DNA of 38,490 bases from assembly GCA_022563535.1 (NCBI GenBank), contig JADFNE010000041.1:1-38490 (forward strand), read 5' to 3'. Positions 1 to 38,490 of the stretch are shown in pieces. The translations under genes and the position numbers were made by a program. The stretch is from Myxococcales bacterium (lineage in GTDB: Bacteria > Myxococcota_A > UBA9160 > UBA4427). Positions within the stretch are counted from its first letter, which is position 1. The number at the start of each line of letters is the position of its first letter. A model generated the notes under the pieces. The model was given only the letters and a program-made list of their open reading frames with translations, was not told the origin of the DNA and did not search any database.

Positions 1-312
1 TTGTTGGTCTCGAGCATCCTCGAAGAGCGAGAGCAAGATGATCTGGCGCCGCGCGGGGTGTCGTCCCGAGAGTTGCGCAACGCCGCAATGCTCCCGGCCT
101 TTGACGATCTACCCCTCACCGTGGCACTCGAGCACCGAGGACTGAGTTCGCATCCGGTCGCAGATCCGAGCAGTATGCTGCGTTGTCTCAATATGAATGC
201 GTTGGCCGAGCGTCTCGACATTGCGCTGTTTCCAGACGAACGTCCGGAGCGGTTCCTGGAGCGCATTCTGCCCAGGGACGCTCTGGTATTTTGGCCGGCA
301 GATCGGTTCTAG
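1..312 (+). CDS. Partial protein of unknown function (C-terminal end)
   Basis: An open frame runs from the left edge to a TAG at 310-312, giving 103 visible residues; the true start is outside the window. I recognise no domain. The visible part is soluble, rich in Leu, Arg, Glu and Pro, with no membrane segment, and ends in FWPADRF. The next gene starts 35 nt downstream on the same strand, so it may be the first member of the SET/unknown/PurO run. Coding status rests on frame length and codon use like the neighbours. Confidence 0.55.
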   Translation: MLVSSILEEREQDDLAPRGVSSRELRNAAMLPAFDDLPLTVALEHRGLSSHPVADPSSMLRCLNMNALAERLDIALFPDERPERFLERILPRDALVFWPADRF

Positions 313-347
313 TTGGTTGTTGGACAATCGTTGCGTCAGGGGGGCGA

Positions 348-704
348 GTGCGAAAGCAAAAACGAATTGGGCTCGGGCGGCCGGGAGCCGCGGAACGAGT
401 GAAGGTCTGGACCAGTCCCATTCATGGCCGCGGGTTGTTCGCGGCCAAACGCATCCGTCCGGGCGCTTATGTCGCGAGTTTTGAAGGGGTCTTCACGCGA
501 AAGAACGGGATGCATGTGTTGTGGATCCTGGACGAGGATGACAACGAGGTGGGGATCGAAGGGCGCAACGCCTTGCGCTTTCTCAACCATTCGAGCGACC
601 CCAACACTGAATTCATCGGCAATGAGCTTCACGCCCTGCGCAACATCCAGCTGGGCGCCGAACTCACGATCCACTACGGAGACGATTGGGAGCGCATCGA
701 GTGA
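348..704 (+). CDS. Small SET-domain protein (putative lysine methyltransferase)
   Basis: 118 residues from GTG at 348, preceded by a G-rich stretch (AGGGGGGCGA) that can serve as ribosome binding site; the frame opens earlier, but the upstream residues resemble no SET protein. Motifs seen in order: GRGLFA near residue 28 (SAM-binding start of SET), RFLNHSSDPN near 77-86 (the NHxxxPN signature) and ELTIHYGDDW near the end, where the Tyr is the usual catalytic residue. There is no Cys-rich post-SET region, as in many compact bacterial SET proteins. SET domains use S-adenosylmethionine to methylate protein lysines; the substrate is unknown. Its TGA overlaps the next GTG, implying translational coupling. 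Confidence 0.85.
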   Translation: MRKQKRIGLGRPGAAERVKVWTSPIHGRGLFAAKRIRPGAYVASFEGVFTRKNGMHVLWILDEDDNEVGIEGRNALRFLNHSSDPNTEFIGNELHALRNIQLGAELTIHYGDDWERIE

Positions 705-1153
705 ACGTGGAGCGAGGTCGCGCACCTTCGGTAGTCGAAGTGCGCGTGCCCGGTACAGGGCAGGGAGACGCCAAGCGGGATCACTCGCTGGTGCAGTTGA
801 TTTCGCTTCAACAGGTCTTCGACATCTATATTCCCGATGCAATTTTCGGCTTCGAAGCCGTTAAGCGATTTCTGGGGAAGTTGAGTGCGCTTTCCGAGGG
901 CGCGACGCTCTATCAGGGAGTCGAAGGCGACTGGTACCACGAGACCGAACCCGTACGGGTGCTGCGCATGTCGATCACGACCGTGACACCAGACGGAACC
1001 GTGTTGTGGACCGAAGAAAGTATTCGCGAGGCGATTGCAAACCTGATCTGCGATCTGACCGCGGAACTTCGTGACAACCACGGACATTTCGAGGATGCGA
1101 TTTTCTTCAATGATTGGCGAGCCAAAGGTACAGTGATCAAAGGAAGCGAATAG
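701..1153 (+). CDS. Conserved-looking protein of unknown function, 150 aa
   Basis: Starts at GTG 701, overlapping the SET gene stop by 4 nt (GTGA), and ends 1 nt before the PurO-type ATG. I do not recognise the family. The protein is acidic to neutral and soluble, without signal peptide or membrane helix. A central region (GATLYQGVEGDWYHE, then VLRMSITTVTPDG) alternates polar and hydrophobic residues like a beta-rich fold, followed by an amphipathic helix (EESIREAIANLICDLTAEL). Its position between a SET protein and an IMP cyclohydrolase suggests co-expression but gives no function. Confidence 0.7.
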   Translation: MNVERGRAPSVVEVRVPGTGQGDAKRDHSLVQLISLQQVFDIYIPDAIFGFEAVKRFLGKLSALSEGATLYQGVEGDWYHETEPVRVLRMSITTVTPDGTVLWTEESIREAIANLICDLTAELRDNHGHFEDAIFFNDWRAKGTVIKGSE

Positions 1154-1154
1154 T

Positions 1155-1880
1155 ATGGGTGCCATCGAACTCGCTGAACAGAATTTCCAATCTCACATCG
1201 CGCGCAATTCCTACCCGGGTCGCGGTCTGGTGGTCGGGAGATCGAGCGACGATCAGGCCTGGCTGCTGGTCTATTTCATCATGGGCCGCAGCGAACACAG
1301 TCGCAATCGGCGTTTCGTGGCGGAAGGTGAGGTGCTGCGGACCGAGGCGGTCGACATGAGTCTGGTCGAAGATCCGAGTCTGATCATCTATGAGGCGATG
1401 CTGGAGGGAGACGCGACCTATCTCGTCACCAACGGAGATCAGACCCGCACGATTTACGCTGCTTTGGCAAGGGGTGGAACCTTTGAATCAGCCCTTGCAA
1501 CTCGCGAACGAGAACCCGATGCACCCAACTACACCCCGCGCATCAGTGCGATCGTCGATCTGCGTGAGCAAAGCGCCAGCGTGACCTTGAGCATCCTCAG
1601 GGCGGATGGGCTCGACCCCGATCAGACCGATCGCACGACGTTTCGCCCCGGGAACCCGTCGGCTGGCTTTGGCTGGTTGCTCACGACGTATCAAGGAGAT
1701 GGATCTCCCCTGCCGAGTTTTACTGGGGACCCCCTGGCTGTTCCCTGCACGGGGTCGCCTGAAGAGATCCTTGAGTCCTATTGGAAGGCGCTAGACCCTG
1801 CGAACCGAATTTCCCTGGCGGTCAAATCCATTCCGTCGAGTGGCGGCGCGAGTTCGCTCATTATCAAGAATCGATTCTAG
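1155..1880 (+). CDS. purO: PurO-type IMP cyclohydrolase
   Basis: 241 residues. IMP cyclohydrolase closes the FAICAR ring to IMP, the last step of de novo purine synthesis. This is the stand-alone PurO fold best known from archaea, not the bifunctional PurH. Seen here: NSYPGRGLVVGR near residues 18-29, LVYFIMGRSEHSRNR near 38-52 (the family's most recognisable block) and YTPRISA near 117-123. ATG 1155 sits about 9 nt after AAAGGAAG. It follows the unknown gene by 1 nt and ends before a stem-loop, so it closes the operon. PF07826 also occurs in bacteria without proven activity, so the biochemical role is inferred. Confidence 0.82.
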   Translation: MGAIELAEQNFQSHIARNSYPGRGLVVGRSSDDQAWLLVYFIMGRSEHSRNRRFVAEGEVLRTEAVDMSLVEDPSLIIYEAMLEGDATYLVTNGDQTRTIYAALARGGTFESALATREREPDAPNYTPRISAIVDLREQSASVTLSILRADGLDPDQTDRTTFRPGNPSAGFGWLLTTYQGDGSPLPSFTGDPLAVPCTGSPEEILESYWKALDPANRISLAVKSIPSSGGASSLIIKNRF

Positions 1881-1890
1881 ACTCGAAGCT

Positions 1891-1916
1891 GCCCGGTGGG
1901 TCTTCCCCCATCGGGC
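1891..1916 (+). terminator. Stem-loop terminator after PurO-type gene
   Basis: Arms GCCCGGTGGG (1891-1900) and CCCATCGGGC (1907-1916) pair over 10 bp with one G-U and a 6-nt loop (TCTTCC). It lies 11 nt after the stop codon of the cyclohydrolase. The following sequence (TCATTC) is only weakly T-rich, so efficiency is uncertain. Confidence 0.6.
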
Positions 1917-2026
1917 TCATTCAGACCGATCGGCAGGACGACTGACGATTCATACGCTTCGCAGCAGGGAGTGCGTGTTTGTCCGATCCACCTGAAACCG
2001 ACGAAGCCGAGCCGAGCGTCTCGAAA

Positions 2027-2173
2027 ATGTCGATCGGGACCGCGACACATTTTCGCTGGCTAAACGGCATCGTGAAGTCGGTGGTGGTGATGAATCTGCC
2101 CTTTGTCGGCCGCCGGGCTACTCCCATGGTTTGCGGCTTTACGTCTGCTGTGTGGATCGGGATACTGCACTGA
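2027..2173 (+). CDS. Possible 48-aa leader or remnant ORF upstream of yciO
   Basis: An open frame from ATG 2027 ends with TGA at 2171-2173, which shares its last base with the likely ATG of the YciO-like gene (TGATG). The first part (HFRWLNGIVKSVVVMNL) looks like the beginning of a small membrane protein and reminds me of DUF5658-type starts, but the rest (after MNL) turns polar and Cys/Trp-containing and does not continue as one. It could be a translational leader, a truncated remnant or chance. Low confidence. Confidence 0.25.
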   Translation: MSIGTATHFRWLNGIVKSVVVMNLPFVGRRATPMVCGFTSAVWIGILH

Positions 2174-2784
2174 TGCGTCTGCGAATCGACATGGAGCGAC
2201 CCGCTCCCCGAAGGCTCGAGCCAGCGGTCGCGGCCCTGCGCAAGGGTGGCGTAGTGATCATACCGACCGACACCGGCTATGCCTTCGGCTGCGCGCTCTC
2301 CAGCGCAAAGGGCATTGCCAAGCTTCGACAACTCAAGTCGATCGACGAACGCTCGCGCAAGCCTCTTTCGCTGATGGTCAACGAGCTGACGGATTTTGGG
2401 AAATACGGAATCATGGACAATCGCGTCTTTCGCATGGCGCGCCGCATCCTTCCGGGCCCCTACACCATCGTGCTAAAGGCCTCGGTGGACGTTCCTCGCG
2501 CGATGAAGAATCGCGACCACGAAATCGGATTGCGAATGCCGGACCATGCGGTGTGCCGAATGCTGGTCGAACTCACGGGAGAGCCTCTGCTGGTGGGATC
2601 GGTTACGTCCGCTGAGGAAACCCCCGAAATGGAAGACCCCGAAATACTGGAGCTTCGCCATCGCTCCGACGTCGAGTGCGTCGTCGACTGCGGCGCCCTA
2701 TGGCCCGACCCTTCGACGGTCCTGCGCGCCGGTCGCGATGACATCGAAGTGGTGCGCGAAGGACAGGGTCCCATCCCCAATTGA
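2173..2784 (+). CDS. yciO: YciO-like protein (Sua5/YciO/YrdC family)
   Basis: 203 residues from ATG 2173; an earlier in-frame TTG at 2131 would add 14 residues unlike the family. Sua5/YrdC proteins make threonylcarbamoyl-AMP for the t6A modification of tRNA; the YciO branch shares the fold but its cellular role is less certain. Seen: KGGVVIIPTDTGYAFGC near residues 25-41 (conserved PTDTxY), KPLSLMV near 64-70, RRILPGPYTIVLKAS near 91-105, IGLRMPDH, and a C-terminal PSTVLRAG block ending in VVREGQG. The DFGKYGIMDNRVFR stretch resembles E. coli YciO more than TsaC. Apparently monocistronic. Confidence 0.85.
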   Translation: MRLRIDMERPAPRRLEPAVAALRKGGVVIIPTDTGYAFGCALSSAKGIAKLRQLKSIDERSRKPLSLMVNELTDFGKYGIMDNRVFRMARRILPGPYTIVLKASVDVPRAMKNRDHEIGLRMPDHAVCRMLVELTGEPLLVGSVTSAEETPEMEDPEILELRHRSDVECVVDCGALWPDPSTVLRAGRDDIEVVREGQGPIPN

Positions 2785-3353
2785 GAATGGGTGTTGGTGA
2801 CACAGTTAAGCGGCAAATCCAAATTATGTTGTTCTGAGGGGCTTTTCTTGGGGTAATACCTCGGTCTCGCCTTGATTAATACTCGCAAGCGGGCGCGGTG
2901 CTATTTGCCGTCCCCAACTCGCGGTTTACAGCGCTGTGGGGAATCGACGGTATCCGGGAAACTGCTTATACAGCGGCGATTTATCTAATAGGTTATGGGA
3001 AAACACCGGAGCATTTCATACGAGGAGCCCCGCACTGGTTCCCCGGGCATCCCCCCGGACTTTGGGGAGCGTAATTTCGGGGCTGCCCGGATTGTCGGCT
3101 GTTCGCAGGTGCACCGAGAGCGTTAATAGTCGCGCAGTCACCGATGCTTACGGACGGAATTTCCGTTTTAAATTTCACCGGTTAACACATTTTCGTGTCT
3201 CACGCGACCGCGTCCGCGAAACATATTCGCATCGAATTTGGCTTCGGCCTAATTCCCCGGCTTTTCGGGCAAACGCCCCATAGCTGTGCCGGTGGGCCGC
3301 CGTACTCTCCGTAATTCAAATGACCACGAAGCAACGTGGACCGGGGGAGACAA
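2785..3353. other. Gene-free region (~570 nt) before the response regulator
   Basis: No convincing gene. It is noticeably more AT-rich at both ends than its surroundings. A 115-codon plus-strand frame at 2936-3283 has no recognisable domain and a composition (many Arg, Ser, Pro) typical of chance frames. A short fold around CCGGGCATCCCCCCGG (3049-3064) is possible. The region probably carries the response-regulator promoter and might hold a small RNA, but I cannot show either. Confidence 0.4.
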
Positions 3354-3995
3354 ATGACGACAATCGTTGTAGCCGATGACCATAAAATTGTCCGAGAAGG
3401 GCTGGTAAAGCTGCTAGAAGCACGTAGCGATTTTACCGTAATTGGTGAGGCATCTGACGGAGAAGAGGCCGTGCAGATGGTTTTGGAAAAGCAGCCCGAT
3501 GTCGTCATCATGGACATCTGGATGCCACGGCTTTCGGGGATCGATGCGACCCGCAGGATTGGGAAGCAGGGTTCCCAGGCAAAGATCCTCGTGCTTTCGA
3601 TGCATGAAAGCCGGACCTATGTCGAAGAAGTGCTGCGGGCGGGAGCTTCGGGCTACATCGTGAAGAACTCGGCTTCATCCGATCTACTTCAGGCCATCGA
3701 TGCGGTGCGAGGCGGCGCATCCTACCTCTCGCCGGCGATCACCCAGCAGGTTGTCGATGCAATCGCGCGCCCTGGAGATTCGTCACCCTCCGGCGTCGCC
3801 ATGTTGACGGATCGTGAGCGAGAAGTGCTGCAGTTGATCGCCGAGGGTCTCTCGAGCAAAGAAATTGCCAACATGCTCGGGGTCTCGCTCAAGACGATCG
3901 ATTCTCATCGCTCGAACTTGATGGAGAAGCTCGATATCCACAAAGTTTCGGGATTGGTGCGCTTTGCAATTCGCGCAGGATTGGTGGAGCCCTAA
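3354..3995 (+). CDS. NarL/FixJ-family response regulator (REC + LuxR-type HTH)
   Basis: 213 residues. ATG 3354 is preceded by GGGGGAGA, a good ribosome binding site. The receiver domain (about 1-120) has the acidic pair in VADDH (Asp8/Asp9), phospho-acceptor Asp54 in IMDIWMP, Ser in VLSMHES and Lys in YIVKNS. A DNA-binding LuxR-type HTH (about 145-210) carries LTDREREVLQLIAEG and SSKEIANMLGVSLKTIDSHR. It would act as a phosphorylation-controlled transcription factor. The hybrid kinase 266 nt downstream is the natural candidate partner, though a terminator-like stem-loop separates them. Confidence 0.95.
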   Translation: MTTIVVADDHKIVREGLVKLLEARSDFTVIGEASDGEEAVQMVLEKQPDVVIMDIWMPRLSGIDATRRIGKQGSQAKILVLSMHESRTYVEEVLRAGASGYIVKNSASSDLLQAIDAVRGGASYLSPAITQQVVDAIARPGDSSPSGVAMLTDREREVLQLIAEGLSSKEIANMLGVSLKTIDSHRSNLMEKLDIHKVSGLVRFAIRAGLVEP

Positions 3996-4030
3996 CACCC
4001 CTTCCCAATATCCGCGAGATTCAGGCCCAA

Positions 4031-4069
4031 AGCGGCCGCGGTGCATTCACGCAATGCATCGCGGCCGTT
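4031..4069 (+). terminator. Strong stem-loop terminator after response regulator
   Basis: Left arm CGGCCGCGGTGCATT (4033-4047) and right arm AATGCATCGCGGCCG (4053-4067) pair over 15 bp with one G-U, loop CACGC; flanking bases 4031-4032 and 4068-4069 add an A-T and a G-U pair. The following TTCTCGTTC is moderately T-rich. It lies 35 nt after the response-regulator stop. Confidence 0.75.
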
Positions 4070-4261
4070 CTCGTTCCCGATCCCCGACATAAATCATCTC
4101 GGTCTTGCTGGCAAGTAGACCGCACCGGAACCCGTAAGAATCACGAGTGCGAGAAAGTCGCGGCAACTTGCTTATTCAAGCCTTCACCTGATGAGTTGCC
4201 GACCACTTGCCATTCCAGCAACACGCAACTTTTCCAGTATTGCTAAAGCCCGCCGCAGTAA

Positions 4262-6229
4262 TTGACGAAGCAATGGACGGTCCACGCGCAAGTCGCAGCA
4301 GGCGTGAGCAGAACTCAGGCGCGGTACCGATGGAATTTGATTGCGTACCTGAATACGACAACGGGGAGCCAACCGACATCCTTCGCCAGCGATCACGCCA
4401 ATGCACCGAGTCGGCGCGTCAAGCCCCGCGAAACTCCTACGCCCCAAACTCATCGCGCCCTGGAGACCCAGCGATCATTTTGTGAAATCGTCGCGACACT
4501 GTCCGGACAGTTTGCGAATTTGCCGGCTGCCGATGCGGGTCAGGGTGTAGACGAGGCGTTGCGTTTGATTGCGCTGTCGCTCCCGGCCGACCGAGTCGCG
4601 TTGTATCTGCGAACCGCGGATGCGACTTCATTCGTCGAGATCGCGTGCTTTGGCCGGGCCGCGGGAGACTTCATGCGCGCTGGCGATCCGCATGCGCTGG
4701 CGGCGGAGGAGGGTATCGAAGGTTTTGGCCTCACCGACTACCCGTGGCTCGCTGGTCAACTCGGCAAGTCGGAATCGGTCTGCTGGCATTCGATCGATGA
4801 TCTCCCCGATATCGCCAACGCAGAGCGTTCGTTTTTCCGGCGTCGGAGATTCGCGTCGCTACTGTTCGTTCCAATGATTTCCCACGGCGCGCTCGTGGGG
4901 TTTCTCAAGGTCGACAGCAACGAACTCTCCCGGCCGTGGTCCACCGATTCGCTCGCCCTCACCCGGGTGATGCTCGACATGGTTTCCGGCCTGCTCGAGC
5001 GCAAACGCAGCGAGCAGACCTTCGCCGACACCCAGGCGCGTCTGCAGACGACGCAACGCCTGGAAGTCGTCGGGCGGTTGGCGAGCGGAATCGCACACGA
5101 CTTCAACAACTACCTCACGGCGATTCTCGGCTACGGCGAACTGTTGTCTCTCGAGATGGGTGAGGACGGACAGGGGCAGGACGAAATTCACGAAATTCGC
5201 CGCGCGGCGGACCGGGCGACTGCGCTAGTGGAACAAATTCTCGGATTCAGTAGAGCGAAGAGCCACGATCCCAAGTTGCTCGATCTCAACAGCGTTGTGG
5301 CCCTCCTGGCCAAGATAGTCAGTCGCATCGCGGGCGAACAAGTAGAGGTCGTCTACCAACTCGGAGTCGAGATTAGGGCGGTACGAGTCGATCCCGCGCG
5401 CTTCGATCAGGTGATCTTGAATCTGGTCGCAAACGCGCGAGACGCCATGGCCCCGGACGGAGGCTTGCTGACGATCGCGACCAACGAAGTCCAGGTCGAC
5501 GGTACCTCCGAAGTTTCCCTCGATATCGGGCGCGCGAGTGAATCACTCAGTATTCATGCGCCAGCTGGATTGGTCTCGGGCAGCTATGTCGTATTGAGCG
5601 TGCTCGATACCGGAAGTGGCATGAGTGAAGACACCCGCAAGCGCCTGTTCGAACCCTTTTACACCACCAAGCGCGATGGCCGCGGGACGGGAATCGGTCT
5701 GTCCACCGTCGCGGGAATTGTCGAAGGCTGTGGCGGTTTGATCGTGGTGGAAAGCGAGATCGACAAGGGTTCAGCATTTCATTTATTTCTCCCGATCGCG
5801 AATGCCGACGCGACGTTGCAAGAGCCTGAAGTGAGCAATCGCGAGATCGCGTTGGCCCAGGGAGAGACGATCCTGCTCGTCGAACCCGAATGCGTGGTTC
5901 GCGGATTGTTTGAGCGGGTGTTGACCCGCTGGGGCTACGAGGTGCTTGCGGCCGAAGATGGGCCGGGTGCTCTGAAGATCTGCGCCACCCACCGAGGCCC
6001 CATCCACCTCGTGATGGCCGACCTCGCCATGCCACACCTTTGCGGCCGCGAAATCGCCGAACAGGTGGTCCATGCCCGCCCGTCGCTTCGCGTGCTCTTC
6101 ACCTCTGGCTACTCCGAGCAGGCGCTGCAGGCCGAAGGCGCGTGGGACGCGTCGCTACCGGTGGTCGAGAAGCCGTTTGCCATGCATACCCTGGCTGCGA
6201 AGGTCCGTGAGGCTCTCGAGCGCGCATAG
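4262..6229 (+). CDS. Hybrid histidine kinase: GAF - HisKA - HATPase - REC
   Basis: Up to 655 residues from TTG 4262. The start is uncertain because no in-frame ATG occurs before the GAF domain; GTG 4304 or TTG 4337 are alternatives. A GAF sensor spans about 75-245. The H-box is GRLASGIAHDFNN (His279) in the NtrB-like context AHDFNN. The ATPase has NLVANARDAM (N-box), LDTGSGM (G1), FEPFYTTK (F) and GRGTGIGLSTV (G2). The C-terminal REC (from about 535) keeps the acceptor Asp in VMADLAMP and Lys in VEKPF. Its first acidic site reads LLVEPE instead of the usual pair, so a Pro replaces one acidic residue. No membrane segments: a cytoplasmic sensor. Confidence 0.92.
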   Translation: MTKQWTVHAQVAAGVSRTQARYRWNLIAYLNTTTGSQPTSFASDHANAPSRRVKPRETPTPQTHRALETQRSFCEIVATLSGQFANLPAADAGQGVDEALRLIALSLPADRVALYLRTADATSFVEIACFGRAAGDFMRAGDPHALAAEEGIEGFGLTDYPWLAGQLGKSESVCWHSIDDLPDIANAERSFFRRRRFASLLFVPMISHGALVGFLKVDSNELSRPWSTDSLALTRVMLDMVSGLLERKRSEQTFADTQARLQTTQRLEVVGRLASGIAHDFNNYLTAILGYGELLSLEMGEDGQGQDEIHEIRRAADRATALVEQILGFSRAKSHDPKLLDLNSVVALLAKIVSRIAGEQVEVVYQLGVEIRAVRVDPARFDQVILNLVANARDAMAPDGGLLTIATNEVQVDGTSEVSLDIGRASESLSIHAPAGLVSGSYVVLSVLDTGSGMSEDTRKRLFEPFYTTKRDGRGTGIGLSTVAGIVEGCGGLIVVESEIDKGSAFHLFLPIANADATLQEPEVSNREIALAQGETILLVEPECVVRGLFERVLTRWGYEVLAAEDGPGALKICATHRGPIHLVMADLAMPHLCGREIAEQVVHARPSLRVLFTSGYSEQALQAEGAWDASLPVVEKPFAMHTLAAKVREALERA

Positions 6230-6366
6230 ATCGGCGATCTCGCCCCTCAATTCTCCCACCGAATCAATACCCAGCCGGGGTCACTCAATGGACTGCTAAC
6301 CCAGCAGCGTTCGGGTAACGTCTGGGCGTCTAGCCACTGTTCAGCTACTGCGGAGGTGCCCCCCTC

Positions 6367-7578
6367 ATGACCGATTGGTTGCGCGATCTATTCCGAGATC
6401 GCCCCATTTGGATCAACGCCCTGATGGTCTTCAGCGCCTTCATGGCCTTCATCTACATGCCCTGGGATATTTTCTGGAAACCCGTTGCGGAAGACCAAGA
6501 GGTCTGGTTTGGCATCATGTTTACCGGTTGGTGGGCCAAGCTCTGGGCCTTTCCCCATTGGTTCGTGTACGCCGCGGCCACCCATGGCTTCCGCCGCCGC
6601 CGACCGTGGATCTGCACCTGGGGCGCCCTCTACACCGCACAGATATCGCTGGGGATGTTGGTCTGGAGCATCGGATATTATGGGTTTTCCTTGTCGGGCT
6701 GGTTCTTTGGAATTATCAGTGCGGCGCCCTTTGCGCTCTTGAGTGCGGCGCTGGCCGACGCGCGCGAGCACTTCAGCTTCGCGCACAAATCCATGCGTGC
6801 GCGTTACGGCGAGTGGGCCTTGATCACTGGAGCCTCGGCGGGCTTGGGTGTCGAGTTTGCCCGTGCGTTGGCGCGTGAAGGCATGTCATGTGTGCTCGCC
6901 GCACGGCGCAAAGATCGTCTCAACGATCTCGCGCAAGAACTCGAATCGCACCACCGGGTCGAAACCAGAGTCGTCGAAGTGGACCTCTCGACAGCCGATG
7001 GCCCAGATCACCTGGCGGCCGCCTGTGCCGACCTGGAGATTGGCGTGCTCGTCAACAATGCCGGACTCGGGTATGTAGGACGTTTTGACAAACAGAGCAC
7101 CGACCGCTTGCGCGAGCTGGTGATGGTAAACTGCGCCGCGCCGCTGGTGCTGACCAGCAAGCTGCTGCCCGGTATGAAGGAGCGTGGGCGGGGGGCCGTG
7201 ATCATTACCGGGTCGGTGGCGGGGCGGCAACCCATTCCCCTGCACGGCGTCTACAGCGCGACCAAGGCCTTTGAACAGCTACTCGGCGAATCTCTCTACG
7301 TTGAACTGCGCGAGGAGGGAATCGACGTGCTCGTGCTCGAGCCGGGCTCAACCGAAACCGAGTTCCATGAAATCGCCGGAGAAATTCCCCACTCGGGTCA
7401 GACGGCCCTCGAGGTGGTAGAAATTGCGATATCGGCAGTAGGGCGGCAGCCCACGGTAATTGCGGGCTGGTTCAACTGGGCGCGAGCCATGGTGCCACCG
7501 CGCATCCTGCCCCGCTCGCTGATCGCTTATGTCGCGCGGGATGTGATCAAGAACCGGACGCCGATTGAAAATCGCTGA
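6367..7578 (+). CDS. Short-chain dehydrogenase with N-terminal membrane domain
   Basis: 403 residues. ATG 6367 follows GGAGGT by about 10 nt. The first ~145 residues contain three to four hydrophobic segments (INALMVFSAFMAFIYMPW; WFVYAAA; YTAQISLGMLVWSIGYYGF; WFFGIISAAPFALLSAAL) with conserved-looking Trp and Pro. From about 150 a classical SDR follows: TGASAGLG (cofactor loop), NNAGLG, the catalytic Ser in ITGSVAG, and YSATK (catalytic Tyr/Lys). AARRKDR after beta-2 suggests NADP(H). A membrane-bound ketone or alcohol oxidoreductase acting on a lipid-like substrate is plausible; the substrate is unknown. Confidence 0.85.
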   Translation: MTDWLRDLFRDRPIWINALMVFSAFMAFIYMPWDIFWKPVAEDQEVWFGIMFTGWWAKLWAFPHWFVYAAATHGFRRRRPWICTWGALYTAQISLGMLVWSIGYYGFSLSGWFFGIISAAPFALLSAALADAREHFSFAHKSMRARYGEWALITGASAGLGVEFARALAREGMSCVLAARRKDRLNDLAQELESHHRVETRVVEVDLSTADGPDHLAAACADLEIGVLVNNAGLGYVGRFDKQSTDRLRELVMVNCAAPLVLTSKLLPGMKERGRGAVIITGSVAGRQPIPLHGVYSATKAFEQLLGESLYVELREEGIDVLVLEPGSTETEFHEIAGEIPHSGQTALEVVEIAISAVGRQPTVIAGWFNWARAMVPPRILPRSLIAYVARDVIKNRTPIENR

Positions 7579-7588
7579 GGCGGGTGTG

Positions 7589-7671
7589 GTTGCGGGGCTT
7601 TGGGGGTGAGGCTCGGGGGGCTTGCTGTACTGGGCATGTTGCCATTTGGGCGATGAGGGAAAGGGTGGTTT
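7589..7671 (+). repeat. Left inverted repeat of RAYT element (REP-like)
   Basis: About 83 bp nearly identical to the reverse complement of 8575-8658. The inner part from ACTGGGCATGTTGCC to AGGGAAAGGG has one mismatch; the outer part starts with GTTGCGGGGCTTTGGG and is more diverged. It contains a hairpin TTGCC-ATTTG-GGCGA (7639-7653) that CAT/ATG extends after a 2-nt bulge. This fits a REP-type palindrome recognised by the transposase between the repeats. Confidence 0.85.
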
Positions 7672-7811
7672 CGGGAGTGGTAGTTGTTGACGGATATAGC
7701 GGCGGCGCGGACAGGGGGTGAATGAAAGTTCGCAAGTTGTGGTTGTGTTTATTTTGTTTATCTGACGCATTAATAGGTTGATAAGGGCGATGATTCTGCT
7801 ACATTAGAGGC

Positions 7812-8522
7812 ATGGCAGTAATCAAGCAGCTCGAACTTTCTGACTATGTCTTGCAGAAGCGTATGACCTCTGGGCATGGCGGGCCGCGCAAAGGGGCTGG
7901 CGCTAAACGGGTTGGGCGGGGCCAGGTGCCTCATCGACAACGATCTAATTTTCATAAACTCACTCCCGCCCATGTGACGTTGCGTGTTGTAAAGGGACTC
8001 TCGAACCTTCGGCAACGATCACTCGTGATGGAAGTGCGGAAGACATTCGCCCAGGGGTGTGAGCGCGGTGACTTTCGGTTGGTTGAGTATTCCATCCAGC
8101 ATAATCATCTTCACATGATCGTTGAGGCCGAGTCTCAGGATACTTTGTCCCGGGGTATGAAGTCGATTGCTGCTCGTTTTGCACTGGCTGTGAATCGTGT
8201 CTTTAAGCGAACCGGTAAGGTGATTGCAGGTCGCTATCACGTTCAGCTCCTCACGTCTCCCACGCAGGTGCGCAATGCGCTTCGTTATGTACTTCTTAAT
8301 ATTCGAAAGCACTTCAAACAGCGGAACGGGCATTCGCCGCCGGTGAAGATCGATGAAGCCTCTTCGGGCAGTCAGTTCGACGGGTGGCACGCAAGCTCTG
8401 AAAGCTTGCGAGTGAAGGCGGCCATCCAAGAAGATGTAGGAGTCGCCAAGGCGGTGGGCTGGCTCCTCAGCAAAGGCTGGCGCAGACGCGGCCTAATCGA
8501 CCTCTCCGCAATACCTGGCTAA
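7812..8522 (+). CDS. REP-associated tyrosine transposase (RAYT, Y1/HUH family)
   Basis: 236 residues from ATG 7812; ATG 7863, after a GAAG-like site, would give 219 residues starting at the family-typical MTSGHGGPRKGAGAKR. Single-strand DNA nucleases of this family bind and mobilise REP palindromes. Seen: VHVTLRV-like strand (AHVTLRVVKGL), the metal-binding HUH motif as HNHLHMIVEA near residues 97-106, GRYHVQLL, and the conserved Tyr candidate in NALRYVLLNIRKH near 152-164. The C-terminus has the usual FDGW and WLLSKGWRRRGLID. It appears intact. GC content is lower than in neighbours, and inverted repeats flank it. Confidence 0.9.
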   Translation: MAVIKQLELSDYVLQKRMTSGHGGPRKGAGAKRVGRGQVPHRQRSNFHKLTPAHVTLRVVKGLSNLRQRSLVMEVRKTFAQGCERGDFRLVEYSIQHNHLHMIVEAESQDTLSRGMKSIAARFALAVNRVFKRTGKVIAGRYHVQLLTSPTQVRNALRYVLLNIRKHFKQRNGHSPPVKIDEASSGSQFDGWHASSESLRVKAAIQEDVGVAKAVGWLLSKGWRRRGLIDLSAIPG

Positions 8523-8574
8523 AAACTCTCCCCCACCCAGCGCTCTCGCCGACGCCCAGCCAGTCCGCACTACC

Positions 8575-8658
8575 AAACCGCCCTTTCCCTCATTGCCCAA
8601 ATGGCAACATGCCCAGTAAAGCAGGGGCTCCCGAGGCTTAATCCCAAAGCCCCACAAC
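8575..8658 (-). repeat. Right inverted repeat of RAYT element (REP-like)
   Basis: Inverted partner of 7589-7671. Its hairpin TTGCC-ATTTG-GGCAA (read on the minus strand, 8593-8607) is perfectly paired; relative to the left copy one G is an A, and both pair with T, so the change preserves the stem. CATTGCC/GGCAA-CA-TG gives the bulged extension typical of REP hairpins. Confidence 0.85.
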
Positions 8659-8691
8659 AGGAAGACCAACAACGAACCCACTCGCTAAATA

Positions 8692-9174
8692 TCATGCTGA
8701 ATCTGGAGTCGCCCCTGCCTGGCGAACGTTCTCTGCGCGGGCGCCGCGGGGGCCTTCTTGGACTACGTATTCGACGGTGTCACCTTCGGACAGTCCGTCG
8801 TAGTCGGCGGCGTTGAGGCCTGAACGGTGGAAAAAGACTTCCTTGCCGTCGTCGCCTCGGATGAAACCGAAGCCTCGGTCGCGCACCATCTTCTTGATCT
8901 TGCCCTTGCACTTGGGACCACCGACGGCCTGGGTGGGCGCGGTTGTTCGCCTGCGTCCCTTGCCGCGGCCACCTTTGCGGGGACCCGAGCGAAAGCGGTC
9001 ACTCGAAATGAATTCGTTGCGGAACAGATCGATGGGAACCGTCAGGTCCTCGAGCCCCTCCTGATTGGGGGAGAGCAGGACCTCTTCGTCGCTCACGTCG
9101 ATCAGGCTGTAGCGAAGCCCCGTGTTGCGATGGGTAATGAGTAGACCTTCTTCAATTTCATCTAGTGAGAGCAT
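8692..9174 (-). CDS. Cold-shock-domain protein with N-terminal extension
   Basis: 160 residues. The C-terminal cold-shock domain (about 90-150) begins GKIKKMVRDRGFGFI and carries RNP1-like RGFGFIR and RNP2-like VFFHRS, the nucleic-acid-binding strands. Ahead of it lie a ~60-residue beta-rich region without a recognised family and a basic Gly/Arg linker (GPRKGGRGKGRRR) that could bind RNA non-specifically. Typical CspA proteins are about 70 residues, so this is an extended form. Role inferred: RNA chaperone or regulator. It ends 34 nt from the right RAYT repeat. Confidence 0.88.
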   Translation of the reverse strand: MLSLDEIEEGLLITHRNTGLRYSLIDVSDEEVLLSPNQEGLEDLTVPIDLFRNEFISSDRFRSGPRKGGRGKGRRRTTAPTQAVGGPKCKGKIKKMVRDRGFGFIRGDDGKEVFFHRSGLNAADYDGLSEGDTVEYVVQEGPRGARAENVRQAGATPDSA

Positions 9175-9483
9175 CGCGGGAACCTTGAGTTTTCAGCGCT
9201 TCGTGGCCGCCAGTCCAACATCGCACCCGCGCCGCAACCTAAACGCAGCAGGTCGATGGGGGATGCAACAATGTGGGTCAGCCAGTTCGGAGACTCCGCG
9301 GCCTTGCTTGCAGCGGAGCGACGGGGCGCCGAACCATAGAAGATGATCCCGAAAGGGTCAATCGGCGGGCCGACAAATGGACTCTGGACCCGCCAATGGA
9401 CGCTGTTGCAATGCCGCCCGGCGGGGAACCCAACGGGGCAGCGCTGGAGTTGGGAGGCCCTGCTTCGCTAGCCTAGAACGACC
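9175..9483. other. Divergent intergenic region (309 nt)
   Basis: It separates the leftward cold-shock-domain gene from the rightward alpha/beta hydrolase, so it should hold both promoters. I see no clear sigma-70 hexamers, no RNA gene and no convincing short ORF. A small fold between GGCGGG (9363-9368) and CCCGCC near 9390 is possible. Confidence 0.4.
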
Positions 9484-10350
9484 ATGACTCCGGAATCCCT
9501 GAGCGTCCCCGGCTCTGACGGCCTTCAAATGCACCTGCTTCGATGGAGCGACGAGGGAGTTCCGGTCATGTTGGTCCACGGCTTTGGAAACGAATCTCAC
9601 ATTTGGGAAGACTTTGCCCCCGCGGTGGCTGAGGTCTACCAGGTCTACGCCATGGATCTTCGCGGACATGGCGACTCCGACTGGGACGCCGAAGCCCGCT
9701 ACGACTACGAAAACCATCAGGCTGATCTCGAAGCCGTAATCACGAATCTGGGATTCGACCGCGTGGTTCTCGTGGGCCATTCCCTCGGTGGGCGGGTATG
9801 CATGCGGTATGCAGCAGCGAACCCAGATCAGATGGCGGGTTTCGTGATCGTAGATTCGGCCCCGGAACTCGACGCGAGAGGAACCACCAGGATTTCGCAA
9901 GACGTAGAGCGGCACCGCGACCCGAGCTTCGAAACCGTCCAGCAATACGAAAGCTATCTCTCTACTTCGTACCCGGCGGCCAACCCGAAATCGATCAAGC
10001 GAATGGCGCACTACGGACTCAAGCAGCGCGACGACGGCCGCTACATTTTGAAGATGGACAGCTCTTTTCGCGGCCTGGCGGCCGGACAGCTAGATTCGGA
10101 AGCATTGGCGAAGTACGAAGAAGCCACCACAAAGGCCCTCTGGGACGCCCTCGCGAAGATCGAGTGCCCCAGTCTGGTGGTGCGAGGCGCCGCCTCTGAC
10201 ATCATGAGTGCGGATGTGGCCGATCGCATGGTCGAAGACGTGATGTCGAACGCCAGCCTCGCGATCGTCCCCCAGGCGGGACACTCGGTAATGACGGACA
10301 ACCCAGACGGATTCCGCGACTGCGTGTGTAAGTTCATGCTTGGCGAATAG
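9484..10350 (+). CDS. Alpha/beta-fold hydrolase
   Basis: 288 residues. The family includes esterases, lipases, epoxide hydrolases and haloperoxidases. Seen: oxyanion-hole motif VHGFGN near residues 33-38, DLRGHGDSD near 58-66, nucleophile elbow GHSLGG (Ser near 101), acid candidate in VRGAASDIM near 240, and catalytic His in QAGHSV near 265. The complete triad argues for an active enzyme. No signal peptide, so cytoplasmic. Substrate unknown. It is convergent with the MlaA gene, 29 nt away. Confidence 0.9.
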   Translation: MTPESLSVPGSDGLQMHLLRWSDEGVPVMLVHGFGNESHIWEDFAPAVAEVYQVYAMDLRGHGDSDWDAEARYDYENHQADLEAVITNLGFDRVVLVGHSLGGRVCMRYAAANPDQMAGFVIVDSAPELDARGTTRISQDVERHRDPSFETVQQYESYLSTSYPAANPKSIKRMAHYGLKQRDDGRYILKMDSSFRGLAAGQLDSEALAKYEEATTKALWDALAKIECPSLVVRGAASDIMSADVADRMVEDVMSNASLAIVPQAGHSVMTDNPDGFRDCVCKFMLGE

Positions 10351-10375
10351 CTGCGGGGCTTTCATTCCGCCGCAG
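10351..10375. terminator. Possible short bidirectional stem-loop
   Basis: CTGCGG (10351-10356) pairs with CCGCAG (10370-10375) in the 29-nt gap between convergent genes. The stem is only 6 bp, so this is a weak candidate. Confidence 0.3.
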
Positions 10376-10379
10376 GCGC

Positions 10380-11222
10380 TCAGTCAGTCGCGGACGGACG
10401 CCGGTGCTGCCTTCGCCCCCAAACCTGCTCTTCGCGGGTTTGCAGGTACGCGCTGCGCAGTACCGAATAGAAATCGACCGATGAGCGCTCGAGTGCCTCG
10501 AGTTCGTCCATGTGCTCTTCCAGTCTCACGACTCCCTCGCCGCCAGATCTGAACAACGCAGTCACTGGGAAGAACCATGTGGTCGGCTGCATCAACAGGT
10601 CGACAAACGAGCCCAGAGTGCCGCGCGCCGTGGAGGGTCCTGCGATTGGAATCATGAGATAGGGACCGCGGGGCATCCGGGCGAGCGCAAGGGTCTGATC
10701 GAAGTTCGAAACGTGCCGGGGCATGCCGATTTGCTTGGCGGGCTCGAACAAGCCCGCGATCCCAATGGTCGAATTGATCAGGAATGCGCCGGTGCTCACG
10801 CTGGCGTCCTTCCATTCGAGCTGGAGTACGTCGTTGATCACCACGACCGGGAAGTTGAGATTGTCGAATAAATTGCGAAGACCGCGTTTCACCGGCCCCG
10901 GGGTCACGTAGCCGAAAAAGCTGGCAATCGGCCCGAGAAAGTATCGATCCAGGCCCTGATTGAAGGTAAAAACGGCGCGATTGGGTTCTTCGTAGGGGTC
11001 CGAATAGCCGGCATCCGATTCGAGGTCGAAATCGTCGTCGAACAGCGGGTCGGGCTCGTCTTCGGCGAGAAACGGTTCCGTCGGAGGCTCGCTTTCGCCA
11101 ATCGCCTCGACGACTTGGGAAGCACCGGGTAGGTCTTCCGCCACAGCCGCGGCCGCACTCATCCCGAGCATTGCCATGACTCCCATGACCACAAGGGCCT
11201 GGAGCAGTATGCGGACGTGCAT
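10380..11222 (-). CDS. mlaA: MlaA/VacJ family outer-membrane lipid-asymmetry protein
   Basis: 280 residues. ATG at 11222 is chosen because GAGGGGGAAACCG precedes it; a GTG 15 nt upstream is the alternative. MlaA removes misplaced phospholipids from the outer leaflet and passes them to MlaC/MlaFEDB. Seen: EEPNRAVFTFNQGLDRYFLG, VKRGLRNLFDNLNFP, GAFLINSTIGIAGLF, FDQTLALARMPRGPYLMIP and GPSTARGTLG, all family blocks. The N-terminus is a signal peptide (RILLQALVVMGVMAML, then AAAAVAED) without a lipobox Cys, unlike the E. coli lipoprotein. An acidic stretch (EDEPDPLFDDDFDLESD) follows. No mla transport genes adjoin it. Confidence 0.92.
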   Translation of the reverse strand: MHVRILLQALVVMGVMAMLGMSAAAAVAEDLPGASQVVEAIGESEPPTEPFLAEDEPDPLFDDDFDLESDAGYSDPYEEPNRAVFTFNQGLDRYFLGPIASFFGYVTPGPVKRGLRNLFDNLNFPVVVINDVLQLEWKDASVSTGAFLINSTIGIAGLFEPAKQIGMPRHVSNFDQTLALARMPRGPYLMIPIAGPSTARGTLGSFVDLLMQPTTWFFPVTALFRSGGEGVVRLEEHMDELEALERSSVDFYSVLRSAYLQTREEQVWGRRQHRRPSATD

Positions 11223-11635
11223 CGGTTTCCCCCTCACCTCGCGGCGGCGAGCACTCTACCAGAGCACCTCGCTCTGCACCCCAACCACAGGAAGTCGCGA
11301 ACAAAATGAATTACCCCTTGGGGCCCAGATCGCAATTCTCCTGTGCCGCGTGCTGTACGGCTGCGGTAAGCTGCCGTTCCCCCCAGTAACTTGGCGGTTT
11401 AGGCCTTACGTCGAGCATCCAGACCCTAACCGGGCGGATCCAATTTGAATGAAACGAATGCTGATTGCCGGAGTCTCAAGCAACTCATGATGCAATTCAG
11501 GTCACCAGTCGGGATACGACGCAGGGAAAACACGATGATTTGCCCCGCAACCGTCGATAATCAAGCCGATCTGGTGAATTCCCGGAGCTGGTTTCGTCCA
11601 TAGGGACGGTTCGCCACTTCGCGGAGGAGGGTTCC
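11223..11635. other. Intergenic region (413 nt) between mlaA and spt
   Basis: Divergent promoters for mlaA and the serine palmitoyltransferase gene are expected here. No RNA gene, repeat or supported ORF is seen; the short frames present have no recognisable features. Confidence 0.4.
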
Positions 11636-12817
11636 GTGGACATTCTTGATAAGTGTGGTGAGTACACGCTGACCCGCGAGCTACGCGCCAACGATCTCTA
11701 CGCATATTTTCGCAGCATATCTTCGCCTCAGGACCCGGTCGTCACGATCGATGGCGAAAAAATCATCATGCTGGGCTCGAACAACTACCTCGGGCTGACA
11801 AACCATCCCGAGATCAAGACCGCTGCGGCCAAGGCCGTGGCGAAATACGGCACGGGTTGCGCCGGTTCACGCCTGTTGAACGGCACCCTCGACATTCATG
11901 TCGAACTCGAGGAAGCCATTGCCGAATTCATGAACGCGGACGCTGTTCTGACGTTTTCCACGGGCTACCAGGTCAATCTCGGGGTGATCTCCTGTCTGCT
12001 CGGTCGACACGACATCGCATTCCTCGACTGTCTGGACCACGCTTCGATTATCGACGGCGTCCGTCTGGGCTTTGGCAAGAGCCTCAAGTTCAAGCACAAC
12101 GACATGGACGACCTCGAGGGCAAACTCAAGCGCTCTGACGAGACAAAAGGCAGGATGATCATCGTAGACGGTGTCTTCTCCATGGAGGGAGACCTCTGTG
12201 ACCTGCCTGGTCTGGTCAAATTGAAGAACCGCTACAACACCCGCCTGATGGTCGACGATGCCCATGGACTCGGGGTGTTTGGGGAAAACGGTCGAGGTAC
12301 CGCTGAACACTTTGGGCTCGAACACGAAGTCGATCTCACGATGGGGACTTTTTCGAAATCCTTGGCCACGGTTGGCGGCTTCATCTCTGGCCCGAAGCAG
12401 GTGATCGAGTTCATCAAGCACCATGCCCGTTCTCAAATCTTTTCCGCCGCCACGCCACCGCCGATGGCTGCAGCCGTAATCGCTTCCCTCGGAGTCATGA
12501 AGCGCGAGCCCGAGCGTCGCAAGCAGCTCTGGGAGAACACGAAATACATGATGCGGGAGCTCAAGAACCTTGGCTTCGATACCGGCGATTCGGACTCACC
12601 AGTGATTCCGCTCGTCATTGGAGACGAGATCTCGGCATTTACGATGGTCAAACGCCTCCAACAAGAAGGAGTGTTCGCCAACGCCATCGTCCCCCCCGCA
12701 GTTCCACAGGGCCAGGCGATGATCCGGACCTCCTACATGGCTACCCACACCCGCGAGCACCTCGATCAGGCCCTCACCGCCCTGGCGAAGGTGGGCCGGG
12801 AGCTCGACGTCATCTAG
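11636..12817 (+). CDS. spt: Serine palmitoyltransferase (alpha-oxoamine synthase family)
   Basis: 393 residues from GTG 11636, with GCGGAGGAGGG upstream. The PLP enzyme condenses serine with an acyl-CoA (or acyl-ACP) to a 3-keto sphingoid base, the entry step to sphingolipids. Seen: MLGSNNYLGLTNHPE, YGTGCAGSRLLNGTLDIH, LDHASIIDG, VDGVFSMEGD, the cofactor-binding VDDAHGLGVFG, and the PLP Lys in GTFSKSLATVGGF. The whole chain, including the ending MATHTREHLDQAL, closely recalls Bacteroides-type SPT. BioF (8-amino-7-oxononanoate synthase) and Kbl are close relatives, but no biotin or threonine genes adjoin it. Its stop lies 2 nt from that of the convergent ATPase gene. Confidence 0.8.
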   Translation: MDILDKCGEYTLTRELRANDLYAYFRSISSPQDPVVTIDGEKIIMLGSNNYLGLTNHPEIKTAAAKAVAKYGTGCAGSRLLNGTLDIHVELEEAIAEFMNADAVLTFSTGYQVNLGVISCLLGRHDIAFLDCLDHASIIDGVRLGFGKSLKFKHNDMDDLEGKLKRSDETKGRMIIVDGVFSMEGDLCDLPGLVKLKNRYNTRLMVDDAHGLGVFGENGRGTAEHFGLEHEVDLTMGTFSKSLATVGGFISGPKQVIEFIKHHARSQIFSAATPPPMAAAVIASLGVMKREPERRKQLWENTKYMMRELKNLGFDTGDSDSPVIPLVIGDEISAFTMVKRLQQEGVFANAIVPPAVPQGQAMIRTSYMATHTREHLDQALTALAKVGRELDVI

Positions 12818-12819
12818 AG

Positions 12820-13737
12820 CTAGTGATTCTTGTCGGCTAGAAACAGTTCGCGGAGTTTCCGCTCGCCCGCCCATTGATTCACGAACTGGCGGGCTGTGCG
12901 ACCCGATCTGGATCCCCGTCGCAACGCGAAACGAAGCGCTTCTGCCTGCACCTCGTCCGAGAGCGGGCCACAACCTTCTTTTTTGAGGTACTGCTCGACG
13001 ATCGCGAGGTAGGTCGGCTGATCGAAGCAGTAGAACCCGAGGGTCAGGCCAAAGCGATCGGCCAGGGCGAGCTTCTCTTCGAGGACTTCGCCGAGATGGA
13101 GTTCGTTATCGGCGTCGAGTTCGGCCTGGCGATTGTCGGCCATCGACTGCGATACCAACTGCCTCCGATTGCTGGTCACAACAAGGCACACGTTTTCTGG
13201 GGGTCCCGCGAAGCTTCCGTCGAGCACCGCCTTCATTTCCCGATAACCCGCCTCGCCCCCACCAAACGAAAGATCGTCGCAGAAGATCAGAAAGCGAAAA
13301 TCCTGACCGCCGCTGCGGATGGCATCCAGCACCCTGGGTAGGTGAACCAACTCGTCCTTTTCGACTTCAATCAGGCGCAATCCCCCGTCGCCAAAGCGTT
13401 TGAGGACTCCGCGCACCGCGGATGACTTGCCCGTTCCGCGGTCGCCGTACAACAGCACGTGGTTGAAGGGCAGGCCGCGCAGGAATTGTTCGATGTTGCG
13501 GACAAAGGATTCGATCGCCCGATCGACTCCGTAGAGATCGTTGAGGTCAAAGCTGGCTGGCTTTTCGATCGCAACCAATTGGCCGAGTCCCCGCCCACGC
13601 CCGGGGTCCCAGCGAAAAGCGCGACGGGTTTCGAAGAGGCTGGCGTCGGGATTCTCGTCGACCAGATCGCCGAGCAGGCGTTCGCCGAGTTCGAGCACGC
13701 GTTCGAGACGTTCCCTGAGTCGATCCGGTAGCTTCAT
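12820..13737 (-). CDS. DUF815 family AAA-type ATPase
   Basis: 305 residues. Walker A is GDRGTGKSSAVR near residues 98-109; the Walker B region is FLIFCDDLSF near 149-158; a sensor-like Ser/Asn follows in VVTSNRRQL. The N-terminal helical part and the C-terminal SGRTARQFVNQW block are typical of the DUF815 family, for which no defined role is known to me. It probably hydrolyses ATP to remodel a partner. It is convergent with spt, and its start lies 234 nt from that of the NUDIX gene's stop side, same strand. Confidence 0.85.
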   Translation of the reverse strand: MKLPDRLRERLERVLELGERLLGDLVDENPDASLFETRRAFRWDPGRGRGLGQLVAIEKPASFDLNDLYGVDRAIESFVRNIEQFLRGLPFNHVLLYGDRGTGKSSAVRGVLKRFGDGGLRLIEVEKDELVHLPRVLDAIRSGGQDFRFLIFCDDLSFGGGEAGYREMKAVLDGSFAGPPENVCLVVTSNRRQLVSQSMADNRQAELDADNELHLGEVLEEKLALADRFGLTLGFYCFDQPTYLAIVEQYLKKEGCGPLSDEVQAEALRFALRRGSRSGRTARQFVNQWAGERKLRELFLADKNH

Positions 13738-13804
13738 GATCGGTCCATTTTAGAAGAGTGCGGAAGGCCGTGCAGCGCGGCTGGCCATCCCCCGCAGTCG
13801 GGCA

Positions 13805-14503
13805 CTACTCAGAGGAACTCGCGTAAGCCTCTTCGGGGTCGGGAATGCCATGTTCGAAAAGTGGGCTGCCAATGATTTCAAAGAAGCTCTCTAGAAAACG
13901 ATAGGTTAGCCCCCAGACAACCAAATCTTCGCGAACACCTATGCTGATGCCCGGAAACACGAGGTTGTGCTCTCCGTACTGCATGGGGTAGCGAACGTGA
14001 TTGTCCGGGTGCACGAGGTGATCGAGCGGGACCCAGAATGCATTGGCAACTTCATCCCGGGCGATCTCGAGTCGCCCCGGGTCCGCCAGATGGTACACAT
14101 AGGCGGAAACGACAATCTTGTCGGTCGCGCCAGTGCGGCCCCCCAGATCGTCGAGGCGCCCGATGTACAGGGCGTCCGCGAGAGCGATCCCCACCTCTTC
14201 GAGGGCTTCACGCTCGGCGGTCTTCTGCAGCGATGGATCCCCGGGCTCCGCTCGTCCACCCGGAAAGGCCATATGTCCCGACCATGGGTCTCCCGGGCGG
14301 GTGGCCCGTTCGATCAGCAGCATCTCGGGCCCGCCGCGCCCGGAGCTAGACCCGCCCTCACGCAGCAGGATCGTCACGCCCGCCAGTCCCATCCCGTCGG
14401 TGGGACGCAGCTGCGGCGTGTGGCTGGCGAGACGATGGCGGATATGGTCGAGGTCGATCACGGTTCCGTACCATAGGCAATCCGCGCCAGTTGCAGCGAA
14501 CAT
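13805..14503 (-). CDS. NUDIX hydrolase (CoA-pyrophosphatase-like)
   Basis: 232 residues from ATG 14503; GTG 14461 is an alternative, and the frame stays open further upstream but would run into the divergent gene. NUDIX enzymes cleave nucleoside diphosphates linked to another group. Seen: LLIERATRPGDPWSGHMAFPGGRAEPGD followed by the NUDIX core REALEEVGI. The combined layout (LLxxR...GxxxFPGG...D) resembles the CoA-diphosphatase subgroup (YeaB/NUDT7-like). The gene is divergent from the DUF6178 gene with 39 nt between starts, so the promoters must overlap. Confidence 0.85.
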   Translation of the reverse strand: MFAATGADCLWYGTVIDLDHIRHRLASHTPQLRPTDGMGLAGVTILLREGGSSSGRGGPEMLLIERATRPGDPWSGHMAFPGGRAEPGDPSLQKTAEREALEEVGIALADALYIGRLDDLGGRTGATDKIVVSAYVYHLADPGRLEIARDEVANAFWVPLDHLVHPDNHVRYPMQYGEHNLVFPGISIGVREDLVVWGLTYRFLESFFEIIGSPLFEHGIPDPEEAYASSSE

Positions 14504-14542
14504 CGCGCGACTTCGAAGGAAAATCGAGCTAGGTTGCCGCCG

Positions 14543-15754
14543 ATGGTCGATTCTCTCGAAACCCGCCCAGACTACAAGCGGGTCCTGACCCTGGCCCGCA
14601 GCGACAAGCGCGCGGCCGAGTCGATGCTCGTGGGACTTTCGCTCGACGACCAGGTGGCACTGTTCTGCGAGACTCCATTGGCCCGCCGGGCAACGATGCT
14701 CGAGCTTTTTGACAAGCCCGAGGCCGTGATCCCCCTCATTCCCGAGGCTGAGCTGTGTTTCACGGTCAAGGCCGTGGGTCTGATGGACGGCAGCTGGATC
14801 CTCGAGCACGCGACTACCACGCAACTGGTTGCATGTGCGGACCTCGACGCCTGGAGTGGAATCATCCCCAACTCGGAGAAGCTCGGTTCGTGGCTCGAAA
14901 TCATGGCCGAAGCGGGGGAAGAAACGCTGCTCCGGGGGGGCCAGTCCATCGACGCCGAACTTTGGGTGCTGTTTCTGCGCGCCCGGATTTGGGTCGAACT
15001 CAAGCCCAACGACGATGAAAGCTGGCAGGTGCCGGAGGGGGGCCAGACACTCGATGGCCAGTTCTATTTCATTGCCAAAGATAACAAGGACGACGTTGCG
15101 GCAATCGGGCGGCTTCTCCAGACACTGTTTACCAGGGACTATTGGCTGTATTTCCGGGTACTACAGGGCGTGATTTGGGAAATGGACAGCGATCTCGAAG
15201 AATGGGCGATCCGCTGGCGCACCGGCCGACTCGAGGATCTCGGTTTTCCCTCTTGGGACGAGTCGATGCGAATTTACGGTTTCCTTCGACCCGACCAACG
15301 GGCGGACATCCCACTTCAGGACATCGGCCTGGGCGGCATTGACTGGAATCTACCGGTTTGGATGCCTCAGCTTCCCGCCACCCGCGACGCACAGCACGCA
15401 GTATTTCGAGCGGCCGCCGAACTCGATGCCAGTGAAAGGCGTTCGTTCTTTTTCGGTTTCATCTCGCTCGCAAACAAGGTTGCGATGGCCGACGGCCTGC
15501 CCCTGGGCGATATCGAAACCCTCCCCAAGGCGGTCGAGAAGGTGGCCGTACTCGCCAGCCTGGGCCTCGAGTTCCTTTCGAGTGAACATCAACTCGATCT
15601 GGCCTCGGTGGTGAGACGCACGCCGCTCGAACGCTTGTTCCGGGTCGGTGCCAACCTCGACCGAACCATCGCCGATCACGACCGGTTGAGTTACGCGGAA
15701 CAACTCGACCGCTCTCTCGAAGAGTCGGAAGAAGAGTCGGAAGAAGATTTATAA
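14543..15754 (+). CDS. DUF6178-like protein of unknown function
   Basis: 403 residues from ATG 14543; TTG 14534 is possible. The protein is soluble, leucine-rich and mostly helical by eye, with many Trp. Recognisable stretches include VGLSLDDQVALFCETP, AELWVLFLRARIWVELKP, LFTRDYWLYFRVLQGV and RWRTGRLEDLGFPSWDESMRIY. These recall DUF6178, a family I know mainly from deltaproteobacteria; no function is established. The C-terminus is a short acidic repeat (SLEESEEESEEDL). I assign the family from memory of its pattern, so moderate certainty. Confidence 0.7.
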   Translation: MVDSLETRPDYKRVLTLARSDKRAAESMLVGLSLDDQVALFCETPLARRATMLELFDKPEAVIPLIPEAELCFTVKAVGLMDGSWILEHATTTQLVACADLDAWSGIIPNSEKLGSWLEIMAEAGEETLLRGGQSIDAELWVLFLRARIWVELKPNDDESWQVPEGGQTLDGQFYFIAKDNKDDVAAIGRLLQTLFTRDYWLYFRVLQGVIWEMDSDLEEWAIRWRTGRLEDLGFPSWDESMRIYGFLRPDQRADIPLQDIGLGGIDWNLPVWMPQLPATRDAQHAVFRAAAELDASERRSFFFGFISLANKVAMADGLPLGDIETLPKAVEKVAVLASLGLEFLSSEHQLDLASVVRRTPLERLFRVGANLDRTIADHDRLSYAEQLDRSLEESEEESEEDL

Positions 15755-15807
15755 GCTGAGTTATTTCAGTGACTTACGGGGTTCTTCGGAGCAGAATCGC
15801 CGCGACA

Positions 15808-15847
15808 CATGAGACGCCCGTGGCGCATGAGACGCCCGTGGCGCATG
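15808..15847. repeat. 18-bp tandem repeat, 2.2 copies
   Basis: CATGAGACGCCCGTGGCG occurs perfectly at 15808-15825 and 15826-15843, then CATG starts a third copy. It lies between the DUF6178 stop and a terminator stem. No function is evident; the frame through it (HETPVA repeated) runs into the terminator and looks non-coding. Confidence 0.85.
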
Positions 15848-15855
15848 AAATGGGG

Positions 15856-15890
15856 GAGGGCCCATCAGCTATCGAAGCCGATGGGCCCTC
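15856..15890. terminator. Bidirectional stem-loop terminator
   Basis: AGGGCCCATC (15857-15866) and GATGGGCCCT (15880-15889) pair perfectly over 10 bp; G15856-C15890 extends the stem. It sits between the convergent DUF6178 and histone-fold genes and could serve both. Flanking T-runs are poor. Confidence 0.65.
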
Positions 15891-15980
15891 TGCGGTCTAC
15901 CGCAATGAGTTTGGCGCCCGGAAGCGACCAGGGTCACGCGGATCCCTTTTGCGACCTGACTAGCAGTGAATCAAGTGATC

Positions 15981-16187
15981 TTAAAGATCGACAGCCTTCA
16001 AGGTCTTGCGCTTGTTGCCGATCGCACGCGCCTCTGCACCCTTGATCAAGCCGCGAACCACTTCGTCGAGTGCCGGGTAGAACTCGGCGCCAACGTTACA
16101 CTTCTTGACCGCACCCTTGGTGCGAGACTTCGAAATGATCAGATCGCCCTTCTTGCCCTTCTTGGCCTTCTTCTTCTTTGCTGCCAT
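15981..16187 (-). CDS. Histone-fold DNA-binding protein with lysine-rich N-terminal tail
   Basis: 68 residues from ATG 16187, with AAGGGAGG about 12 nt upstream. The first 14 residues are a tail rich in Lys, Ala and Gly (MAAKKKKAKKGKKG). The rest reads as one short histone fold: helix 1 (SKSRTKGAVKKC), long helix 2 (AEFYPALDEVVRGLIKGAEARAIGN), and the loop-2/short helix-3 signature KRKTLKAVDL. The A-x-A-NxRKT-x-x-x-DL ending is shared with DUF1931/bacterial histones such as Bdellovibrio Bd0055. It is predicted to dimerise and bind DNA. An abundant chromatin role is inference from the family. Strand-isolated and monocistronic. Confidence 0.8.
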   Translation of the reverse strand: MAAKKKKAKKGKKGDLIISKSRTKGAVKKCNVGAEFYPALDEVVRGLIKGAEARAIGNKRKTLKAVDL

Positions 16188-16608
16188 GATGAACTGGTGC
16201 CTCCCTTAATTCCGCCGCGCCCGCCACCGCGAAATCCACGGATGGACGCATAGCGGGTACCCCCCTGTAGGTTCGGTCCCCATTGCCTTGCTTTTCTACC
16301 TCTGCAGTCCCGTTTTCCTACAGTCTTGATTTCTCGCTTTCGTTCCGTTCTTTCGTTCCGTTCTTTCGTTCCGTTCTTTCGTTCCTTCGTTCCTTCGTTC
16401 CTTCGTGTTTCCCCGAACCTTGCTTGGGTCGCGCTTACGCAACACATGAGCAAAAACGCGAGGAAACACCCTTCAACGCGGCGATTTTACGCTCTTCCAC
16501 TAGGTAGTCAAACAAAAAAAGCTCCAAACGGGCTGAAAAGCTCGAATTCGGCACTTTTCTGAAACTTCTCCGCTTCGGCATTTACGGATCTGCTTCCAAA
16601 GGGGTGTT
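16188..16608. other. Intergenic region (421 nt) upstream of histone and hydrolase genes
   Basis: A divergent control region for the histone-fold gene (leftward) and an alpha/beta hydrolase (rightward). It contains the pyrimidine-rich repeat at 16335-16407 and an AT-rich stretch with seven A in a row near 16513-16519. No RNA gene or supported ORF; the frames crossing the repeat give only artefactual repetitive peptides. Confidence 0.5.
16335..16407. repeat. Polypyrimidine/polypurine microsatellite-like repeat
   Basis: Four copies of a 13-nt unit (TTCTTTCGTTCCG and variants) at 16335-16385, followed by 8-nt units TTCGTTCC at 16386-16401 and a partial unit. Nearly all bases on the plus strand are pyrimidines apart from the regular G. 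It lies 148-220 nt upstream of the histone-fold gene start. Length variation by slippage is likely. Confidence 0.9.
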
Positions 16609-17544
16609 TTGAGCGCGAATTCGAGCGATTTTCTAAACCCTCGCGGAAGGCCGCAACAAGGCTCATACCCTTGCAATCCCATTCGCTTGAGTGACACCGG
16701 ATCGAGAGATACGCTCCCGTCCGCCTTGGAAGCTCAATCGACAACGTTCACTCCGCAAGGGTTCCGCTCTCCCAAGCTGCATTTCTTGGCCTGGGGCGAC
16801 GAGCGCAACCCAACGCTCATCCTTCTGCATGGCGGCGGTTCGAACGCGCATTGGTGGGACCACATCGCTCCCCATCTTGCAGACTGGTTCTATGTGGTTG
16901 CGCTGGACTTCCGGGGACACGGAATTTCGGAGTATCCCGACGATATCGCAGCCGGGGCGTTCAACGACGATCTCGAACGCTTGATCGAGTATCTGGGCAG
17001 CGACAAAGTGGTTCTGCTGGGTCATTCGATGGGCAGCCACGTGGCGTTGGACCACGCGTCGCGTCATCCAGCGACCCGCGGACTGGTGCTCATTGACATT
17101 TCGCTCGGCATGACACGTTCTGCACGTCGGCGCAGTCGCCTCGCCCTGCGCATGCGCGGCAGCTACGCGAACCGTGAAGACGCGATCGGACGCTTCCAGT
17201 TCGTTCCCGAAGCCGCGCATGTGGAAGAAACGCTGCGTCTTCATATCGCGCGTCATTCGGTGCGCGAAGAGTCAGATGGTCGCTTCAGCTATCGCTTCGA
17301 CCCGCGCTGGTTCAGCCTCGCCGCCCGCCCTGCCCCCAATCCTGCAAAGATCTTGTGTCCGACACTGATTGTGCGCGGCTCGCAAAGCACGATCTTGACT
17401 GAAGAGGGGGCCCGGGGACTCGCTGCCGAGATCTCCAATGCCCGTTGCGCGGTGATCCAGGAGGCCGGCCATCACGTCCACATCGATCGGCCCGAAGCAA
17501 CGCTCGCAGCAATTCGAGAGTTCCTTTCAGAGTTCAATCACTAG
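16609..17544 (+). CDS. Alpha/beta-fold hydrolase
   Basis: 311 residues from TTG 16609, chosen because AAAGGGG lies 5 nt upstream; the first ~45 residues resemble nothing, so a later start is possible. Seen: LLHGGGSNAHWWD near residues 73-85 (oxyanion hole), DFRGHGISEYP near 100-110, GHSMGS (nucleophile Ser near 143), and terminal His in EAGHHVHID near 288-296. The acid is probably in the region after LIVRGSQS, where no clear Asp is seen; Glu in LTEEG may serve. Not a close copy of the hydrolase at 9484. Substrate unknown; monocistronic. Confidence 0.88.
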   Translation: MSANSSDFLNPRGRPQQGSYPCNPIRLSDTGSRDTLPSALEAQSTTFTPQGFRSPKLHFLAWGDERNPTLILLHGGGSNAHWWDHIAPHLADWFYVVALDFRGHGISEYPDDIAAGAFNDDLERLIEYLGSDKVVLLGHSMGSHVALDHASRHPATRGLVLIDISLGMTRSARRRSRLALRMRGSYANREDAIGRFQFVPEAAHVEETLRLHIARHSVREESDGRFSYRFDPRWFSLAARPAPNPAKILCPTLIVRGSQSTILTEEGARGLAAEISNARCAVIQEAGHHVHIDRPEATLAAIREFLSEFNH

Positions 17545-17744
17545 CTTCGACAATCCATGCACGCTTTCTGCACGAATTTCGCGCTCCCGTGAATCGCAAC
17601 GACCTGCGACTTGCTCAGGGGTTCGCCCGATCCAGTCAGCACACGTTTTCTCCGATAAAGACAAGTGAACAACAGACACCCCGGCGAGCGTTCTGCGACA
17701 CGTCGTAGTTCAGCGCCTGGGTGCCGATCGCGAGTATCAACGAA

Positions 17745-18047
17745 ATGAATGACGCCCTCTCGATCGCACGATCGGGCATGCAATCCGCTCAGGTCCGGCT
17801 GCGCAACTCAGCTCACAACGTCGCCAACGTTTTGACCCCGGACTTCAAAAACCACCGCACGGTGCAGGTATCGCAGGAAGGCGGGGGTAGCCGCGCCTCG
17901 ACGATCATCGACCGGGAGCCTCGGGAGGTCTCGCTAGCAAGCGAGTTCGTTGAACAAAGTCTCGCTTCGTTTCAGTACAAGGCGTCGGTCCGTGTCCTGC
18001 AGACCAACCTCGATCTGAAGGGCAGCCTGTTGGATGCCTTCGCCTAG
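17745..18047 (+). CDS. Orphan flagellar-rod-like protein (FlgB/FlgC family)
   Basis: 100 residues from ATG 17745; GTG 17721 would add 8. The N-terminus ALSIARSGMQSAQVRLRNSAHNVANVLTPDFK matches the flagellar rod/hook N-terminal motif, in which a coiled helix leads to ANxxTPxF. The C-terminus (EFVEQSLASFQYKASVRVLQTNLDLKGSLLDAFA) matches the matching C-terminal helix. The middle is very short, so it is a minimal FlgB/FlgC-like protein. No other flagellar gene is nearby. It may be a true rod component encoded apart from the main cluster, or a repurposed paralogue. Confidence 0.75.
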   Translation: MNDALSIARSGMQSAQVRLRNSAHNVANVLTPDFKNHRTVQVSQEGGGSRASTIIDREPREVSLASEFVEQSLASFQYKASVRVLQTNLDLKGSLLDAFA

Positions 18048-18073
18048 GAGTCTTCTGCCGCGCAGACTCCTAG
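18044..18073 (+). terminator. Stem-loop overlapping the flagellar-like gene stop
   Basis: CTAGGAGTCT (18044-18053) pairs perfectly with AGACTCCTAG (18064-18073), 10 bp, loop TCTGCCGCGC. The stop codon TAG (18045-18047) is inside the left arm. Weak T content downstream. The first 10 bases of the stem recur at the end of the next gene (18718). Confidence 0.65.
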
Positions 18074-18250
18074 CAGCCCACTGAGCGCCCCGATGGCCGA
18101 CTGACGATCACGGTGTCGACCTGATCTGTGGGTTTAAGCCGTCTAGCTAGTAACCTCTACACCGATGGGGATTTCCACCGAAGTGGACTGGCCTTGATTT
18201 TCGACGTGGAAGACGCATCCTAAAAGTGTGCCTAACGAAGGGCCCATTGT

Positions 18251-18721
18251 TTGATTACAATTGTCATGTCGTCAGCGATATCTGCCAGGCCTGGGCGCGT
18301 ATGGCGCGCGCTGACCGACCCCACTGAGTGCATCGCGTGGGACGACTATCGCCTCTCGGCCCTCGATTCCATCGAGGCGTACCCCAAGGCCGGCGAGATG
18401 ATGCGCTGGCGCTACCAGATGGGCTCAATCCCGATCATCATGAAGGAAGTGCCGATCGAGATCGTCCCGGGGCGCAAATTCCAATCAAAAATCTCAATCG
18501 GAATGATCCGCTTCGAGCAGACCTTCACCCTGGCGCTCGAGCAAGATCCGGCCTCGCCGGAATCCGGGGCGAAGACGCTGCTCGGCATGAAGGTCGTCGC
18601 GTCAAATTCGGCGCCGGTACTGGGGGCGGTGGTCGACCGCTTCGAAGTCAGGCGCATCACCATCGACCGCGTCGACGCAACCCTGCGCGCGATTACGAAG
18701 TGGTGCGAGAACGGCGCCTAG
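18251..18721 (+). CDS. SRPBCC/START-like domain protein
   Basis: 156 residues. TTG 18251 is preferred over ATG 18266 because the first strand of the fold (ITIVMSSAISARPGRVWRALTDP) is then complete, and AAGGG lies 9 nt upstream. Seen: the VWRALTDPTECIAWDD block, MRWRYQMG, a central strand set (RKFQSKISIGMIRFEQTFTL), and a long C-terminal helix (RITIDRVDATLRAITKWCE). SRPBCC proteins bind hydrophobic ligands in a deep cavity; ligand unknown. Convergent with the LLM-class oxidoreductase, whose stop is 22 nt away. Confidence 0.85.
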   Translation: MITIVMSSAISARPGRVWRALTDPTECIAWDDYRLSALDSIEAYPKAGEMMRWRYQMGSIPIIMKEVPIEIVPGRKFQSKISIGMIRFEQTFTLALEQDPASPESGAKTLLGMKVVASNSAPVLGAVVDRFEVRRITIDRVDATLRAITKWCENGA

Positions 18722-18747
18722 GAGTCTGCGCGTCAGAAAGCTGCTAG
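18718..18747. terminator. Imperfect bidirectional stem-loop holding both stop codons
   Basis: CTAGGAG-TCTG (18718-18728) pairs with CAGA (18734-18737) and CTGCTAG (18741-18747), with one mismatch and a 3-nt bulge. TAG of the SRPBCC gene and the CTA (reverse TAG) of the LLM gene lie in opposite arms. It may terminate both genes. Confidence 0.45.
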
Positions 18748-19784
18748 AGCATCTCTTCCGCTAGATGACGGAGTAGCTTCGAATTGCTGGCGCCTATCAG
18801 CATGGTGCCGACCTGGCGTTTTTCGCCCGCCGCTTTCCACGCCCCCAGGCGTTCCTTGATGCGCTCCCACGGACCCACCAGAGCGACATCGTCAATCAAT
18901 TGTTCCGGCACCGCGGCCATGGCCTCGGCCTTTTTCCCTGCGAGATAGAGATCCTGAATTTTTTCCGCCGCTTCTTCGTATCCGAGGCGCTTGCAGTAGT
19001 CGTTGTAGAAGTTTTTGTTTCGGGCGCCCATGCCTCCAATGTAGAGGGCGAGTTGCCCCCGCACAGGACCACGACATTCGTCGAGATCATCTCCCATAAC
19101 CGTATTGACGAATGGCGCGATCTCGAAACTCTCGAGGCTCTTGCCGCCGCCAGCCTTGGCGAAGCCCGCGTTGAGCGATTCCTCGAACAGATCGAAGCGC
19201 TCGGGGTTCATCCAGACCGGAAACATGCCATCCGCGACTTCGGCGCTGCACTCGACTCCTTTTGGCGTGATTGACGCGGTGTAGATCTTCATTGCGGGAT
19301 CTCCGTGCAAGATACTCTTGAGCGGTTTGCCGAGACCCGTGGAGCCTTCACCGCTGTAGGGCATCTGATAGTGATACCCCTCGTGGGTCACCTTCTCTTC
19401 TCGCGCCAAGATCTTGCGAATGATGCTCACGTACTCGCGAGTGCGGGTGAGGGGGCGACCGTACGCGACCCCATGCCAACCTTCGACAACCTGGGGTCCC
19501 GAAGATCCGATGCCCAGGATGAAGCGTCCCCCCGACAGCGCGTAGAGAGTCTGTGCAGTCATCGCCGCGCACGCGGGTGTCCGCGCGGGCATCTGCATGA
19601 TGGCCGTACCCACTTTGATCTTCGAAGTTTGCGCGAGAATCCACGCCGCGGGAGATACCGCGTCGGAACCCCAGGCTTCGGCGGTCCAAACTGAATCGTA
19701 TCCGAGGCTTTCCGCCTCTTTGATGCGATCGATCGGGATGTTTATTTCGGCGGGGGAGTAACCGGCGAGCAGACCCAAACGCAT
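18744..19784 (-). CDS. LLM-class (luciferase-like) F420-dependent oxidoreductase
   Basis: 346 residues. ATG 19784 follows AAAGGA by 8 nt. A TIM-barrel flavin-fold enzyme: MRLGLLAGYSP start, EAESLGYDSVWTAEAWGSDA, VGTAIMQMPARTPACAAMTAQTL, LSGGRFILGIGSSGPQVVEGWHG and TRTREYVSIIR are the family blocks. The TAEAWGSD and GIGSSGP patterns match those annotated as F420-dependent. Such proteins oxidise or reduce alcohols, aldehydes or xenobiotics using F420H2 or FMN; the substrate here is unknown. A C-terminal block GPWERIKERLGAWKAAG is also typical. F420 dependence is inferred only. Confidence 0.88.
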   Translation of the reverse strand: MRLGLLAGYSPAEINIPIDRIKEAESLGYDSVWTAEAWGSDAVSPAAWILAQTSKIKVGTAIMQMPARTPACAAMTAQTLYALSGGRFILGIGSSGPQVVEGWHGVAYGRPLTRTREYVSIIRKILAREEKVTHEGYHYQMPYSGEGSTGLGKPLKSILHGDPAMKIYTASITPKGVECSAEVADGMFPVWMNPERFDLFEESLNAGFAKAGGGKSLESFEIAPFVNTVMGDDLDECRGPVRGQLALYIGGMGARNKNFYNDYCKRLGYEEAAEKIQDLYLAGKKAEAMAAVPEQLIDDVALVGPWERIKERLGAWKAAGEKRQVGTMLIGASNSKLLRHLAEEML

Positions 19785-19864
19785 TTTGGTGTTCCTTTCA
19801 TTTCAGAGTTCAAGTTTCTGGCTAGCGCCGCCGGTCACACTCGGCGGCTCGATCGAACATTGCG

Positions 19865-22435
19865 TCAACTCGCCGCGGCGCTTGACGAGTCGACTTTTAG
19901 TTCGCCCTTGGGACTCGCGTCGAGGGGCAAATCGATCGCAAATGTCACCCCCTTGCCATGCTCCGAAGTGACGCTGATCTTGCCACCGTGGCGTTCGATG
20001 ATCCCGTGGGAGAGCGAGAGCCCCAGTCCCGTCCCCTTCCCCACCTCCTTGGTCGTGAAGAACGGATCGAACAATTTATTGAGCAGCGCAGGCGGTACCC
20101 CGGGGCCGTCGTCGCGGAATTCGAGTCGAACGCCGTTGGCGGTGCGTCGGGTGGTGATCGCAACCGAGCCCTGGCAGTTCATCGCATCGCACGCGTTCAT
20201 CAGCAAATTCAAGAATACCTGGTTGAGCTGTCCCGGGTAGCAGCGCACCCGGGGCAAGTCGCCGTAGTCGCGAATCACGGTGACGCCATCCTTGAAGCGG
20301 GGCTCCATCAAACCGAGGGTTCGATCGAGCTCTTCGTGGAGATCCGCGTCCTGAAGCTCGGCCTGATCCATGCGCGAGAACGCGCGCAGATTTTGGACGA
20401 TCTCTTTGACGCGGTGGGTTCCTTCGCGACTGCGGGAAAGAAGCTTGCTGATCGCTTCTCGGATTTTCTCGGTATCGGCGCCACTCGCCTGGGCGCGGCT
20501 CAGCTTCTCGATGAATTCGTCCAACAGCTGCAAGTTTGCGTGGACGAAACCGATGGGATTGTTGAGTTCGTGTGCGACGCCCGCGACCAACTGCCCCAAC
20601 GAACTCAGTTTCTCGCTCTGCATCAGCTGAACCTGGATCTCTTGCAACTCTTCCGTGCGCGCGTCGACCCGAGCTTCGAGGGTTTCGTTGAGTTTGGCGA
20701 TTTCGTCGAACGCCTTGGCGTTCTCCATCGCGATGGCACTTTGATTCGCCAGGGTGCGGAGCAACTGGCGATCGTCGGCCGCCAGGGGCTCACCCGATAG
20801 TTTTCTCCCCACCGCAATCACACCGAGCAGATCTACGCCGAACAGAACCGGAACCAGCAGTTCGACTTCCAGAGAATCGAAAACATCGCGACACAACTCT
20901 CGCTTTTCGGGGTCCGGCTCCTCGTCGAAGTCTGCGCGACACAGTTCTTCTCGGCGCATCCACAGATGTCGCCAGATCGGATGTTCAGCCGGGATCTCGA
21001 GACCCGTCCTGTCTTCTTCGTCCCAATCACCGCGCCAGACCGAGGGCCGGAGCACGCGCTGTTCTTCGTCGAACAACAACACCATTGCGCGCTCGACCCC
21101 CATGGTGTCCGTGGCCGCAGCGAGAATTCGGTCGCCGATCTCCGGCAGCGACAACATCGACACCATGGCTTCGGAAATCTCCCGCACCGCCGCGCGATAG
21201 CGCGAGCGGTCGCGATCGAACAGGCCGTCAACCAGGCGCTGAAGACGTTCTCGCAGAGGGTTGAAGGCCAGGATCGCGAGAAAGAGAAACACCACCTGGG
21301 CCGACTGCATGGTCATCCCCAGGCCTTGGGCGGCCTGATCGGCGAAGGTGATCATCAGGGCGAACAAGCCGGTAATCGAAAGGGTCGCAGCGCCGTAGGC
21401 CGCAGACGACTTGGCGAGCAAGCCAATCTCCAGCCGCTGCCGGCGCAACATGCTGATGCCGATCGCCGCCGGCAGAAAGACAACCCAGAGCAGAGCGAGA
21501 TAGGGCGGAAACGTCGCATGCAAGAAGTACTCAGCAGACACGATCACGGCCGCCGGCAGGAAGGCGGCGATGCCGCCGATCAGCACCATGTCCACGCGAT
21601 CCCCGACCCCGGCGAGACGTGCACTCGCGCGTTGACTGGCGAGCACGATCAGCGACACCAGGCACAGCCCGAAGCCATAGACAAAGGCGAGATCCGCCAC
21701 GATCACAGCGGACGTGGAGGCGATCCAAGGGCTGGCGAGCACGAGCATGGAGAGCACACCGGCCCCGAAGTAGGGCACAAAACGAATCCGCCGGTGTCGC
21801 ACGATCCAAGGGGGCTCCACCGGGTAGGTGGTAAAAAGGTGGAACGCCGTCGCCCCGAGGAATGGAGTGTTGGCGAGCATTCGAGTGGCGCCGTACGGGA
21901 CGATGTCCACCCGGACCCAGGCTGCGAGTTCCGCCGATATCGCGGCACAGAAGAGGATGAACGCCCAGGCCTCCCCGCGGTCCCACTTGCTGCGCCACAC
22001 CAGTCCGCCGACGATCAGGTAGATGATGCTCACCCCAAGCAGGGCGATGTCGAGCACCAGATCGAGAGGATGTCGCGAAAAGTGACTGAGGGCGGGAAGC
22101 AGATCGACTGCGTATTGGCTTCCGTCGTCGCGAGCCAGAACATAGCTGTTGGTCTCACCGGGACGAACGAATCTCGTGCGGTTGGTCAAGACGCGCAGCA
22201 TCGGAACGCCGTCGACCGAAATGGCATTGTCGCCGACGCTCACGCCATGATTCAGCGCCTCGAGAGAAGCGGTTTGCACAATGGCCGAGCCGCCGAGCAA
22301 CGCGACCTTGATCGGGATGACGAGACCGTCCTCGGGAGTGAGGTGGCTCGCGGTAGTCAGAATCGTGACCGCGGCGACGGCAACGGCCGAAAGGCCAGTC
22401 AGGCGTCGAAATCTCGATGTAGAGACCGGATTCAT
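19865..22435 (-). CDS. Membrane sensor histidine kinase (PDZ-like, multi-TM, GAF, HisKA, HATPase)
   Basis: 856 residues from ATG 22435; the frame opens 24 codons earlier without a likely start. After one N-terminal membrane helix comes a probable extracytoplasmic PDZ-like stretch (NHGVSVGDNAISVDGVPMLR). Seven or so membrane helices follow (from LVLDIALLGVSIIYLIVGGL to VVFLFLAILAF), then a GAF domain, a coiled coil (LNETLEARVDARTEELQEIQ) and the kinase core. The core has SSLGQLVAGVAHELNNP (His near 621), NLLMNACDAM, FRDDGPGVP, LFDPFFTTK and GKGTGLGLSLS. No REC domain. The partner regulator is not adjacent. The domain order resembles SpoIIE/GAF-type sensors with 7TM input. Confidence 0.9.
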   Translation of the reverse strand: MNPVSTSRFRRLTGLSAVAVAAVTILTTASHLTPEDGLVIPIKVALLGGSAIVQTASLEALNHGVSVGDNAISVDGVPMLRVLTNRTRFVRPGETNSYVLARDDGSQYAVDLLPALSHFSRHPLDLVLDIALLGVSIIYLIVGGLVWRSKWDRGEAWAFILFCAAISAELAAWVRVDIVPYGATRMLANTPFLGATAFHLFTTYPVEPPWIVRHRRIRFVPYFGAGVLSMLVLASPWIASTSAVIVADLAFVYGFGLCLVSLIVLASQRASARLAGVGDRVDMVLIGGIAAFLPAAVIVSAEYFLHATFPPYLALLWVVFLPAAIGISMLRRQRLEIGLLAKSSAAYGAATLSITGLFALMITFADQAAQGLGMTMQSAQVVFLFLAILAFNPLRERLQRLVDGLFDRDRSRYRAAVREISEAMVSMLSLPEIGDRILAAATDTMGVERAMVLLFDEEQRVLRPSVWRGDWDEEDRTGLEIPAEHPIWRHLWMRREELCRADFDEEPDPEKRELCRDVFDSLEVELLVPVLFGVDLLGVIAVGRKLSGEPLAADDRQLLRTLANQSAIAMENAKAFDEIAKLNETLEARVDARTEELQEIQVQLMQSEKLSSLGQLVAGVAHELNNPIGFVHANLQLLDEFIEKLSRAQASGADTEKIREAISKLLSRSREGTHRVKEIVQNLRAFSRMDQAELQDADLHEELDRTLGLMEPRFKDGVTVIRDYGDLPRVRCYPGQLNQVFLNLLMNACDAMNCQGSVAITTRRTANGVRLEFRDDGPGVPPALLNKLFDPFFTTKEVGKGTGLGLSLSHGIIERHGGKISVTSEHGKGVTFAIDLPLDASPKGELKVDSSSAAAS

Positions 22436-22549
22436 GTGCTGTCGTCGTCCGAGCGGGCGCTGCCTCGGTTCGGCACGAACCGTGGGTCGAGAACGAGGAT
22501 CGCACAAAATCGCCGGAAATGAAGCTCGCCTCCGGGCGACTGGCGCCAG

Positions 22550-23320
22550 CTAGATGCCGGAGCCGCCCTCTTCCTCGCCGACGTGGATCCCGCACTCGCG
22601 CGTGTCGTCATTTTCCCACCACCAGCGGCCGGCGCGCGGATCTTCGCCCAACTTGACCGCCCGGGTACAGGGCTCACAGCCCACCGAGGGGTAGTTCTGT
22701 GCGTGCAAGCGATTGACGGGGACTTGGTTTTCCTCGACGTACTGCCACACCTCGTCGGCGGTCCAATCGGCCAGGGGATTGAGTTTGACGATGCCCCCAG
22801 CAGCTTCGTCGAACTCGACTTTGCGCGTACCCGCGCGGTTGGCGTTCTGGTCCCTTCGCAGGCCCGAGACGTATGCGTCGAAGTCCCCGAGATAGCGCCG
22901 CAACGGCTCGACCTTGCGCAACCGACAGCAGAGCTTGCGATTCTCCAGAGATTCGTAGAAAAGGTTGTGTCCCTTATCCGCGACCATCGCTTCGATGTCC
23001 TGGCTTTGGGGAAACACCACCTCGACTCGCTTGTCGTAGCGATCGCGCACGCGGTCGACCAGGTCGTAGGTCGCGGGGTGCAGGCGCCCGGTGTCCAACA
23101 TGAAGACCCGCGACGTGTTGTCGAGCTTGTGCATCATGTCGAGCAACACCATGCCCTCGGGCCCACCGAAGCTGGCTGAGAGCGCCAACCTGGGATGAAA
23201 ATTCTTGATCGCCCAAGTAAGGATTTCTTGGGGACCCTGGGCTTCCATCTGGTCTTCGGTCACGACGCGAACAACGTCGTTACTGAAGGTTTTTGCCAGC
23301 TTTAAGCTCGGGGCAGTCAC
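22550..23320 (-). CDS. cysH: Assimilatory APS reductase (CysH, [4Fe-4S] type)
   Basis: 256 residues from GTG 23320, with GAGGAG about 10 nt upstream. It reduces adenylyl sulfate to sulfite and AMP in cysteine synthesis. Seen: SASFGGPEGMVLLDMM (PP-loop), FMLDTGRLHPATY, LCCRLRKVEPLRR, YVSGLRRDQ, LNPLADWTADEVW, GCEPCTR and the C-terminal ECGIH with the catalytic Cys. The CC plus CxxC cysteines bind a [4Fe-4S] cluster, which marks the APS-using class rather than E. coli PAPS reductase. No cysDN or sulfite-reductase gene adjoins it. Confidence 0.94.
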   Translation of the reverse strand: MTAPSLKLAKTFSNDVVRVVTEDQMEAQGPQEILTWAIKNFHPRLALSASFGGPEGMVLLDMMHKLDNTSRVFMLDTGRLHPATYDLVDRVRDRYDKRVEVVFPQSQDIEAMVADKGHNLFYESLENRKLCCRLRKVEPLRRYLGDFDAYVSGLRRDQNANRAGTRKVEFDEAAGGIVKLNPLADWTADEVWQYVEENQVPVNRLHAQNYPSVGCEPCTRAVKLGEDPRAGRWWWENDDTRECGIHVGEEEGGSGI

Positions 23321-23444
23321 TCGGGTCTCGCTCCTCACGGGCGGTGTATCGGATGCAGCAAAGGGTAGGCACAGAATTATGAAGCACAATTCCTGATTCG
23401 GCTACTGTTTAAAATTCTTAAATTACATACTAATTAACCGTATT
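23321..23444 (-). promoter_or_regulatory. AT-rich upstream region of cysH
   Basis: This 124-nt gap is far more AT-rich than the window. On the minus strand a CATAAT hexamer (a 5/6 match to a -10 box) lies within the short dyad GAATT-GTGCTTCAT-AATTC, about 65 nt before the cysH start. It could be a promoter with an operator, but no clear -35 or known regulator site is visible. Confidence 0.35.
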
Positions 23445-23744
23445 TTACTTGAGAAGCCCTGCGACGGTTTCAACCTTCTCCTCCATCGAAACCGCGCGAT
23501 CCCGGCGGTCGTCGATCTTGATCACGGTCGAAACTCGTTCAGCTCCAGCGGCAAAGACCGCTTCCTGCATATCGCCGATCAGCAAGTAGATCTCGTTCAG
23601 ATCGCCCTCAAGGGTGGTGAACATCGGATCGAGGCGAAAGCGAATGCGCTCCTGGGCGTTCACCACAGCCAGCGCCGCCGCGACGAAGCGCGACACGCTC
23701 ACACCATTTCCGACCGGTGAAATTGAAACAGCAACGATCGCCAT
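23445..23744 (-). CDS. MTH1187/YqgV-family thiamine-binding-type protein
   Basis: 99 residues. ATG 23744 follows AAAGGAG by 5 nt. A UPF0045-type ferredoxin-like fold: AIVAVSISPVGNGVSVSRFVAAAL at the start, then FRLDPMFTTLEGDLNEIYLLIGDMQEAVFAAGAERVSTVIKIDDR. Some members bind thiamine-related ligands and form tetramers. Cytoplasmic. It lies 33 nt downstream of folK, likely co-transcribed, and precedes cysH on the same strand. Confidence 0.85.
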   Translation of the reverse strand: MAIVAVSISPVGNGVSVSRFVAAALAVVNAQERIRFRLDPMFTTLEGDLNEIYLLIGDMQEAVFAAGAERVSTVIKIDDRRDRAVSMEEKVETVAGLLK

Positions 23745-23777
23745 CTGGGCTCCTTTCAAAGGGGGTCGATGCAAAGA

Positions 23778-24302
23778 TCAGCCCGGAACTTCGAGTGATT
23801 CAGGCCAGACTCGAAGCGCCGAACTGTCGGGCAACCTGCGGGCGAGTTCGATCAGCGAGACACCTTCGCGCGGATGGACGTAATCGGGAGCGAGATCGCA
23901 AAGGGGTTCGAGTACGAACGCGCGCTCGTGTAGCCGCGGATGAGGGATCGAGAGCCCTGCCTGCTCGATGCAGTCCTCGCCGTAAAAGAGAAGATCCAGA
24001 TCGAGGATCCGCGGCCCCCAGCGTTCAACATCGCCGCTGCGATCGCGGCCCGCTTTCAGTTCGATCGCGAGCAGCCCGTCGAGCAGTGATTGTGGCGAGC
24101 ACTCGCATCTCAGCCGGGCCGCGGCATTGAGGTACGGCCCCTGTACACCGGGGCCGACCGCGTCGGTCTCGTAGACCCTCGAAACCGCTTCGACCCACAC
24201 CTGGGAAAGCTCGGCCATGGACTGCAGCGCAAAGCGCAGGCTGGCTTCGCGGTCTCCGAGATTGGAACCGAGTCCGATATAGGCCTCGACATGCTTCGCC
24301 AC
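23778..24302 (-). CDS. folK: FolK, hydroxymethyldihydropterin pyrophosphokinase
   Basis: 174 residues from GTG 24302; the frame opens earlier but FolK proteins begin at this point. It transfers pyrophosphate from ATP to 6-hydroxymethyl-7,8-dihydropterin in folate synthesis. Seen: AYIGLGSNLGDRE, VSRVYETDAVGPGVQGPYLNAA, LLAIELKAGRDRSGDVERWGPRILDLDLLFYG (with the metal-binding DLDLL) and IPHPRLHERAFVLEPL. All key motifs are intact. It is divergent from the aminotransferase operon, 116 nt between starts, and leads the folK-thiamine-binding-type pair. Confidence 0.95.
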   Translation of the reverse strand: MAKHVEAYIGLGSNLGDREASLRFALQSMAELSQVWVEAVSRVYETDAVGPGVQGPYLNAAARLRCECSPQSLLDGLLAIELKAGRDRSGDVERWGPRILDLDLLFYGEDCIEQAGLSIPHPRLHERAFVLEPLCDLAPDYVHPREGVSLIELARRLPDSSALRVWPESLEVPG

Positions 24303-24418
24303 TGACGCTGTGCCTCGCCGGCCGGCGCGGACCTCACCGCAACGGCGCAATTGTTGAGCCAAACGGAATTGACCACCCAGTCCCGGGGAAACCGCCGGCG
24401 CGGAGCTACCATCCCCGC

Positions 24419-25690
24419 GTGTCGCAGCCCACCCTCGAACCCGAGCTAGTCACTAAGGTACCCGGCCCGGGTTCCCTCGCCCTCGCCAAACGCCTGGCGG
24501 CCGCAGAATCGCGCAATGTCACCTGCTCGGACCCCAAACCGATTTTCTGGGAGCGCGCCGCGGGCGCGAACGTATGGGATGTCGACGGAAACCGGTACGT
24601 TGATCTGACCGCCGCATTTGGGGTCGCGAATGTCGGCCACGCGCATCCAAAGGTCGTCGCCGCCATCGCCGATCAGGCCAAACGCCTGCTCCACGGGATG
24701 GGAGACGTTCACCCCCCCGCGGTCAAGGTCGATCTCCTCGAGGCGCTGGTGGGCCGCTATCCCGGCGGCGTTCCAGCGCGCGGGGTGCTGAGTTCCTCGG
24801 GCTCCGACGCGATCGAAACTGCGATCAAGACCGCCATGTTGGCAACCGGTCGGCCCGGGATTCTCGCATTCGAAGGGGCGTATCACGGTCTCGCCCTGGG
24901 CGTCCTCGACGCCACCTCGCGCGAGGACTTTCGCAATCCGTTTGCAGAGCGCTTGCCGGATCTCACCGTGTTCGCAGCGTTCGACGATCTCGATGCCGCC
25001 CACCGCGCAATTCGCGACACAGAGATTCCGATCGGCGCCGTGTTGGTCGAACCCATTCAGGGTCGCGGCGGCGAACGCGTTCCAGCACCCGGTTACCTCA
25101 AAGGCCTGTTGGACTTGTGCCGCGCCAACGGCATGTTGCTGATCGCCGACGAAATTTATACGGGGTTTGGCAGAACCGGTCGTTGGTTCGCCTGTGAGCA
25201 CGAAGATGTAGTGCCCGATCTGCTGTGCGTCGGCAAAGGCATGGCTTCAGGCATGCCCATCTCCGCTTGCCTCGGGCGGCGCGAGACGATGGACGCCTGG
25301 CCTGTATCTCGGGGCGAGGCGTTGCACACGCAGACGTTCATCGGGCATCCCACCGGTTGCGCCGCGGCGCTCGCCTGCATCGAAGTGCTGGAAAGCGAGG
25401 GCTATGTAGAACGAGCCGCGAGTCTGGGCGCCCGGGCCCTCGACCATCTTGCGGAGCACGCCGCCTCGCGAGCTGAAATCGTCGAAATTCGGGGCCGGGG
25501 TCTGATGATCGGCATCGAAGTTGTTGCGTCGCCCGGCGCTGCGGTGGCATGTCGGCGGGCGCTGGCCAGGGGAGTCATCGCGCTGCCCTCCGGAAGTCGA
25601 GGGGAAGTCGTCTCCGTGACCCCTCCGCTGTGCATCGACGAAGCAGCGTTCCTCGCCGCCCTCGACGTGCTGGTCGAGAGTCTTTCGTGA
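24419..25690 (+). CDS. Class III PLP aminotransferase, first gene of a LuxE/LuxC operon
   Basis: 423 residues from GTG 24419. Fold type I class III: NVWDVDGNRYVDLTAAFGVANVGHAHPKV, SSGSDAIETAIKTAMLATGR, FEGAYHGLALG, the PLP-binding VLVEPIQGRGGE and LLIADEIYTGFGRTG, and catalytic Lys in CVGKGMASGMPIS. Such enzymes transaminate omega-amino acids, amines or aldehydes (GABA, ornithine, diaminobutyrate) or isomerise glutamate semialdehyde. Its TGA overlaps the LuxE-like GTG by 4 nt. This invites the idea that it aminates the aldehyde formed by the next two enzymes. Substrate unknown. Confidence 0.88.
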   Translation: MSQPTLEPELVTKVPGPGSLALAKRLAAAESRNVTCSDPKPIFWERAAGANVWDVDGNRYVDLTAAFGVANVGHAHPKVVAAIADQAKRLLHGMGDVHPPAVKVDLLEALVGRYPGGVPARGVLSSSGSDAIETAIKTAMLATGRPGILAFEGAYHGLALGVLDATSREDFRNPFAERLPDLTVFAAFDDLDAAHRAIRDTEIPIGAVLVEPIQGRGGERVPAPGYLKGLLDLCRANGMLLIADEIYTGFGRTGRWFACEHEDVVPDLLCVGKGMASGMPISACLGRRETMDAWPVSRGEALHTQTFIGHPTGCAAALACIEVLESEGYVERAASLGARALDHLAEHAASRAEIVEIRGRGLMIGIEVVASPGAAVACRRALARGVIALPSGSRGEVVSVTPPLCIDEAAFLAALDVLVESLS

Positions 25691-26880
25691 GCCCCGTGCG
25701 CGAAGCTTGCGACCCGCGTCGGCGCGAACTCGACGCCAAGATTCTTGGCTGGATGCGGGAGTCCACATGGCAAGACGACGAAGCGCGCTTCGATGCCATG
25801 GCATGTGAGCTGTTTGCTTTTCAGTTCGAGCACTGTCTCCCCTACGCGCGTTTCTGCGAAGCTCGCGGTGTGACACCGGGCAAGCTTTCGCACTGGAGCG
25901 AAATCCCGGCCGTCCCCTCCACAGCCTTCAAGGAGGCGAGGCTTCACAGTTTTGACCCAGCGTCCACTGCAAAGGTCTTTCACACGAGCGGCACGACCAG
26001 CGCGCGCCCCGGCGCACTCTACCTCGACACCCTGGAACTCTACGAAGCGTCTCTTCTGTCGAGCATCCGACGTTTTGTCTTTCCCGATTTGGGCGTTGGA
26101 CCTGCAGCCGAAGCGCCGAGGATGTCCATTCGAATTCTCGCGAGCGATCCCGCCGAAGCGAAAGACTCGTCGCTTTCACATATGTTTGGCGTTGTACTTC
26201 GCGAACTCGGCGAATCGAGCAACAGTGGATACGACAGTCACCACGGTGTTCTCGATGCGACGTCGTTGATTGACCGGATGCTTCGGCTCGGCGATTCCGC
26301 GACGAGCAGCGAGGACCGGCGTCCCGTTGCATTGTGCGGAACCTCCTTCGCCTTTGTCCATCTGCTCGAAGCCTTTGAACGCAGTGCCCATTCCGGCGCA
26401 AAGCTCAACCTGCCCCGAGGCTCTCGCATCATGGAGACCGGCGGCTTCAAGGGTCGCAGTCGCGAGGTTCCGCGCGACCAGCTTTACGCCTCACTCGAAC
26501 AACGGCTGGGCATCCCGCCCGACCATATTGTCAACCAATACGGCATGACGGAGTTGGGAAGCCAGTTCTACGATTCGTTGCTCTTCGAATCCCAGAGCAT
26601 GGACACTCCCGGTCCGCGTCGAAAACTCGGGCCACCATGGGTGCGGGTCCGGCTAATCGATCCTGAAACCGGAGAAAATGCAAAGCCCGGTGCGGCGGGC
26701 ATGATCGTGATTCACGACCTTGCCAACACCGGGAGCGTCGCGGCACTTCAGACCGCCGATCTAGGACGCACTGTTGAGGGCGCGCCAGACGGTTTCGAGG
26801 TGTTGGGCCGGGCGGCAGATGAAGAAGAACGCGGCTGTTCGATCGCGGCAGACGAGTTGTGGCACGAGGCCCAACAATGA
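25687..26880 (+). CDS. LuxE-like acyl-protein synthetase
   Basis: 397 residues from GTG 25687; the frame opens earlier inside the aminotransferase gene but those residues are frame noise. LuxE activates a carboxylic acid with ATP to an acyl-AMP and holds the acyl group on a Cys before handing it to LuxC. Seen: VFHTSGTTSARPGA near residues 98-111 (P-loop of the adenylating fold), METGGFKGRSREV near 249-261, NQYGMTELGSQFYDS near 283-297, and near the C-terminus RGCSIAADEL, whose Cys is the candidate acyl carrier. It overlaps LuxC by ATGA (26877-26880), and the aminotransferase by GTGA. Confidence 0.9.
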   Translation: MSPVREACDPRRRELDAKILGWMRESTWQDDEARFDAMACELFAFQFEHCLPYARFCEARGVTPGKLSHWSEIPAVPSTAFKEARLHSFDPASTAKVFHTSGTTSARPGALYLDTLELYEASLLSSIRRFVFPDLGVGPAAEAPRMSIRILASDPAEAKDSSLSHMFGVVLRELGESSNSGYDSHHGVLDATSLIDRMLRLGDSATSSEDRRPVALCGTSFAFVHLLEAFERSAHSGAKLNLPRGSRIMETGGFKGRSREVPRDQLYASLEQRLGIPPDHIVNQYGMTELGSQFYDSLLFESQSMDTPGPRRKLGPPWVRVRLIDPETGENAKPGAAGMIVIHDLANTGSVAALQTADLGRTVEGAPDGFEVLGRAADEEERGCSIAADELWHEAQQ

Positions 26881-28148
26881 ACTCCGCCGAGCGCATCGCT
26901 TCGACCCTCGAGAGCTTGAGCCAGGCGCGCGGACGACTGCGCGAACGCACGGACGCCGAGATCCTGGGCGGGCTCGGGAACGTCCTCGAACGCTTTCGGG
27001 ATGCCTCTTCTACTTGTCGCAAAGAACTCGAGGCAAAGCTCCCCGCAGCCAGTGGCTTTGCCCCCGCAACCGTCCGCGCGGGACTCGAACTGGGTTTCGA
27101 ACCCTGGACGGGTGAATCCCTCGAACGCCTCGCGAACGCTGAACTGCACCCGCACGCCCAAGCGGGAACATGGCTTGCACAAGGCTACCCGGTGACGAGC
27201 GTACTGCTCGCGGGCTCAATCCCCATGCCGAGCGTACTCTCGATTTTGCTCCCCCTCGTCCTGCGTTCCGCAGTCTTGTGCAAGCCCGCTTCCCGCGACG
27301 CCATCACTCCGTCTCTGGTGGTGGATGCCATTCGCGAGGTCGACCCGTTGCTGGCTGACTGCGTGGGGATCGTGCCCTTCGAAAAGGACAACACCGAGGC
27401 GAACCGCGCGTTCTACTCGACTCCGTGTGTCGTCGCGACTGGCTCGGACGAAACGATCTCCGAGGTAGATCGTTACCTCGCGCCCCAGCAGCGGCGCGTA
27501 TTCTACGGTCACCGCGTTTCCATCGCCTTGATCGATTTGTCTCGACTCGGCGACACCGGGTTCACTGAACTCGCCGGCAATCTCGCCATGGACATTGCGC
27601 TTTGGGATCAGCTGGGCTGCCTGTCTCCCGTTGCCTTCTACCTTGTGGGCGGAGCGGACGGAGACCCGGAAAACTTTGCACAAGCACTCGGGGTCGCGCT
27701 TGCGAGCGCGCAAGAGCGTTTGCCCCGGGGAGCGGTCGCGCCCGAAACCGCGGCAAGGATCGCGCGCGAACGGACCGCGGCCGAAATGCGCGCAGCCCTC
27801 GATGGCAAAACACGGGTCATTGCCAGTGCCGGCACGGAATGGACCGTGGTGCTCGAAAGCGACACTCAGCTGCGCAGCGCGCCGCTCAATCGTTTCATCC
27901 GCCTGGTCCCTCTCGAAAGCCGCGACATGCTGCCCACGACCCTCACCAGCTTGGCGCCGCACCTGGCCGGTGTTGCACTCGCGGGCTTCGAGCCGGATCG
28001 CGAAGACGTGATCCGACAGCTTTTCGAAGCCGGCGCCTCGCGGGTCTGCGCACCAGGGCGCTTGCAGGCACCGCCGATCGATTGGCGGCGCGACAACCAA
28101 GCGCTGCTTCTGGGCATGGCGATGTTGGGCAACCGCGAGGCGCTCTAG
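26877..28148 (+). CDS. LuxC-like acyl-CoA/acyl-enzyme reductase
   Basis: 423 residues from ATG 26877, overlapping the LuxE stop. LuxC reduces the activated acyl group to an aldehyde with NADPH. Seen: YPVTSVLLAGSIPMPSVLSILLPLVLRSAVLCKPASRD near residues 101-138, ATGSDETISEVDRYL near 183-197, and IALWDQLGCLSPVAFYL near 240-256 with the probable nucleophile Cys in GCLSP. It ends with no following gene on its strand; the stop overlaps the convergent GGCT gene by 4 nt. There is no luxA, luxB or luxD nearby, so the aldehyde is not used for light production at this locus. Confidence 0.9.
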   Translation: MNSAERIASTLESLSQARGRLRERTDAEILGGLGNVLERFRDASSTCRKELEAKLPAASGFAPATVRAGLELGFEPWTGESLERLANAELHPHAQAGTWLAQGYPVTSVLLAGSIPMPSVLSILLPLVLRSAVLCKPASRDAITPSLVVDAIREVDPLLADCVGIVPFEKDNTEANRAFYSTPCVVATGSDETISEVDRYLAPQQRRVFYGHRVSIALIDLSRLGDTGFTELAGNLAMDIALWDQLGCLSPVAFYLVGGADGDPENFAQALGVALASAQERLPRGAVAPETAARIARERTAAEMRAALDGKTRVIASAGTEWTVVLESDTQLRSAPLNRFIRLVPLESRDMLPTTLTSLAPHLAGVALAGFEPDREDVIRQLFEAGASRVCAPGRLQAPPIDWRRDNQALLLGMAMLGNREAL

Positions 28149-28564
28149 TAGTCCGCCATCCAATTGCGTGTCTGCTTCAAGAAATTTTCGAGATCCTCAG
28201 CGACAAACTTGGCTTCGTCCCATACGTCATCGATCAATAGATCCCGGAGAATGTCGCTGATGACGTAGACCGAAGCCGGCACGAGGGAATCGTCTGCCAA
28301 CTCTACGTAGAGTGTGCGACGTTCGTAGTCGTCGGCTTCGAAGTAGTCGAGGCGCGCCAGGGCGTCTTCGTCCAGATCAAAATAGATTCGCCCCCGGGTC
28401 GAGCGGGTTTCGGCTTCTGCAACCCCGGGATAAACCCGTCCCTCGAGCATGAACCTCTCGAAGCCGTGCAGGCAAGCTTCGGCGTGACGAAACAACCGAC
28501 CCGTCACCGTCTGCATGACGATCGGCACGACGAGGGAGCCATAGACAAACAGGTGACTGCTCAC
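28145..28564 (-). CDS. Gamma-glutamylcyclotransferase-like (GGCT/AIG2) protein
   Basis: 139 residues from GTG 28564, overlapping the HAD gene's TGA by 4 nt. The start SSHLFVYGSLVVPIVMQ is the family's ligand loop; FERFMLEGRVYPGVAE and LARLDYFEADDYERR follow, the last holding the catalytic Glu candidate. These enzymes cyclise gamma-glutamyl amines to 5-oxoproline. The C-terminal acidic tail (DDVWDEAKFVAEDLENF) is unremarkable. Substrate unknown. It is probably translated with the HAD hydrolase as a small two-gene unit. Confidence 0.85.
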   Translation of the reverse strand: MSSHLFVYGSLVVPIVMQTVTGRLFRHAEACLHGFERFMLEGRVYPGVAEAETRSTRGRIYFDLDEDALARLDYFEADDYERRTLYVELADDSLVPASVYVISDILRDLLIDDVWDEAKFVAEDLENFLKQTRNWMADY

Positions 28565-29253
28565 GACTCTGCCGCGCTGCACTCGATCTCTGTGTTGTTG
28601 TTGATGTCGTCGTTGATGTCGTTTTTGTCGTGCTCGAGCGCCCCAAGCTCCACCAACGCCTGCCTTACATCTTCTGGTGACTGGACATGCACCGCCCACA
28701 TCCCTGCGGAGCGAGCACCTTCCACATTCTCGAGTGTGTCGTCGAAGAAAAGTATCGCCGACAAAGGGAGACCGATCGCCTCAGCCACGGCATCGAACGC
28801 TGCGCGCTCGGGCTTCCTCAGCCCCAATTCGGATGACACAAAGATCCCGTCAAACCTCGCCATGACGCGAGGATACATCGCCATCCAGGCGGCCTGATGC
28901 GTCGGATTCGAATTCGTGAAGAGATAACACGGCAGCTGTGCCCTCGCGATTGCGATGTCGTTTGTCGACCGCGTGATCTCACCGACGTAAATCGCGTTCC
29001 AGCCATTGGAAATTTCTTCGTCACTGGCTTCGAGTTCGAGCGTGTTGCGAAGATGCTCGAAGTATTCGGAAGCGTCAATTTCTGCACGCTCATGCCGTTC
29101 GTAGGCGGCATCCATCGAGAAGCGACTGCGAATCTCTTCAATCGACAAGTGAGACTGCCTTGCCCAACTCTGAATCGCCAAGTCAAAGTCGATGTCGATT
29201 ACAACGCCGCCCATGTCGAACAACAAAGCCTCGACCTTGCCTGGCGGTATCAT
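28561..29253 (-). CDS. HAD-superfamily hydrolase
   Basis: 230 residues from ATG 29253; GTG 29280 upstream would add 9. Motif I is DMGGVVIDIDFD near residues 13-24, which has Met-Gly in place of the usual D-x-D spacing (LLFDMGGV fits the D-x-G-G-V class); TNSNPT (motif II) near 111, KPERAAF (motif III Lys) and FFDDTLENVEGA (motif IV). It resembles the haloacid-dehalogenase-type phosphatases that carry DMGGV. A C-terminal Asp/Asn-rich tail (KNDINDDINNNTEIE) is odd. Coupled to the GGCT gene by a GTGA overlap; substrate unknown. Confidence 0.85.
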   Translation of the reverse strand: MIPPGKVEALLFDMGGVVIDIDFDLAIQSWARQSHLSIEEIRSRFSMDAAYERHERAEIDASEYFEHLRNTLELEASDEEISNGWNAIYVGEITRSTNDIAIARAQLPCYLFTNSNPTHQAAWMAMYPRVMARFDGIFVSSELGLRKPERAAFDAVAEAIGLPLSAILFFDDTLENVEGARSAGMWAVHVQSPEDVRQALVELGALEHDKNDINDDINNNTEIECSAAES

Positions 29254-29296
29254 GATCCCTCTTTCCTTTGGCTCAGACACAGGACGGTAGAAGCAC

Positions 29297-29698
29297 CTAG
29301 CTTGGATCTAGCCTGAAAAAGTACCTTGGCGGAAAACCGGTCAATAATCGGAACGGCACACCAAGGCTGTTGTCGGCGTCTACGCGATCGTGCTCTTCCC
29401 CAGTGACAGGCACTGCGAGATAGTTTTTCTTCACGCCATCCACCGTGGCTTGCACATTCGCATTCTTTAACGCCTGCTTGTACCAGGCTCGGGGCCAGTG
29501 GTTGGCGGCTACGTACAGCAGGCCATTGCTCTCGAGGCGAGACAGGACTCGGTCGTTCGAGGTCCCATCCTCAGCCGTAGTGGTAATGACGAGTGTCGAC
29601 TCGTCCGCTGGTTGGAAGAACCCGATCAACGATTCGAAGGTAAAAACGATTCCGATATAGACGACGAGCGAGATTACGATCCGCTTTACGGCTTTCAC
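29297..29698 (-). CDS. Nitroreductase/deazaflavin-dependent (DUF385-like) protein with TM anchor
   Basis: 133 residues from GTG 29698, GGGAG about 8 nt upstream. One N-terminal membrane helix (IVISLVVYIGIVFTFESLIGFF) is followed by a split-barrel flavin fold: LITTTAEDGTSNDRVLSRLESNGLLYVAANHWPRAWYKQALKNANVQATVDGVKK, then YLAVPVTGEEHDRVDADNSLG and GFPPRYFFRLDP. Proteins of this type are annotated as F420 (deazaflavin)-dependent nitroreductases or quinone reductases. Together with the LLM-class enzyme it hints that this organism uses F420. Function unproven. Confidence 0.85.
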   Translation of the reverse strand: MKAVKRIVISLVVYIGIVFTFESLIGFFQPADESTLVITTTAEDGTSNDRVLSRLESNGLLYVAANHWPRAWYKQALKNANVQATVDGVKKNYLAVPVTGEEHDRVDADNSLGVPFRLLTGFPPRYFFRLDPS

Positions 29699-29784
29699 AA
29701 TAGAACTCCCAGGAGGCACGCTCCTCCAATTAACTGAGCGTCGAAGGTACTGAATTGAATGAATGTAAGGAGTCTCGATTGACC

Positions 29785-30957
29785 TCACAACTCCCGAATC
29801 AACTCGATGGCGTCCAGATCGACAACGGCCTTGCTGGCCCGGGTCAGGCCCGCGATGACAACCTTCTCTGGCTGAAAGTTGCTCGGCGCAGTCACGATAG
29901 CGGCAATCCAGGCGTAGACACTCTGCAAGCGGTACTGCCGCCATGCGGTATCAAAGTCAAACGAAACACCAAAACGCTGCAACGTCGCCAAGTAGTGCTC
30001 GATGAGTTGTTTTTGATGAGCGAGGCGCAACTCCTCGCTCATCGAGTTGATCAAGAAGTAGGCGACGTCCCGCATGCCCTGGCCGCGCTGACTGACCTGC
30101 CAGTCCAGCAGCCCCACCTCTCCGTCTTGGAAGTACATGTTGCCCAGGTGCGCATCACCGTGGATCAAGGTGCGGGGCTCCTGGGCCCACTGTTCTTCGA
30201 GTTGCAGATAATTCTTCATCAGGTGCGGGATGACATTAATGATGTCCGAGGACAAGGCGTGACCGAACTTCTTGCAGGCGATCGGAACGCTCAGCTGCCT
30301 TACCAGATTCAACAAGCGAAAATCGCGGTTGGTTTCGAAGCAATTCACCCAGGCCAGGTCCGTATCGAAGCGTTGGCTCTGCCAGAACTTTGCGTGCATC
30401 CGCGCCAAAGTGGTGACGACGCTCGTCGCCTCTTCGAAAGTACACTTTGTAGTGAGGTCCCGGAATTGGCAGCCTTTGTCTGTCAGATCTTCGAGCAGCA
30501 TCACGTAGTCATTGGAGTCGCCCTCGCAGTAGACGACCTGAGGTGACTTCACTGGCAGGTCGCGTCTGATATGTCTGTAGAACGAGACCTCGTTGCCGCC
30601 GAGGTTGAACAGCACGCCAAATAGTTTGGCGCCGAAATCGCGCGGTGTAGATTTGATGAACAGCGAGGCAGGTCCGGGCAGTCCTCGCAGATGCTCGGCG
30701 TAGCGTATGTGCAAGCGCGATCGACTTGCCGTACCCGAATGAACAGCTTCAATGCTGGCACTGTCGATGAGTTCTGGATCGAGATCCAGCCACTCGGCAA
30801 GCCAAGCAACCGTCGTGAACTCATGCAGCCGATGCGACGGCTTTCTGAACAGACGCCCCAACCACACCCGAAGACAAGCGCCCAGCAGCCGGGGCAACAG
30901 GATCAGGGTATCGCGAACGATCAGAACCGCTGAAACGAAGAGAGACGAGCTCTTCAT
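29785..30957 (-). CDS. Ecdysteroid-kinase/aminoglycoside-phosphotransferase-like protein
   Basis: 390 residues from ATG 30957. The kinase-like fold has a glycine-poor N-lobe with IKSTP (Lys), an intermediate block (EVSFYRHIRRDLPVKSPQVVYCEGD), VMLLEDLTDKG (hinge), and the catalytic LIHGDAHLGNMYF (HxDxxxxN) with LLDWQVSQRGQGMRDVAYFL (metal-binding D). This is the EcKinase/CHKov group, which phosphorylates small hydroxylated molecules. An N-terminal hydrophobic stretch (SLFVSAVLIVRDTLILLPRLLG) may be a membrane anchor. ATG overlaps the PyrE stop (ATGA), so they are translationally coupled. Confidence 0.87.
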   Translation of the reverse strand: MKSSSLFVSAVLIVRDTLILLPRLLGACLRVWLGRLFRKPSHRLHEFTTVAWLAEWLDLDPELIDSASIEAVHSGTASRSRLHIRYAEHLRGLPGPASLFIKSTPRDFGAKLFGVLFNLGGNEVSFYRHIRRDLPVKSPQVVYCEGDSNDYVMLLEDLTDKGCQFRDLTTKCTFEEATSVVTTLARMHAKFWQSQRFDTDLAWVNCFETNRDFRLLNLVRQLSVPIACKKFGHALSSDIINVIPHLMKNYLQLEEQWAQEPRTLIHGDAHLGNMYFQDGEVGLLDWQVSQRGQGMRDVAYFLINSMSEELRLAHQKQLIEHYLATLQRFGVSFDFDTAWRQYRLQSVYAWIAAIVTAPSNFQPEKVVIAGLTRASKAVVDLDAIELIREL

Positions 30958-31538
30958 GTCCCCAAATCGGGGAGGTCTAGGTCTGCGCGGCTGAACAACG
31001 GCTCGAGCACCAGACCGCGCTCGGCGAATGCCTCGATCGCGCCCTCTCCCCGATCGACCAGGCAGATTACCCGGACAACTTTGCCCCCGCTGGCTTTCAC
31101 GATCTCCACTGCGTCCAAGGTCGAGCCGCCGGTGGTCGTAGTGTCTTCTACTAGCGCCACGGTTTGTCCTTGCTTGAATCCGCCTTCGATCTGTCGCCCC
31201 ATGCCGTGCTTCTTGGTTTCTTTGCGAACGAAAAAGCCCAAGAGATCTTCGTAACCCGGAGTGATTGCCGCAGCGGCGAGCACGGCGCTCACCAGAGGTA
31301 CCGCGCCCACAGCCATCCCCCCCACGGCTTCGACCGGTGTGCCGCGTCCAAGCAGGTCGAGCACCAGGCGTCCCGCGAGAGCGACCCCCTGAGGTCGCAT
31401 CAATGTCTGGCGCAAGTCGAGGTAGAAGTTGCTCTCGCGTCCGCTGGCTAGCGTGACCTGCTTTTTCTCAAAAGATACTTCCATGATGAGCGCAAGGAGT
31501 TGTTCGCGCGCGTCATTCAGACTCAGTTGCCCTGACAT
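30954..31538 (-). CDS. pyrE: Orotate phosphoribosyltransferase
   Basis: 194 residues. ATG 31538 is chosen because GGAGAG lies 7 nt upstream; ATG 31544 is too close to it. It converts orotate and PRPP to orotidine 5'-phosphate. Seen: TLASGRESNFYLDLRQTL, GGMAVGAVPLVSAV, GFFVRKETKKHGMGRQIEG, and the PRPP loop VALVEDTTTTGGSTLDAV. It is followed by the kinase gene, and preceded by an acyl-CoA dehydrogenase 39 nt away on the same strand. PyrF, the next pathway enzyme, is 1.7 kb further on the same strand. Confidence 0.95.
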   Translation of the reverse strand: MSGQLSLNDAREQLLALIMEVSFEKKQVTLASGRESNFYLDLRQTLMRPQGVALAGRLVLDLLGRGTPVEAVGGMAVGAVPLVSAVLAAAAITPGYEDLLGFFVRKETKKHGMGRQIEGGFKQGQTVALVEDTTTTGGSTLDAVEIVKASGGKVVRVICLVDRGEGAIEAFAERGLVLEPLFSRADLDLPDLGT

Positions 31539-31577
31539 TGTCATTCTCTCCAAAATAAAAAATTGGGACGGGTCACG

Positions 31578-32756
31578 CTAATGCTTGCGAATCCCCAGCG
31601 CGTACTCGGCGATCAAGCGATTGTGCAGTTCACTCGTTCCCTCGCCAAACTCCAAACTCTTGGCCTCCATGAGCAAGCGACCAATCTCGTATTCCTCAGT
31701 ACAGCTATAGCCGCCGAACACCTGCATGCCGTCGAGCGCATTCTGCACTGCGGCCTGGCTTGCATTGAGCTTGGCGAGTGAGCTTTCCAGGGAGCAGCGA
31801 CCAATACCCGCGTCCTTCATCCGGCCCAGTCGGTAGACCAACAGCCTCGCCTGCTCGGTGCGGCTCACCATATCTGCGATCTTCTGCTGAATCATTTGAA
31901 ATTCACCGATGCGCTGGCCAAAGGCTTCGCGTTCCATTGCATAGGGAAGCGCCAGGTCGAGACACCGCTGGGCCTGACCCACGCAGCGCGCCGCCACCGA
32001 GAAGCGGCCCATGTCGAGTGCCCCGCCCAAAATTGGAAAGCCGCCGCCTTCTTCCCCCAGCAAGGCTTCGTCCGGCACGAACGCGTCTTCCATGTGAACC
32101 TCGGCGAGATTGTCTCGCTTGAGAGTACGCATGGGAAAGTCGGAGATCGTGATGCCATCGCTGGTGTGCGGGTCGATCAAGAAGGCCGTCACGCCCTTGT
32201 GCTTCTTCGATAGATCGAGACTCGCCACGGTGAAGAACAGCCCCGCGTGGGCGGCGTGGGAGATGAAGACCTTGGTGCCCGTCAGGCGATATCCGCCGTC
32301 GACTTTCTCGGCCACCATCTTCAGGTTGCCCAGATCCGTTCCGCCACCGGGCTCGGTCAGGAGTGCCGAGCAGAGCGTTTCGCCCGCGGCAATACCCGGG
32401 AGCCAACGCTGCTTCTGTTCTTCGCTGCCGAAATTGAGAATTGAACTCGCGGCCAGGGAGTTCGCCACCGAAACCGCCGAAGCCACCACCCAGTCGATGC
32501 GGGCGAGTTCTTCGCAGATCACTCCATAGGACACCACGTCTGAGAACGAACCCCCGTACTTCTCGGGAATCAACGGACCCATCAAGCCCAGGGGAACGAG
32601 CTTTTGAATCAAATCGAGCGGGTACTTTTCTTGCCGCTCATACTCTTCTACGTGGGGTTGGATCTCTCTTTCGGCAAATTCCTTGACGAACTGGCGGACC
32701 TGGCGCTGATCGTCGGTCAGGTCGAAATTTGACATGCGCTCTAGGACTGCACTCAT
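31578..32756 (-). CDS. Acyl-CoA dehydrogenase
   Basis: 392 residues from ATG 32756, GGAG 6 nt upstream. It oxidises acyl-CoA to 2-enoyl-CoA with FAD. Seen: FAEREIQPHVEEYERQEKYP, PEKYGGSFSDVVSYGV, ALLTEPGGGTDLG (flavin-contacting), VFISHAAHAGLFFTVAS, MRTLKRDNLAEVHMEDAFVPD, ALDMGRFSVAARCVGQAQR, REAFGQRIGEFQMIQQKIADM, and FGEGTSELH at the catalytic Glu region. Full length. Physiological chain length is unknown; it is the lead gene of a minus-strand run with pyrE and the kinase. Confidence 0.94.
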   Translation of the reverse strand: MSAVLERMSNFDLTDDQRQVRQFVKEFAEREIQPHVEEYERQEKYPLDLIQKLVPLGLMGPLIPEKYGGSFSDVVSYGVICEELARIDWVVASAVSVANSLAASSILNFGSEEQKQRWLPGIAAGETLCSALLTEPGGGTDLGNLKMVAEKVDGGYRLTGTKVFISHAAHAGLFFTVASLDLSKKHKGVTAFLIDPHTSDGITISDFPMRTLKRDNLAEVHMEDAFVPDEALLGEEGGGFPILGGALDMGRFSVAARCVGQAQRCLDLALPYAMEREAFGQRIGEFQMIQQKIADMVSRTEQARLLVYRLGRMKDAGIGRCSLESSLAKLNASQAAVQNALDGMQVFGGYSCTEEYEIGRLLMEAKSLEFGEGTSELHNRLIAEYALGIRKH

Positions 32757-32984
32757 CGAGTCTCCGGGGCCGGGCGGCCAACCTGCGGTCGGCGAGGGGC
32801 AAGCGGTTGCGGGTCGGATCACGGGTCACTTTAGCCTGCATTTCCCGCCAGTTCCGCCGCTCTCTCCCCAAATCGAGGACGAAAACCTCCTTGGGCCGTT
32901 CGCTCTGGTGGTCCGGTGCGGGTGGGCTAAGCTGCGCCTCCATTCCAGCGCGGCCGATCCACATCCGGCCGCTGTGAGGCAGTC

Positions 32985-33107
32985 ATGAAGAAGGGCAAGA
33001 ACAACCGCAATCGCAACAAGTCCTCCCGCTACCGCGCCAAGCTGAAGGCAAAGCACCAGCGCGCCCGCAAGCGGGTTTCTCCGGACGGCCGCAAGTACCA
33101 CCGCTGA
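32985..33107 (+). CDS. Very basic 40-aa protein
   Basis: ATG 32985 follows GTGAGG by about 5 nt, a strong ribosome binding site; the stop TGA is at 33105-33107. The 40 residues include 9 Lys and 9 Arg, one Asp, and no Cys or hydrophobic stretch: it starts MKKGKNNRNRNKSSRYRAKL and ends in GRKYHR. It is too short to be caught by a length filter. It looks like an RNA- or DNA-binding microprotein, perhaps a ribosome-associated peptide; I do not recognise a specific family. Divergent from the acyl-CoA dehydrogenase, 228 nt upstream. Confidence 0.65.
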   Translation: MKKGKNNRNRNKSSRYRAKLKAKHQRARKRVSPDGRKYHR

Positions 33108-33157
33108 GCCATCAGCGGGTGAGAGCCATCAGCTAGAGAGAGCTATCAGCGGGTGAG
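33107..33157. repeat. Three 17-bp tandem repeats after the basic-protein stop
   Basis: AGCCATCAGCGGGTGAG (33107-33123), AGCCATCAGCTAGAGAG (33124-33140) and AGCTATCAGCGGGTGAG (33141-33157). The last base of the basic protein's stop codon is the first base of unit one. Units one and three differ by one base. Confidence 0.85.
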
Positions 33158-33176
33158 CCGGCCGTATCGGGCCGGT
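33157..33176. terminator. Short stem-loop between convergent genes
   Basis: CCGGCC (33158-33163) pairs with GGCCGG (33170-33175), extended by a G-U, loop of 6 nt, followed by CTTCC. It sits after the tandem repeats, between the basic-protein gene and pyrF. Confidence 0.5.
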
Positions 33177-33244
33177 CTTCCACAGTACGTATTGCGAATC
33201 CGTAACATGTAAATAGAAGCAAGAATCGCGAGAGACCCGGTGAG

Positions 33245-34201
33245 TTACGCGGAGCCGGTCGCCACTGCTTCTCGGAGTTCGTCTATCGCACGATCGAGCG
33301 CTTCATCGACCGCGCGCTCCCAGGCACTCGCCGAGGCCATGCTGCCCGAATCGGGAAATAGAATCCCGCGTGAAGAATTCACCAGGCCGCCTTCGAGTCC
33401 CCTCGGCCCCCGGACGAACCCCTGCACTGCCTCGGCCGCACTCGCGCCCTGCGCTCCGTAGCCGGGTACCAGAAACAAGGCTTCCGGCAGGCGTTCGCGA
33501 ACGATTGCGGCCTCACCGGGATAGGTTGCGCCCACCACGACACCCAGCGATGACCAGCCGGTCTGCTTGCCCACGAGTTTGCGCGACAGGGGTGCGAGCG
33601 CGCTGGCGACGGCGCCGAATACCGTCTCGCCGGTAGCTTTGTCCGCAACTTTGTCCGCAAGAACGAGGTCCTGCAGATCTCCCGAGCCCAGGTTGCTGGT
33701 CTTGACCAGGACGAAGAGTCCGCGTCCATGAGCTTCGGCCCGGGCCGCAAAGGGATCCAGGCTGTCGAGCCCGAGATAGGCGTTGAGCGTGATCGAATCG
33801 ACCTCGATTGGAGAGCCGGGTTCGAGGTATGCCTTCGCGTAGCCATCGGCGGTCGATCCGATGTCTCCCCGCTTGGCGTCCAGCAGCGTCATGAAGCCGA
33901 GCGCCCGGGCGCGTTCGACAACCTTGGTCAGTACCTCGATGCCACGCCACCCCATTTGTTCAAAGAAGGCAATTTGAGGTTTGACAATTGCCGCCCGGCC
34001 CTCGCTGCGTTCAAGAATGGCAAACAGAAAATCTTCGACGGCTTGCGGGGTCTGTTCGGAGGTCGCACCCATGTCGCCGCGTTGAAAAAGCGCTGGGATC
34101 TTTGCGAGATGAGGGTCGAGACCCAAGCAAAGAGGATGACCCAGCTCGCGTGTACGCGAGATCAAACGATCGGCAAAGTGAAGGTCGGTGCTTTGGGCCA
34201 T
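33245..34201 (-). CDS. pyrF: Orotidine 5'-phosphate decarboxylase (PyrF, class 2)
   Basis: 318 residues. It decarboxylates OMP to UMP. Seen: PLCLGLDPH near residues 23-31, VKPQIAFFEQMG near 73-84, LLDAKRGDIGSTADGYAKAYL near 105-125 (catalytic D-x-K-x-x-D), VKTSNLGSGDLQDL, and VVGATYPGEAAIVRERLP. The length and motif form place it in the longer class 2 group found in mycobacteria and myxobacteria. ATG 34201. It is divergent from tgt; its own stop lies 138 nt from the basic-protein gene. Confidence 0.95.
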   Translation of the reverse strand: MAQSTDLHFADRLISRTRELGHPLCLGLDPHLAKIPALFQRGDMGATSEQTPQAVEDFLFAILERSEGRAAIVKPQIAFFEQMGWRGIEVLTKVVERARALGFMTLLDAKRGDIGSTADGYAKAYLEPGSPIEVDSITLNAYLGLDSLDPFAARAEAHGRGLFVLVKTSNLGSGDLQDLVLADKVADKATGETVFGAVASALAPLSRKLVGKQTGWSSLGVVVGATYPGEAAIVRERLPEALFLVPGYGAQGASAAEAVQGFVRGPRGLEGGLVNSSRGILFPDSGSMASASAWERAVDEALDRAIDELREAVATGSA

Positions 34202-34310
34202 AGCTGTTTGGGCGGCGCCAAACTACCGCAAATCGCTGTCATTCGCCCGCGAGCGCAGGCGAGAGAGAACGCGTGGGGCAGGTGTAGACGTCTCGGGTAT
34301 GCTCCGCCGA

Positions 34311-35444
34311 ATGTCGTCCGCGCCTTTGCAATTTTCACTCGAGTCCACTTCCGGTCGGGCACGTGCAGGGCGGATGACGACACCGCATGGCACAGTGACC
34401 ACGCCTACCTTCATGCCCGTTGGCACCCATGGCGCACTCAAGGCCATGACGACCGATCACGCCCGCGCGACCGGTAGCCAGATCCTGCTCGGCAACACCT
34501 ACCACTTGACCCTTCGCCCAGGCGAGCAGTTGGTGGAAAAACTGGGGGGACTGCACGCGTTCATGGGTTGGGACCAGACCCTGCTGACTGATAGCGGCGG
34601 CTTTCAAGTTTTCTCACTTCCCAAGGTAGAGATCAGCGACCGCGGCGCGCGCTTCAACAACGAGTTCAGCGGCGAATCCATGGAAATCACGCCCGAACGT
34701 TCGATTGAAATCCAAAACCGTCTCGGCGCCGACATCATCATGGCCTTCGATGAATGCACGCCGTTCCCCGCGACCGAAAAGCAGGCCTCCCAAGGCGTGC
34801 GACGCACGATTTCATGGATACAGCGCTGCATGCGCGCCCATAAGTGCGAAGGCGATCAGGCGTTGTTCGCAATCGTGCAGGGAAGCACGTATCAGCACCT
34901 GCGGACATCGTGCGCGGAAGCCCTGGTTTCGATGGACCTGCCGGGCTACGCGATCGGAGGCGTGAGTGTCGGCGAGGGCCACGAACTGCTGTGTGAAGTG
35001 AGTGAGTTCACGGCGCCATTACTCCCAGCAGACAAGCCTCGTTACCTCATGGGCGTCGGACTGCCCGAAGACCTGCTCGCTTGCGTGGGCCATGGAATCG
35101 ACATGTTCGATTGCGTGATCCCCACCCGCTACGCGCGCTCGGCCACAGTCTTCACGGCGCGGGGACGTATCCGGCTCAGCAATCGCCGTTTTCGCCGGGA
35201 CGCCTACCCGATCGATTCGTCATGCGACTGCTACACCTGCACGGGTGGCTTCAGCCGCGCGTACCTCAACCACTTGTTCGCCGCCAACGAAGTCCTCTCC
35301 GCAATCTTGTGTTCGATCCACAACGTGCATTTCTATCAAAATCTCATGCGCGATTCGCGCCGCGCAATCGTCGAAGATCGATACGACGCGTTCCGCACCG
35401 AGTTTCTCGCGGAGTACGGCCGAGACGACGAGGAATCCAGTTGA
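34311..35444 (+). CDS. tgt: tRNA-guanine (queuine) transglycosylase
   Basis: 377 residues from ATG 34311; ATG 34299 would add four residues, and the frame opens earlier still. Tgt swaps guanine 34 of Asn, Asp, His and Tyr tRNAs for preQ1. Seen: GRARAGRM, PTFMPVGTHGALKAM, LGNTYHL, DSGGFQVFSL (catalytic Asp), MAFDECTPFP, GIDMFDCVIPTR (second Asp), and the zinc site CDCYTCTGGFSRAYLNHLF with NVHFY. No queuosine synthesis genes (queA, queC-F) are in the window. GT87 follows after 4 nt. Confidence 0.96.
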   Translation: MSSAPLQFSLESTSGRARAGRMTTPHGTVTTPTFMPVGTHGALKAMTTDHARATGSQILLGNTYHLTLRPGEQLVEKLGGLHAFMGWDQTLLTDSGGFQVFSLPKVEISDRGARFNNEFSGESMEITPERSIEIQNRLGADIIMAFDECTPFPATEKQASQGVRRTISWIQRCMRAHKCEGDQALFAIVQGSTYQHLRTSCAEALVSMDLPGYAIGGVSVGEGHELLCEVSEFTAPLLPADKPRYLMGVGLPEDLLACVGHGIDMFDCVIPTRYARSATVFTARGRIRLSNRRFRRDAYPIDSSCDCYTCTGGFSRAYLNHLFAANEVLSAILCSIHNVHFYQNLMRDSRRAIVEDRYDAFRTEFLAEYGRDDEESS

Positions 35445-35448
35445 ATCA

Positions 35449-36711
35449 ATGTCTGATCAATTCAATCAAACCTGGGTCAAGATTTTCTGCGCCGTGGTGC
35501 TGATCGGAATATGGTTTCACTTCTTCTACTCACTGCCCGGGACGTACCGGGTACGACTGAACGATTTCCCCGCCTACTACGGCGCCGCAGCTTCGATCGC
35601 AAACGATCAGCCCGAGAATCTCTACGGAACCGACTTCAAATGGTTCACCAATCTGCCCATCGTCGCGTTGCTGCTTCGTCCGCTTGCCGCAATGAACTAC
35701 GACCAGGCATGGAAGTTCTTTTGGTGGCTTCAGGTGGGGTGCTTCGTCGCCACCTTTGGGGTGTTGCTCGCGAGTATGCACAGGTTCTTCGGACGACAGG
35801 GCTGGGCCGACGTCGCGCTCGCCGGGGCGATCTTTCTTTGCTTCGCACCCGTGTTGCGCCGTTGCCTCGCGCTCGGACAGACGACCCCGATCATGCTGCT
35901 GGTCTTTGCACTGGTCTTCTACTTTGCGCGCAGTGGGATGGAAAGACTCGCGGGTTGCCTGCTGGGGCTGATTTGCGTGATCAAGATTCCGCCCAACCTG
36001 TTCCTGCCCCTACTCGCATTGCGTCGTCGCTGGCAATTCGCGTGGCCCGCTGCAGTAGTCGTGGCGTTGGGGGTGGCGTTGTCGTATCTGCTCTTCGGCA
36101 GCGAAATCGTGGGACAGTTCGCGGATCGGGTCATCTGGGACAATTTTGGTCGCTCGGAAGCCGCCTTCAACAATCAGAGCCTCGAAGGTGCATTCATGCG
36201 GGTCTTCACCGATCGCGGTCTCGCGGATTGGACGACCATCGAAAGGCCCCTGTCCGTGACCCTCGGTGTCGTGGGGTGCGGACTCGGGCTGGCGGCCTTG
36301 CTCTACCTGCGCGCACCCGGCTTGCTGCTTCCCCCACAACCCCCTGACGACAGCGACCCGCGCACGGGCAGCCTCGAACTCGAGATCGCCCTCGGAGTCG
36401 CACTCATGTTGCTGCTATTTCCGGTCGTCTGGATCCACTATTACCTGTTTCTCGCCGTGCCTCTGGTGCTTCTACCTTTCTGGTGGCTCGCACGCGATCT
36501 TCCGCGCCCCAGTTGGTTGATCGCCCTGATGGCCCTCGGGCTGTGGTGGGCATCGGGGGTCGAGAGCCACGAAAACGCCTACTACGCGGCCCGGGAGGGC
36601 GATTGGTTCTTTCGCATGGCGCAGAATCGACAACCCTTGGGCGCGCTGCTGCTGGTGATCGGGTTCTCGTTTCCCCTCGCAGAAATCGCAGAACGTCGCG
36701 GCCGCGGCTGA
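35449..36711 (+). CDS. GT87/DUF2029-like polytopic membrane protein
   Basis: 420 residues from ATG 35449, 4 nt after the tgt stop with GAGGAA upstream. About ten hydrophobic segments. Family-like features are an early acidic motif in LNDFPAYYGAA, NLPIVALLLRPLA, LALGQTTPIMLLVFAL, CVIKIPPNLFLPLLAL, and NNQSLEGAFMRVF in a loop, followed by VVWIHYYLFLAVPLVLLPF. GT87 enzymes use polyprenyl-phosphate mannose to transfer mannose outside the cytoplasm. Donor and acceptor here are unknown. It is likely co-transcribed with tgt by position only. Confidence 0.8.
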   Translation: MSDQFNQTWVKIFCAVVLIGIWFHFFYSLPGTYRVRLNDFPAYYGAAASIANDQPENLYGTDFKWFTNLPIVALLLRPLAAMNYDQAWKFFWWLQVGCFVATFGVLLASMHRFFGRQGWADVALAGAIFLCFAPVLRRCLALGQTTPIMLLVFALVFYFARSGMERLAGCLLGLICVIKIPPNLFLPLLALRRRWQFAWPAAVVVALGVALSYLLFGSEIVGQFADRVIWDNFGRSEAAFNNQSLEGAFMRVFTDRGLADWTTIERPLSVTLGVVGCGLGLAALLYLRAPGLLLPPQPPDDSDPRTGSLELEIALGVALMLLLFPVVWIHYYLFLAVPLVLLPFWWLARDLPRPSWLIALMALGLWWASGVESHENAYYAAREGDWFFRMAQNRQPLGALLLVIGFSFPLAEIAERRGRG

Positions 36712-36794
36712 TAGAGCGCCTAAAAAACGACTGCGTGGCACAAAGTTGCCGCGAAGCATGGCGCCTGACGCAGAATTGGGGACCCTACCGCGCC

Positions 36795-37889
36795 ATGGCC
36801 CTTCAATGCGGAATCGTCGGACTGCCCAACGTCGGCAAAAGCACCATCTTCAACGCATTGACGGCGGCGGGGATCGCGGCCGAGAACTATCCCTTTTGCA
36901 CGATCGAGCCCAACACCGGAATCGTGCTCGTCCCGGACGCTCGACTCGAGGCCCTCGAAAACATTGTGCACTCCGGCAAGGTCGTGCCGGCAACTGTCGA
37001 GTTCGTGGACATTGCGGGGATCGTCAAAGGCGCGTCCCAGGGTGAGGGTCTCGGCAACAAGTTCCTGGCCCACATCCGCGAGACCGACGCCATCATTCAC
37101 GTGGTTCGTTGCTTCGACGACGAGAACGTGGTCCACGTAGACGGCTCGACAGACCCGCTGCGCGACCTCGAGACCATCGACGTGGAACTCGGCCTGGCCG
37201 ACCTCGAAACCCTCGAAAAGCGTCTCGACCGCGCGACCCGTCAGTCCAAATCCGGAGACAAGGACGGCATTGCCGAGAAAGCTTTCTTCACCTCGCTCAT
37301 ATCGCACATTTCCGACGGAAACCCGGCGCGCAGTTTCGAGATTCCGGAACCCATGCGAGTGCCGGTCAAGGGGTGCCACCTTCTCACCATCAAGCCAATT
37401 CTCTATGTCGCGAACGTAGACGATGCGTCGCTCGCCGACGGCAACCACTACAGCAGCCAACTCGAAGCCCGCGCCGCCGAAACCGGCGCTGGCTGCCTGC
37501 GCATCTCCGGACAGGTCGAAGCCGAACTCTCCGAACTCGAAGCCGAAGAAAGAACCGCCTTTCTCGAAGACATGGGCGTGTCGGAACCGGGCCTCCACCG
37601 GCTGAGCCGCGCGGCGTATCAGCTCCTCAACCTGCAGACGTTCTTTACCGCGGGCGAGATCGAAGTGAAGGCCTGGACGATCCACAAGGGAGACCTCGCC
37701 CCCAGGGCAGCGGGCGAAATTCATTCGGATTTCGAATCCAACTTCATCCGCGCCGAGATCATCCCCTTCGATGAGTACATCGAAGTGGGCGGGGAAAGCG
37801 CAGCCAAGGCCAAGGGAGTGATGCGGGTCGAGGGCAAGGAATATAAAATGAATGACGGCGACGTCGTACACTTCCGCGTGGGCGTTTGA
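36795..37889 (+). CDS. ychF: YchF/Ola1 GTPase-ATPase
   Basis: 364 residues. ATG 36795 gives the family start [23 protein letters not shown], which contains the P-loop; the frame is open upstream but unrelated. Seen: [45 protein letters not shown] (G3), ILYVANVDD (the position of the guanine-specificity motif; the N-V-D-D form is typical of this ATP-preferring family), and a C-terminal TGS domain from about 280 ([24 protein letters not shown]-like [12 protein letters not shown]). A ribosome-linked stress regulator in other bacteria. Confidence 0.96.
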
Positions 37890-37967
37890 CGCTCATCTGG
37901 CCGAACATCTATACCAAGAGCACCAAGAACACCAACCACCGAACTACCCAAAGGATCCATCTCGCGC

Positions 37968-38456
37968 ATGGCAAACTACCGCGAAATCTTAACCCCAGAA
38001 GAAGTACTGGAGCGCCACTTCGGCGGACCCAAGACAGGGGTGTTCACCGACGGCTCATGCGATCCAAATCCCGGGCGCGGCGGCTGGGGCTTCGTCTGGG
38101 TGTCGAACGATGAGATCGTAAATTCGGGCAAGGGCTTCGAACCCCAGACCACGAACAACCGCATGGAACTACAGGCGTTGATCGAGGCCTTCAAGGTGCT
38201 CCCCGAAGACGCCGACGTCGATATCTATTCAGACAGCCAACTCTGCGTCAACACCATCACCCAATGGGCTGCGGGTTGGGAAAAGCGCGGATGGAAGCGC
38301 AAGAGCGGACCGATCAAGAATCTCGAACTCGTACAAGAACTCTACGCACTCGCCAATAGACACCCGAACTGCAGACTCAATTGGATCAAGGCACACGACG
38401 GCTCGCGCTGGAACGAATACGTCGACGCATTGGCGTCCGCTTATCAGCGGGGGTGA
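37968..38456 (+). CDS. rnhA: Ribonuclease HI
   Basis: 162 residues from ATG 37968, with AAAGGA about 14 nt upstream. It cuts RNA in RNA/DNA hybrids. Catalytic residues: Asp in VFTDGSCDPNPGRGGWG, Glu in TTNNRMELQAL, Asp in IYSDSQLC, and Asp in WIKAHDGSRWNEYVDALA. The WEKRGWKRKSGPIKN loop is the basic protrusion of type 1 enzymes. Its last codons and stop lie in a sequence like the 33107 repeat. Confidence 0.96.
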   Translation: MANYREILTPEEVLERHFGGPKTGVFTDGSCDPNPGRGGWGFVWVSNDEIVNSGKGFEPQTTNNRMELQALIEAFKVLPEDADVDIYSDSQLCVNTITQWAAGWEKRGWKRKSGPIKNLELVQELYALANRHPNCRLNWIKAHDGSRWNEYVDALASAYQRG

Positions 38457-38490
38457 GGGGTGTTGCCGGGCTTCTGATCACGGGGCTTTG
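38457..38490. repeat. Possible start of another REP-like copy at window edge
   Basis: The last bases (CGGGGCTTTG, 38481-38490) equal the outer end of the RAYT repeat at 7589 (GTTGCGGGGCTTTGGG) over 10 nt. The window ends before the diagnostic core. Suggestive only. Confidence 0.25.

Follow-up and report, generated by a model that had tools for sequence, protein, structure and literature searches.

What do the acid-activating and aldehyde-forming enzymes of the lux system do where an aminotransferase rather than a luciferase is encoded next to them? This question is raised by three genes in a contig of a Myxococcales bacterium, analyzed here over a stretch of 38,490 nucleotides ("the window") that belongs to an assembly of 4.63 Mb in 147 contigs. 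At the family level, LuxE uses ATP to activate an acid and then bears the acyl group on a cysteine, LuxC accepts the acyl on a cysteine of its own and reduces it to the aldehyde, and class III aminotransferases turn aldehydes into amines. Natural-product clusters and engineered enzyme cascades offer known examples of acids converted to amines via the aldehyde. We consider it probable (about 0.68) that the trio is a translationally coupled module that forms a primary amine from the matching carboxylic acid.

A stand-alone operon with lux-type genes

Pfam and NCBIfam gave the same family calls for all three genes (Table 1). The aminotransferase (AT3 from here on) scored 331.6 bits against its Pfam family, and LuxE and LuxC, with 65.9 and 155.3 bits, clearly exceeded the Pfam cut-offs of 24.9 (gathering) and 21, so that both belong to their families. 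The preliminary description had reported three genes coupled by GTGA and ATGA overlaps, and direct reading of the plus strand between 24419 and 28148 confirmed it. On the opposite strand, the cysH and folK genes precede the trio and genes for a GGCT-fold protein and a HAD hydrolase follow it, so that the trio forms a stand-alone transcription unit. Scans of the locus with consensus promoters and terminators gave no match above the shuffled expectation. The absence of luciferase, also reported before, holds for the flanking genes scanned in the window, with no luxA, luxB or luxD among them, and the trio is thus not part of a lux operon. The scores against the luminescence-specific families are far below their cut-offs, both for LuxE (NF052244, 49.8 bits versus 550) and for LuxC (NF052251, 45 bits versus 750).

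Table 1. Features of the locus, with positions in the window
Feature	Position	Strand	Remarks
AT3, PLP-dependent class III aminotransferase, 423 aa	24419..25690	+	GTG start, TGA stop; PF00202
LuxE-type acyl-protein synthetase (ANL/AMP-binding), 397 aa	25687..26880	+	GTG start within GTGA; PF04443
LuxC-type acyl-thioester reductase, 423 aa	26877..28148	+	ATG start within ATGA; PF05893
AT3/LuxE stop-start overlap GTGA	25687..25690	+	Direct sequence reading
LuxE/LuxC stop-start overlap ATGA	26877..26880	+	Direct sequence reading
folK (HPPK), divergent neighbor kept in the order	23781..24362	-	Pfam/NCBIfam, synteny
cysH (APS/PAPS reductase)	22553..23389	-	Syntenic in 26/42 sequences compared

Conservation within the order and class

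The three genes are contiguous, in the order AT3-LuxE-LuxC, at 38 of the 40 loci from the same taxonomic order. Of the two exceptions, one is truncated by the end of its contig. In genome G030, the second, the AT3-LuxE pair is intact at 2.32 Mb, with LuxC at 2.89 Mb. Of the 38 orthologous loci, 32 offer the 4-nt stop-start overlap for AT3/LuxE and 21 offer it for LuxE/LuxC; these overlaps, together with the gene order kept throughout the order, are beyond chance. Relatives of LuxE were found in 87 of the 91 genomes of the class and relatives of LuxC in 60 of the 61 genomes searched, and almost every genome of the class carries the trio, even small ones of ~2 Mb.

Within the order, the trio is typically flanked at one end by the folK and cysH genes and at the opposite end by an Rrf2-SUF iron-sulfur operon. 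We considered a functional tie to folK, cysH or the SUF operon and rejected it, since this synteny is limited to the order, with different genes elsewhere, and is best read as location only. The folK gene is a marker of the ancestral location and is not thought to be a member of the pathway. In the window itself (28145-33000), the place of the Rrf2-SUF operon typical of the order (compare L045, L056 and L070) is taken by the genes for the GGCT and HAD proteins, an EcKL-type kinase and an acyl-CoA dehydrogenase. A search of named genomes with back-translated patterns matched a single locus, 98% identical. It lies in JADFOF010000145.1 (L071), whose LuxC has this level of identity to that of the window; the record reads "Planctomycetota bacterium," but its relatives are Myxococcota, and the label looks wrong.

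Conservation across the phylum Myxococcota

Among 237 genomes of the phylum, LuxE relatives were found in 202 and AT3 in at least 171, a lower bound given that no more than seven candidates per genome were scored (tblastn on the fetched loci found AT3 in G097 and G126). LuxE was present in 170 of the 171 genomes with AT3, and AT3 appeared in only one of the 35 genomes that lack LuxE, a co-occurrence (Fisher p 1e-21) whose significance is inflated by shared ancestry. This nested profile, with LuxE at times without AT3 and AT3 almost never without LuxE, fits an aminotransferase that uses the aldehyde produced by LuxE/LuxC. The genes also stay together physically. Outside the order (rest of the class and phylum), AT3 adjoins LuxE at 27 of 40 loci, and LuxC was also detected at 19 of these 27. 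Outside the class, 48 of the 56 genomes for which both genes were listed have them adjacent and on one strand, judged by best placements. The neighbors vary outside the order, which marks the trio, and AT3-LuxE especially, as the conserved unit; no recurrent linked tailoring genes were found at these loci. Conservation of the trio in other genomes, on which the preliminary description had made its proposal depend, thus extends over the order and in part over the phylum.

At 55 loci, the pairwise identities of AT3, LuxE and LuxC correlate with one another (0.91-0.93), as expected of vertical co-inheritance. The median pairwise identity is 37% for LuxC versus 55% for AT3, and our single-sequence search did not detect LuxC beside some of the AT3-LuxE pairs outside the order. 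Two of the eight genomes with non-adjacent genes (G212 and G264) have AT3 beside a second, divergent LuxE. Each carries two LuxE copies, one by AT3 and another paired with LuxC elsewhere (L134 and L138 versus L105 and L110), which suggests a duplication followed by a division of labor. In Bradymonadales, LuxE, mostly with LuxC, is located near dnaN/recF or a tRNA U5-methyltransferase-like gene (L091, L092, L116 and L125), in genomes without any AT3 ortholog. The occurrence of LuxE/LuxC without AT3, notably in this group, indicates that the aldehyde may have other fates.

Catalytic residues of LuxE and LuxC

We aligned both proteins with the solved LuxC-LuxE complex (7xc6) as reference for the catalytic cysteines. 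The acyl acceptor of LuxE, C384, aligns with the Cys of the GCS motif in chain E and is invariant in all 80 sequences. SG (101-102), E289, D358 and R375 are invariant residues of LuxE too. For LuxC, the catalytic C248 aligns with the Cys in DQQACFS of chain A and is invariant in 68 of 68. The same pair of cysteines serves the luxCDE fatty acid reductase of luminous bacteria. The differences from that system are the aminotransferase, found in place of a neighboring LuxD or luciferase, and the distance from the NCBIfam LuxE and LuxC families given above.

An aminotransferase of its own clade

The PLP residues K273, D244 and T306 are invariant in the 65 AT3 orthologs compared, as befits a class III aminotransferase. 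The best similarities in both NCBIfam and the PDB are to GABA aminotransferases, but AT3 falls below every NCBIfam equivalog cut-off listed. Moreover, the three residues R141, E211 and R398 of Escherichia coli GabT are replaced in 65 of 65 orthologs, by L/M/V, by an invariant Arg and by S/Q/A/G/T/V, respectively (L158, R216 and S399 in the window). AT3 is therefore not a GABA, acetylornithine or ornithine aminotransferase by these features, and these compounds are unlikely substrates. The restriction of AT3 to a GABA- or glutamate-semialdehyde-type substrate, named beforehand as the outcome that would speak against an amine-forming route, is contradicted by these replacements. In a tree with 22 other class III aminotransferases, AT3 forms a separate clade with a support of 1.0, and every member checked has the YHGL/GRGG/no-Arg signature. 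The pattern is absent from 13 class III paralogs encoded in the same genome and from control proteins. The closest non-orthologs elsewhere (L140-L142) keep Arg/Glu/Arg, and so do three homologs checked on plasmids, save for one change of R141 to T; the best plasmid homolog reaches 41% identity. PatA/YgjG shares with AT3 the FRxPF stretch and a Phe at position 67. Judging from the residues, R216 may hold the carboxylate of the donor, and the tail of the acceptor would be neutral or hydrophobic.

Proposed pathway and known systems

In the pathway that we propose, LuxE would adenylate the acid with ATP and keep the acyl group on C384, from where it would move to C248 of LuxC, and LuxC would reduce it to the aldehyde at the expense of NAD(P)H. 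AT3 would then transaminate this aldehyde with an amino acid as donor, yielding the primary amine. We infer the direction, the order of the steps and the aldehyde as the substrate of AT3, and the catalytic residues do not by themselves pin down the acid that enters. The acid-aldehyde-amine reading of the preliminary description is thus supported in kind by synteny, co-occurrence and residues, with direction and product being the interpretive part. The fatty amine that it suggested is one of several possible products.

There are precedents for this chemistry. TamA/TamH, from the tambjamine pathway of Pseudoalteromonas tunicata, have been shown experimentally to convert fatty acids into amines via aldehydes with L-Glu as donor (PMC9594044). 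As proposed here, the acid is activated, the thioester is reduced to an aldehyde and a class III aminotransferase makes the primary amine. However, in TamA an adenylation part is fused to an ACP, and in TamH the transaminase to an AAR-type reductase, whereas the trio consists of separate genes of LuxE and LuxC types, with neither an ACP nor a natural-product cluster. PigE, from prodigiosin biosynthesis, has likewise been shown by experiment to couple thioester reduction to transamination (PMC8341465), also by a thioester reductase and a class III aminotransferase acting on the resulting aldehyde, but within a single fusion with an AAR-like reductase. Only the aminotransferase part of the PigE family (NF053554) matches AT3, with 256 bits versus a cut-off of 850, and single-polypeptide fusions of the TamH/PigE type were not found at our locus, where the genes are separate and the reductase is of LuxC type. 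A further relative is a plasmid cassette with LuxE up to ~40% identical and coupled to LuxC (LuxE-LuxC-SsuABC-like-SDR in Azospirillum and Priestia, LuxE-LuxC-SDR in Pantoea), which differs by the SDR after LuxC, by the importer in the first two and by having no aminotransferase. In these plasmids (L072-L074), the SsuABC/taurine-like ABC importer of Azospirillum and Priestia is located between LuxC and the SDR, and the cassette probably reduces an imported acid to the alcohol.

A literature search for a LuxE-LuxC-aminotransferase operon found no description. By analogy, the chemistry would follow the logic of TamA/TamH and PigE, and what would be new are the different activating and reducing enzymes and their presence as a widespread chromosomal module. 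A broader proposal, to which we give slightly less than even odds, is that we are dealing with an undescribed pathway, broadly conserved in Myxococcota. In it, carboxylate reduction by LuxE/LuxC would be combined with a dedicated omega-transaminase whose arginine has been relocated, and the product would be a conserved primary amine not yet identified in these bacteria, whether an amino-lipid, an alkyl or aryl amine, or a diamine formed independently of decarboxylases. A chromosomal version found phylum-wide implies a conserved amine product, so far unnamed. The trio would also provide a compact natural cascade from carboxylate to amine without a carrier protein, and the three-gene set is directly testable, including that of the cultured Sandaracinus amylolyticus, which we take to be one of the carriers. 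The supply of beta-alanine in place of PanD was considered as well and rejected. PanD was not detected in the genome of the window and is present in 24 of 31 trio-bearing relatives, so that, as a rule, the trio is no substitute for it.

Alternative readings

The enzymes could serve different substrates, with the aldehyde or alcohol from LuxE/LuxC destined for some other purpose (e.g., lipid), AT3 using another compound and the three genes sharing no more than their regulation. The LuxE/LuxC genes without AT3 in Bradymonadales and others, and the pairs of Pantoea, Azospirillum and Priestia that accompany an SDR instead, agree with this. Yet AT3 without LuxE is limited to a single genome, their adjacency has persisted over phylum-level divergence and the residues for the carboxylate of GABA or ornithine have been lost from AT3, all of which makes this explanation unlikely. 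The pathway might also run backwards as amine catabolism, with AT3 converting an amine to the aldehyde, LuxC oxidizing it to an acyl thioester and LuxE releasing or transferring the acyl group. Class III aminotransferases and aldehyde dehydrogenase-like enzymes are reversible, and the features shared with PatA/YgjG are those of a catabolic putrescine enzyme. However, the known roles of LuxE are those of an ATP-consuming activator, catabolic operons usually finish with a plain aldehyde dehydrogenase and no transporter is linked to the trio in the order. Biosynthesis is also better suited to a near-universal presence in the class that includes the smallest genomes mentioned, and we regard the catabolic direction as rather improbable. 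The simplest possibility, an ordinary GABA, ornithine or glutamate-semialdehyde aminotransferase that is next to lux-like genes by chance, could invoke the similarity to GABA aminotransferases, but it is already contradicted by the equivalog scores, the replaced residues and the conserved adjacency and co-occurrence with LuxE. Besides, the genome of the window holds closer relatives of ArgD and GabT (47% and 46% identical to those of E. coli), and the chances of this explanation are negligible.

As for the product, a decarboxylase-independent route to diamines or polyamines, from an omega-amino acid such as GABA through the aminoaldehyde to putrescine, has some appeal in a group whose order seems to be without canonical polyamine biosynthesis (21 genomes sampled among G000-G037). 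None of these 21, taken from the window's own genome, its family and its order, has AdoMet decarboxylase or a fold-I ornithine/lysine/arginine decarboxylase, and in 20 of them pyruvoyl arginine decarboxylase was absent too. The features in common with PatA would also fit. Nevertheless, some bacteria do live without such polyamine genes, and an invariant R216 in the pocket would probably disfavor a cationic aminoaldehyde, so we consider this route very improbable. The fold-III decarboxylases of the window's genome are one LysA and one LysA-like protein, neither of which reaches the cut-off of ODC, SpeA or NspC. The LysA-like protein (L143, G000:C76) has a score well under the LysA cut-off.
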